Shown: one piece after another, positions 1 through 40,352 of the stretch
Layout: every line of letters begins with the position of its first letter
How positions within the stretch are numbered: position 1 is the stretch's first letter
IMG/VR virus record: IMGVR_UViG_3300014720_000065
Span: 1-40,352 of that record
Length of the DNA: 40,352 bases
Source: a virus
Direction: 5' to 3' (one strand)
Notes under the pieces: model-generated
Seen by the model: the letters and a program-made list of their open reading frames with translations, nothing else
What the model was told of the DNA's origin: nothing
The model's database searches: none
Translations under genes and position numbers: made by a program

Positions 1-65
1 CAATTTGCGCTAAATCCCATAACAGCATTACCCACAGCACGTACTTGTTTAGTGTTTGCAAACAT
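1..65 (-). CDS. Hypothetical protein, N-terminal fragment (runs off left edge)
   Basis: The first 21 codons of a minus-strand gene are visible (begins MFANTKQVRAVGNAV) before the window ends. The start is supported by an AGGAGCG ribosome site just upstream and its own consensus promoter at 93-121. The visible part shares the absence of TC and CC dinucleotides with the next three genes. No function can be assigned from 21 residues. Confidence 0.6.
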   Translation of the reverse strand, partial: MFANTKQVRAVGNAVMGFSAN

Positions 66-92
66 TGTGTCGCTCCTATTAACTAAAAACAA

Positions 93-121
93 AGTATAGC
101 ACAGCCTGCCCAAAATGTCAA
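93..121 (-). promoter_or_regulatory. sigma70-type promoter (TTGACA-17-TATACT)
   Basis: The minus strand reads TTGACA (121-116), 17 bp, then TATACT (98-93), with an extended -10 TGC just before it. It drives the gene at 65-1. An inverted repeat AGCACAGC/GCTGTGCT (98-105 and 125-132) brackets the -35 box. Confidence 0.85.
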
Positions 122-140
122 CCTGCTGTGCTAAAAACCC

Positions 141-623
141 TTATGCTGTCAGTGTTATTGCTTTGCGTATCTCGTCTGCTATGCCAAAAGCGTCGTAGCT
201 AGCACGTCCCTCGTCCTGCATACCCCATTCGCTAGTATGCACATTGCCTGCTGTCTCTGCACTAAAGCCGCAGTCTATAAGTATGTCTCTAAGTTGTTCG
301 TCAAAAGCATGTTCCCAATAAAACTGTCCCATCACTGCTGTAACGTCGTCTTCGCTGTGTATGTTGCGCAACAGCAGTACGCCCGTAGTCTGTGCAGTCT
401 CGTCGTTTTGCAAGCCCTCCATGTCCCAAGCAACATACATGTCGCCGTCGCAATAGCTAGCCTCTTCGCCTTCGTCTGCATCGTTATCTGTGCTAGCATA
501 CATGCCTACCTCTAGCACTTTAACGCCTGCAACAGTCAAGCCTCTGTCGCTAACGTCTACGCTAAAGCTAATCCCGTCTTTTTCTACTTCGCAAAATTGT
601 GCAATTTTTTGTGCATTAAACAT
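141..623 (-). CDS. Hypothetical acidic protein, proline-free
   Basis: 160 residues, rich in Asp/Glu, with no recognised domain. The ATG at 623 is chosen because AGGAGCG lies just upstream; an in-frame ATG at 638 has no such site. The coding strand contains no TC and no CC dinucleotide over its whole length. As a result there is no proline, serine is always AGC or AGT, and codons ending in C occur only as purine-C. It has its own promoter at 664-692 and is part of the compositional island at 1-1330. The function is unknown; its position suggests an early accessory gene. Confidence 0.7.
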   Translation of the reverse strand: MFNAQKIAQFCEVEKDGISFSVDVSDRGLTVAGVKVLEVGMYASTDNDADEGEEASYCDGDMYVAWDMEGLQNDETAQTTGVLLLRNIHSEDDVTAVMGQFYWEHAFDEQLRDILIDCGFSAETAGNVHTSEWGMQDEGRASYDAFGIADEIRKAITLTA

Positions 624-663
624 ATACGCTCCTAACAAGTTAAGTTAATTAAACAGCGTATGC

Positions 664-692
664 ATTATAACATACGCTGCCCAAAATGTCAA
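664..692 (-). promoter_or_regulatory. sigma70-type promoter (TTGACA-17-TATAAT)
   Basis: Perfect consensus -35 and -10 with 17-bp spacing on the minus strand, upstream of the gene starting at 623. The stop codon of the preceding gene (694-696) lies almost against the -35 box. Confidence 0.88.
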
Positions 693-693
693 G

Positions 694-921
694 TTAAATT
701 GTAGTGTACTTTCTGTATTCCTTGCCACCTACGTTGCTGTACCACAGCCCGTTAGTTTTCTTGTAATAGCCCTGCTTGTACCAGTTTTTAATTTGTGTTG
801 CGTGTTGCTGTCTCCCACGTTCTGCAATAGCGTCTTGCAGCGTCATCGCAATGCCTGCTGCGTCTACTGCTGCTTGCTGTGCTTGTTGTGCTGCGTGTTG
901 TGCTAGTGTTAAGTTACGCAT
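694..921 (-). CDS. Hypothetical small protein, Ala/Gln-rich, proline-free
   Basis: 75 residues. The N-terminal half is an Ala/Gln-rich likely helix (LAQHAAQQAQQAAVDAA). The C-terminal half is basic and aromatic (KNWYKQGYYKK, ending KEYRKYTTI), possibly nucleic-acid binding; that is inference. The start ATG at 921 follows AGGAGCGATA. The coding strand has no TC or CC and the protein has no proline, as in its neighbours. No family is recognised. Confidence 0.65.
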   Translation of the reverse strand: MRNLTLAQHAAQQAQQAAVDAAGIAMTLQDAIAERGRQQHATQIKNWYKQGYYKKTNGLWYSNVGGKEYRKYTTI

Positions 922-955
922 TATCGCTCCTTACAATTACTGTTTAAGTGTGTGT

Positions 956-984
956 ATAATAGCACATACTGTCCAAAATGTCAA
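956..984 (-). promoter_or_regulatory. sigma70-type promoter (TTGACA-17-TATTAT)
   Basis: Minus-strand -35 TTGACA at 984-979 and -10 TATTAT at 961-956, spacing 17, preceded by TGC. Serves the gene starting at 921. Confidence 0.83.
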
Positions 985-1008
985 GCACTATGCTAATAAC
1001 CCTACAGT

Positions 1009-1260
1009 TTAGTCAACAAATACAATATTATTAGTGCGCAGTGTTTGTTGTGCATTTTGCAACGCTTTGTTAATTGTTAACTGTTTATAATCTGCGCTGT
1101 CTTGCAAATTACATAAGTCTCCTGTGCTGTAATTTGCTGTGCGCACATTTACTGTGTTGTTAAAACTTACTAGCATACGGATAGTGTTTAGCTTTTTGTT
1201 AATTACAAATTTAGCAAATGCTTTTTGTGCTAGTGCTGCTGCTTTGTAAGTGTTTTGCAT
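1009..1260 (-). CDS. Hypothetical small protein, proline-free
   Basis: 83 residues, Asn/Gln/Ala-rich, with no recognised domain. The ATG at 1260 follows AAAGGAGCGCAAC. This gene holds the only exception to the TC/CC ban in the island: one ATC CGT codon pair (plus-strand GGA at 1179-1181). It has its own promoter at 1288-1316. Confidence 0.65.
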   Translation of the reverse strand: MQNTYKAAALAQKAFAKFVINKKLNTIRMLVSFNNTVNVRTANYSTGDLCNLQDSADYKQLTINKALQNAQQTLRTNNIVFVD

Positions 1261-1287
1261 GTTGCGCTCCTTTGTTTAAGTGTGTGT

Positions 1288-1316
1288 ATAATAGCACACT
1301 TTGTCCAAAATGTCAA
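1288..1316 (-). promoter_or_regulatory. sigma70-type promoter (TTGACA-17-TATTAT)
   Basis: -35 at 1316-1311, -10 TATTAT at 1293-1288, spacing 17, extended TGC. It marks the right-hand start of the GA/GG-free block. Confidence 0.85.
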
Positions 1317-1331
1317 CCAAAATGCCTAAAG

Positions 1332-1350
1332 ACCCTACAGCCTGTAGGGT
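1332..1350 (-). terminator. Compact hairpin between transcription units
   Basis: ACCCTACAG and CTGTAGGGT form a near-perfect inverted repeat between the terminator of the gene at 1427-1738 and the next promoter. There is no strong T-run on the minus strand. Related CCCTAC/GTAGGG hairpins recur in the same position before other promoters (11976-11996, 5745-5764). Confidence 0.45.
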
Positions 1351-1361
1351 TATTCGAGATC

Positions 1362-1394
1362 AAAAAAAGCCCACTGTACATGCATACAGTGGGC
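1362..1394 (-). terminator. Rho-independent terminator
   Basis: A 10-bp perfect stem (GCCCACTGTA at 1369-1378, pairing with 1385-1394) with a 6-base loop, followed on the minus strand by seven T (1368-1362). Ends the gene at 1427-1738. Confidence 0.85.
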
Positions 1395-1409
1395 CTAGGG
1401 CCGCTGACA

Positions 1410-1424
1410 CCGGGAGCGAATCGG
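1410..1424 (-). repeat. 3'-UTR repeat with exposed anti-Shine-Dalgarno sequence, copy 1
   Basis: On the minus strand this 15-mer reads CCGATTCGCTCCCGG, between a stop codon and its terminator. An identical copy lies at 9965-9979 in the same setting. The ends (CCG/CGG) can pair and leave ATTCGCTCC in a loop, complementary to the GGAGCGAAT of many leaders in the window. Confidence 0.6.
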
Positions 1425-1426
1425 GT

Positions 1427-1738
1427 TTATTCAGCGACAGTTTCTGCCTTCACGACAGTCGTTTTACTTACCTTGGCCTTTGCGGCCACAGGGTTCTTCT
1501 TGGCCACGTAGTCGATGGCAGCTTGTACATCTGCGCGACCGTGGGCGAAGTCTGTGTCGATCATGTGCTGAGCGATCTCGCCTTTGGTCATTTCATGTGG
1601 CAGGTCCACCAACTCGATATTGGTGTGGCCGTTCTTGGCCAGGATCTTGATACGCATGGTATCGTTGGCAAAGCGGATCTTGGTCTTGCCTTCAAGGGTG
1701 GAAACACCAGCAACCGCAAATTTCTTTTCTGTAGCCAT
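1427..1738 (-). CDS. Hypothetical basic phage protein
   Basis: 103 residues, in three parts: an N-terminal beta-rich half (FAVAGVSTLEGKTKIRFAND), a middle helical stretch, and a Lys/Ala/Val tail (AAKAKVSKTTVVKAETVAE). The ATG at 1738 follows GGAGATTTAG. It is a single-gene unit: promoter at 1794-1822, strong terminator at 1362-1394. The dedicated terminator suggests high expression. The basic tail could bind nucleic acid. No named family is recognised. Confidence 0.7.
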   Translation of the reverse strand: MATEKKFAVAGVSTLEGKTKIRFANDTMRIKILAKNGHTNIELVDLPHEMTKGEIAQHMIDTDFAHGRADVQAAIDYVAKKNPVAAKAKVSKTTVVKAETVAE

Positions 1739-1793
1739 TTCTAAATCTCCAAAGTGTGTGTAAAAGTGATATACCGTTTATTGGTATGCTTTA

Positions 1794-1822
1794 AATGTAG
1801 CATCATTCGATGCTGTTGTCAA
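1794..1822 (-). promoter_or_regulatory. sigma70-type promoter inside preceding gene (TTGACA-17-TACATT)
   Basis: -35 TTGACA at 1822-1817 lies inside the 3' end of the gene at 1803-2009; -10 TACATT at 1799-1794; spacing 17 and TGC before the -10. Drives the gene starting at 1738. Confidence 0.7.
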
Positions 1823-2009
1823 CCATCCGTTCGTCCAATCTAGACACTCGAATGGTCAATGCTTGCTTCTCGCCTACAGCAGAGATGAATTCATCATCGT
1901 AGATCAGATCCTGCATGGCGAGATCTATCAGTTGTTCAACCCGATCATGATCTGTGTCTCCGGCGTCAGCGCAGATAACTTCGAATCGGAAATTAAAGGT
2001 TTTCTTCAT
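1803..2009 (-). CDS. Hypothetical small protein
   Basis: 68 residues, acidic, alternating likely strands and helices (FNFRFEVICADAGD, then a helix with DRVEQLIDLAMQDLI). The ATG at 2009 follows AAAAAGGAG, which lies inside the upstream gene; the two overlap by 17 bp. Third gene of the unit that begins at 2921. No family recognised. Confidence 0.65.
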   Translation of the reverse strand: MKKTFNFRFEVICADAGDTDHDRVEQLIDLAMQDLIYDDEFISAVGEKQALTIRVSRLDERMVDNSIE

Positions 2010-2289
2010 TTTCCCAAAACTCCTTTTTCAATTGAAACATAACCAGTGCTTGATCTCTAAGATAGATAGCACTCTTATCCGAATCCCAAGCCCACTGAGG
2101 TTGGACACCATCGAATAGCTCTGGTCGGGCCAGGAATTGTTCGGCACTGGGACCAAATTGGCTCCACAGCCAGTTGCGAACAGAAATCCACTGCTGGACT
2201 CTGTTCTGCCTTGGACCACCTAGGAACTCGATTCGGTGTGTAAACACACCGTAGCCGTTATAGTTCCTGGTCAGTTTAACTATCCTCAC
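1993..2289 (-). CDS. Hypothetical protein, GTG start
   Basis: 98 residues. It begins MRIVKLTRNYNGYGVFTHRIEF (GTG start) and is rich in Trp and Gln in the middle. The GTG overlaps the upstream TGA as GTGA, so initiation is probably coupled to translation of the YubB-like gene. No family recognised. Confidence 0.65.
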   Translation of the reverse strand: MRIVKLTRNYNGYGVFTHRIEFLGGPRQNRVQQWISVRNWLWSQFGPSAEQFLARPELFDGVQPQWAWDSDKSAIYLRDQALVMFQLKKEFWENEENL

Positions 2290-2921
2290 AGGGTTTTCAA
2301 TTCGGCACGCTTCTCAGCGCCGTCCTTGATCCATTCTGTGAGCTCTTCCGTTTCTTCGTTGTCTGCTTCGTAGTCAGCCATCGACTCAGAGATACCAAAC
2401 ATATCGTCCAGTTCATCACCGATCGAGGCCCGCACGGTCTTAGAAGTCTCTCCGCCCAACTCATACATATCGTCGTAGCCATCTTCGAACTTGCCTACGA
2501 ATGCCATACCTGGTTCATAGTAATAAAGTGTGACTTCCAAACCCTGTTCAACCAACTCTTCAACTACTCCCATAGGAGGAGCCCAGGCGCTCTCAAACGG
2601 AGCAGAGAACCCTAGACCGTCTTCATCAACTTCGATACTGTACTCATCACCCACATCCCATTTGGTTCCCCAACGGTTGGTGCAGAAGTCATACCAACTT
2701 TGATAGCCAGTTGCGGCCACGGCCTCAGCACGGACGCGATCTGCTTCTGCCTGCTTGCTATCATCGCCGTAGTTAGTGGTAGTTTCTGGATTCTTTAGAA
2801 TCTCTGGCACTGGAATAACTGCATCGCAGAACTCACCACGCTTGAATGCGTCTGAGAGTCGCTGGATCTCTGCAGAGTTTGTGCCACGCACAGTAATATG
2901 ATTTGAACACCAATTAGGCAT
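2286..2921 (-). CDS. YubB/DUF1281 ferredoxin-like domain protein
   Basis: 211 residues beginning MPNWCSNHITVRG, the hallmark N-terminus of the YubB (DUF1281, ferredoxin-like) family found on plasmids and phages, whose function is unresolved. A middle segment (WYDFCTNRWGTKWDV) also fits that family. The C-terminal 40 residues are a very acidic helical tail. The start ATG follows AAAAGGAGCGAATT, with promoter 2952-2980. First gene of a three-gene unit with 1993-2289 and 1803-2009. Confidence 0.8.
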   Translation of the reverse strand: MPNWCSNHITVRGTNSAEIQRLSDAFKRGEFCDAVIPVPEILKNPETTTNYGDDSKQAEADRVRAEAVAATGYQSWYDFCTNRWGTKWDVGDEYSIEVDEDGLGFSAPFESAWAPPMGVVEELVEQGLEVTLYYYEPGMAFVGKFEDGYDDMYELGGETSKTVRASIGDELDDMFGISESMADYEADNEETEELTEWIKDGAEKRAELKTL

Positions 2922-2951
2922 AATTCGCTCCTTTTCTATCAGTATGTGTAT

Positions 2952-2980
2952 ATTATACGATCATTTGCTCAATGTGTCAA
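2952..2980 (-). promoter_or_regulatory. sigma70-type promoter (TTGACA-17-TATAAT)
   Basis: Full consensus -35 (2980-2975) and -10 (2957-2952), 17-bp spacer, minus strand. The -10 lies just past the stop codon of the preceding gene (2961-2963). Confidence 0.88.
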
Positions 2981-3185
2981 CCAATTTCTGATTCTGCAGA
3001 TCCTGATAGTTGCGTGTGATCCGAGCATCTACACTGCCGATGAGGTTGGATTCGATTTCTGTGGCATTTTTGCCACAGATCTGTTCAATGGTCCTAAGAA
3101 CCTTGCGTTCGGTCATAGGAGTCATCTCTATATTCTCCAGAGCATCAACAGCCCGACGAATGTATTCAAACTCTTGTGGGGTCAT
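2961..3185 (-). CDS. Hypothetical small protein
   Basis: 74 residues, mostly helical in appearance (MTPQEFEYIRRAVDALENI). Start and upstream stop share ATGA (3182-3185), so it is translationally coupled to 3182-3484. Its own 3' end runs into the next promoter. No family recognised. Confidence 0.65.
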   Translation of the reverse strand: MTPQEFEYIRRAVDALENIEMTPMTERKVLRTIEQICGKNATEIESNLIGSVDARITRNYQDLQNQKLVDTLSK

Positions 3186-3484
3186 CGCATCACTCCTGCC
3201 GGATCGAAGATACGCTGGATATCGCTGTCTTTGATCTGTTTAGCCAACAGTTCGTTCTTCTGCTTCTGTGCTGAGCGTAGCAGTCGCTCACGGATTTCTG
3301 CACGACGCTTCTTAGGCAGTTCTGCTATGACATCTCCCAGCAGCATAGAGTAGACACCGCAGGCATAGGCATAGGAACCATTGTGATTCTCACGAGCTGA
3401 CTTCTCTAGCTCATTGATAGCATCCCGGGTCTCCCGGCACTCCTCTAGGTATTCGTTAAACTTCTCTTGTGCTGATTTAGGCAT
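3182..3484 (-). CDS. Hypothetical helical protein
   Basis: 100 residues, charged and probably largely alpha-helical (AQEKFNEYLEECRETRDAINELEKSAREN). Starts at 3484 after AAGGAGCGAAT. First gene of a two-gene unit with 2961-3185. No family recognised. Confidence 0.68.
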   Translation of the reverse strand: MPKSAQEKFNEYLEECRETRDAINELEKSARENHNGSYAYACGVYSMLLGDVIAELPKKRRAEIRERLLRSAQKQKNELLAKQIKDSDIQRIFDPAGVMR

Positions 3485-3513
3485 ATTCGCTCCTTGTTTT
3501 TCAGTATCTGTAT

Positions 3514-3542
3514 ATTATACTACCATTCTGCCAAAGTGTCAA
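3514..3542 (-). promoter_or_regulatory. sigma70-type promoter (TTGACA-17-TATAAT)
   Basis: Full consensus. The TGA stop codon of the preceding gene (3541-3539) is embedded in the TTGACA box. Confidence 0.88.
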
Positions 3543-3829
3543 TCACCCGAATCAATCTGATATCGATCTCCACACTCTGAGCAGGTGTATTCTGTAAGAC
3601 AGCGTCCTACAGTCTTACTGGTATATTTGTGTGTACAAGGTACTCCATCTTTGTTCAAACGCACCTCACCTGTAGGGCGACCGAACATATACTGACCACC
3701 ACAATTGGTGCAGTCAAAGGTGTCAGTGGCTGCATCGTAGCCAGCGATAAAGGTCTTATACTTCTCCATGCTCTCGGGCACAGGTACTCGACCGCTACCG
3801 TTGCAAACTGGACAACATCCTTTTTCCAT
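3539..3829 (-). CDS. Zinc-ribbon / DnaJ-type CxxCxGxG protein
   Basis: 96 residues. CPVCNGSGRV near the N-terminus matches the DnaJ-type CxxCxGxG zinc motif; CTNCGGQY and CSECGDRY add two more CxxC pairs, giving a likely two-site zinc-ribbon protein. The ATG at 3829 follows AGGAGCGAAAG; the longer frame to 3850 lacks a ribosome site. Its stop codon lies inside the next promoter's -35 box. Likely a small zinc-binding adaptor; partner unknown. Confidence 0.75.
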   Translation of the reverse strand: MEKGCCPVCNGSGRVPVPESMEKYKTFIAGYDAATDTFDCTNCGGQYMFGRPTGEVRLNKDGVPCTHKYTSKTVGRCLTEYTCSECGDRYQIDSGD

Positions 3830-3859
3830 CTTTCGCTCCTTACTATTCACTATACCTAT

Positions 3860-3888
3860 AGTATAGCACCTCTAGCCCAAACTGTCAA
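3860..3888 (-). promoter_or_regulatory. sigma70-type promoter (TTGACA-17-TATACT)
   Basis: -35 at 3888-3883, -10 TATACT at 3865-3860, extended TGC. The start region CTATACTATAGGTATAG forms an imperfect palindrome that recurs at the promoters 4642-4670 and 6531-6559. Confidence 0.88.
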
Positions 3889-3912
3889 CCAAAATCTATA
3901 ATAACCCTACAC

Positions 3913-4161
3913 TTAGGCCGGGTATACAGAAAACGCAACAGCATCCCTCTTACGGGTGAAGCTAGGATCGATCTGATCAATCCTCGGGCCCCTGTACACG
4001 ATCCTGCCCCTGTATCCTAGCTTACGCAGCAGTGATTTAGTCCTATCAAGTTGCTGTATAGGGATCTGCTTGAATGTAGAACTCTCACCTCGAGGGCTGA
4101 CATACTGTCCCAAGAACTGTTTGTCCTCGTTGGCCAAACAAAAGAAACTAAACTGATCCAT
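3913..4161 (-). CDS. Hypothetical basic protein
   Basis: 82 residues, Arg/Lys-rich in the middle (LDRTKSLLRKLGYRGRIVYRG). The ATG at 4161 lies inside the upstream gene (14-bp overlap). Third gene of the unit starting at 4611. No family recognised. Confidence 0.62.
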   Translation of the reverse strand: MDQFSFFCLANEDKQFLGQYVSPRGESSTFKQIPIQQLDRTKSLLRKLGYRGRIVYRGPRIDQIDPSFTRKRDAVAFSVYPA

Positions 4162-4360
4162 AGTCTTTAACCATACGGTACAAAGGGTCTAATTCTTCAA
4201 TGTTCTCAAGTTCGTAATCATCGGATAACCAATCAACCCATTCCTCACGAACTGGGTTTTCATCCCGGACCAGATCACGTGCTTCCTCTTCGGATTCTGC
4301 CACAACCTCAAAGGTCTCAGCCACGATGCAGTTGCGCCAGAAGGTAAATTTCTTAGGCAC
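4148..4360 (-). CDS. Hypothetical acidic protein (DpnD/PcfM-like pattern)
   Basis: 70 residues, GTG start sharing one base with the upstream TAG (TAGTG). The pattern FEVVAESEEEARDLVRDEN resembles the small DpnD/PcfM-type proteins seen in phages and plasmids, a weak match. Translationally coupled within the 4611-3913 unit. Confidence 0.58.
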   Translation of the reverse strand: MPKKFTFWRNCIVAETFEVVAESEEEARDLVRDENPVREEWVDWLSDDYELENIEELDPLYRMVKDYGSV

Positions 4361-4611
4361 TATTCGTCCCCGTAGTAGCCGTAGTCCTCATCAGTACCGT
4401 AGCCGGCACTGGCCATGGCACTGTCAAAGTCCCCGTCCATATCACCAGGATCGCAGTCCGGGTCCCCTTCTAACACACGCTGAACCTCTTCAGGGGTCAC
4501 GTCCAGCGCATGGCTGATAACTAGGATGGTCTCAGCATCCTCGCCGAAGTCATCGCCCATGTCGTGGGCCATGCTCATAATGTCTTGCTCTAGTCTGTTG
4601 AAGTATCCCAT
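4360..4611 (-). CDS. Hypothetical strongly acidic protein
   Basis: 83 residues with a helix-turn-helix-like central part (ISHALDVTPEEVQRVLEGD) and a very acidic Gly/Tyr tail (GYGTDEDYGYYGDE). Starts after AAGGAGCGATAA; promoter 4642-4670. An acidic DNA-mimic-like protein is possible but unproven. Confidence 0.65.
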   Translation of the reverse strand: MGYFNRLEQDIMSMAHDMGDDFGEDAETILVISHALDVTPEEVQRVLEGDPDCDPGDMDGDFDSAMASAGYGTDEDYGYYGDE

Positions 4612-4641
4612 TTATCGCTCCTTATCATTTACTATACCTAT

Positions 4642-4670
4642 AGTATAGCACCTCTAGCCCAATCTGTCAA
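4642..4670 (-). promoter_or_regulatory. sigma70-type promoter (TTGACA-17-TATACT)
   Basis: -35 at 4670-4665, -10 at 4647-4642, spacing 17. The initiation-region palindrome is the same as at 3860-3888. Confidence 0.88.
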
Positions 4671-4688
4671 CCACTTTGGATGTGGCTT

Positions 4689-5036
4689 TTATGCCACAGA
4701 TTCCACGTGCTTACATTTGCCTCGGAATGTGAAGCCCGGGCAGGTGCAGGTCTTGTCCAGGACATTTACCCAGTACGAGTTGCCCTTAGATCCTTGGACT
4801 TCTAGAACCATTGGCTTTTCATCCTTGCATTCTGTGATGCATTCGAAGGGGTTGGGTTCGAGTTTTTCGAACTTACGGCCACGGCGGTCGATCTTGAGTT
4901 TGCCTGAGCCACGGATGATTTCACCTGTGCCCCAAGGCCTGTAGGCAACCACTCGATCGCCGTCGAGCAGGTAGTCGTGGTTGGGTTGCCGGTAGTCAAC
5001 GCCCGTCCAAACAGTGATTTCACGCACAGCCTCCAT
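4689..5036 (-). CDS. SWIM zinc-finger protein
   Basis: 115 residues. The C-terminus carries CTCPGFTFRGKCKHV, the CxCx(n)CxH signature of SWIM zinc fingers, which bind DNA or proteins. The N-terminal ~65 residues have an SH3-like feel (DYLLDGDRVVAYRPWGTGEII). The ATG at 5036 overlaps the upstream TAA as TAATG, so it is preferred to a TTG further upstream. Second gene of a two-gene unit. Confidence 0.78.
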   Translation of the reverse strand: MEAVREITVWTGVDYRQPNHDYLLDGDRVVAYRPWGTGEIIRGSGKLKIDRRGRKFEKLEPNPFECITECKDEKPMVLEVQGSKGNSYWVNVLDKTCTCPGFTFRGKCKHVESVA

Positions 5037-5302
5037 TAGCGCCAATCCTTCTTGTCCCCAAACCGCTCATTGTATTCATAGCCTGCGGCATACTCGCGGA
5101 CTTCTTCTGGAGTTAGGTTATCCACACGCGGACCCGAATCCCCACCTACTCCACCATAGTGCGGATCACTGCCACGACCGTAGTAAGAATCTGCCGAGCC
5201 GCGATCAAACAGGCACCCGTGCCGCTTGCGATCAAACTGCCAGCCACGCAGGGCTCGGACGATCTGCTCTTGCTCTGTTTCGGTTTTTAGTTTAATATAC
5301 AT
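5036..5302 (-). CDS. Hypothetical protein
   Basis: 88 residues, Gly/Tyr-rich centre (DSYYGRGSDPHYGGVGG), then NLTPEEVREYAAGYEYNERFG, a pattern seen in small phage proteins of unknown role. The start at 5302 follows AAGGAGCGAAG. Cotranscribed with the SWIM gene. Confidence 0.65.
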   Translation of the reverse strand: MYIKLKTETEQEQIVRALRGWQFDRKRHGCLFDRGSADSYYGRGSDPHYGGVGGDSGPRVDNLTPEEVREYAAGYEYNERFGDKKDWR

Positions 5303-5327
5303 CTTCGCTCCTTAACAATTAGTCTAT

Positions 5328-5356
5328 AGTATAGCACCGATCGCCCAAATTGTCAA
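5328..5356 (-). promoter_or_regulatory. sigma70-type promoter (TTGACA-17-TATACT)
   Basis: -35 at 5356-5351 contains the TGA stop of the preceding gene; -10 at 5333-5328. Confidence 0.88.
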
Positions 5357-5670
5357 GCGATTCGATATAATAACCCTGTGCTGGTCTGGGTCTTTGTTAC
5401 TCCCTGCTCTGCCCAGTAGGCTTCCATTTCCCGCAGTTGTTTGAGATTTTTTACAACGGGTTTGTCAATCTTGATTGACACTCGCTTGACGTTATAGGCT
5501 TCGTAGATCTTGCCCGCATAGAGCTCTCCCAGAGCAACCATCATACGGTCCACCTGCAGTTGCACAGAGGCACTCCAACGGCTCTTGTTGGCGATGCTCT
5601 TCATGCGAGCATCCTGCGCTGCCCACCATGCGCAGGGGGCTTTAAGAGTTGTTTTTTGATCAGTAATCAT
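5353..5670 (-). CDS. Hypothetical protein
   Basis: 105 residues beginning MITDQKTTLKAPCAWWAAQ, helical with a Lys/Val-rich segment (RVSIKIDKPVVKNLKQL). The ATG at 5670 follows GGAGCGAAGT; in-frame ATGs further upstream fall in the promoter and are rejected. Single-gene unit. Confidence 0.65.
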   Translation of the reverse strand: MITDQKTTLKAPCAWWAAQDARMKSIANKSRWSASVQLQVDRMMVALGELYAGKIYEAYNVKRVSIKIDKPVVKNLKQLREMEAYWAEQGVTKTQTSTGLLYRIA

Positions 5671-5700
5671 ACTTCGCTCCGTTTCGTTCACTGTACCCAT

Positions 5701-5729
5701 AGTATAGCACCAAGGAATCAAAATGTCAA
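5701..5729 (-). promoter_or_regulatory. sigma70-type promoter (TTGACA-17-TATACT)
   Basis: -35 at 5729-5724, -10 at 5706-5701, spacing 17, extended TGC. Confidence 0.87.
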
Positions 5730-5744
5730 CCGAAACGTTTAAAG

Positions 5745-5764
5745 ACCCTATGATCTTCTAGGGT
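5745..5764 (-). terminator. Short hairpin containing a stop codon
   Basis: ACCCTA and TAGGGT can pair (5745-5750 with 5759-5764); the TAG stop of the gene at 5748-6074 lies in the stem. It precedes a promoter, as do the other CCCTA hairpins. A weak or factor-dependent terminator at best. Confidence 0.35.
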
Positions 5765-6074
5765 ATTGTAGATGCTCAGCTTCTTTGCGTAGTCGTCCTG
5801 CTTTTTTGTAAAGCTCGTCAGCATTCCTACGAAGTTCAGCTGCTCTGGCATCTGTGAGATCAGAGCCCCCAAATTCTCTGAAGACATAGTATTCAACCAA
5901 CCTGTTCTTGATCATCGTAGGAAGGTCCATACCGACATCTTCTGGACAAATAAAACGGACAGGGCATTTACCCCATCCGCCGTATTCTAAGAACTCTGCG
6001 TAATAACGTCTGTGATCTTTGTTAGTAGGATCAAATGCCACTAACGGTCTGCAAAGGTATTCAAGTTTGCTCAT
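5748..6074 (-). CDS. Hypothetical protein
   Basis: 108 residues, aromatic N-terminal half (DHRRYYAEFLEYGGWGKCPVRF) and a helical basic C-terminus (RRNADELYKKAGRLRKEAEHL). It starts just after the TAG of the 54-codon gene upstream (one base between) and has no clear ribosome site, so it is probably coupled. Last gene of the unit from 6502. Confidence 0.65.
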   Translation of the reverse strand: MSKLEYLCRPLVAFDPTNKDHRRYYAEFLEYGGWGKCPVRFICPEDVGMDLPTMIKNRLVEYYVFREFGGSDLTDARAAELRRNADELYKKAGRLRKEAEHLQYPRRS

Positions 6075-6075
6075 T

Positions 6076-6240
6076 CTAGCTATTTACCGTCCCATACGGA
6101 TCACAGTCTATGATGTAGCAATCTTCGGGTTTTTCTTTAGGAAATGCTTTGTCCCATTCTGCAGGATCGATATAATCCTCATCTACGCAGTTGCCATCAT
6201 CGTCGTAGGTAGGATCTTCATTGATACGATGAAAAGTCAT
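6076..6240 (-). CDS. Hypothetical small acidic protein
   Basis: 54 residues (begins MTFHRINEDPTYDDDGNCV), very acidic. The start shares ATGA with the upstream stop. Third gene of a tightly overlapping four-gene unit (6502-5748). No family recognised. Confidence 0.6.
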   Translation of the reverse strand: MTFHRINEDPTYDDDGNCVDEDYIDPAEWDKAFPKEKPEDCYIIDCDPYGTVNS

Positions 6241-6362
6241 TTTACACTCTCTTTCATAATAGTCTGTGTTTTACCAACAGCCTTATCTACGGCACTGGCT
6301 ACTCCAGTGATGCCCACTGTAGCCACGAACATACCTGCGATGAACGCTAGTAGGATCTTCAT
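6237..6362 (-). CDS. Small membrane or exported protein
   Basis: 41 residues: an N-terminal hydrophobic segment (MKILLAFIAGMFVATVGITG) ending near VASA, which could be a signal peptide or single membrane anchor, followed by a short basic tail. Preceded by AGGAGCAACT; ATGA overlap at both ends. Confidence 0.62.
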   Translation of the reverse strand: MKILLAFIAGMFVATVGITGVASAVDKAVGKTQTIMKESVK

Positions 6363-6502
6363 AGTTGCTCCTCAAAGGATTCGGGTTTCGGGTCATTGCG
6401 AGTTTTCCAACGATACCACAGAGCCTGCGGAATGCCCAGACGCCAGGCCCACATAAAATCCATTACTACAAGTCCTACAACGAATGCGATTAACAGTTCC
6501 AT
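6359..6502 (-). CDS. Small membrane protein
   Basis: 47 residues, one N-terminal transmembrane segment (MELLIAFVVGLVVMDFMWAW) then a basic, aromatic cytoplasmic tail (RLGIPQALWYRWKTRNDPKP). Starts after AGGAGCGGTAAG under the promoter 6531-6559. First of a four-gene unit; it and the next gene may form a membrane pair. Confidence 0.66.
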   Translation of the reverse strand: MELLIAFVVGLVVMDFMWAWRLGIPQALWYRWKTRNDPKPESFEEQL

Positions 6503-6530
6503 CTTACCGCTCCTTTCTTACTATACCTAT

Positions 6531-6559
6531 AGTATAGCACCAATCTATCTAGTTGTCAA
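6531..6559 (-). promoter_or_regulatory. sigma70-type promoter (TTGACA-17-TATACT)
   Basis: -35 at 6559-6554, -10 at 6536-6531. The palindromic start region is shared with 3860 and 4642. Confidence 0.87.
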
Positions 6560-6599
6560 TACCTATCTACACGCACACACGTAGCAGCGGGGCCTGTGG

Positions 6600-6695
6600 C
6601 TAAAATGCCACATCCGCCGGCACTCGCCAATCTGTATGTGGAGGTAAGTCATAGTCCATAGGGTCGTTGGGGAACCTAGGTGTAGTAGGGCTCAC
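6600..6695 (-). CDS. Hypothetical 31-residue protein, GTG start
   Basis: A proline-rich mini-protein (ending DWRVPADVAF). The GTG start overlaps the TGA of the VWA gene as GTGA and sits behind a strong GAAGGAGG site, which argues that it is translated. Cotranscribed with the VWA protein. The function is unknown. Confidence 0.5.
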   Translation of the reverse strand: MSPTTPRFPNDPMDYDLPPHTDWRVPADVAF

Positions 6696-7900
6696 GCTGC
6701 CTCCTTCTCGTAGATCACAGTCTGACCAAACGGAGCATTGGCCTGTTGGTTGCCTTTGACTATGAAGATCGTGTCGCAGAAGTCCTCTGGACCCCAACTA
6801 CCGCAAGGGTATCCATCAGTGAACATGATGAACTTCTTGGGTTGAATACCATTCTCTTCCATAAAGGTCCAGTTCACTTCAAAGTCTGTACCGCCTCCAC
6901 CTTGAGGCTCATACTCTACCAGCTCATGAGCTTCGTCATGTGTGATCTGTTTCCAGTTGTAGATCTCTGTGTCAAAGCACCACAGGTTGATCTTGAAGTC
7001 CTCATACTGGTCCATGATGCCCTTGATCTCACTTAAGAATGTAGTGGCATCTTCGTCGCCGATAGAACCACTCATATCTATGGCAATGGCCACGTCGATG
7101 GTGGTGGCTTCTTTCATGCCCGGTAGTATGGCACCCGAGTGCATACTCTTACGATTCACGCGAGTAAAGGAGTAGTCATTGCGAACGATACTTTGGATCT
7201 CTTGCTGAACCAATTGGCGCCAATCCATCTTAGGCTCAGTCAAGTTCTTGATCATACGCATGATACCTGCAGGAGTCTTACCTGCACCAGCGGCCGCGGC
7301 ACTCTGGATCATTGCTTCTTTGATCTCTTGGCGCAGTTTCTCTGCTTCTTCTTTAGAAAGGCTAGGCTTACCCTTACCGTCCTTGGTCTTATCTTCATCG
7401 GCACCGGCTCCTTCCTGCTCTTTGATGTGTTCATCAAGCAGATCGCCTAATTGCTTCAACAATTCAGGCATAGAGATCTTTTCTGCTTTTTCATAAAGCT
7501 CATCGTAGATCTCTTCCCAAGCCTTGCCACGATATTTGGCATCATAGCAGATCTTAACCTCGGTGATCTTATCACCGATTCGTTCATCAATAAGGATCTG
7601 GTTGACAGCATAGTCCTGTGCGATGTTGCTGAGCATACGATCACGCGATCCTACACGGCCAAAGTGATCAAACACGCAGTGGAGGATTTCATGTGCGAAC
7701 AGGAACTCTAGTTTCTTAACCGAGAGCTTCTCGATGAATTTGGTGTTATACATGAAGTCGCGACCATTAGTGGCCGCAGTAGGGCACCAGTCCGATGCAT
7801 CAATCAAACGCATACGGGTAGCCATGTTGCCAAAGAAAGGCGCCTTTAGTAGCAGTCCTACTCGTGCAGTGGTTAGTTTTTCGATAATGGGATCATTCAT
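6692..7900 (-). CDS. VWA-like protein with HExxH peptidase-like domain (DUF2201 type)
   Basis: 402 residues. The N-terminal domain has FAHEILHCVFDH with a zinc-protease-like HExxH at 70-74. A charged linker lies at about 160-200, and a C-terminal von Willebrand A domain carries the metal site DMSGS (275-279), GGGTD (about 336-339) and TDG (361-363). This matches the DUF2201 architecture, which pairs with MoxR ATPases such as the gene immediately upstream (8015-9100). Such pairs act as chaperone or remodelling machines, often for metal-dependent targets. It has its own promoter (7927-7955) and start after GGAGAGCGAAC. Whether the HExxH is catalytic cannot be judged here. Confidence 0.88.
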   Translation of the reverse strand: MNDPIIEKLTTARVGLLLKAPFFGNMATRMRLIDASDWCPTAATNGRDFMYNTKFIEKLSVKKLEFLFAHEILHCVFDHFGRVGSRDRMLSNIAQDYAVNQILIDERIGDKITEVKICYDAKYRGKAWEEIYDELYEKAEKISMPELLKQLGDLLDEHIKEQEGAGADEDKTKDGKGKPSLSKEEAEKLRQEIKEAMIQSAAAAGAGKTPAGIMRMIKNLTEPKMDWRQLVQQEIQSIVRNDYSFTRVNRKSMHSGAILPGMKEATTIDVAIAIDMSGSIGDEDATTFLSEIKGIMDQYEDFKINLWCFDTEIYNWKQITHDEAHELVEYEPQGGGGTDFEVNWTFMEENGIQPKKFIMFTDGYPCGSWGPEDFCDTIFIVKGNQQANAPFGQTVIYEKEAA

Positions 7901-7926
7901 GTTCGCTCTCCTAACTGTATGTATCT

Positions 7927-7955
7927 ATTATAGCACCTTCTAGCATTCTTGTCAA
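7927..7955 (-). promoter_or_regulatory. sigma70-type promoter (TTGACA-17-TATAAT)
   Basis: Full consensus with extended TGC; -35 at 7955-7950, -10 at 7932-7927. Drives the VWA gene separately from its MoxR partner. Confidence 0.88.
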
Positions 7956-7969
7956 CCAAAAAGATAGGT

Positions 7970-7998
7970 GGGCTAGAGCCCTGGGTGAGCTCTAGCCC
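7970..7998 (-). terminator. Terminator-like hairpin after the MoxR gene
   Basis: A 10-bp perfect stem GGGCTAGAGC/GCTCTAGCCC with a 9-base loop. On the minus strand it is followed by ACCTATC and then TTTTT, so the T-run is offset from the stem. A plausible but not ideal intrinsic terminator. Confidence 0.6.
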
Positions 7999-8014
7999 GG
8001 CCATGGGCGAGGTC

Positions 8015-9100
8015 TTAGTTCTCCATGGCACTCAAAACATACTTACCGAACTTCTTGTGGAACTCATCGAAGGATTCCATCTTAGTAGCGTCCAAAGGCA
8101 AGTCATAGTTAGTGAGCGCAGTCTTAGCCCCCATGACTACCAGTTCTGTAGGGAAGTTATCCATCATATAACGGAAGAAGCGATCCGCCATATCATCCCA
8201 ACCCTTGGTCTTCTTGTCTGCACGATCTTTGAGTTCATAGCAGAGCGAAACGGTCAAGGAATACATGGCACTGACTTCTTTGATCTGCAGATCCTTGACC
8301 TTACCATCAAGAATGTCCTCTGCCTTGGGCAGTTTGCCTGCGATCTTACGGTGAGCCATGAACTTGTTGGCAAGTCCATCGCCAACGGCACCCGCGATCA
8401 GCGTCGCCAATGTATCAGTATCGACATCATCGTCCTGCAGGAGATCGCTGACGAACACCCACGAACGAGGAGTTGCGAAACTCTTGCTAGGGCTCTTAGG
8501 ATCGAAGTCATACAGGTCCTGCTTGGCGAAACCCACATAACCAACCACGTCAGGGTGGACTTTGTTAAGGGTAGCCCAGTCCTGGAAGTCATCGAAGTCT
8601 ACCTTCATCTCCAAGTGGACGAAGCGGTTAGCCAGCGGAGCAGGCATACGGTAAGTAACACCGCGATCGCCTTCGCGGTTGCCAGCGGCAACAATGTCTA
8701 CACCTTTAGGTAGAACATAGGTACCAACTCGACGGTTAAGGATCAGTTGGTAGGCAGCGGCCTGTACCGCAGGAGGAGCGGAGTTCAACTCGTCCAAGAA
8801 AATCACTGCGGTGGACTCTGAGTCCGTAGGAAGCTCTGAAGGAGGAGCCCAAACCATCTTGCCTTGATCTGCATTGTAATAAGGGATGCCCTTGATGTCA
8901 GTGGGTTCCCACAGGGCTAGGCGGACGTCAATGACTTCACGACCTAACTCGTTGCCAATCTGCTTGACCACATCGGATTTGCCGATGCCCGGAGGGCCCC
9001 ACAAGAAAGTAGGACGGCGAACTTTGATCGCCTTACGGATCGCTTTTTTGGCACCCTTAGGGCCTACTTGGCGGACAGAAACATCAGTTTGCTTTGACAT
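8015..9100 (-). CDS. MoxR-family AAA+ ATPase
   Basis: 361 residues. Walker A GPPGIGKS at 35-42, Walker B VIFLDELN at 99-106, then PAVQAAAYQLILNRRVG and the sensor-type motif AAGNREGD, in MoxR order. MoxR ATPases remodel or activate client proteins together with VWA-domain partners; the adjacent downstream gene encodes exactly such a partner. The start at 9100 is preceded by GCGAGGTCTT. It has its own promoter at 9154-9182. Which client is served, host or phage, is unknown. Confidence 0.9.
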   Translation of the reverse strand: MSKQTDVSVRQVGPKGAKKAIRKAIKVRRPTFLWGPPGIGKSDVVKQIGNELGREVIDVRLALWEPTDIKGIPYYNADQGKMVWAPPSELPTDSESTAVIFLDELNSAPPAVQAAAYQLILNRRVGTYVLPKGVDIVAAGNREGDRGVTYRMPAPLANRFVHLEMKVDFDDFQDWATLNKVHPDVVGYVGFAKQDLYDFDPKSPSKSFATPRSWVFVSDLLQDDDVDTDTLATLIAGAVGDGLANKFMAHRKIAGKLPKAEDILDGKVKDLQIKEVSAMYSLTVSLCYELKDRADKKTKGWDDMADRFFRYMMDNFPTELVVMGAKTALTNYDLPLDATKMESFDEFHKKFGKYVLSAMEN

Positions 9101-9153
9101 AAGACCTCGCTAAAAAATTAAACTACAAACAAAATTGCTTTCCCAGTTTCAAT

Positions 9154-9182
9154 AGTATAGCACCTTTCGGCGCAGTTGTCAA
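9154..9182 (-). promoter_or_regulatory. sigma70-type promoter (TTGACA-17-TATACT)
   Basis: -35 at 9182-9177 contains the TGA of the preceding gene; -10 at 9159-9154. Confidence 0.87.
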
Positions 9183-9811
9183 CCGATGATTTTCACATAA
9201 TTGAGCTGTGTTGTTTTATCGCCACGGACAGCCTTGATCTTGCCCTTGATGCGTAGCTCCCCACGTAGCTCCTGGGAGAACCAGAAGTCCACGAAAGCTT
9301 CTCCCATACGGCCCTGGATGCGGTACTTCATGTAGTTCTGATTGGACCAGCAGTTGATCACAGTGAATTCACCCACTACGGTTTCGCCCACGTTGCCCAC
9401 CAGTTGCTCGGAGTTGTAGATATCCCGCTTGATCTCTTGACGCTGTAGATCGCGGCGGGCCACAGAGGGCAGGCATGATATCACAGCGAAGTCATAGAGA
9501 TCGCGCCCTGTGAACTCTTGCTTTTGTGCTAACTTAAGGGCCTGGCGCTCGAAGTCATTGAGCTTGCCCGCTAGCTCTCGCATGATGAAGGTGTTGAAAT
9601 ACCCGCGAACCCGGCGGCCCTCCTCCACATCTTTCTCTGTGGTAGGATTGGATCCCTCACGCAGCCATCGCTTGACCATGAGCTTGTTGGCTTCTTTGGT
9701 TTTCACCATGTCGCCATTCTGCTCTTCCCATTTGTCCTCTTTGAGGTATTCGCCGTTGATACGATCAGCGGCTACCGCAAGGGCCCAAACTTGGTCTGCT
9801 GTAAACTGCAT
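9179..9811 (-). CDS. Hypothetical protein, possible beta-rich C-terminal domain
   Basis: 210 residues. Helical N-terminal two thirds; the last ~70 residues alternate strands (VVGEFTVINCWSNQNYMKYR, then LRIKGKIKAVRGD), which would fit an OB-like or other small beta domain, a guess only. Start after GGAGCGAACCC. Single-gene unit whose stop codon sits in the next -35 box. Confidence 0.68.
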   Translation of the reverse strand: MQFTADQVWALAVAADRINGEYLKEDKWEEQNGDMVKTKEANKLMVKRWLREGSNPTTEKDVEEGRRVRGYFNTFIMRELAGKLNDFERQALKLAQKQEFTGRDLYDFAVISCLPSVARRDLQRQEIKRDIYNSEQLVGNVGETVVGEFTVINCWSNQNYMKYRIQGRMGEAFVDFWFSQELRGELRIKGKIKAVRGDKTTQLNYVKIIG

Positions 9812-9844
9812 GGGTTCGCTCCTCTTTGCTATTTAACAGTCTCT

Positions 9845-9873
9845 ATTGTACGATCTTTTGGGCAGGATGTCAA
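9845..9873 (-). promoter_or_regulatory. sigma70-type promoter (TTGACA-17-TACAAT)
   Basis: -35 at 9873-9868, -10 TACAAT at 9850-9845, spacing 17. Confidence 0.8.
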
Positions 9874-9923
9874 CCATTATTTCTGTTGCTTTTTTGCAAC
9901 GGTTTGGGAGTGCCGGTCAAGAG

Positions 9924-9951
9924 AAAAGGGTGTTGCGTTTCCACAACACCC
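9924..9951 (-). terminator. Rho-independent terminator
   Basis: Stem GGGTGTTG/CAACACCC with a short loop, then TTTTC on the minus strand. The same stem sequence is reused in the terminator at 13147-13181. Ends the HTH gene at 10001-10279. Confidence 0.78.
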
Positions 9952-9964
9952 CCCAAAGGCCGCC

Positions 9965-9979
9965 CCGGGAGCGAATCGG
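9965..9979 (-). repeat. 3'-UTR repeat with exposed anti-Shine-Dalgarno sequence, copy 2
   Basis: Exact 15-bp copy of 1410-1424 in the same setting (between stop codon and terminator, same strand). GGCCGC precedes the repeat on the plus strand in both copies. Confidence 0.6.
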
Positions 9980-10000
9980 ATTGGTCTTTGAAACTGGTCT

Positions 10001-10279
10001 TTAGATAGTCTCTAAAGTAAGACCAGCTGCCTTGGCACGATAGCCTAGAGCAACGATTTCACGGCTTGGTTGGCCCATCACGTACTCAGTGACAGTCACA
10101 CCGTTGTTAGCGGTACGGCTGTTGGCGTAGACAGCATAGCCATTGTGGCGGATGCGGCTTACTTCAGCTGAGAGGTTCTTGATGCCCATTTTCTTAGCTT
10201 GGGCAGGAGTCAGCCTGGCACCATTGTACAGTGCGTTAAAGACCTTAAAAGTCTTGGATTCGGGGTTAAAACGTTTCAT
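10001..10279 (-). CDS. HTH / winged-helix DNA-binding protein
   Basis: 92 residues. An N-terminal helix-turn-helix (FKVFNALYNGARLTPAQAKK, then LSAEVSRIRHNGYAVYANSR) is followed by a wing-like beta hairpin and SREIVALGYRAKAAG. This pattern is common in small phage regulators. It has a dedicated promoter (10335-10363) and terminator, so it is a monocistronic regulator. Operator unknown. Confidence 0.72.
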   Translation of the reverse strand: MKRFNPESKTFKVFNALYNGARLTPAQAKKMGIKNLSAEVSRIRHNGYAVYANSRTANNGVTVTEYVMGQPSREIVALGYRAKAAGLTLETI

Positions 10280-10334
10280 TGTTGTTTCCTCTAAAGTTAG
10301 TTATAGCTGATTACTTTTTATTCAGCGTTCAATT

Positions 10335-10363
10335 ATATTAGCATATCGTTTGAATAAATGCAA
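10335..10363 (-). promoter_or_regulatory. Weaker sigma70-type promoter (TTGCAT-17-TAATAT)
   Basis: -35 TTGCAT at 10363-10358, -10 TAATAT at 10340-10335 with extended TGC, spacing 17. It departs from consensus more than its neighbours. The long leader to the ATG at 10279 could hold regulation. Confidence 0.55.
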
Positions 10364-10371
10364 CACTAATT

Positions 10372-10563
10372 TTACCGTTTTACAGATACATTCGCCCGAA
10401 GGAATGTGCCCAAGATGATCACAGCAGCCCAGGTCCAGATAGTGAACTCTATGGCCAGCGTAGGAAACAGTGTATTCAGAGCCCAAATCACCAACCATGG
10501 ACCGATAGCCAGCAAGAACACTATCAGTACCACAGCTATTACGATTTTGATTAGACTATTCAT
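10372..10563 (-). CDS. Small membrane protein, two transmembrane segments
   Basis: 63 residues with two hydrophobic segments (IVIAVVLIVFLLAIGPWLVIWAL is split by the Pro; the second is about IWTWAAVIILGTFL). The ATG at 10563 is preferred over 10578 because GAGG lies at a good distance and it overlaps the upstream stop by 8 bp. Last gene of the 11898-10372 unit. Role unknown. Confidence 0.65.
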   Translation of the reverse strand: MNSLIKIVIAVVLIVFLLAIGPWLVIWALNTLFPTLAIEFTIWTWAAVIILGTFLRANVSVKR

Positions 10564-10798
10564 AAGATTCTGCCTCATCTAGTTCTTGCTGCCGCTTCAG
10601 CTGTTCGATCTCAGCATCAATGGCCTTTTCTCTTTTCTTTCCAGCGATAGCTGTGCCTCTTTTGTAGACCAGCCAGTAATGATCACCACAGTAGCTCTTG
10701 CCCGAGATCACCGGAGCCCCACAGTAGTGCATAGGACCCTTGCGGGGGTCCTGCTCCGGCCCAACCCACTGGCACTCAAGGATCGGCAGGTCAACCAT
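10556..10798 (-). CDS. GcrA-like zinc-binding protein
   Basis: 80 residues. ECQWVGPEQDPRKGPMHYC followed by GAPVISGKSYCGDHY matches the Cys/His C-terminal half of GcrA, the alphaproteobacterial cell-cycle transcription regulator that works with sigma70 and methylated promoters. The N-terminal HTH of full GcrA is missing; the remainder is a charged coiled tail. TAATG overlap with the AAA gene. It suggests an alphaproteobacterial host and possible interference with host GcrA, both inferences. Confidence 0.62.
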   Translation of the reverse strand: MVDLPILECQWVGPEQDPRKGPMHYCGAPVISGKSYCGDHYWLVYKRGTAIAGKKREKAIDAEIEQLKRQQELDEAESYE

Positions 10799-11898
10799 TA
10801 GCCTTGTCCCTTCATGATAGTTACACGAGCCATATTCTGCCAGTTAGTGGGGAAGCTCTTGCGCAGGTCTGCACACTTCAAAACAGTACGCAGGCTCAGC
10901 TCACGCAATGTTGCACGATGCTCTTCGATGAACGACACGACCTCATCTTTGGCGATGTCTTCAAGCTCGTATGAGTCCAACATACCGTCCTTGACGATCT
11001 GACGGATACGGAGCACCTTCTCGCGATCTGTGTCCATCTTGAGATCGATATAATGGCAACGGCTCTCAAGAGCTGCCAAATGGTCCTGCAGTTTCTTAGA
11101 GCGTACATTCTCGAACTTCAAGTTCGTGATAAAGATAGCACCACCCTTGAACTCAAACCGGTCAGGGATACCCTCGCTTCTAAGGATGCGGCTGTCAGTG
11201 TTCCACGAGATAGTACGCTTCTTGGAACTGTCCAAAGCGGCCTTCAAGATGTTCAGTGCGATGTCGTCCAAAAGGATACTGTCGCAGTCATCAAACACAA
11301 GGATGTTCTTGGCGTCCGAAAACTTGTAGAGCTTGCTATATAAACCAATGGCACTCATAGCACCCTTGACGATCTCGTACTTGGGCTTGCGCTGACCCAT
11401 CATGTCAAACAGGTCGTCCTTGGCCAGTACTTCTTCGACACCAAAGCTCTTGCCCACACCCGGGGGGCCTGTGACGATCATAGCACGAACATCACCCTGT
11501 TTGACTGCTTTGGTCATCTCTTTGAGTATGTCAAAGCGCATACGAGTACGCTCGATGATCTGTTCATCAGTTTCGTGAGCTACAGCCTCATCACTGATCT
11601 TGACCGTAGTGAAGTCAGTGACTTCTGCGGCGTTTTTGGATTTGCTCTTAAGAGCAGTCAGCATAGAAACTCCTGCAGGGATAGGCTTAGCAGAGCCCGC
11701 AACATTGTAGGCACCCTGGCGGCAACGGACACGGATTGAGCGATCAGGGAAGCCTGGCTGTCCGCCACCTTCCACAGTGACATAGCCTTCGCCACTCTTG
11801 GAGACTTTGTAGTCTTCTACTAGTTTGAAAGTGAGCCCACCGACGTTAGTGGGTTGGCCCTTGATGTTGTACCAGCCTTCAGTAAAAGTGATGTACAT
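10798..11898 (-). CDS. AAA+ ATPase with N-terminal beta domain
   Basis: 366 residues. An N-terminal ~70-residue beta-rich domain, then an AAA core with Walker A GPPGVGKS (144-151), Walker B ILVFDDCDS (199-207) and a sensor-like IFITN. The ATG at 11898 follows AGGAGCGAAGCAA; an upstream in-frame start at 11967 overlaps the promoter and is rejected. Distinct from the MoxR protein at 8015-9100. Its unit also contains the GcrA-like and membrane proteins. Possibly a clamp-loader-like or remodelling ATPase; substrate unknown. Confidence 0.8.
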   Translation of the reverse strand: MYITFTEGWYNIKGQPTNVGGLTFKLVEDYKVSKSGEGYVTVEGGGQPGFPDRSIRVRCRQGAYNVAGSAKPIPAGVSMLTALKSKSKNAAEVTDFTTVKISDEAVAHETDEQIIERTRMRFDILKEMTKAVKQGDVRAMIVTGPPGVGKSFGVEEVLAKDDLFDMMGQRKPKYEIVKGAMSAIGLYSKLYKFSDAKNILVFDDCDSILLDDIALNILKAALDSSKKRTISWNTDSRILRSEGIPDRFEFKGGAIFITNLKFENVRSKKLQDHLAALESRCHYIDLKMDTDREKVLRIRQIVKDGMLDSYELEDIAKDEVVSFIEEHRATLRELSLRTVLKCADLRKSFPTNWQNMARVTIMKGQG

Positions 11899-11932
11899 TT
11901 GCTTCGCTCCTAAGTTATCTAACATAGCCTCT

Positions 11933-11961
11933 AGTATATTACCATTTGGGGCTGTTGTCAA
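11933..11961 (-). promoter_or_regulatory. sigma70-type promoter (TTGACA-17-TATACT)
   Basis: -35 at 11961-11956, -10 at 11938-11933, spacing 17; lacks the TGC extension found elsewhere. Confidence 0.84.
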
Positions 11962-11975
11962 CCCCAAACAGTAAT

Positions 11976-11996
11976 AACCCTACGGGTCGTAGGGTT
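11976..11996 (-). terminator. Compact hairpin between units
   Basis: AACCCTAC/GTAGGGTT with a 5-base loop, overlapping the TAA of the gene at 11995-12414, followed on the minus strand by ATTACTGTTT. A member of the CCCTAC/GTAGGG hairpin group. Confidence 0.5.
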
Positions 11997-12414
11997 AAGC
12001 GTCCTCTGCTAGTAGTGCTTCGATGCAGTTTTGGGCCAGGGCATCTGCGAGGGGAACCAGTCCCCCTTTGATCAACGCGGGCACATGATACACGGCACCC
12101 ACGTACCAAACCCCCTCCTGCATGACATAGTAATACTCGCAGCCACAGCCCCGGACCTGCTCTAGGAACTCTTCGAATGTGTGTGCTACCTGATAGCCCA
12201 CGTCCTCTTCGCCGCGATCCTTATAGAAGTTCATCTCGTCGATGGTGGGCTGCACACCCGAATTATCCCCACGTGCGACCAGGGCATTCGCAGCCACAGA
12301 GTCGTAATGCTTGTGCAGGATCTCGCCTGTGTGATCTAGATAGCCGTCAAAGTGGCAGTACACTGATTTGCACACGGTGCCATGCATGACACCTACTCGT
12401 GAACGTGTTCCCAT
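11995..12414 (-). CDS. Conserved phage hypothetical protein (MGTRSR family)
   Basis: 139 residues beginning MGTRSRVGVMHG, then VYCHFDGYLDHTGEIL. This N-terminal pattern is typical of a widespread small phage protein family with no assigned function. The start follows AAAGGAGCGAATGA. Single-gene unit. Confidence 0.75.
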   Translation of the reverse strand: MGTRSRVGVMHGTVCKSVYCHFDGYLDHTGEILHKHYDSVAANALVARGDNSGVQPTIDEMNFYKDRGEEDVGYQVAHTFEEFLEQVRGCGCEYYYVMQEGVWYVGAVYHVPALIKGGLVPLADALAQNCIEALLAEDA

Positions 12415-12446
12415 TTCATTCGCTCCTTTTAGTTAACTTAGCCTCT

Positions 12447-12475
12447 AGTATAGCACTCTCGGCACTGGCTGTCAA
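12447..12475 (-). promoter_or_regulatory. sigma70-type promoter (TTGACA-17-TATACT)
   Basis: -35 at 12475-12470, -10 at 12452-12447, extended TGC. Confidence 0.87.
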
Positions 12476-12478
12476 CCC

Positions 12479-12784
12479 CTACATTGACCAGTAGGTTTCA
12501 GTCGAAGGGTCGCAGGATCGCCAGGTGTTGACACTTTGTGTGAACTCTTTGCCAGTGATAAGATTGCGTTTAGTCTCTGTCTTTTCGACATGCTGATGGA
12601 AGTACTCAGCATCAGCGTAGCCAAATTGGAACAGAGGACCATCGTTGCTGATGTCATGGAAGTGATGGGTGATGCTGCCGCGCAGATGCTGATTGTGCTT
12701 ACGGGTGATCCAGGCCTTGGCGGCCCGAGGAGTCTTACAGGTCTTTTGGATCACTGTAGTCTCTTTGTCGTAGACGTACCACAT
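12479..12784 (-). CDS. Hypothetical protein
   Basis: 101 residues (begins MWYVYDKETTVIQKTCKTPR), His-rich centre (THHFHDISNDG). Start preceded by AGAGGAGATTG, one base after the stop of the GIY-YIG-like gene, with which it is cotranscribed. Confidence 0.68.
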   Translation of the reverse strand: MWYVYDKETTVIQKTCKTPRAAKAWITRKHNQHLRGSITHHFHDISNDGPLFQFGYADAEYFHQHVEKTETKRNLITGKEFTQSVNTWRSCDPSTETYWSM

Positions 12785-12785
12785 A

Positions 12786-13106
12786 TCAATCTCCTCTGAT
12801 GTCTGTGTTAAGTGTGGGGCGAACAGTGCGTCGGATCTCTACTTCACGCTTGTGGGCCGCAGCCTTGCCCCGGACGATCTCATGCACTATGATCTCGATC
12901 ATGCCCTTGTCCGCGATGTCTCGCAATGCTGCGCACAGGAGCCAATTCTTGGTTTCAGTTTTGGCACGATACCAGTGCTTGGCTGCTCTAGCGCGAACGC
13001 TCTTATTAACAGTGCTCTCTGTCTTGGCAGTGACGCCGATGTAGTTGCCCTGCGGCACCCGCAGTTCGTAGATGATGTGATTACGGTCAGTTCTTTTCGC
13101 TCTCAT
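12786..13106 (-). CDS. GIY-YIG nuclease-like protein, near-leaderless
   Basis: 106 residues. IIYELRVPQGNYIGVT corresponds to the GIY...YIG strands; a downstream Arg (RARAAKHWYRA), a Glu (KREVEIR) and LNTD at the C-terminus fit the order of GIY-YIG endonuclease motifs, though the first motif is IYE rather than GIY. The in-frame frame continues upstream through the promoter. Only 9 bp separate the -10 box from the ATG at 13106, so the mRNA would carry almost no leader. Could be homing-type or a small nicking enzyme. Confidence 0.6.
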   Translation of the reverse strand: MRAKRTDRNHIIYELRVPQGNYIGVTAKTESTVNKSVRARAAKHWYRAKTETKNWLLCAALRDIADKGMIEIIVHEIVRGKAAAHKREVEIRRTVRPTLNTDIRGD

Positions 13107-13115
13107 AGTTTGTAT

Positions 13116-13144
13116 ATTATAGCACCGTCTAGACACGCTGTCAA
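13116..13144 (-). promoter_or_regulatory. sigma70-type promoter (TTGACA-17-TATAAT), ATG 9 bp downstream
   Basis: -35 at 13144-13139, -10 at 13121-13116, extended TGC. Unlike its neighbours it has no AGGAGCG leader before the gene. Confidence 0.86.
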
Positions 13145-13146
13145 CC

Positions 13147-13181
13147 AAAAAAAAACGGGTGTTGTGAAAACGCAACACCCC
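13147..13181 (-). terminator. Rho-independent terminator
   Basis: Stem GGGTGTTG (13157-13164) with CAACACCC (13173-13180), then nine T on the minus strand (13155-13147). Ends the gene at 13202-13453; same stem as 9924-9951. Confidence 0.9.
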
Positions 13182-13201
13182 CTAAGTCGGTTAGTGCTTA
13201 C

Positions 13202-13453
13202 TTAGATCTCGTCCGAGCGCCGGCCCCCCAGCTCGTAGATGCTGCCTACTAAGTTTTCATAGTCAAAAAATGCCACTTCATCTCCCCCACGCAGGTATAG
13301 CACTACGCCCCCCACGTTGTCGCTGTCGCAGCCCCTCAAGTATTCTGCTGCTTCTGTCTCGAACTGCTCTGTGTAGAACTCTGTTGAGTCAGAATCCCCG
13401 TGCAGTCCATGCTCCCATTGCGCCAAATAATTGTGCGTATAGCGTTTTGACAT
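13202..13453 (-). CDS. Hypothetical acidic protein
   Basis: 83 residues beginning MSKRYTHNYLAQWEHGLHGD, acidic. The ATG at 13453 follows AGGAGCGACACA; the longer frame to 13513 overlaps the promoter. Monocistronic with a very strong terminator, suggesting high expression. No family recognised. Confidence 0.7.
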   Translation of the reverse strand: MSKRYTHNYLAQWEHGLHGDSDSTEFYTEQFETEAAEYLRGCDSDNVGGVVLYLRGGDEVAFFDYENLVGSIYELGGRRSDEI

Positions 13454-13480
13454 TGTGTCGCTCCTCTCATGTAAAAACAT

Positions 13481-13509
13481 AGTATAGCAGCCTTTGTCCA
13501 AAATGTCAA
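13481..13509 (-). promoter_or_regulatory. sigma70-type promoter (TTGACA-17-TATACT)
   Basis: -35 at 13509-13504, -10 at 13486-13481; near-identical to the promoters at 93-121 and 1288-1316 (TTGACATTTTGG start). Confidence 0.87.
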
Positions 13510-13556
13510 CCATTTTTTTACTGAGCTAAGACCCTTGCTGCAAAAGGGTTGTAGGG

Positions 13557-13641
13557 TGGTAGGACCGACCGGAATCGAACCGGTATGCATTTCAGCGAGG
13601 GATTTTAAGTCCCTTGTGTCTACCTATTTCACCACGGTCCC
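13557..13641 (-). tRNA. tRNA-Leu(UAA)
   Basis: Minus strand. Acceptor stem GGGACCG/CGGTCCT, discriminator A and an encoded CCA (13559-13557). Anticodon loop CTTAAAA gives UAA. A long variable arm fits leucine; T-loop GGTTCGATTCC. Reads UUA codons. Confidence 0.93.
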
Positions 13642-13661
13642 ACATGCTGCTGTTACGTATG

Positions 13662-13737
13662 TGGCCCGCCCTGCAGGAATCGAACCTGCGGCCCACAGCT
13701 TAGAAGGCTGTTGCTCTATCCCCTGAGCTAAGGGCGG
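13662..13737 (-). tRNA. tRNA-Arg(UCU)
   Basis: Acceptor CCGCCCT/AGGGCGG, discriminator G, encoded CCA. Anticodon stem ACAGC/GCTGT with loop CTTCTAA gives UCU. D-loop AGCTCAGGGGATAGAGC, T-loop GGTTCGATTCC. Reads AGA (and AGG). Confidence 0.94.
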
Positions 13738-13742
13738 ATTTA

Positions 13743-13819
13743 TGGTGGGCCCCCCGGGACTTGAACCCGGACTCAACGGATTATGAGTCCGCTGCTTTAA
13801 CCAATTAAGCTAAAGGCCC
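13743..13819 (-). tRNA. tRNA with CAU anticodon (Ile-lysidine or elongator Met)
   Basis: Acceptor GGGCCTT/GGGGCCC with two G-U pairs, discriminator A, encoded CCA, anticodon loop CTCATAA. CAU could be Met, or Ile if C34 becomes lysidine. The GGACTCATAATCC arm resembles bacterial tRNA-Ile2, and heavy ATA use in the tail-fibre genes favours Ile; not settled. Confidence 0.9.
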
Positions 13820-13833
13820 TATAACTAGTGTTG

Positions 13834-14097
13834 TCAATCCTTGTCAGTGTGTGGCTGCGTGACTTCTGGATTCCACGCTGCTACCATCCTGTGCAGGGGT
13901 TCCATGTGTTCCTGGAACACCGAGGGCGCAGCTTCAGCAGCACGTTGTAGATCCCAGTCTGTGGGATAGTGTCTAAGAATGCTGCGAGCCTCTTCGCGCA
14001 CTGAGCTGGGCACACGTGGATATTCACCCGAGGCTAGCCGCTGCAAGAAATCCCCTGCATAATTAACCGCTCTATATCGTTCATCTGGTAATGTCAA
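13834..14097 (-). CDS. BPSL0761-family protein, TTG start
   Basis: 87 residues reading MTLPDERYRAVNYAGDF, then PRVPSSVREEARSILRHYP, matching the small BPSL0761 family of unknown function in proteobacteria and phages. A TTG at 14097 is chosen because AAGGAGC precedes it and the protein then begins at the family's usual N-terminus. An in-frame ATG at 14133 lies exactly where transcription should begin (6 bp after the -10). Confidence 0.75.
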   Translation of the reverse strand: MTLPDERYRAVNYAGDFLQRLASGEYPRVPSSVREEARSILRHYPTDWDLQRAAEAAPSVFQEHMEPLHRMVAAWNPEVTQPHTDKD

Positions 14098-14139
14098 CTC
14101 TCTGCTCCTTGCTAGTGCCAGTTTCTCAAGCATGTATAT

Positions 14140-14168
14140 ATTATATGATCAAACAGAGATCCTGTCAA
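14140..14168 (-). promoter_or_regulatory. sigma70-type promoter (TTGACA-17-TATAAT)
   Basis: Full consensus; -35 at 14168-14163, -10 at 14145-14140. Gives a leader of about 36 nt before the TTG start at 14097. Confidence 0.87.
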
Positions 14169-14171
14169 CCG

Positions 14172-14357
14172 CTATTTGGATCTTAGATACTGTTGGGGCA
14201 CACGATAGTTCCATTTCTGCAACCAATAGTAGACACGGGCTGATATGCCTTGATTGGCTAGATCTAGGAACTCTGCGGCCACGGATCTGCTGGTAGTGCT
14301 GATCATGAGGCCGCCTCTGTGGTCATAGACCCTATAGGTATACTGTAGATCTATCAT
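14172..14357 (-). CDS. Hypothetical small protein
   Basis: 61 residues beginning MIDLQYTYRVYDHRGG, mixed beta/alpha. The start is uncertain: no clear ribosome site precedes the ATG at 14357, and an in-frame ATG at 14381 is possible. Last gene of the tiny-gene cluster. Confidence 0.55.
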   Translation of the reverse strand: MIDLQYTYRVYDHRGGLMISTTSRSVAAEFLDLANQGISARVYYWLQKWNYRVPQQYLRSK

Positions 14358-14401
14358 CGTCGCTATACAGTAAGGAGCCATGGATAGTCTAGCAGCGGGG
14401 C

Positions 14402-14554
14402 CTATAGCCAAAAAACGGTAGTGATCAGACTGAGCATGGTGATCAAGATCATACTGCGATCATCATGATCCCTGCTGGTGATGAATTCTGCGCCCAATAT
14501 GATCAACCATGGCAACAGTATGGCAGCTATGATCACGGTGTTGACAGCAGACAT
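14402..14554 (-). CDS. Small membrane protein
   Basis: 50 residues with two hydrophobic segments (VIIAAILLPWLIILG and MILITMLSLITTVFWL) around a charged turn (SRDHDDRS): a hairpin membrane protein of holin-like size. Strong AGGAGCGATCT site. The coding DNA is extremely rich in GATC because of ATC codons following G. Confidence 0.65.
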   Translation of the reverse strand: MSAVNTVIIAAILLPWLIILGAEFITSRDHDDRSMILITMLSLITTVFWL

Positions 14555-14563
14555 AGATCGCTC

Positions 14564-14665
14564 CTATACTGTATATATCATGATAGCTACCATAGATAGG
14601 ATCACGCACAGCGGGGCCACTGTACGAAACCCCGGGAATGGTGGCGACCCAGTGGTTTCTATCAT
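14564..14665 (-). CDS. Hypothetical 33-residue membrane peptide
   Basis: N-terminal MIETTGSPPFPG followed by one transmembrane segment (VAPLCVILSMVAIMIYTV). GTGGAAATC precedes the ATG, a modest ribosome site. Its stop lies 9 bp before the next start. Part of the tiny membrane-protein run. Confidence 0.45.
   Translation of the reverse strand: MIETTGSPPFPGFRTVAPLCVILSMVAIMIYTV
14601..14618. repeat. 18-bp repeat, copy 1
   Basis: ATCACGCACAGCGGGGCC, identical to 14852-14869. The core TAGCAGCGGGGCCT variant occurs at 14390-14403 and 6582-6595. Confidence 0.6.
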
Positions 14666-14715
14666 GATTTCCACAGTGGAGCTAGAGTCGAGGTCGGTGG
14701 TTTGAGAGGCTAAGC

Positions 14716-14856
14716 TCAAATAGTCACACAATTCCACACTTTGTCACACAGAACCACACAAATCTGCACTCTATCTCGCCCCCGGGCCTGCGCAGCGGCC
14801 TCTACACGCTGGTCAGGCCACAGTAAATCACACTTACTGAATAATATTTCAATCAC
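14716..14856 (-). CDS. Possible 46-residue protein, GTG start
   Basis: The frame opens with GTG overlapping the previous stop by 8 bp and ends at 14716. It contains a basic stretch (AAAQARGRDRVQ) and a hydrophobic end (ICVVLCDKVWNCVTI). There is no ribosome site, so translation would depend on coupling. It is the only candidate filling the 180-bp gap, and is weakly supported. Confidence 0.3.
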   Translation of the reverse strand: MIEILFSKCDLLWPDQRVEAAAQARGRDRVQICVVLCDKVWNCVTI

Positions 14857-15007
14857 GCACAGCGGGGCCGCTGGCGTTTTCACAGTCTTCTGCCCATACA
14901 TACAACAATAAGAATGTGGGCATCAACAAGATCCACATCCACAGATCACCCTGTCGCATCGTGTACACAAGACTGATCCAGTATATCCCAAATATCAGCC
15001 ATTTCAT
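14849..15007 (-). CDS. Small membrane protein
   Basis: 52 residues, with hydrophobic WLIFGIYWISLVY and WMWILLMPTFLLLYVW separated by MRQGDL, and the tail CENASGPAVRD. Start after AGGAGAGAACT; ATGA overlap with the upstream gene. Too short for the usual gene callers. Confidence 0.6.
   Translation of the reverse strand: MKWLIFGIYWISLVYTMRQGDLWMWILLMPTFLLLYVWAEDCENASGPAVRD
14852..14869. repeat. 18-bp repeat, copy 2
   Basis: Identical to 14601-14618. Here CAGCGG/CCGCTG can also form a hairpin, and the repeat encodes SGPAVRD at the end of the gene at 14849-15007. Confidence 0.6.
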
Positions 15008-15171
15008 AGTTCTCTCCTACGACACTCTGAAACCAGCTTGCTTTTAACTATGTCAAAGCGTCTCTGCCATAACTGTTGATTATCTCTACACTCACGTTCT
15101 GTGCTGTACACACTGTGCTCTACCGAGTTCTCAGGATACTGCAACCAAAATACCAAGACCCACAGCATCAT
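15004..15171 (-). CDS. Small exported protein with paired cysteines, copy C
   Basis: 55 residues: hydrophobic N-terminus MMLWVLVFWLQ, then Cys28 and Cys50 in a charged helix-like region. Third of three adjacent genes with the same plan (signal-like start, two Cys 18-21 residues apart, basic tail). AAGGAT site before the ATG pair at 15171; ATGA overlaps on both sides. Probably periplasmic and disulphide-bonded; role unknown. Confidence 0.6.
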   Translation of the reverse strand: MMLWVLVFWLQYPENSVEHSVYSTERECRDNQQLWQRRFDIVKSKLVSECRRREL

Positions 15172-15353
15172 CTGGGTATCCTTACGCAACGTGCAGCAGT
15201 TCGGAACTTGTCGACTTTGAACTCCCGCTGCACACGATCTCTCTGCTGCTGGCACTGCTCCAGTGTGGTCATCGGCAGTTGCAGCAGACCTCTGCTCTGT
15301 TCTATGTTGCCCACGGGCTCAGTCATAGCCATACTTATCAGCAGCATCCACAT
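15168..15353 (-). CDS. Small exported protein with paired cysteines, copy B
   Basis: 61 residues: MWMLLISMAMTEP start, then TTLEQCQQQRDRVQREFKVD with Cys34 and a second Cys56 near the basic C-terminus. AAAGGAGTG site. Same layout as the neighbours on both sides, but sequence identity is low, so common origin is likely but not proven. Confidence 0.62.
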   Translation of the reverse strand: MWMLLISMAMTEPVGNIEQSRGLLQLPMTTLEQCQQQRDRVQREFKVDKFRTAARCVRIPR

Positions 15354-15354
15354 G

Positions 15355-15516
15355 TTATTTCACTCCTTTACTTAGACACAGTACTTGAAACTCTCGGATT
15401 TCGGGCTGTATCCATCTAGCTCTGGCCTGCCAGCAGTCTTCATAGTTTCTGTATTCTTTCGTGTACACATTCACAGTCTGGCTGGCTAACCATAACTGTA
15501 CACTCAGCAGCCACAT
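15355..15516 (-). CDS. Small exported protein with paired cysteines, copy A
   Basis: 53 residues: MWLLSVQLWLASQT signal-like start, EYRNYEDCWQARARW with Cys28, second Cys47. The start overlaps the upstream TAA as TAATG. Belongs to the tandem trio 15004-15516. Confidence 0.6.
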   Translation of the reverse strand: MWLLSVQLWLASQTVNVYTKEYRNYEDCWQARARWIQPEIREFQVLCLSKGVK

Positions 15517-15746
15517 TACTTCACACCCCGCTTGTTAGCAGTTTCCTGCATGCCTGCCTGTATCATCTTTTTAAACATCAACACCACACGTGATTTTTCT
15601 TTTTCACTGAGTATCTTTACCAGGGCCAGTTTATCATCATAGCTCTTGGCATCGTCCAGGAATCCTTCTGGCACGGTTAACCGAGATTTTTTCTTCTTTT
15701 TCAAATCGGCTTTGAAACGGTCCAAATCTGATTTATCCGTCATCAT
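15516..15746 (-). CDS. Hypothetical basic protein
   Basis: 76 residues, Lys-rich (FKADLKKKKKSRLTVPEGFLDD, helices after). GAGACG precedes the ATG pair at 15746; it overlaps the upstream gene by 14 bp. No family recognised. Confidence 0.62.
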   Translation of the reverse strand: MMTDKSDLDRFKADLKKKKKSRLTVPEGFLDDAKSYDDKLALVKILSEKEKSRVVLMFKKMIQAGMQETANKRGVK

Positions 15747-15843
15747 CGTCTCTTTGGGTTATCCATATTACCGTGCGGATCATGATCACGCCCAACACTA
15801 GCGTATTCAATGCAGCACACAGACCTGTGATAAACTGTATCAT
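15733..15843 (-). CDS. Small membrane protein
   Basis: 36 residues: one long hydrophobic segment (ITGLCAALNTLVLGVIMIRT) and a short acidic tail (QRDDDDG). The ATG at 15843 lies four bases after a GATAAATA element, so it would be close to leaderless. A longer frame to 15984 (83 residues) is possible but would overlap the opposite late promoter. First gene of the tiny-gene run. Confidence 0.5.
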   Translation of the reverse strand: MIQFITGLCAALNTLVLGVIMIRTVIWITQRDDDDG

Positions 15844-15847
15844 CGAA

Positions 15848-15855
15848 TATTTATC
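15848..15855 (-). promoter_or_regulatory. T4-type late promoter element (GATAAATA)
   Basis: Minus strand GATAAATA, one base from the T4 late consensus TATAAATA, just upstream of the tiny-gene run 15843-14172. Divergent from the tail-fibre late element at 15961. Confidence 0.5.
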
Positions 15856-15960
15856 CGGGATTCTGCTGCACAATTTTTTATCGCTACCGCTCTGCTTCGC
15901 AGTGAAAATTTTGCGTGCCTTCGGCGGCCTAAGATCTTCTCTGACCTTTTGACAAAATCC

Positions 15961-15968
15961 CATAAATA
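15961..15968 (+). promoter_or_regulatory. T4-type late promoter element (CATAAATA)
   Basis: CATAAATA 21 bp before the tail-fibre ATG at 15990, with AGAGATC between. Fits a late virion gene. Confidence 0.6.
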
Positions 15969-15989
15969 AAGGGTCAGAGATCAAAATTC

Positions 15990-18107
15990 ATGATACCATT
16001 AAAAATACTAAGAATCACACCCAGAGATTCCGATTTCCTGGAGGGCAGAACAGGAGCTCGCGGAGAGATCTACTACGATGAAGGCACACATGCCCTGAGG
16101 CTCTATGATGGAGTTCTGGAGGGGGGACGCAGCCTCATGCGAGCAGATCTCAGCAACAGCGAAGTTCCAGTGGTCAAGTTCTTTTCTGGAGACACAGCAC
16201 CACTGAGTCCCGCTGTGGGAGATCTTTGGTTCAATACCAACAACGGCAGTCTGTACATACGCTGGAACGATGGCAACAGCACACAATGGATACAGCCCCA
16301 GAGTCCCACTGTGAGTGCGGGTGGAGGGGGCGGATCGGGTGGGGTGCAGTCAGGATCAGCGGGCCGCATAGCCTACTACCCTGCCACGGGCACAGAAGTC
16401 AACGATCTCAATCAGCTGTCGTGGAACTCGGGCACTGATACACTGAGCCTCACGGGCCAGATCACTGTCAGCGGACAAAAGAACTACATCAGGTTCCATT
16501 GGGATACCCTGGCGGATCTCAACTCACAGGCTCCCGCAGCCACATGGCATGGCATGGTAGCACACGTACACGACACAGGACGACTGTACTATGCACATGC
16601 GGGATCATGGATACCCGTGGCCTTAGAATCAGAACTGCCGGATCTTGGCAGCATAGAGTTCGCGGCCACTGCGATCAGCACCGCAGACAGCTCAGCCATA
16701 GAATTCACTGGACCAGTGATATTTGACAGCGACATCACCGTGGGCAACGACATCATATTCCCCGATGGTACTAGGCTGTTTTCAGCTACGGGAGTACAGG
16801 GACCTCCAGGGCCACAGGGTCCATCGGGCGCCACAGGCGCAGGCACAGGTGATGTGGTCAGTGCGGGTGGGAGCTATGTAGACAACAGCTTGGTTCGCTA
16901 TGACGGAACCACGGGCACTATCATACAGACCAGCACTGCCACACTGACAGATGGAGGTCTGCTCACAGCCACGAACTTCTCAGGGGGTGGCGCAGCCATA
17001 ACAGCCCTGAATGCTGCCAATCTAGGATCAGGTACCATACCCGATGCACGTTTTCCTGCCACCCTGCCTGCAGTAAGCGGAGCAAATCTCACAGCATTAC
17101 CTGCAACACTGCCCGCGGCTAGCGGAGTCAATCTCACTGCTTTAAACGCAACACAATTAACATCGGGTACTGTTCCTGTGTTAAGATTGGGTGCGTCTGG
17201 CACTAGAGATGCTACTACTTATCTCAGGGGAGACAATACGTGGGCCGCGGTCAGCGTGGGAGCCAGTGCGCTGGATGATCTCACTGATGTGATCATCTCT
17301 GCACCTTCGCTGAATCAAGTGTTGAAATATAACGGCACCAATTGGGTCAATGACACAGATGCCACAGGCGCGGGGGTGGCCAGCAACAGTTTTGAAACCA
17401 TAGCGGTAGCTGGGCAAAGCTCAGTGGTAGCTGACAGCGGCACTGATACGCTGACCCTGGTAGCAGGCACTAACATAACCATAACCACCAATGCCAGCAC
17501 TGACACCATAACCATCAACGCTTCGGGAGGCAGTTCTAACAGTTTTGAAACCATAGCGGTAGCTGGGCAAAGCTCAGTGGTAGCTGACAGCGGCACTGAT
17601 ACATTAACACTGTCAGCGGGTACCGGCATCACTATCACTACCAATGCCAGCACTGACACCATAACCATAACCAACAGTGTCAGCGCATTCACTGGTCTTA
17701 CAGATGTGGCCAATACTACCATGACCATAGATCAGGCCTATCTGCCAGCCATAACCAGATTGACTGTGTCCAACAATGCCAGCAGCTCATACAGCTTTGA
17801 TCAGTATGGTGCGCTGACCAACCCCACTGTCTATGCTATCAGCGGAACTACCATAGCTTTCAATCTCACTGCCATCGCAGGTCATCCATTTTTGATACAG
17901 ACCAGCGGAGGTTCTAACTACAACACGGGTCTGGTGCATGTCAGCACCAATGGCACGGTACAGACAGGATCTTTGGCCCAGGGCCAGACCAGCGGTACAC
18001 TGTATTGGAAGATACCTTATAATACCACAGGCAGCTATAGATATCAGTGTTCTATACACGGTGGCATGCAGGGTACAATCAGCATCAAAGACATAGCCAC
18101 GATCTAA
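15990..18107 (+). CDS. Tail fibre protein with collagen-like segment and C-terminal cupredoxin-like domain
   Basis: 705 residues. The N-terminal virion-attachment-like domain has GARGEIYYDEGTHALRLYDG. A Gly-rich linker follows, then a short collagen-like GPPGPQGPSGATG, many Ala/Thr/Ser-rich beta repeats, and a 51-residue tandem repeat (17385-17690). The last ~80 residues resemble a cupredoxin: His632 (AGHPF) and Cys687, His690, Met693 in YQCSIHGGMQG, the ligand order and C-x2-H-x2-M spacing of an amicyanin-type copper site. A late element lies upstream, and a second fibre gene follows 10 bp downstream. Receptor-binding role inferred from the architecture. Confidence 0.85.
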   Translation: MIPLKILRITPRDSDFLEGRTGARGEIYYDEGTHALRLYDGVLEGGRSLMRADLSNSEVPVVKFFSGDTAPLSPAVGDLWFNTNNGSLYIRWNDGNSTQWIQPQSPTVSAGGGGGSGGVQSGSAGRIAYYPATGTEVNDLNQLSWNSGTDTLSLTGQITVSGQKNYIRFHWDTLADLNSQAPAATWHGMVAHVHDTGRLYYAHAGSWIPVALESELPDLGSIEFAATAISTADSSAIEFTGPVIFDSDITVGNDIIFPDGTRLFSATGVQGPPGPQGPSGATGAGTGDVVSAGGSYVDNSLVRYDGTTGTIIQTSTATLTDGGLLTATNFSGGGAAITALNAANLGSGTIPDARFPATLPAVSGANLTALPATLPAASGVNLTALNATQLTSGTVPVLRLGASGTRDATTYLRGDNTWAAVSVGASALDDLTDVIISAPSLNQVLKYNGTNWVNDTDATGAGVASNSFETIAVAGQSSVVADSGTDTLTLVAGTNITITTNASTDTITINASGGSSNSFETIAVAGQSSVVADSGTDTLTLSAGTGITITTNASTDTITITNSVSAFTGLTDVANTTMTIDQAYLPAITRLTVSNNASSSYSFDQYGALTNPTVYAISGTTIAFNLTAIAGHPFLIQTSGGSNYNTGLVHVSTNGTVQTGSLAQGQTSGTLYWKIPYNTTGSYRYQCSIHGGMQGTISIKDIATI
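17385..17690 (+). repeat. 153-bp tandem repeat within the tail fibre
   Basis: Two copies offset by 153 bp (51 codons), both starting NSFETIAVAGQSSVVADSG. The first ~65 bases of each are identical at DNA level and the rest diverge mildly, suggesting recent duplication or conversion. Confidence 0.8.
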
Positions 18108-18117
18108 AGGATAGAAA

Positions 18118-18549
18118 ATGCCACTGAATTTCCCCAATAATCCCACAGCCAATGTAACAACATATACGTCGGGCAGTACCACATGGCTATGGACAGGGCT
18201 GGCCTGGGAAGCACAGCCAGCTAGTATAACCGCGACCACAGTGGGTTTGGAAAATGTTACCAATGAAAGCAAAGCTACCATGTTCGCTAACCCCACATTC
18301 ACTGGCACGGTCAGTGGCATCACATCAGCCATGGTGGGACTGGGTAATGTTACCAATGAAAGCAAAGCCACTATGTTCACCAGTCCTACATTCACTGGTC
18401 CTGTACAATTAGCTGTTTATGCCACTACCATAGCAAGAGATACAGCAATTCCCAGCCCGACTCCAGGTATGATGATTTACGTGACTGGAACAGGAATGCA
18501 AGTCCGTGGTGCTACAAGCTGGAACACCATTGCCGGATCTAGTTCCTAA
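18118..18549 (+). CDS. Short tail fibre / adhesin protein
   Basis: 143 residues. Two copies of a VGLxNVTNESKATMF...PTFTG motif, a common tail-fibre shaft repeat, then a C-terminal cap (PTPGMMIYVTGTGMQVRG). AAAGGATAGAAA precedes the ATG. Cotranscribed with the large fibre gene; may be an accessory fibre tip. Confidence 0.8.
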   Translation: MPLNFPNNPTANVTTYTSGSTTWLWTGLAWEAQPASITATTVGLENVTNESKATMFANPTFTGTVSGITSAMVGLGNVTNESKATMFTSPTFTGPVQLAVYATTIARDTAIPSPTPGMMIYVTGTGMQVRGATSWNTIAGSSS

Positions 18550-18577
18550 TGATATTCCAGGGTAAGACCGTGATTGA

Positions 18578-18585
18578 ATTAAATA
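18578..18585 (+). promoter_or_regulatory. T4-type late promoter-like element (ATTAAATA)
   Basis: ATTAAATA five bases before the lipoprotein ATG at 18591. If used like a T4 late promoter, transcription would begin at that ATG. Confidence 0.4.
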
Positions 18586-18590
18586 CTTTC

Positions 18591-18980
18591 ATGAAACGAA
18601 TCATACTTTTATTTTCATTGGTTTTATTAACTGGTTGTACTACCGTACAGAATTGGATTCCTAGCTTTTGGGATGATAATCAAAGTGCTAGAATCATTGA
18701 TGTTAGATTACGAATAGATAGATTAGACTGCAAATCTGAACAATTACCTCAGATCAAAGAAATACGTGATGATCTGCGTTGGTTTCAACTGTATTCAGAA
18801 AGCAAAGGTAAACTACAGAAAGATGTACTGAGATTAATAGGTCCTATGCAAGAAACAGTAGAAGACATGTTTAAACGAAACTCAGAAGGCAAAGGTTCGG
18901 CTACCTATTGCGAACTTAAAAAGAAAATCATGCAACAACAGGCTGATAGAGCAGCTGCCGGTATACTAGGGAGATGGTAA
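18591..18980 (+). CDS. Outer-membrane-type lipoprotein
   Basis: 129 residues. MKRIILLFSLVLLTGC is a classic lipoprotein signal with lipobox LLTGC (Cys16). The mature part is charged and helical (about DVRLRIDRLDC to KKKIMQQQADR), with further Cys. The ATG at 18591 is preferred to 18549 because the signal peptide then begins correctly. Possibly a spanin-type or superinfection-exclusion lipoprotein; no partner gene is identified. Confidence 0.75.
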   Translation: MKRIILLFSLVLLTGCTTVQNWIPSFWDDNQSARIIDVRLRIDRLDCKSEQLPQIKEIRDDLRWFQLYSESKGKLQKDVLRLIGPMQETVEDMFKRNSEGKGSATYCELKKKIMQQQADRAAAGILGRW

Positions 18981-18982
18981 GA

Positions 18983-19213
18983 ATGGAACAATTACAAGCA
19001 TTAAGTACCTGTGGACGCCCGTGGGCTGAACAACGTGCTCAGATGGCTTTGGCAATCATGGAGCAGTATCAGGGCGGTGGACTAGACGAAAGCGAATATC
19101 AAGAGCTGATGAGAGATCTAATACGTTCAGACAGACTGAATGAAGAAGCAGATGATATTGATATTAAAAATATTCTTGTTAGCTGCATCATGATAGGAGC
19201 TAAATTAGCTTAA
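18983..19213 (+). CDS. Conserved phage hypothetical protein
   Basis: 76 residues: TCGRPWAEQRAQMALAIMEQ, then ESEYQELMRDLIRSDRLNEEADDIDIK. This arrangement is seen in small proteins of T4-like marine phages with no known role. The ATG at 18983 is used, with AGGGAG at good spacing; the ATG at 18974 is too close to it. Confidence 0.68.
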   Translation: MEQLQALSTCGRPWAEQRAQMALAIMEQYQGGGLDESEYQELMRDLIRSDRLNEEADDIDIKNILVSCIMIGAKLA

Positions 19214-19251
19214 TTGCATGCCACCAGTAGTACAATGAAAGACTATGATGA

Positions 19252-20181
19252 TTAAGACCAGTGTCCTGTAGATTTTTTTGATTGTTGTTCAACTACTTCC
19301 CATATCTTATCTGCCAAGTCTTCGGTACCATCATAGTGATGCCATTTGATAGTAAACCAATAATGTTGACTTTCGGACAAATGATTTGAAAGTCCCTCCC
19401 AATAGAAATCTTCAAAATCCCATGCTATACATATATTTTGTATACTATTGATATTACCTTCTTCTGGAAGAATATCTTGATGATTGTTATGTTGTTGCCA
19501 TAGATCATATAACATAAATTCACTGAAGTTTTTATTATTGGTAGGTTCGAGTTTTTTGTTTTCCTTAGTACCTTCATTTTTAAATTCGTAAAATCGCTCT
19601 ATGTCATTCAGCAGGTCAGGAATTCCTCCCCAAAATTGCAAAAGTTCACGAACATGTTTTGGCTCCCAGGCTACAGGAGGCATGAGATTTCGAAACAGTT
19701 TACTTGAATTAATACCTTTCTGTTTACATAATATTTCTGTACTAAGAAAGTGTTCGCAATCTTTTTTTATTTCCGTGCGTAAAGGCATTCTATGCATTAA
19801 TGGGTGCCAGGGTTTGACTAACCAATTTTTGCTGTCTAGGATCACGACAAAATCTCGATCAATTTCGTGGGCGAGCCAAAGTTTAAAGAATTGTTGTCTC
19901 CAATATCCGGGATATTGATTTATCAGATCGGAATGCGTAAGATCCGTTTGATCTAAAACATGGACACGTAATTTTCCTGTACCAAGAGGCTGGATATACC
20001 TTTCGTACCAGGTATGCCAACTGGTAGTATCTCGCTCATTTACAAAGATCCACCAATCTGTTGGAAGACACAATGCGATCATGCTGCGATATTGACGTTC
20101 AAAACACCAGCGATCCCTATTACAGGTTATTGTAAACACACCGTGAGAAGGAACGGGTAAAGCAACAGCAGTTTTTAACAT
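19252..20181 (-). CDS. Glycosyltransferase-like protein (DUF6492 type)
   Basis: 309 residues. YWRQQFFKLWLAHEIDRDFV followed by VILDSKNWLVKPWH resembles the acceptor/Asp region of DUF6492-type glycosyltransferase-like proteins; a clear DxD is not seen. The ATG at 20181 lies four bases after TATAAATA on the minus strand. Divergent from 20212 with only 30 bp between starts. Could modify virion or host surface glycans; moderate certainty. Confidence 0.5.
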   Translation of the reverse strand: MLKTAVALPVPSHGVFTITCNRDRWCFERQYRSMIALCLPTDWWIFVNERDTTSWHTWYERYIQPLGTGKLRVHVLDQTDLTHSDLINQYPGYWRQQFFKLWLAHEIDRDFVVILDSKNWLVKPWHPLMHRMPLRTEIKKDCEHFLSTEILCKQKGINSSKLFRNLMPPVAWEPKHVRELLQFWGGIPDLLNDIERFYEFKNEGTKENKKLEPTNNKNFSEFMLYDLWQQHNNHQDILPEEGNINSIQNICIAWDFEDFYWEGLSNHLSESQHYWFTIKWHHYDGTEDLADKIWEVVEQQSKKSTGHWS

Positions 20182-20185
20182 GATT

Positions 20186-20193
20186 TATTTATA
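20186..20193 (-). promoter_or_regulatory. T4-type late promoter element (TATAAATA)
   Basis: Exact T4 late consensus on the minus strand, four bases before the ATG at 20181. Confidence 0.6.
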
Positions 20194-20196
20194 ACC

Positions 20197-20204
20197 GATA
20201 AATA
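20197..20204 (+). promoter_or_regulatory. T4-type late promoter element (GATAAATA)
   Basis: GATAAATA seven bases before the ATG at 20212, back to back with the minus element at 20186. The flanking ACCGATAAATATTTGA is repeated exactly at 28382-28397. Confidence 0.6.
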
Positions 20205-20211
20205 TTTGACT

Positions 20212-20700
20212 ATGAGAATTTCTGAAATCCTAAACGAAAATATCTTTACCTGTGATTATCACAAGGTCATGGATGCTGTGGCCGCACTCTATCAAGAACA
20301 TTATGACATTGACATTTGGAGTAATGCTCAAGCCCACGATGATGCCGCAAAGGTTTTGATGAAAGAACACCCTACAGAAGACGAGCTCGACTTCATCATC
20401 GATACTTCAGAACTTCCGGAACGTTTTATTGAATTAGACTTTCCTCTCAACGACGAAATTATGTACGGTATTCAAAGTGATGAAACCGCAGTGGCAGAAG
20501 AACCAGCGAGTCGAGATTTGTGTACTTCAGGCAAACCCGATTCTGCACTCGGAGCCAGTCAATTAGCTTCTTGTAAAAGTCAGGGGTATAGAAGTAGAGA
20601 TGGTGGAAAAAGCCACAAAGTGGGTTCAGAAAGAATCAAAGTCCGCGGCAAACGTATTAAAGGAAAAAAATACGGCGGACCATTACCAGATTGGTCATGA
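20212..20700 (+). CDS. Phage virion-type protein with basic C-terminus
   Basis: 162 residues. MRISEILNE start typical of T4-like late genes, an acidic middle, and a basic C-terminus: LGASQLASCKSQGYRSRDGG then RIKGKKYGGPLPDWS, a tail seen in several phage proteins. The ATG at 20212 is used rather than the in-frame TTG. ATGA overlap with the YqgE gene. Confidence 0.68.
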   Translation: MRISEILNENIFTCDYHKVMDAVAALYQEHYDIDIWSNAQAHDDAAKVLMKEHPTEDELDFIIDTSELPERFIELDFPLNDEIMYGIQSDETAVAEEPASRDLCTSGKPDSALGASQLASCKSQGYRSRDGGKSHKVGSERIKVRGKRIKGKKYGGPLPDWS

Positions 20701-21260
20701 TACCTGATATCAACATTACAAATTTATTAATAGCGCCTCCAGCCATACCTGATCCAAGATTTAAAAATACTGTACTTATGGTGACACATAAGAACAGATC
20801 TGGAACATTTGCTCTATGTGCAAATAAACCAACAGGCTTTGGATTAGATGAAATCTTAGAAGATTCAAATTTAAACGTATCACATCCGCCAGCCATACCT
20901 GTATTTTGGGGAGGGCCTGTTAGTTCTAATAGTCTATGGATGTTGCATTCGTCAGATTGGATCACTGAAAATTCTGTCAGTATTTCATCTGAATGGGCTA
21001 TGACTTCTTCAAAAGAGATGTTTCATAATCTCACCGACGGGGATACACCAAAATATTTTAGAATATTGATGGGATATTGCGCTTGGAGTCCAAATCAGCT
21101 AGAAGGTGAACTGGGAGGATCTGCTCCTTGGAAAAAGGAACATAGTTGGCTTGTTGCCAGTAATTTAGGACCGGAGTGGTTGTTAGATCAAGATCACGAG
21201 GACCTATGGGCCAGTGCTACTACTCTGTGCTCGCACCAGGCTGTCGATAGTTGGCTTTAA
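20697..21260 (+). CDS. YqgE/AlgH family protein (DUF179)
   Basis: 187 residues. PDPRFKNTVLMVTHKNRSGT, CANKPTGFGLDEIL, VFWGGPVSSNSLWMLHSSDW and GYCAWSPNQLEGEL are the characteristic YqgE/AlgH blocks in order, at near full family length. The bacterial family's biochemical role is poorly defined. Its 3' end overlaps the convergent DksA-like gene by 41 bp. Confidence 0.9.
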   Translation: MIPDINITNLLIAPPAIPDPRFKNTVLMVTHKNRSGTFALCANKPTGFGLDEILEDSNLNVSHPPAIPVFWGGPVSSNSLWMLHSSDWITENSVSISSEWAMTSSKEMFHNLTDGDTPKYFRILMGYCAWSPNQLEGELGGSAPWKKEHSWLVASNLGPEWLLDQDHEDLWASATTLCSHQAVDSWL

Positions 21261-21498
21261 TTTTTTCAGCAAATACCTGACATTCAACACAAAGTTGCAC
21301 ACCTGGAATAGCTTTCCTTCTAGCCTCAGGAACTTTTTCTCCGCAGTCTTGGCAAATTTTAGCCGAAGGTTGTTGGCGTTGTTGCGCCAACTTGTTTTGA
21401 ACTTCGGCCAAAGCATCCATGTTCATTCGTAGGCTTTGTATCTGCGCTAATTCTGCCTCTTCTTCGTTATTATATTCAAATTTATTTAGATCGCTCAT
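21220..21498 (-). CDS. TraR/DksA-type C4 zinc-finger protein
   Basis: 92 residues: helical coiled-coil-like N-terminus, then CQDCGEKVPEARRKAIPG and LCVECQ, the DksA/TraR C4 zinc finger (CxxC-x17-CxxC). TraR-like phage proteins bind the RNA polymerase secondary channel. Here the start shares ATGA with the upstream gene and the end overlaps yqgE tail to tail. A role in redirecting host transcription is plausible. Confidence 0.85.
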   Translation of the reverse strand: MSDLNKFEYNNEEEAELAQIQSLRMNMDALAEVQNKLAQQRQQPSAKICQDCGEKVPEARRKAIPGVQLCVECQVFAEKIKANYRQPGASTE

Positions 21499-21761
21499 TT
21501 GTCTGATTCTTTGATAATAGTTAACACACCATTTCTATATTTTTTATACTTAGTCCAATTATCTTTGGTAGTGTCCCACACTGCCCATTTCAATAGAAAC
21601 GACAGAATAATCGCGCCGCCCAACACGGCGATCCAGGGACCCCATTCTCCGCCTAGAGTCCATCCCACACCCTGTAGGAATGCTGCCAACATAAAAGCCC
21701 ACTGCCAAAGTTGAAATTGCTGACATTGCCAAACAACAAAGTTCCAAAGTTCTCGCATCAT
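21495..21761 (-). CDS. Phage membrane protein, two transmembrane segments
   Basis: 88 residues. Trp-rich N-terminus, two hydrophobic segments (WAFMLAAFLQGVGWTLG and WIAVLGGAIILSFLLKWAVW), then a charged cytoplasmic tail (KDNWTKYKKYRNG). Holin-sized but without distinguishing features. The ATG pair at 21761-21756 is used instead of an in-frame TTG. Between the ligase and DksA-like genes. Confidence 0.7.
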   Translation of the reverse strand: MMRELWNFVVWQCQQFQLWQWAFMLAAFLQGVGWTLGGEWGPWIAVLGGAIILSFLLKWAVWDTTKDNWTKYKKYRNGVLTIIKESDK

Positions 21762-21776
21762 TCGTCCCAATCTGTT

Positions 21777-23096
21777 TTAGATTTTCTCCCCAACCTTAAA
21801 ACCACGAAACCGCAAGAATCTTGGGAAACGGAGACTGTAGGATCCATCTTGATTCTGGGTGATTGCATCTGCTCGCACTTCCACAACCTGTCCAGGTAGC
21901 GTATCACGTGAATCCCAATACTCGCTACGATCGCTATCGCTAAAACCGCTACCAACATTGACCTGTATCTCACGGCTGTTATCCACACCGCGGCAGATAA
22001 TCGCACCAAGACGGCCCATATTCCTTCCTGTACCTTCTTCAACATCTGTGATCTCCAATGATACTTCAATGAAAGGCTTGGCCTTGAGCCAATTTGTGCT
22101 GCGTTTACATTGATATTTGGCGTTAGGATCTTTGATCATTATACCTTCATAGCCTGCTTCTACCATTTCTTTCATGTAGTCTTTGAATTCAACCTCATCT
22201 GTAAACACATCTAGATCGAATTCACGCTGGGGTACTATGTTGATAAATCCGCTGTCTGCGAAAATATTTTCAAAGTTCTTCAAGAATTCACTGCGTCGGC
22301 GTTGCGCCATCACAGATTGTCCTTGTTTGAATTCTACAAGCGGTATGATATCAAACAGATTAAGAACAGCATCGTTGGCACTAACATTTTCCTTTCTATG
22401 TACCTGTTTCATAAGGTCCTGGAAGGATGTACTCATTATCTCGCCATCTAAGACATATGATCTGCCAAATTCATCCATAAACCCTGCAAGATATTCTGTG
22501 ATATGGCCAAAATTTTCTAAGACCTTGCCATTGCGTGTGTATTGTATAACTGTGCGCTGCTCATAATCAATCACAGTAAGACATCTTACACCATCAAGTT
22601 TTGGTTCAACAATTTTTTTGCCTGTAAGTTTCTTTTCGTGATCTGAGCTATCATGACTAAGTTGGCATTCAAACACCGGCACCGAATACTGAGACTTTTT
22701 TTGTTTTTTAGCAACAGTATTAACTGATTTTTCTGCAAACCCTGCTCGCATGTCTTTAATAAGTATACGGCGATAAAAATCATTCCATTGCGATTTAGTT
22801 GCAATTTCCATAGCTAGTTTAACAGCATCACGAGCAGCATGACCGGTGAGCTCACGACGATATAATGATTCTGCTAACACTTTGAAGTTTTCCCAGCTCA
22901 GCCCCTGACCACTATCCTCTTCTTTGATTGGTACTTGCTTCACACCAAACGTGTAGAGTTTATCTAGACACATACGAAGACCTTCAAAAAACTCGTTTAG
23001 TCCTTCGTTCATGGCCTCTGCAAGAATAGCCTCCTTAGCCAATCGGCTGTTATCTGCTTCTAGGCGCTGGATAATGATTTCAGGTTGTGTTCTCAT
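21777..23096 (-). CDS. lig: ATP-dependent DNA ligase
   Basis: 439 residues, T4 gp30-like. Adenylation lysine in EPKLDGVR (Lys166), VLDGEIM (motif III), EGIMIKDP (motif IV) and WLKAKP (motif V) occur in order, followed by an OB-fold C-terminal domain and an N-terminal helical extension of about 150 residues. Seals nicks during replication or recombination. ATGA overlap with the upstream gene; the unit is driven by promoter 23518-23546. Confidence 0.95.
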   Translation of the reverse strand: MRTQPEIIIQRLEADNSRLAKEAILAEAMNEGLNEFFEGLRMCLDKLYTFGVKQVPIKEEDSGQGLSWENFKVLAESLYRRELTGHAARDAVKLAMEIATKSQWNDFYRRILIKDMRAGFAEKSVNTVAKKQKKSQYSVPVFECQLSHDSSDHEKKLTGKKIVEPKLDGVRCLTVIDYEQRTVIQYTRNGKVLENFGHITEYLAGFMDEFGRSYVLDGEIMSTSFQDLMKQVHRKENVSANDAVLNLFDIIPLVEFKQGQSVMAQRRRSEFLKNFENIFADSGFINIVPQREFDLDVFTDEVEFKDYMKEMVEAGYEGIMIKDPNAKYQCKRSTNWLKAKPFIEVSLEITDVEEGTGRNMGRLGAIICRGVDNSREIQVNVGSGFSDSDRSEYWDSRDTLPGQVVEVRADAITQNQDGSYSLRFPRFLRFRGFKVGEKI

Positions 23097-23488
23097 ACGA
23101 TTACATCTTTCTTAGTTTTACGACGATTGTTATAAACTTGATAACTGTGGTGCTCACGTACCCAATCGGCAAAGTTCTGCGGATTACGAGTAAACCAGGC
23201 TTTGATCTCTTTTGGTCCTACTAATTCAGTGCTAGTGAACACATAGATCTCATAGTGTCTATGAGCATTCATCTGTGCTCTAAGGACGAGATGTGTTAGC
23301 GGAAAACTAAAAGGCTTTTCAACTTTCTTGTTCTGTTTGATGCTGTCGAACAAGTGATTCTTGGCCCAGTTGTCAGGATTATGTTCCGTGATCTCCTGAA
23401 AGAACTCTACGCCTTCACAGTCCCAACTAACGATATAATAACGAGTACCAGATTCCATAGGAATTGATTCGTATTGATTTTCTAGCAT
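23093..23488 (-). CDS. Conserved phage hypothetical protein
   Basis: 131 residues. TRYYIVSWDCEGVEFFQEIT, then FPLTHLVLRAQMNAHRHYEIYV and NPQNFADWVREHHSYQVY, a pattern familiar from T4-like marine phages and without assigned function. The ATG at 23488 follows AGGAGCAACT; the longer frame overlaps the promoter. Cotranscribed with DNA ligase, so probably DNA-metabolism related. Confidence 0.75.
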   Translation of the reverse strand: MLENQYESIPMESGTRYYIVSWDCEGVEFFQEITEHNPDNWAKNHLFDSIKQNKKVEKPFSFPLTHLVLRAQMNAHRHYEIYVFTSTELVGPKEIKAWFTRNPQNFADWVREHHSYQVYNNRRKTKKDVIV

Positions 23489-23517
23489 AGTTGCTCCTAA
23501 GCGTTCACTATGACAAT

Positions 23518-23546
23518 AGTATAACATTAAAGAAACAGATTGTCAA
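23518..23546 (-). promoter_or_regulatory. sigma70-type promoter (TTGACA-17-TATACT)
   Basis: -35 at 23546-23541 contains the TGA of the methyltransferase gene; -10 at 23523-23518. Early-type promoter for the ligase unit. Confidence 0.87.
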
Positions 23547-24571
23547 TCACTTTCTAATAGTTGATCCAAAATGTTAGAAGTTTTGAGCTTTTCCTCTTTT
23601 GGATTTAATATATTTTCCAATCTGCGCTGACAGAAACCCAAATAGTCTAAGTCAATGTCCGTACCTATGCCATACATACCATTTTTAATCGCAGCCAAAA
23701 TAGTAGTGCCCGTGCCAATGAATGGATCGTAGACCTTGCTGCCTTGGGCGATGCCCGAGAACTTGATGCACATGTCTGGCAGTTGTTCTGGGAATGTAGC
23801 AGGGTGTCCGCCACGCCCGCTTTCACGAGTACCTAGTTCTTCTTCACCTGCTTCTTTGGCTAGTTTGCTCACAGGAGTATATTGGATGTACCACGCATTG
23901 CCAATACATTTTTTTCGATCTGGATCCCAAGGCTTCTTAGCCTCATACTCTGCCATCAGCGTATTAAATTTGGTCCACAATTCGTCTGTGGCCCCTGCCT
24001 GGAAGTCTATCCAGGTTTTAAATCCTAATTTTTTAGCAGCCTTGCGACGATGTTCTGCGATGTGTCTGCTTTCACTGTATAGCTCTGGATATTTTTCGTG
24101 TGTGGTATTCCTATGCCCGATGGCTAGCCTATCTACTTTGACCGTGCCGTCTTTGGTAAAATGAAAGATACTTTCTGTGGTAGCAGAAGCATAGCGATCT
24201 GAGCTGATAGGCTTGTAAATACCGTAGCTTTGATCGTTGAGTAGGATATGCTTGACCCAAGTAAAGTTATTTTGTAATACGAATTCTTGACGGAAGACCT
24301 GTGCCACATCCATGGATACCCAAGGATCGTTGTTTGAATATCCTACATTGAGAAATAACTGCCCGTCATCTTTGAGCACACGTTTCATAGCCACAGCAAC
24401 ATCACGCATCCATTTGAGATAGCTTTCTCTAGGAAGATCGTCTTGATATTTGCCGTACTTGATGTCTAGATTATAAGGGGGAGAAGTTATGATGCATTCA
24501 ATCGACTTCTCGGGCTGACTGTTCATCCATTCTATACAGTCTCTGTGAACAATTTCGTATCGTTGGTCCAT
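23543..24571 (-). CDS. Site-specific DNA methyltransferase (beta class, TSPPY)
   Basis: 342 residues. Catalytic motif IV TSPPYNL at 29-35 precedes the AdoMet motif I DPFIGTGTT (282-290), the beta-class order. TSPPY favours N4-cytosine methylation but does not prove it. The target domain lies between (about 110-260). It overlaps the upstream gene by 40 bp, suggesting a functional pair. Could protect phage DNA or be half of a restriction-type system. Confidence 0.9.
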   Translation of the reverse strand: MDQRYEIVHRDCIEWMNSQPEKSIECIITSPPYNLDIKYGKYQDDLPRESYLKWMRDVAVAMKRVLKDDGQLFLNVGYSNNDPWVSMDVAQVFRQEFVLQNNFTWVKHILLNDQSYGIYKPISSDRYASATTESIFHFTKDGTVKVDRLAIGHRNTTHEKYPELYSESRHIAEHRRKAAKKLGFKTWIDFQAGATDELWTKFNTLMAEYEAKKPWDPDRKKCIGNAWYIQYTPVSKLAKEAGEEELGTRESGRGGHPATFPEQLPDMCIKFSGIAQGSKVYDPFIGTGTTILAAIKNGMYGIGTDIDLDYLGFCQRRLENILNPKEEKLKTSNILDQLLESD

Positions 24572-25545
24572 TCTAGTAATCTTGCCTTTTCCGCTTTTTT
24601 GGGTTTGCCTGTAAACACAATATCGTATGCGTATTTATTATACAGGATTTCCATGGCCGTGTCAAGATTGACTTTGGATCCTTTAAAGAATTCAATCACA
24701 TCCTTAACTCTGTCCAAACTAACATTAAAAGAACGACGACAATCATAGTCCAATTTGAAAGCCATTTCGTTGCCTACTATGCGTTTATGATCGTTGAACT
24801 GCCCACCATAGACCAAATTGGCAAAGAACACAGGTTTATCATTATACAAAACTTCTTTACCGCTTTGATGCCTCTTTTCAAAATACTCAGAAAAATGTTT
24901 TCCTTCTGTAGTTCCTTGATCGGTCTGCCCGGACCCTCCCACGGCCGCTGTTCCGCCTTTGTATTTCATACACCAAACGATAACTACATTTTTCAATTCA
25001 GTGATAGCATCGACCGAACGATTTGTCTTATAACTCATTTCACTGGCTGGACTGATCTTACCTGCTTTTTCATCTACAAACAGAGCACTAGGTCCTGTAT
25101 CAGGCAACAGCAAAAATTCCTCAGGCTTGACACCAAAGTCGTTAACTAGGCGTAGCTTGCCTAATTTCTCTGTAGGCTTTGAACCGTCTGTGAATGGAAA
25201 TTCTAATTGATTATCAATGTCCGAAATACCTTTGTTAGTATCTTTCATTAAACGGTTAATAGCAATGCGTCGACTAGGTGTATCTTTGCCTAGAATATCG
25301 TCTAGATATTCCTGTTCTGCGAATCCTGCGAACGAAGCACTGCTTTTAAGCAAATTGCTAAGGCGAACATACATTTTTGCTTCTTCGCCTTTGAGCTTAT
25401 TGCTGCCTTTTTTAAGAGCAGCTAAGAGATTTTTAGCAGTATCCTTGGCCTGATTAAAACTGTTAGGACGGAATACAGTCTGTTGGAGTTTTTCAATATG
25501 ATCAACTTCGTTTGGATTCATTAAAGAGAATTTTGTAAGTTTCAT
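24532..25545 (-). CDS. Hypothetical protein coupled to DNA methyltransferase, near-leaderless
   Basis: 337 residues, no confident domain. Helical N-terminal ~110 residues, mixed centre (VVIVWCMKYKGG, then SGKEVLYNDKPVFFANLVYGG), Lys-rich C-terminus. Its 3' 40 bp encode the start of the methyltransferase in another frame, so it may be a restriction or specificity partner; no PD-(D/E)xK or HNH motif is seen. The ATG at 25545 lies 7 bp after the -10 of a promoter containing a 20-bp palindrome. Confidence 0.7.
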   Translation of the reverse strand: MKLTKFSLMNPNEVDHIEKLQQTVFRPNSFNQAKDTAKNLLAALKKGSNKLKGEEAKMYVRLSNLLKSSASFAGFAEQEYLDDILGKDTPSRRIAINRLMKDTNKGISDIDNQLEFPFTDGSKPTEKLGKLRLVNDFGVKPEEFLLLPDTGPSALFVDEKAGKISPASEMSYKTNRSVDAITELKNVVIVWCMKYKGGTAAVGGSGQTDQGTTEGKHFSEYFEKRHQSGKEVLYNDKPVFFANLVYGGQFNDHKRIVGNEMAFKLDYDCRRSFNVSLDRVKDVIEFFKGSKVNLDTAMEILYNKYAYDIVFTGKPKKAEKARLLEWTNDTKLFTETV

Positions 25546-25552
25546 AATTGAC

Positions 25553-25581
25553 AGTATAACAGGACCTTAAGGTCCTGTCAA
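25553..25581 (-). promoter_or_regulatory. sigma70-type promoter with palindromic operator-like spacer
   Basis: -35 TTGACA at 25581-25576, -10 TATACT at 25558-25553. The spacer is filled by a perfect 20-bp palindrome (25559-25578), a natural repressor-site position. The TGA of the HNH gene is inside the -35 box. Confidence 0.83.
25559..25578. promoter_or_regulatory. 20-bp perfect palindrome, candidate operator (or terminator stem)
   Basis: ACAGGACCTTAAGGTCCTGT reads the same on both strands and sits between -35 and -10 of the promoter for 24532-25545. It also directly follows the HNH stop codon, so it could fold as a hairpin, but there is no T-run. Confidence 0.6.
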
Positions 25582-26108
25582 GTAATTTGGTATGCTATCC
25601 CCAAATAGTTTGCCCAACTCGAATGTTGCAAATGATAACCACGTTGCTTACGTTTCTCTACCAAATCCCAAAAGTGAGGTTTGTAAGGTGTCTGTTTTGG
25701 TTTCATCTTACCGACATGAGCAGCTTTGCGATAATTGCAGAGCTTACAGGCTGTAGTAGAGTTTTCCCAAGTGGTTTTGCCGCCTTTGCTAACAGGCAGA
25801 ACATGATCCAATGTCGCTGTTTGATCGTTGACTTCACAACCACAGTATTGGCATGCGTATCTATCACGTAAGAAGATATTACGCTTTGATAGGCGCATGG
25901 TATTTTTTGGTTTTTGATATTCTTTCAGCAGCAAAATAGCTGGCACTTTGGTTTCCCAACGTGCAGATCTAACAATCCAGTCGTCATGCCACTCTAGCAC
26001 TTCTGCTTTGTCCAAAACCATATAACGTATGGCTTCCTGCCAATCTACGATAGATAGCGGAAGTAAGCTGATTGGTTGCATGTCTGCATTTAATATTAAT
26101 GTTGCCAT
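25578..26108 (-). CDS. HNH endonuclease
   Basis: 176 residues. ACQYCGCEV and ACKLCNYRK zinc pairs (86-89 and 121-124) bracket LDHVLPVSKGGKTTWENS, the catalytic HNH core (His102, Asn116). The ~80-residue N-terminus is typical of the family in bacteria and cyanophage-like viruses. A GTTAAATA element lies upstream. Could be homing, packaging or defence related. Confidence 0.92.
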   Translation of the reverse strand: MATLILNADMQPISLLPLSIVDWQEAIRYMVLDKAEVLEWHDDWIVRSARWETKVPAILLLKEYQKPKNTMRLSKRNIFLRDRYACQYCGCEVNDQTATLDHVLPVSKGGKTTWENSTTACKLCNYRKAAHVGKMKPKQTPYKPHFWDLVEKRKQRGYHLQHSSWANYLGIAYQIT

Positions 26109-26126
26109 TTTTTTACTACAAAAAAG

Positions 26127-26134
26127 TATTTAAC
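26127..26134 (-). promoter_or_regulatory. T4-type late promoter-like element (GTTAAATA)
   Basis: Minus-strand GTTAAATA 18 bp before the HNH ATG. Two differences from the consensus. Confidence 0.4.
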
Positions 26135-26186
26135 TTATGTTTGAAGACTCGTTATTATATACTCAGATTAAGAAGAAATCAAGCAC

Positions 26187-26215
26187 TTGTACATATAATT
26201 ATTATACGCTATACT
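26187..26215 (+). promoter_or_regulatory. sigma70-type promoter for clpP (TTGTAC-17-TATACT)
   Basis: -35 TTGTAC at 26187-26192, 17 bp, TATACT at 26210-26215, then a 25-base AT-rich leader with AAAGGAAGATA before the ATG. Confidence 0.68.
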
Positions 26216-26240
26216 TTAATTTTACAAACAAAGGAAGATA

Positions 26241-26831
26241 ATGGCCCTAGTACCAGTAGTTATTGAATCAACCAGCAAAGGCGAAAGAGCCTACGACATT
26301 TATAGTAGACTATTAAGAGAACGGATCATCATGTTGAACGGGCCTGTAGAAGACCACATGGCCAATCTTGTTGTAGCACAAATGCTGTTTCTCGAATCAG
26401 AAGATCCAAATAAAGAGATTAATCTGTTTATCAATTCCCCGGGAGGAGTTGTTACTGCCGGACTAAGCATATACGATACTATGCAGTTTATTCGATGCGA
26501 CGTGGCTACCTATGTAATGGGCCAGGCCTGTTCAATGGGCAGTTTTCTAGCCCAATCTGGCACAGCAGGTAAACGTTTTATGCTGCCCAATGCTAGACAC
26601 ATGATCCATCAACCCAGTGGGGGTGCCAGAGGTATGGCATCAGATATTGAGATCTCTTACAAAGAAATCATGTACATCAAGAAACGTTTAACAGAACTAT
26701 ATGTTAAACATAATACCAAAGGTAAGACCTATGAAGAATTTGAGAGAGATATGGATAGAGATTTCTTTATGAGTTCAGAAGAAGCTCTTGATTATGGACT
26801 CGTAGACAAAATTATAGAGAAAAGACCATGA
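26241..26831 (+). CDS. clpP: ATP-dependent Clp protease proteolytic subunit ClpP
   Basis: 196 residues, full bacterial length. Catalytic Ser98 in [10 protein letters not shown], His123 in HMIHQPSGG, and Asp in the ERDMDRD segment (about 174). Forms tetradecameric protease chambers with a Clp ATPase. No ClpA/X gene is in the window, so it may use the host ATPase. Coupled by ATGA to the cupin gene. Confidence 0.95.
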
Positions 26832-27205
26832 ATTTACAAACTAAAGGACAGGTAAAAAAAGGATGGGGATTCGAAATCGTTTTTGCAAACAACGACAAAT
26901 ATTGTGGAAAATTATTAGTCTTTGATAAAGTAGGTGCTAAAACAAGTTTGGTGTTCCATAAGGACAAAGCCAAAAGTTGGTTCATAAACGCAGGAAAGTT
27001 TAAAATTAAATTTATCGATATCAGTACTGGGGAAGTCAAAGAAGTTATATTGGAAGAAGGAAAAACAGTCGACTTCGGTCCACTAAGTCCACATCAGATT
27101 GAAGCTCTGGAAGCTAATTCGATAATCTTTGAAGTGGGTACTGCTGATTACATCGAAGATCGATTTAGACTTGCACCTGGTGATACACAGATTTCAGTGC
27201 CGTGA
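26828..27205 (+). CDS. Cupin-fold protein, sugar-isomerase-like
   Basis: 125 residues. [20 protein letters not shown], then [38 protein letters not shown] and [13 protein letters not shown] follow the order of mannose-6-phosphate isomerase-type cupins, but only some metal ligands (His44, a later His) are obvious. Possibly surface-sugar related. The 3' end overlaps the convergent ALA synthase by 41 bp. Confidence 0.75.
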
Positions 27206-28370
27206 TCAGATCGCTCATTATCGCGTCGTCATGGAATGGAGTAGGACTAAAGCGCAGCCGTTCAGTACCAACGGCAACAGTAGGATAATTAATCGGCTGT
27301 ACATAGATGTTATAGTCCTCTAAAAGTTTATCGCTCATGACTTTGCATTTTTTAGCTTCTCCTACTAACATAGGAACGATATGAGTGGTAGAACAAGACA
27401 TCACAGGTAGTTCGTTTTCTTTTAGTAATTGTTTCAATTTAACTGCACGTTCTTGATGTCTTACTCGTACTTCGTTATGATCCTTTAACCATTTAACTGC
27501 TGCTAAGGCACCAGCACAGGCCACAGGACTCATAGAAGTTGTAAAGATAAATCCAGCAGCTACAGAACGGATAGCATCAACGACATCAGCATCGGCGGCG
27601 ATATAACCACCTTGGACTCCGTAGGCTTTTCCTAATGTGCCATTGACTATGTCAATACGGGATTCGAGCCCCAGTTCTTCAACCTTCCCACCACCGTGGG
27701 TACCATAGAGTCCTACCGCATGTACTTCGTCTATGTAAGTTATAGCCTGATATTTGTCTGCGAGATCACAGATTTGTTTGATAGGACTTACATCGCCATC
27801 CATGCTGTAGACTGATTCAAACACAATGCAGGGAGTGAATCCCGCCAATCTGCTATGACTTAACTTGTCTTCTAAATCTTGTAGGTCGTTGTGTTTGAAG
27901 ATTTGTTTAGGTGCCCGACTATGTTGTATACCAACTATGAGGCTGTTGTGATTATTGGAATCTGAGATAAACTGTATATCGGGTATGATTTTACTTAGGG
28001 CTATGATAGTCCATTCATTGGCCACATAGGCGGAGCTAAACAGCAATGCTCTACTTTTATTGTGCAACATTGCCAACTCATATTCTAAGGCCACATGATA
28101 ATGGCTAGTGCCGCCAATATTTCGAGTACCGCCCGATCCCGAACCCGTTTGATCTAAGGCGGTGTGCATAGCATCCAAAACTACCTTGTGCTGACCCATG
28201 CCTAGATAATCATTTGAGCACCAATTAACTATAGTTTTAATGTTGTAGGGTCCGTACCAGATAGCTTTAGGAAAATCTCCTCGTTCACGGATAATATCAT
28301 TGAACACGCGATATTTCCCTGTATCCTTGAAGTCTAATATGAGTTTTTTGAAGGGTTCTTTGTTTATCAT
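27165..28370 (-). CDS. hemA: 5-aminolevulinate synthase (C4 pathway)
   Basis: 401 residues, complete. [41 protein letters not shown] and the PLP lysine in [13 protein letters not shown] (Lys248) are those of ALAS rather than other alpha-oxoamine synthases. Condenses glycine and succinyl-CoA to ALA, the first step to haem and corrinoids. The type is alphaproteobacterial. A GGTAAATA late-like element precedes the ATG. Unusual cargo for a phage. Confidence 0.93.
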
Positions 28371-28376
28371 ATAAGG

Positions 28377-28384
28377 TATTTACC
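28377..28384 (-). promoter_or_regulatory. T4-type late promoter-like element (GGTAAATA)
   Basis: Minus strand, six bases before the ALA synthase ATG; abuts the plus-strand element at 28385. Confidence 0.45.
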
Positions 28385-28392
28385 GATAAATA
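28385..28392 (+). promoter_or_regulatory. T4-type late promoter element (GATAAATA)
   Basis: Followed by TTTGATAGAGGATTTGACT and the ATG at 28412; the flank ACCGATAAATATTTGA is identical to that at 20194-20209. Confidence 0.58.
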
Positions 28393-28411
28393 TTTGATAG
28401 AGGATTTGACT

Positions 28412-28813
28412 ATGGCAGATATCGTACAACTAGACGTACCACTATTCATTAGACTACTAGAATACAGTAGAGAAGAAATCAAACAAGATGCAGACATACA
28501 CGATCTTGCACAGGCTGTGATTGATATGAGCAGCCAAGGCCCTATCACTATGGCAGATTATGATAAATTACTATCATTTATGCATACGCAGGGCAAACCA
28601 GCAGATGAAGAATTCGCTCCTGATGATATCCGTAGATTCCGTCAAATCGTTGATCTAGCAGATTCAGGTGAACAGACAGAATATTCTAACACACCTAAAG
28701 AAGAATATGCGGGAACAGATGCAGTGACTACAGCAGCAGGCGGTGGAGTAAATGCGCCAAAACATATCCAAGATATCAGAGGCGATAGTCTTAGAATTCA
28801 TGGAGACAATTAA
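28412..28813 (+). CDS. Phage hypothetical protein, virion region
   Basis: 133 residues: helical N-terminal half (DVPLFIRLLEYSREEIKQDAD, then DYDKLLSFMHTQG), and a Gly/Ala-rich disordered C-terminus. AGAGGATTTGACT precedes the ATG; a TTG at 28394 is rejected. First of the late unit ending in the 956-residue virion protein. Confidence 0.7.
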   Translation: MADIVQLDVPLFIRLLEYSREEIKQDADIHDLAQAVIDMSSQGPITMADYDKLLSFMHTQGKPADEEFAPDDIRRFRQIVDLADSGEQTEYSNTPKEEYAGTDAVTTAAGGGVNAPKHIQDIRGDSLRIHGDN

Positions 28814-29226
28814 TGGCCAACATAACTGTAAAATACAAAGGCCTTACAGGATCTCAGGGATCCATAGTCATTGACAATGGAGAAAGTCTTGACAGTTTGA
28901 TTTCGCAGATAGCTGCTGCTGAAGGAATAACTGAAACTGATTACTATAGGATTTCTTTGAACAGGAATTATGATATTAATGATAATGTACAGGGAGATAG
29001 TTCAAATACATTGGCGACACTAGGAGTAATCACAGGTGATGAATTTCTTTGCACACCTAAACAAGAAGGAACTAGAGAGTACAGGCAAATACAGAAACTA
29101 GATATCGCCGCCGCTAAAAGATTAGATACATATGACAGAGATCAGTTGCCTACAAAATATGTAAACAACACAGTTGTTGATAATCCTAATGTTGGCGGAC
29201 TAGTAGCAAACAGACCCTGGAATTAA
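28813..29226 (+). CDS. Phage protein with ubiquitin-like (beta-grasp) appearance
   Basis: 137 residues. ITVKYKGLTGSQGSIVIDNG, then SLDSLISQIAAAEGI, YRISLNRN and TLATLGVITGDEFLC follow a beta-grasp order. The C-terminal ~45 residues (REYRQIQKLDIAAAKRLD...) resemble tails of small T4-like marine phage proteins. No terminal diglycine, so not a conjugating ubiquitin. TAATG overlap upstream; probably a virion component. Confidence 0.65.
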   Translation: MANITVKYKGLTGSQGSIVIDNGESLDSLISQIAAAEGITETDYYRISLNRNYDINDNVQGDSSNTLATLGVITGDEFLCTPKQEGTREYRQIQKLDIAAAKRLDTYDRDQLPTKYVNNTVVDNPNVGGLVANRPWN

Positions 29227-29227
29227 A

Positions 29228-32098
29228 ATGCCAATCTTAAATCCCAATAGTACAAACTACGTTCATCCGTTTGAGCCTAATCTCTCAGACCTTCATACGG
29301 CTATGGACTACCTGAACACGGGCGAACCTGCGCTGAGAGTAATTTCTAACTTTCAAGGCAACATCGTCGTACAAGGTGATATCAATATTGATACTAATAT
29401 TAATGTTGCTTCAATGCCTCCTGTTGACATCAATTCAATGCCAGAAGTCAGCGTGTTCACGGATTCCGGCAACACGCTGGCCATACAGGGCACAGTGACC
29501 ATTGACAACACCTGTCTGGCAGTAGAAAACTGTTTCGGCACATCGCTGAAGATAGAAGGTCTTGTGGGGCTCATCTCAGGTGAAGATCCTGTGAGCCTTA
29601 CCAATCCCTTGCCGGTGTCATTGGGCGATGTCTGTATCTCAGTGCAGAATTGTGGCACGGATGGAGTGTTAAATGTCAGTGGTGCTATCACAGTAGAAGG
29701 TGTGGCTGTCACTTTAGAAAATCCATTCCCTGTAGATCTCCGCAACACCTGCATAGGTGTAGAAAATTGTGAAGGTACTATATTAGATGTAAACATCACC
29801 AATACCTGTTTAGAGATACAGAACTGCGGCGAAGGCAGTCTCAGTATCTACGGCAACGTGGGACTGCTGGTAGGAGGACAACCTCTAGCCACGGGCAATC
29901 CCATACCAGTAGACATCACAGACACCTGCCTCAAGGTCATGAACTGCGATGATACCAGATTGAACGTCAATGCTAATTCTATAATCCTTGTCAACGAATT
30001 GCCTGTGGCGGGCGGCAATCCTTTACCAGTGATATTTCCAGAAGGTACATGCATACCTGTTACGAACTGCGGTGAAGATGGGGTGTTAAGTGTTTCTGGA
30101 AATATCACCGTAGAAGGTGTGGCTGTCACCGTAGAGAATCCATTCCCCGTAGACCTGCGCAACACCTGTATAGGTGTGCAGAACTGCGAAGGCGACATAT
30201 TAGATGTAAACATCACCAATACCTGTTTAGAAATACAGAACTGCGGCGAAGGCAGCCTCTCCGTCAACGGTATCGTGCAGATACAGCACGGAGAATTTCC
30301 AGTAGATTTGGGCAATCCCCTGTCTGTGAATATCATGAACACCTGCCTTGGGGTACAGAACTGCGAAGGCACGGTTCTCCAGGTAACTGGAGATATTGTT
30401 ATCACTACAGGAGATTCTACACCGATCAGCGATGAAAATCCCCTGCCAACTCTGCTGCGTAATACCTGTCTCAATGTACAGAACTGTGAAGGCACCAGCC
30501 TAGAAGTAAAACTCACTGATGGTTTAAACGACATTGGTTTAGTGCTGAATGACAACGATGGTCAAGATGATAACACTTGGTCGGTGCCCGTGGAAAACTT
30601 CAACATGATATGGAATGGTGAGAGTTGGGATCGCATGCCGGGTAACGCTGTGAGCGGAGTACTGGTAAACATATCAAATAGTTGTTTAAATGTGGCTAAC
30701 TGCGCAGACACAGTGCTGAACGTGGCAGGTGATATGAATCTGCTGATCAACGGCAGCGAAGTCACCGCAGACAATCCCGTGCCAGTCGCATTTCCAAACT
30801 GCGTTTCAGTGCAGAACTGTGGAGAAGGCAGTCTCAGTATCTACGGCAACGTAGGATTAGAATATGATGGACAGGTCGTCAGCGATGAACATCCTTTGCC
30901 TGTCACAGGCACATTTGAAATTGGCGGTACTAATCTAGATGCGTTCGCTCGCCTGCGTGTGAGCAATCCTTTCACACTGTTTGATGGTGCTCTGCGATAC
31001 AGAGACGATCCCTTCAAGTGGAGCCAGTCTACCAGTGGTGGCGGTAGCAGCATAACATTTAACACCAATACCAGCACGATCACGATGAACTGTGTAGGAG
31101 CAGGAACCTGCGTGAGAGAAAGCAAACGTGTGTTCAGTTATCAGCCTGGCAAGAGCCTGCTGATCATGGCCACTTTCGTTATGATGACTCCCACCGTGGG
31201 CGTACAGCAGCGTGTGGGATTCTTTGGCGCACAGAACGGCGTGTATTTTGAAGCCAATGACGCAGTCCTGTATATGGTCATACGCAAGTACACCGGCGGT
31301 ATAGTAGACGACAATTCAGAAAAAGTCTCACAGGCCAACTGGAACGGAGACAAGCTCAACGGCACGGGCCCCAGCGGTATCACACTGAATGTCAGCAAGG
31401 CACAGATATGGTGGTGCGACATAGAATGGCTGGGAGTGGGATCAGTGCGCTGTGGTTTCATCATAGGTGGTGAATTCATAGTCTGCCATACCTTCCATCA
31501 CGCTAATGTCTTGGCTTTGGTCTATATGACCACTGCTACGCTGCCCGTGCGCTATGAACTCACCGTGGTAGAAGAAGGAATCGCTAGCATGCAGGCCATA
31601 TGTTCAACAGTGATCTCAGAAGGTGGTTATGTGAATCGCAGCCTGCCCAGAGCAGTGGGCACATCACTGACCGGAAAAAACCTAACAGATACTGCGTATC
31701 GTCCTTTGGTGTGCATCAGGCTGAAGAGCACCAATCTAGATGCTGTGGTGGTGCCCTCAAAGTTTGAAGTGTATGGCTTACAGAATCAACCATTTTCATA
31801 TAGGATCATATTGAATCCTACACTGACCAACGACAGTTGGAATTCCGCAGGCACGGACAGTTCCGTGGAGTATGACATAGCCGCTACAGCATTGGCCGGA
31901 GGTACGGTGATAGATCAAGGTGTGTTTGTGGGCTCCAACAAGGGAGGCAGCGCCACTATCACTAGCACAGAAGTAGATTTCGCACAGCAGTTGGGCAGGA
32001 CCTTAGCGGGAGTGTCAGACATATGGTGCCTAGCAGCCATGGCCACTTCTAACAACGATGATGCCATAGGTGTAGTCAGTTGGCAGGAGCATGCATAA
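29228..32098 (+). CDS. Large virion protein with twelve C-x5-C repeats
   Basis: 956 residues. Residues ~94-531 contain twelve motifs of the form C-x4-N-C (CLAVENC, CISVQNC, CIGVENC, CLEIQNC and so on) at roughly 30-50-residue spacing, each followed by a beta segment and often NPLPV or NPFPV. The C-terminal ~380 residues (from AFARLRVSNPFTLFDGALRY) form a globular module seen in marine phage structural proteins. Likely a long fibre or head decoration held by disulphides or metal. Cotranscribed with the two small genes upstream. Confidence 0.8.
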   Translation: MPILNPNSTNYVHPFEPNLSDLHTAMDYLNTGEPALRVISNFQGNIVVQGDINIDTNINVASMPPVDINSMPEVSVFTDSGNTLAIQGTVTIDNTCLAVENCFGTSLKIEGLVGLISGEDPVSLTNPLPVSLGDVCISVQNCGTDGVLNVSGAITVEGVAVTLENPFPVDLRNTCIGVENCEGTILDVNITNTCLEIQNCGEGSLSIYGNVGLLVGGQPLATGNPIPVDITDTCLKVMNCDDTRLNVNANSIILVNELPVAGGNPLPVIFPEGTCIPVTNCGEDGVLSVSGNITVEGVAVTVENPFPVDLRNTCIGVQNCEGDILDVNITNTCLEIQNCGEGSLSVNGIVQIQHGEFPVDLGNPLSVNIMNTCLGVQNCEGTVLQVTGDIVITTGDSTPISDENPLPTLLRNTCLNVQNCEGTSLEVKLTDGLNDIGLVLNDNDGQDDNTWSVPVENFNMIWNGESWDRMPGNAVSGVLVNISNSCLNVANCADTVLNVAGDMNLLINGSEVTADNPVPVAFPNCVSVQNCGEGSLSIYGNVGLEYDGQVVSDEHPLPVTGTFEIGGTNLDAFARLRVSNPFTLFDGALRYRDDPFKWSQSTSGGGSSITFNTNTSTITMNCVGAGTCVRESKRVFSYQPGKSLLIMATFVMMTPTVGVQQRVGFFGAQNGVYFEANDAVLYMVIRKYTGGIVDDNSEKVSQANWNGDKLNGTGPSGITLNVSKAQIWWCDIEWLGVGSVRCGFIIGGEFIVCHTFHHANVLALVYMTTATLPVRYELTVVEEGIASMQAICSTVISEGGYVNRSLPRAVGTSLTGKNLTDTAYRPLVCIRLKSTNLDAVVVPSKFEVYGLQNQPFSYRIILNPTLTNDSWNSAGTDSSVEYDIAATALAGGTVIDQGVFVGSNKGGSATITSTEVDFAQQLGRTLAGVSDIWCLAAMATSNNDDAIGVVSWQEHA

Positions 32099-32517
32099 TG
32101 AGAAAATACATACAGATACTGGAAGCGGCTAACAAGGGCTGTCCCGTCGCCACCTACGATATAGATGTTAACTTAAAGAACAGACAGAAGGCTATAGACG
32201 AATATCACTACGGTCCTGCTAATCCCGATGAGCCAGAATCATATTGGAAGGCAGCGGCAAAACGATGGGGCATCACAGAGAAGACTGCTCGCACAATGAA
32301 GTGCGGAAACTGTGCTGCTTTTGATGTGTCAGACAAGATGTGGAAGTGTATAGAAGATGGCATCAAGGGAGACAGCAAGGAAACTGATGCAATGGCAACT
32401 ATTCATAAGGCAGACTTAGGCTACTGTAATTTCTTACATTTCAAATGCGCAGGCAGTAGATCGTGTACCGCTTTCGTAACAGGCGGTGCTATTGATGACA
32501 AGGATCGCACAGAATAA
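32098..32517 (+). CDS. Cys-rich conserved phage protein
   Basis: 139 residues. SYWKAAAKRWGITEKTARTM, then CGNCAAFDVSDKMWKC and GYCNFLHFKCAGSRSC, a cysteine pattern suggesting one zinc or FeS-like site. The start overlaps the preceding stop as TAATG. Resembles a small protein of T4-like marine phages; function unknown. Confidence 0.72.
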   Translation: MRKYIQILEAANKGCPVATYDIDVNLKNRQKAIDEYHYGPANPDEPESYWKAAAKRWGITEKTARTMKCGNCAAFDVSDKMWKCIEDGIKGDSKETDAMATIHKADLGYCNFLHFKCAGSRSCTAFVTGGAIDDKDRTE

Positions 32518-32537
32518 TCTATAAGGAGGAGCGAAAA

Positions 32538-32714
32538 ATGAATAATATCGTGGATGATAACGATCTATACTTTAGATTAAAAGGCAACTGTGAATACTGT
32601 CATCATTTAGCACATTGCCATCATTCTTGTTTAGATGAAGCTTGCGACCATTGTACAGAATGTGGTTGTTTGACCTGTAAATTAGAAACAGAAAAGAATC
32701 TAGGATACAATTAA
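32538..32714 (+). CDS. Small Cys/His-rich zinc-binding protein
   Basis: 58 residues with ten Cys and five His (CEYCHHLAHCHHSC, then CDHCTECGCLTC), able to hold two or three zinc ions. Strong AAGGAGGAGCGAAAA site, a plus-strand example of the early-gene leader. No promoter is seen directly upstream. Function unknown; metallothionein-like or a zinc knuckle are options. Confidence 0.68.
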   Translation: MNNIVDDNDLYFRLKGNCEYCHHLAHCHHSCLDEACDHCTECGCLTCKLETEKNLGYN

Positions 32715-32715
32715 A

Positions 32716-33339
32716 ATGTTCCAAAGGCATGAAGTTCACCTCATGTCAAATCCATCTTGTGTAAAAAAAATAGAAAATCTAGCAGCTGAAGATTTTCGTT
32801 ATTATGACAAGGACGGATTTGAATTAAATTTTGCAGAGCAAAAATTTTATGCCGCCATGGGATTTCCTATTTGGTACGATTGTCTAAATCATCACTGTTG
32901 GCAAGAACCTTGGTTCTATCTCGATGATAATCTACAAGGATTGATTTTAGATCATAGCTTATTTCTATGTCGTTGTAATTACGAAAAAGAAGCAGCAGAA
33001 CAACTTAAAGATCTCAAACCTAACATACCAACAGCTGATTTGTTGTTAAGAACAAAAAGAAAATGGGGATTTGATTTTGCTCTTGATGCTGTAGCAAGCG
33101 ACGGTACCGTGTACGAAGTGCTACATATCGAATATGATCACTATGACTATGAGCAATTTAAAAACAAATTCATTCATTTTGAATGGACTGTTAGACATAC
33201 AGATTGGCAAGATGTTGCTAAACGTATCTGGGAAAAAAAGTCCGAGTGGGAAAATCTCAGAGGATTTGAACAAAATAATTGGAAATCAAACTATCTTTTA
33301 GGATGGTGCAAATCTGAATTTACTGAAAAATCAATATAA
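32716..33339 (+). CDS. Hypothetical protein
   Basis: 207 residues, Trp/Tyr-rich: GFPIWYDCLNHHCWQEPWFY, then LLRTKRKWGFDFALDAV and VYEVLHIEYDHYDYEQF. No domain recognised. The ATG is one base after the upstream stop; an internal ATG (MSNPSC) is possible. The gene ends inside the next late promoter. Confidence 0.68.
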   Translation: MFQRHEVHLMSNPSCVKKIENLAAEDFRYYDKDGFELNFAEQKFYAAMGFPIWYDCLNHHCWQEPWFYLDDNLQGLILDHSLFLCRCNYEKEAAEQLKDLKPNIPTADLLLRTKRKWGFDFALDAVASDGTVYEVLHIEYDHYDYEQFKNKFIHFEWTVRHTDWQDVAKRIWEKKSEWENLRGFEQNNWKSNYLLGWCKSEFTEKSI

Positions 33340-33342
33340 ATA
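33335..33342 (+). promoter_or_regulatory. T4-type late promoter (TATAAATA)
   Basis: Exact consensus TATAAATATAGG, overlapping the upstream stop codon, 20 bp before the nuclease ATG with AAGGATCG in the leader. Confidence 0.65.
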
Positions 33343-33361
33343 TAGGTTATAAGGATCGAAC

Positions 33362-33796
33362 ATGAAAAAACTACTTTTATTATTCTTAGTTGTTCCGATG
33401 CTAGCATTTGCACAAAAGCAGCCCAAAGGTATTACTTATGATGCACAAATTTTACGAGTGAGTGATGGCGATACTATTGTTATCGCCGCTCCCTTTTTAC
33501 CACAGCCACTTAAACCTGAGCTTGCCGTCCGAATTTACGGCGTCGACACCCCAGAAAAAGGTCACAGAGCCCAGTGTGCCAGTGAAGCCCAGCGAGGTGA
33601 AGCTGCCTCCGCTTTTACCAAAAATCTCGTGTCAAAGGGACAACAATTTCAGGTTACTCTGTACGGTTGGGATAAATTTGGCGGTAGAGTTTTAGGGGAT
33701 ATCATTGTTAACGGACAAAGTGTGCGTCAGGCATTAATAGCCAACGGTTTCGCACGTGAATACTATGGTGAGGCAAAACAAAGCTGGTGTAACTAA
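33362..33796 (+). CDS. Secreted thermonuclease-like (SNase) protein
   Basis: 144 residues. Signal peptide MKKLLLLFLVVPMLAFA, then the staphylococcal nuclease core: VSDGDTIVI, VRIYGVDTPE (Arg and Asp), WDKFGGRVLGDI (second Arg) and ANGFAREYY. Ca-dependent DNA/RNA cleavage is expected; export would place it in the periplasm or outside. A late promoter is upstream. Could degrade competing or released DNA. Confidence 0.9.
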   Translation: MKKLLLLFLVVPMLAFAQKQPKGITYDAQILRVSDGDTIVIAAPFLPQPLKPELAVRIYGVDTPEKGHRAQCASEAQRGEAASAFTKNLVSKGQQFQVTLYGWDKFGGRVLGDIIVNGQSVRQALIANGFAREYYGEAKQSWCN

Positions 33797-33797
33797 T

Positions 33798-34667
33798 ATG
33801 CAAACTAACGGTTATAAAATTTTCGCAGATCTATTAGAAAGCTATGTTGACGAAGCTTCTACTTCTTTGAGCCTTATCTCTGGTACGCCCGGTGGTCAAG
33901 AAGTAGTTAAGTATCTACATAAAGATATGAAGTTGGCTCATAATCAAGATTATAGACAGGTAGATAAAATTTCTTGGAGTGAACTCAAAGAGCCTTATCG
34001 CGGTAGCTGGGTGATCATCGTAGGATCAAAAGGCACAGGTGCTATCAGATCTCGCAGGGATACCTACGATGCTGTCAGCAGCACAGGCGGATCTGTTGAA
34101 AACACATCAGACAGCAGAGGGGGTAATATCCTAGACTTCCTCAAAATCAATATCGGCAAATTGCAGAAGTTCTATGTTGGGCGTAATACATCTTCTGTGG
34201 ACGATACACAACAGAAACGTCGTGATGCCAAAGCAGGCATAGAATCAAAGATGGATCAAGAGATGTTGATGAAGAAATTCAAACCTCTATGGACCAAAGC
34301 CATACAAGCTGCTATAGCAGACATCAAAGGTCATATTGCCAATCAGATAAAGAACGATGCTTTTGACAAAGCCAAACGTAAACTATCTCAGGTAGAAATC
34401 CTACAACAGGCATTAGAATCGTTAGAAAACAGTACAGCGGCTGATACGCCTGGATCAGTGAGATCCGCTATCAATATAGCAGTGTTGATGGCAGCTAGCA
34501 ATCATTATCCGGAACAGACTGGATCAATCACCAGAGGGTACAGCAGCAGTTATAGCGCACAGAATAGTGAAGGTCCGCAACAATTATTAAAAGATCTAGC
34601 CAACGGCGATCAAAGGAAACTCAGTACCGTGTTAGGATTCTTTAAAAGGGCATTGATCACAGGATGA
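33798..34667 (+). CDS. Phage hypothetical protein, virion region
   Basis: 289 residues, helical, with a Ser/Gly/Asp-rich segment (about 95-115) and long Lys-rich helices (KKFKPLWTKAIQAAIADIKG). The ATG at 33798 directly follows the nuclease stop. No domain recognised; ATGA overlap with the next gene suggests a two-gene pair. Confidence 0.68.
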   Translation: MQTNGYKIFADLLESYVDEASTSLSLISGTPGGQEVVKYLHKDMKLAHNQDYRQVDKISWSELKEPYRGSWVIIVGSKGTGAIRSRRDTYDAVSSTGGSVENTSDSRGGNILDFLKINIGKLQKFYVGRNTSSVDDTQQKRRDAKAGIESKMDQEMLMKKFKPLWTKAIQAAIADIKGHIANQIKNDAFDKAKRKLSQVEILQQALESLENSTAADTPGSVRSAINIAVLMAASNHYPEQTGSITRGYSSSYSAQNSEGPQQLLKDLANGDQRKLSTVLGFFKRALITG

Positions 34668-35779
34668 AACTAAATCAAATTGTTCTTGAAGCTAACATGG
34701 CAGTTAAACTCAAAGATCCCAAAACAATCAAGATGTTAGGTATCGCTATGCGCCATGACCATACTCTGCCAAAGAACAAGGTGGCAGCTATGGGAACCAA
34801 ACCCACAGATGAAGATATCATTAAACTGTGGAGTGAAGTGTTAGATGACAGTCTTAGAAGCACAGACTACGGTGATATTTCTGCAGATGGTAAGTTTGAT
34901 GATTGGCTCACTCGCCTGTATGTCAACGGCAATGTAGACTATGAAGATATCAACGGCGAAGGTGGTGATGCACTAGGAGCTTGGAAGGCACTGAGCATCC
35001 GCGGCAAACTTAAAGAACCGCATCAAGACTTTAATAAATTTAAAAACCTGCGTCAAATACAGAGTATAATACAGAGTAGAGAATATAGAGATGAGCTACA
35101 GCGTATCAAAGACGCAGAAGTCATAGAAAAACACAAGCGTGAAAAGAAAGAAATCACCATAGTCGATGATGAACGATTCCTAGTAGTGGTTCCTTTCAAT
35201 TACGGTAGCTGTTATACATTCAATAACTCAGCAGGATTCCAAGCATCCTTCTGTACAGGTTCTAGTTCCGGCGCTACGTGGTTCGAACGCTACGCACCAG
35301 ATGGTCCTATCATCAGCGTCATAGACAAAGACAATGCAGATGATGTTAACGGTAAATGGCAGATCCATGCCCCAACAGATCAAATCAACAACGGTAATCA
35401 AACAGTGAGAAAGGACAGTGTGTTCGCTGAACTATTTCCCGGATTGATGAAAAAGATTGTAGCAGGGTTGAAAGCCAATGCAGGAGAAATCGCAGCGGCC
35501 AGCAAAGAAATAGCTCGCGGTGGCTATGATGTCAATGCAGCGATATCTGATTTAAAACAAAAATTTCCTTTGTCTTTTGCGTCTGGCGAAGAAAAGAAGA
35601 AAGATAATGAATTGGAACAGGATGCCAATGACGGTCCAGGAACTTATCTAGTGACACAATTAGCATCAGGCAAGACTGCACGTATCGAAGGCGAAAGTCG
35701 AGCTGATGTTCTAAATAAACTAACCACACGCTATCCTGATAGTACAGAAGCAGACTACACTATCGAGAAGCAAAACTAA
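34664..35779 (+). CDS. Phage hypothetical protein, virion region
   Basis: 371 residues. MKLNQIVLEA start, then a conserved-looking core VVVPFNYGSCYTFNN with FCTGSSSGATWFERYAPDGPI, recalling T4-like phage proteins with a WCT...W..Y block. A C-terminal basic helix and a ubiquitin-like or RNA-binding tail (ARIEGESRADVLNKLTTRYP) follow. Unit ends at the structured intergenic region. Confidence 0.68.
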   Translation: MKLNQIVLEANMAVKLKDPKTIKMLGIAMRHDHTLPKNKVAAMGTKPTDEDIIKLWSEVLDDSLRSTDYGDISADGKFDDWLTRLYVNGNVDYEDINGEGGDALGAWKALSIRGKLKEPHQDFNKFKNLRQIQSIIQSREYRDELQRIKDAEVIEKHKREKKEITIVDDERFLVVVPFNYGSCYTFNNSAGFQASFCTGSSSGATWFERYAPDGPIISVIDKDNADDVNGKWQIHAPTDQINNGNQTVRKDSVFAELFPGLMKKIVAGLKANAGEIAAASKEIARGGYDVNAAISDLKQKFPLSFASGEEKKKDNELEQDANDGPGTYLVTQLASGKTARIEGESRADVLNKLTTRYPDSTEADYTIEKQN

Positions 35780-35879
35780 CACACCTTAGGACCCGTTTAA
35801 TTACGGTGTGTGTGCCCGGCTGCTGGGCGAGAATGATAGTAGGAGTCGTGCCCGAGCACATTCTCGAGTGAGCATTTTT
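35780..35879 (+). ncRNA. Structured intergenic RNA candidate (leader, attenuator or terminator)
   Basis: Three helices in 100 nt: CACACC (35780-35785) with GGTGTG (35805-35810); GCCC (35814-35817) with GGGC (35825-35828); and GAGAAT (35829-35834) with ATTCTC (35860-35865) enclosing GTGC-CCGA-GCAC (35848-35859). A run of five T follows (35875-35879), 10 bp before the amidotransferase ATG. Confidence 0.5.
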
Positions 35880-35889
35880 GTTAGGCTAT

Positions 35890-36528
35890 ATGAAGACTAT
35901 AGCGATATTTGTACATCACCCATTGTGTTCCGTGCAGTCCGTAAACGGAATCATACAGTCTTTATCCCCACACTATCGTTTTAAAATATTCACCAAGCAC
36001 GACATAGAAGATACATACTTCAACGATGTAGACTGTGTATGTTTTCCAGGAGGTTTAGGTGATAGTGACAGATTTGATGTTGTTCTCGATAGGCATGTTG
36101 ATCCCGTTCGCAGTTGGATCAAGAACGGTGGCAAGTACCTCGGGATTTGTTTGGGGGCTTATTGGGCTAGTCATTACTACTTTGATATTCTTGATCCAGG
36201 CACCAGAGTCGAACAATACATCAAACGCCCCAACTCAGACACAAGACGCTCTCATGCCAAAGGACAGTTGGTCAGCTGGCAAGGGCAACTAGAACGAATG
36301 TATTTCTATGACGGCTGTGCTATTATTGGCGATAATATGGACGTTGTGGCTACTTATAGCAACGGTGATCCTATGGCTGTTATACAAGGGCAAGTTGGGC
36401 TGATAGGTTGCCATCCGGAAAGCCAACAGGATTGGTATGACTATTATTCTTGGATGCCTAGACATTGGCACCAGGGACGACACAATCAACTGCTGTTGAA
36501 CTTCGTCAACAGACTATTTGGTGATTAG
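35890..36528 (+). CDS. BPL_N-type class I amidotransferase-like protein, copy 1
   Basis: 212 residues. FPGGLGDSD and YLGICLGAYWAS hold the nucleophile Cys87 of the class I amidotransferase fold; GCHPES near the C-terminus supplies His and Glu. This matches the biotin-protein-ligase N-terminal-like (BPL_N) family, for which no reaction is firmly assigned. A second copy begins at 40042. Tail-to-tail overlap of 15 bp with the HAD gene. Confidence 0.82.
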   Translation: MKTIAIFVHHPLCSVQSVNGIIQSLSPHYRFKIFTKHDIEDTYFNDVDCVCFPGGLGDSDRFDVVLDRHVDPVRSWIKNGGKYLGICLGAYWASHYYFDILDPGTRVEQYIKRPNSDTRRSHAKGQLVSWQGQLERMYFYDGCAIIGDNMDVVATYSNGDPMAVIQGQVGLIGCHPESQQDWYDYYSWMPRHWHQGRHNQLLLNFVNRLFGD

Positions 36529-37095
36529 ATCAAAAACTTCTTTCCAGTTCTTGACTCTAGGGATATCTGGATGTTCATAATCCATATTATGCCCGTGTTC
36601 CATCAGCAGAGATTTTAATCCCCGCTTTTGGCCTGCGACAGCATTGGTGATCTTATCTTCAATCCACCAATAACCCTTATCCTTATAAGCATCCAAGACA
36701 TCGTCTTTGTCTGCGCCTGTTTCCAATATGATAAATTTGGTAAACGCAGTTTCCCCAAACAGTTTACGCAGATTCATCTTGCGTAGTTCCTGCGCATTTT
36801 CATCCGAACTCATACTTGTGATACAGTGAAACACGAAACCATGTTCTTCGTGTAATCGTTTGACATAAAACATAGCATCACGCAGAGGAGGAAGGAATCC
36901 CATATGCGCAGATTCGTTAAACATTTTGATCAGCTTTTTAGCCTGATCCTTTTCGATGCCATAGCGTTTTCCTATGTTGTATTTGAATTGAGAATCTTCA
37001 GTTTTTTGAAAACCGTGCTGTTCCATCCATACCGAGAAAGCATATTCCCAATCTAATAAGACACCGTCCGCGTCAGTTAAAATGATTTTTTTCAT
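36514..37095 (-). CDS. HAD-superfamily phosphatase (5' nucleotidase-like)
   Basis: 193 residues. Motif I ILTDADGVLLDW (nucleophile Asp8, Asp10), motif II CITSMSSD, motif IV WWIEDKITNA, in the order of 5'(3')-deoxyribonucleotidase-like HADs. Probably nucleotide or small phosphate ester hydrolysis. ATGA overlap with the upstream small gene. Confidence 0.85.
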   Translation of the reverse strand: MKKIILTDADGVLLDWEYAFSVWMEQHGFQKTEDSQFKYNIGKRYGIEKDQAKKLIKMFNESAHMGFLPPLRDAMFYVKRLHEEHGFVFHCITSMSSDENAQELRKMNLRKLFGETAFTKFIILETGADKDDVLDAYKDKGYWWIEDKITNAVAGQKRGLKSLLMEHGHNMDYEHPDIPRVKNWKEVFDLITK

Positions 37096-37283
37096 ACTGT
37101 AATATCTACGTTTTGTCCTAGATTTTTTTCAAGTTCTCTTGCCCGCTGAGTGTTTTCTACTCTAAGTCTTTCGATGTGTTGTTGGTGATCAATTCTATTT
37201 TGGTAGAGATTTTGATCCTTAATATGGTTTAGATATAATTGATATTCTTCAAAGTATTTGGCAGAGACTGAATTGATTTTCAT
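37092..37283 (-). CDS. Small coiled-coil protein, leaderless
   Basis: 63 residues, strongly helical and polar (FEEYQLYLNHIKDQNLYQN, then QRARELEKNLGQ). Six bases separate the -10 from the ATG at 37283, so the mRNA would begin at the ATG. Cotranscribed with the HAD gene. Confidence 0.66.
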   Translation of the reverse strand: MKINSVSAKYFEEYQLYLNHIKDQNLYQNRIDHQQHIERLRVENTQRARELEKNLGQNVDITV

Positions 37284-37289
37284 AGTGTT

Positions 37290-37318
37290 ATTATATACTC
37301 AGTTAATTAATTTGTCAA
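37290..37318 (-). promoter_or_regulatory. sigma70-type promoter (TTGACA-17-TATAAT), leaderless
   Basis: Full consensus -35 at 37318-37313 and -10 at 37295-37290; predicted start coincides with the A of ATG. Confidence 0.85.
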
Positions 37319-37333
37319 TCTTTTGTGCAGAGC

Positions 37334-37341
37334 CATAAATA
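37334..37341 (+). promoter_or_regulatory. T4-type late promoter element (CATAAATA)
   Basis: CATAAATACTGG 24 bp before the isocitrate lyase ATG, with ACAAGGAGTATC in the leader. Divergent from the sigma70 promoter at 37290-37318. Confidence 0.6.
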
Positions 37342-37365
37342 CTGGCACACACAAGGAGTATCAAA

Positions 37366-38640
37366 ATGGATAAACGTACACAGAGACAGCAGGCTCTACA
37401 ACAAGATTGGGCCACAAACCCAAGATGGAACGGAATCAAAAGACCCTACACAGCAGAGGAAGTCGTGCGCCTACAAGGCTCAAAGACTTACCCAAATCAG
37501 TTTGCCGTCGAACAAGCCAATAAACTATGGCGACTATTAAATGAAGAACCATATGTAAATACATTAGGAGCCTTGACAGGCCTGCAGGCCCTACAGCAGG
37601 TTAAAGCAGGATTAAAAGCCATATATCTTTCGGGATGGCAGGTTGCCGCAGATGCTAATTTGGCAGGTGATATGTATCCAGATCAGAGCCTATATCCAGC
37701 TGACTCTGTACCAGCAGTGGTTAAAAAGATTAATAACGCATTTGCCAGAGCAGATCAAATATCATGGAGCGAAGGTAATGAGAGAGATTTCTACGCTCCT
37801 ATAGTAGCAGATGCAGAAGCAGGATTCGGAGGTGTACTTAATGCCTACGAACTTATGAAGGACATGATAGATGCAGGAGCGGCAGGAGTACACTTCGAAG
37901 ACCAGCTGGCCTCAGCGAAAAAGTGTGGACACATGGGAGGAAAGGTCTTGGTACCTACAAAGGAAGCTGTCAACAAATTGGTGGCCGCTCGCCTTGCAGC
38001 TGACGTTATGGATGTTCCTACCCTCGTTATTGCTCGTACTGATGCCGAAGCTGGTAATCTACTTACTAGTGATATTGATGATAATGACAGGCCTTTTCTT
38101 ACTGGCGAACGTACTGTGGAAGGCTTCTATCGAACAAAGAATGGATTGGAACAGGCAGTCAGCAGAGCAGTCGCTTATGCAAGTTACGCCGACCTTGTCT
38201 GGTGTGAAACAGGCCGACCTGATCTTAAGTTTGCAAGAGAATTCGCAGAGAGAGTCTACAAGCACCATCCAAATAAAATGTTAGCCTATAATTGTTCACC
38301 TTCGTTTAACTGGAAGAAGAATCTAGATGACAACACTATCGCCAAGTTTCAACGTGAACTAGGCGCAATGGGATACAAGTTCCAGTTCATCACTTTAGCA
38401 GGTTTTCATAATCTAAATAATGGTATGTTTGAACTGGCCTATGGCTATGCACGACAAGGTATGACTGCTTTTGTTGAAATGCAAGAACGTGAATTTGCCA
38501 ATGCGGCCATAGGTTTTGAAGCAGTCAAACATCAACGCGAAGTAGGCACAGGCTACTTTGATCTGATAACTACTACTGTAGAGAAAGATGCTTCGACACA
38601 GGCTCTAAAAGGAAGCACAGAAGAGGAACAATTTCATTAA
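37366..38640 (+). CDS. aceA: Isocitrate lyase
   Basis: 424 residues, close to the bacterial length. Active-site KKCGHMGGK at 185-193 (Cys187), metal region [24 protein letters not shown] and YNCSPSFNW are diagnostic of isocitrate lyase and exclude methylisocitrate lyase. Splits isocitrate into glyoxylate and succinate. Late-type promoter; TAATG link to the aldolase gene. No malate synthase is in the window. A rare phage gene. Confidence 0.95.
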
Positions 38641-39260
38641 TGTTAGAAACCATTTGCGATATTCTAGTAGAAGCATATAAACGCAATTGGATCACGAGTA
38701 GAGATGGCAACATCTCTATTCGTCATCACGACCGTGATCACTTCTATGTAACTCCCAGTGGTGTGCGTAAACAGACTATGCAACCCGATCAATTTAAAAA
38801 AATCAAAATACTTTCTGATAGATATTGGGAAGAAATGATCTATTCTGAAATCTCTTCAGGACTGCATCCTACAGGCGAAATGCCCTTGCATTTTGGGCTA
38901 CAAAAAATGATACATACTGATGATGTTCGTGTAGTAACGCATATTCATCCTACCTACATCGTGGCTGCGATGCATGCCGGTATCGAGTTAAGTGATCTGG
39001 TGAAACATTTTCCGGAACTTAGTAGATATACTAGAGTAGCACCTAATGTAGGAGATGTTCCTCCTACATCGCAAGAACTAGGCGATCAATGCCATGAAAA
39101 GTTGGGTTTAAATCCTACGACTGGTGAGATTAAGTACGATATCGTAGGTATCAAAGGGCATGGAGTTGTAGCCATAGATCAGTCTCCATGGAGATCCTTC
39201 GAACACATCGAGCGACTGGAACACATCTGTAAAATAGTTCTAGCTTCTGGGAACTACTAA
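38640..39260 (+). CDS. Class II aldolase / adducin-family protein
   Basis: 206 residues. SRDGNISIR and VTPSG substrate-binding loops, THIHPTY with zinc ligands His101 and His103, acid/base Glu80 in GEMPLH and a later His173 (KGHGVV) fit the class II aldolase family (fuculose-phosphate aldolase-like, or methylthioribulose-phosphate dehydratase-like). The exact substrate is unresolved. TAATG overlaps on both sides. Confidence 0.87.
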   Translation: MLETICDILVEAYKRNWITSRDGNISIRHHDRDHFYVTPSGVRKQTMQPDQFKKIKILSDRYWEEMIYSEISSGLHPTGEMPLHFGLQKMIHTDDVRVVTHIHPTYIVAAMHAGIELSDLVKHFPELSRYTRVAPNVGDVPPTSQELGDQCHEKLGLNPTTGEIKYDIVGIKGHGVVAIDQSPWRSFEHIERLEHICKIVLASGNY

Positions 39261-39970
39261 TGTTAACAATCATATATACCTTGGTGATGGTACAAATCAC
39301 CATAGCTTGTGTTACTTTATATCTACATCGTAGCCAGGCACACAGAGCAGTGCAATTTTATCCTGCGGTCTCACATTTCATGAGATTTTGGTTATGGCTA
39401 ACCACTGGTATGGTAACTAAAGAATGGGTGGCTATACATCGTAAACATCATCAGCGCAGCGACCAAGAAGGAGACCCGCATTCACCTCAGATATATGGTA
39501 TCTGGCGTGTGCTGTTTGGCGGAGCACTGCTATATGTGCAGGCTGCGAAAAATAAAATACTTCTAGAGGAACTAGGCACAGGCACGCCCAACGACTGGAT
39601 AGAAGAACACTTATATACCCCGCACAGTCGCCTAGGGATTCTCATAATGTTGATCATAGATCTTGCTCTTTTTGGCCCTGTGGGATTCGTGGTCTGGGGT
39701 GTTCAAATGCTGTGGATACCTTTCTGGGCAGCTGGAGTTATCAACGGACTGAGCCATTGGTGGGGATATCGCAACACAGACACCAAAGACACTAGCCGTA
39801 ATCTTTGGCCTTGGGCTGTATGGATAGGTGGTGAAGAACTGCATAATAATCATCACGCAGATGGTGCCTCTGCTAAGTTCAAACAACGCTGGTATGAAAT
39901 AGACATAGGATGGATCTATATACTAATCTTAGAGTTTTTCAATCTAGCCAAAATAAGAAAAACCAACTGA
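39260..39970 (+). CDS. Fatty-acid desaturase (membrane di-iron)
   Basis: 236 residues. Three histidine boxes HRSQAH (23-28), HRKHH (60-64) and HNNHH (195-199), plus GLSHWWGYRN, define a delta-9-type desaturase. Four hydrophobic segments; shorter than many bacterial versions. Introduces a double bond and alters membrane fluidity. Third gene of the operon with aceA and aldolase. Confidence 0.92.
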   Translation: MLTIIYTLVMVQITIACVTLYLHRSQAHRAVQFYPAVSHFMRFWLWLTTGMVTKEWVAIHRKHHQRSDQEGDPHSPQIYGIWRVLFGGALLYVQAAKNKILLEELGTGTPNDWIEEHLYTPHSRLGILIMLIIDLALFGPVGFVVWGVQMLWIPFWAAGVINGLSHWWGYRNTDTKDTSRNLWPWAVWIGGEELHNNHHADGASAKFKQRWYEIDIGWIYILILEFFNLAKIRKTN

Positions 39971-40035
39971 TCTTGATCACTATATTGATTCCTGCCTACG
40001 GCCTGGTCTTGGTGTTGCTACAACTGCTGCATTAA
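39910..40035 (+). CDS. Small membrane protein overlapping the desaturase 3' end
   Basis: 41 residues: polar N-terminus (MDLYTNLRVFQSSQNKKNQ) and one transmembrane segment (LILITILIPAYGLVLVLLQLL). It begins inside the desaturase in another frame and fills the gap before 40042. The ribosome site is weak (ATAGG next to the ATG), so expression is uncertain. Confidence 0.42.
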   Translation: MDLYTNLRVFQSSQNKKNQLILITILIPAYGLVLVLLQLLH

Positions 40036-40041
40036 CACACG

Positions 40042-40352
40042 ATGCCTCGCACCATAGCCATTTTCCTGCACCAACCTAAAGCCAGTGTGCAGAGTGCTAA
40101 TGGCATATTCCGTGCCCTTGGCGACCAGTGTCATTTTAAAATATTCACAGAACATACCATAGAAGATGATTTCTTCGAGGATGTAGATATGGTTTGTTTT
40201 CCAGGAGGCCTAGGAGACGCAGACAGTTTTGATAGGCTGATGCGCAATCATAGATCCAGGATTAGAGATTTTGTCCGCAATGGTGGCTGTTACCTGGGCA
40301 TCTGTATGGGCGCCTATTGGGCGGATCGACACTACTTCGATATCCTCGAAGG
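40042..40352 (+). CDS. BPL_N-type class I amidotransferase-like protein, copy 2 (runs off right edge)
   Basis: The first 103 codons are visible: MPRTIAIFLHQPKASVQSANG, FPGGLGDADSFD and YLGICMGAYWADRHYFDIL, clearly paralogous to 35890-36528, including the catalytic Cys. No ribosome site is obvious before the ATG. Flanks the aceA operon together with copy 1. Confidence 0.85.
   Translation, partial: MPRTIAIFLHQPKASVQSANGIFRALGDQCHFKIFTEHTIEDDFFEDVDMVCFPGGLGDADSFDRLMRNHRSRIRDFVRNGGCYLGICMGAYWADRHYFDILE

Follow-up and report, generated by a model that had tools for sequence, protein, structure and literature searches.

The first 1330 nt of the window (the whole 40,352 nt stretch of viral DNA that was analysed) belong to a block of small genes from whose coding strand the dinucleotides TC and CC are excluded, and such void blocks are present on dozens of divergent contigs from uncultured large phages. 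Neither base composition nor codon usage predicts so few of these dinucleotides, in genes or in spacers, and the depletion is upheld by purifying selection across divergence. We put at roughly 0.4 the probability that the block is an accessory cassette escaping an effector that reads these dinucleotides and acts on transcribed DNA. The feature appears to be without published precedent, as judged from a literature check that was not exhaustive.

The YC-free block and its genes

YC is used here for TC or CC on the coding strand, which in the window corresponds to GA or GG on the plus strand. Dinucleotide counts for plus-strand positions 1–1330 revealed one GA and one GG, compared with 114 GC and 128 GT. 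Both exceptions lie in a single GGA (1179–1181), and the next GA is at 1331. The initial annotation had drawn attention to the lack of GA and GG in this segment and to the near absence of C after a pyrimidine on the coding strand, and both observations hold, with one TCC as the only breach, though the G residues number 244 rather than the approximately 200 that it gave. From 5000 base shuffles of the segment, 102.8 ± 6.9 GA plus GG are expected (minimum 79), compared with the 2 observed. The GA/GG-free run of 1179 nt compares with runs of no more than 108 nt elsewhere within the window, and none of the other first-base/second-base classes in the window approaches it. The plus strand of the block includes 73 TC and 64 CC, which is about normal, and the effect is thus strand-specific. 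The features of this part of the window are:

1–1330, minus strand: the portion of the void block that the window covers, with no TC or CC on the coding (minus) strand apart from the exception below; the remainder (to L006:7057) lies past the contig end
1–65, minus strand: void gene 4, cut by the contig end so that only its N-terminal part is present (the whole gene, L006:6559–6792, encodes 77 aa starting MFANTKQVRAVGNAVMG)
93–121, minus strand: internal promoter of void gene 4, TTGACA-N17-TATACT, YC-free (L006:6503)
141–623, minus strand: void gene 3, for a 160 aa protein of no known family
664–692, minus strand: internal promoter of void gene 3, TTGACA-N17-TATAAT, YC-free (L006:5932)
694–921, minus strand: void gene 2, for a proline-free 75 aa protein of no known family
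956–984, minus strand: internal promoter of void gene 2, TTGACA-N17-TATTAT, YC-free (L006:5640)
1009–1260, minus strand: void gene 1, for a proline-free 83 aa protein with relatives in 35 loci
1179–1181: sole exception in the window by the counts, GGA on the plus strand and TCC on the coding strand, in ATC CGT
1288–1316, minus strand: first promoter of the block, TTGACA-N17-TATTAT (L006:5308)
1331–1353, minus strand: 5′ border, a terminator-like hairpin ACCCTACAGCCTGTAGGGT immediately upstream of the first promoter, where YC resumes
1427–1738, minus strand: upstream neighbour, 103 aa, normal YC, which marks the site of the void cassette in several relatives

The end of the block at 1331, at the hairpin upstream of the first promoter, and the normal composition of the next unit are as originally described. 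The leftward extension that had been recommended was provided by a 59.5 kb contig (L006) from the same phage, which includes the whole block (5293–7057). It is 1.77 kb long and consists of five small genes (83, 75, 160, 77 and 52 aa), each with a promoter of the TTGACA-N17-TATNNT type and a GGAG-type ribosome site, and its coding strand is YC-free except for one TCC. A terminator hairpin is found at the upstream edge and a hairpin with a CCCC arm at the downstream edge. When the five proteins were re-encoded 5000 times using the codon usage of the neighbouring genes, 104.7 ± 8.1 YC were obtained (minimum 79), compared with 2 observed. The lack of proline and the AGC or AGT serine codons first reported for three of the proteins extend to all five (no proline; serine codons AGC 16, AGT 3, TCN 0). 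The genes neighbouring the block have the same promoter type and normal YC, and expression timing alone therefore does not explain the restriction to one locus.

Neither base shuffling nor re-encoding generates a comparable void. Relatives at about 30–60 % protein identity show the same one, so that the sequencing or assembly artefact considered in the initial annotation is excluded; the exclusion of YC from the block is real.

Pfam and PHROG searches with the void proteins of the window returned no match. The void gene 3 family is the most conserved of the void families (24 of 25 loci), and its relatives are exclusively uncharacterised viral proteins. The structure predicted for the 160 aa protein is confident (pLDDT 86), and as a Foldseek search of the PDB found no match at E≤0.001, the predicted fold is new by this comparison. 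Some relatives of void gene 1 keep a conserved proline, in the sequence FPxQ, at the price of one TCC.

Judged by a 402 aa protein encoded in the window, the phage is close to large phages including Phosso and PA5oct. The window also includes two metabolic genes that are unusual in a phage, one for an aminotransferase of class I/II (27165–28370, minus strand) and one for an isocitrate lyase/PEP mutase-like protein (37366–38640, plus strand). At 6692–9100, a gene for a DUF2201 metallopeptidase/VWA protein, which has relatives in hundreds of large phages, adjoins one for a MoxR-like AAA ATPase.

Distribution, strand and borders of void blocks

Scans using void proteins and the neighbouring protein as queries (the 155-residue protein, its alignment, an alignment of the 83 aa family, a 60 aa void protein and the 103 aa neighbour) recovered dozens of viral loci, on contigs that are mostly fragments of uncultured phages. 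Long YC-free runs are found in most void-family loci (1614, 1327, 1244, 1083, 1065, 1028, 1024, 1013, 1009 and 966 nt), and in two later scans a run of at least 300 nt was present in 33 of 62 loci (22 of 35 and 11 of 27). Complete-looking genomes include one void locus or none; for example, there is one in G030 (353 kb) and none in the related G032 (364 kb). The void block is an accessory locus, and its gene content is mosaic, shuffled among phages. In G009, one protein family is represented twice on one contig, with 12 YC in the 246 nt of one copy and 0 in the other. The Xanthomonas phage X1 encodes a 36 % identical homologue of a void protein with a normal YC content (44 in 390 nt), so the void belongs to the unit and is not inherent in the protein family. 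This X1 protein is the sole relative of the void proteins found among isolated phages, and none was detected in bacterial genomes or plasmids. A void-family domain SEWGMQDEGRASYDA also occurs within a larger protein of 803 aa with normal YC (L016:4837–7248).

The purged strand is the coding strand throughout, including where the genes are on the minus strand (L059, L063 and L072). As the initial annotation had proposed, the rule acts on nucleic acid rather than on protein and is linked to the transcription unit; the strand follows the genes, and spacers are purged equally. In 18 blocks, YC density is 0.24 per 100 nt inside and about 8 outside, a 35-fold difference with sharp borders. Between the −35 and −10 elements, YC is found in 6 of 19 first promoters (up to four in L069), whereas outside promoters include it in 194 of 256 cases; since first promoters are poorer in YC, the border is not exactly at the start site. 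Past the transcription start, 1 of 19 leaders includes YC, and none of 31 internal promoters, which are read through, does so, a figure that follows in part from the definition of a void. At their 3′ ends, voids stop at terminators or within the next gene, 27–93 nt past the last void stop codon (27 nt in L074, 44 in L064, 56 in L007, 80 in L069 and 93 in L062). Residual YC is no different from RC in its occurrence in predicted RNA stems (0.64 and 0.65, respectively), and some hairpins or terminators are rebuilt as alternating purine-pyrimidine stems (L072:8635–8661 and 12745–12791).

The blocks show the limits of coding under a nucleotide ban, with no proline and with serine encoded by AGY only. 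Both strands are purged in L072 and in part of G009, and the L072 phage even has ORFs with zero GA, GG, TC and CC, one of which, of 204 residues, lacks D, E, G, W and P altogether. An array of many inverted repeats, GTTCGCACGTGC-N(20–40)-GCACGTGCGAAC, lies between and around two of these ORFs (L072:9900–12900, corresponding to 11.5–14.6 kb of G024). The shorter ORF of this array, without D, E, G, W and P and with no Shine-Dalgarno sequence, may from its sequence encode a winged-helix-like protein. At L032:13822–14060, a void gene on the minus strand has two promoters in tandem, and the leader of approximately 200 nt that separates them is GR- and YC-free on both strands; it is rich in palindromic GCGC/TGCGCA stems and is possibly a structured RNA.

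Selection, the antisense strand and possible causes

One cause offered by the initial annotation was that cytosines of YC in the non-template strand had been deaminated to saturation, for which an APOBEC/AID- or DddA-like enzyme or a targeted mutator might be responsible. Several APOBECs prefer YC, and the dependence on strand and transcription would suit such an activity. However, T is not in excess. At 1362 fourfold sites after a pyrimidine, its frequency is 0.322; the flanks have 0.363, and C-to-T change should have given 0.505. In 13 blocks, the share of YT matches its conditional baseline. Serine occurs at 0.94 of its flank frequency, encoded by 225 AGY and 3 TCN codons, and a TCN-to-AGY switch is impossible by deamination. 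Proline is at 0.02 of the flank frequency, and leucine (0.89) and phenylalanine (0.85) show no rise in the direction expected of serine and proline changing to leucine and phenylalanine. RC is enriched rather than decayed. When diverged blocks (7–25 % divergence) were compared, differences 5′ of a conserved C were A↔G exchanges in 26 of 26 cases, compared with 11 of 60 in flanks. These observations favour selection and not C-to-T deamination, which we consider very improbable as the cause. Acquisition from a source with this constraint, also raised initially, is insufficient, because the constraint is upheld while blocks diverge by 7–25 % and their gene content is shuffled.

YC is also depleted on the antisense strand, but less strongly than it is excluded from the sense strand, with a definite motif and within the same borders. 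In 13 pooled blocks, antisense ATCA is at 0.09×, ACCA at 0.14×, AYC at 0.29× and YCA at 0.46×, with other YC contexts mostly at 0.7–1.1. Expressed as GRT/GRC, the ratio is 0.30 inside the blocks, whereas the sequence immediately upstream of them has about 1.0 and that immediately downstream 0.67. As the depletion is seen in all three reading frames, it is not due to codon choice. The residual sense-strand YC of void ORFs weakly mirrors this preference (ATCA/ACCA in 1 of 67, compared with 10.2 % in flanks), and the antisense-type context preference was absent from partly depleted genes. Sense-strand GA is mildly depleted (0.79×).

Escape from an effector that reads YpC, a further suggestion of the initial annotation, is the family of explanations that survives, though its purely mRNA-level form is complicated by the antisense depletion. 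In that form, a host RNase or RNA-modifying toxin, or a host-shutoff one encoded by the phage, would attack YpC in single-stranded mRNA and leave YC-free transcripts intact. The total exclusion from the sense strand of transcribed units is as expected from this, and dinucleotide-specific RNA toxins active against phage exist, CmdT modifying GA in single-stranded RNA (PMC11618068). MazF-mt3 and MazF-mt6 cut at U^CCUU and UU^CCU. However, a purely RNA-level cause covers only part of the data, since antisense AYCA is depleted within the same borders. In several phages the void stops inside the next co-directional gene, and the presumed co-transcript would be cut downstream, and an RNase with plain YpC specificity was not found in the literature searched. 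We regard RNA-level escape as possible, and action of the effector on transcribed DNA as the likelier of the two. The transcript might instead be freed from Rho, whose primary site binds 5′-YC dimers, the descriptors of rut sites (PMC9160355), and which could not load on YC-free RNA. The avoided dinucleotide is indeed that of Rho, and the excluded strand is the RNA-like one, with intergenic RNA included. However, multiple YC at intervals across tens of nucleotides are required by Rho and single ones should be tolerated, whereas isolated YC are lost too and YC-free runs reach 1614 and 1327 nt. Coding sequence, normally shielded by ribosomes, is as strict as the spacers, and neither the antisense AYCA depletion nor the restriction to a single locus is accounted for. 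Escape from Rho is therefore unlikely.

A cassette transcribed from modified incoming DNA would need a GR-free template if the phage's own 7-deazaguanine were at GR. Genes for preQ0 synthesis are common in these phages, which makes this reading attractive; FolE is found with QueE in G013, G030, G031, G032, G033, G035 and G038, and QueD in G013. Bases of the 7-deazaguanine type do occur in phage DNA (PMC6884629), and Olsen (2023, cited in PMC11945000) reportedly describes a lineage with a single GA motif. However, G032 has FolE and QueE and no void, G035 and G038, with the same two genes, are void-free as far as their contigs reach, and G034 (199 kb, contig incomplete) has a void without either gene. 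No PF01702 match representing TGT/DpdA was detected in 44 records, the contigs being mostly fragments, and there was no match to the 9g DpdA in 29 records. As relatives carry the pathway without a void, the phage's own 7-deazaguanine genes were rejected as the cause, and we hold a role of such modification to be improbable. Clearance of primase start sites near an origin is more doubtful still. AYCA resembles a primase template signal, and in G001, G006 and G024 the skew changes direction close to the locus. However, the void strand is set by gene orientation, and the skew at these points peaks where genes converge, whereas an origin should lie at a minimum. Avoidance of a CRISPR PAM was rejected since the other strand retains YC, and restriction avoidance since a single strand and a single locus are involved.

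The leaning towards an effector acting on transcribed DNA comes from the antisense depletion, namely its lesser strength, its definite AYCA motif and its shared borders. The cassette consists of small genes of early type that all have a sigma70-like promoter of their own, and strong and continuing selection purges 5′-YC-3′ from the coding strand of its transcription units. It would then stay expressible while a YC-reading effector is active and normal phage or host genes are not. We infer that such an effector exists and that it would act on transcribed DNA, affecting the two strands unequally, either by attacking YC of the exposed non-template strand (as a DarT-like adduct or a single-strand cutter might) or by attacking the guanine of GR in the template and so blocking RNA polymerase. 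That ADP-ribosylated DNA alters RNA polymerase activity is a precedent for a DNA-level model (PMC12170906). By analogy with anti-defence islands, the products of the cassette may switch the effector off. A YC-reading effector was not found in the literature searched or among the phage genes scanned. Whether large phages carry an exchangeable anti-defence cassette with a YC-free coding strand, which alone would be expressible under a dinucleotide-specific, strand-biased defence, with L072 as the extreme case, we judge to be evenly balanced.

Known systems and 7-deazaguanine genes

In animal RNA viruses, the suppression of CpG and UpA represents escape from ZAP and RNase L. As in the void blocks, a virus avoids a dinucleotide read by an effector, codon junctions and non-coding parts included. 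However, that suppression is few-fold and genome-wide, whereas the void is 35-fold, at one accessory locus and bordered by transcription units, and has a weaker, motif-specific antisense component. Restriction-site avoidance by phages is similar in that a defence selects target motifs away, but the void concerns a 2 nt target on one strand at one locus. In MazF-based single-protein production, a transcript free of the motif is likewise expressible while other mRNAs are cut, ACA-less mRNA being translated in MazF-expressing cells (PMC4775720, PMC5408214). That system is artificial and involves a trinucleotide and a known RNase, whereas the void is natural, involves a dinucleotide and has a putative effector. 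The CmdTAC anti-phage defence ADP-ribosylates GA in single-stranded RNA and thus demonstrates dinucleotide recognition by a defence effector, but its target is not YC, and sense-strand GA in the void is only mildly affected, as noted above. DarTG systems place adducts on DNA bases, in short single-stranded motifs or on guanines, and adducts on either strand can change RNA polymerase activity (PMC12170906, PMC11543638), though neither YC nor AYCA matches their known motifs, which are TNTC/TTTW for DarT2, DarT1 having no consensus.

If the proposed reading is correct, sequence alone would reveal the specificity of an undiscovered defence or of a phage host-shutoff effector, and as the void would mark the genes that face it, the effector would become directly testable. 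The cassette, being YC-free, would parallel in nature what ACA-less expression achieves in the laboratory, and it could serve as a marker for such loci in other viruses.

Genes related to 7-deazaguanine synthesis form part of a conserved large-phage cluster (L205–L209, L097:1500–5432 and L093:18776–19225) that includes GTP cyclohydrolase I together with a guanine-type phosphoribosyltransferase-like protein, an HIT-like protein, a QueE-like radical SAM protein and a flap endonuclease. This cluster suggests 7-deazaguanine nucleotides without a detected DpdA. PP-loop/QueC-like proteins, below the family cut-off, are encoded in G019 (L112:7703–8305) and G021 (L106:13656–14252), and G013 encodes an IMPDH/GMP reductase, a ferredoxin-dependent bilin reductase and a UvdE-type endonuclease (L092:1476–2615, L092:4068–4757 and L094:113–1237).
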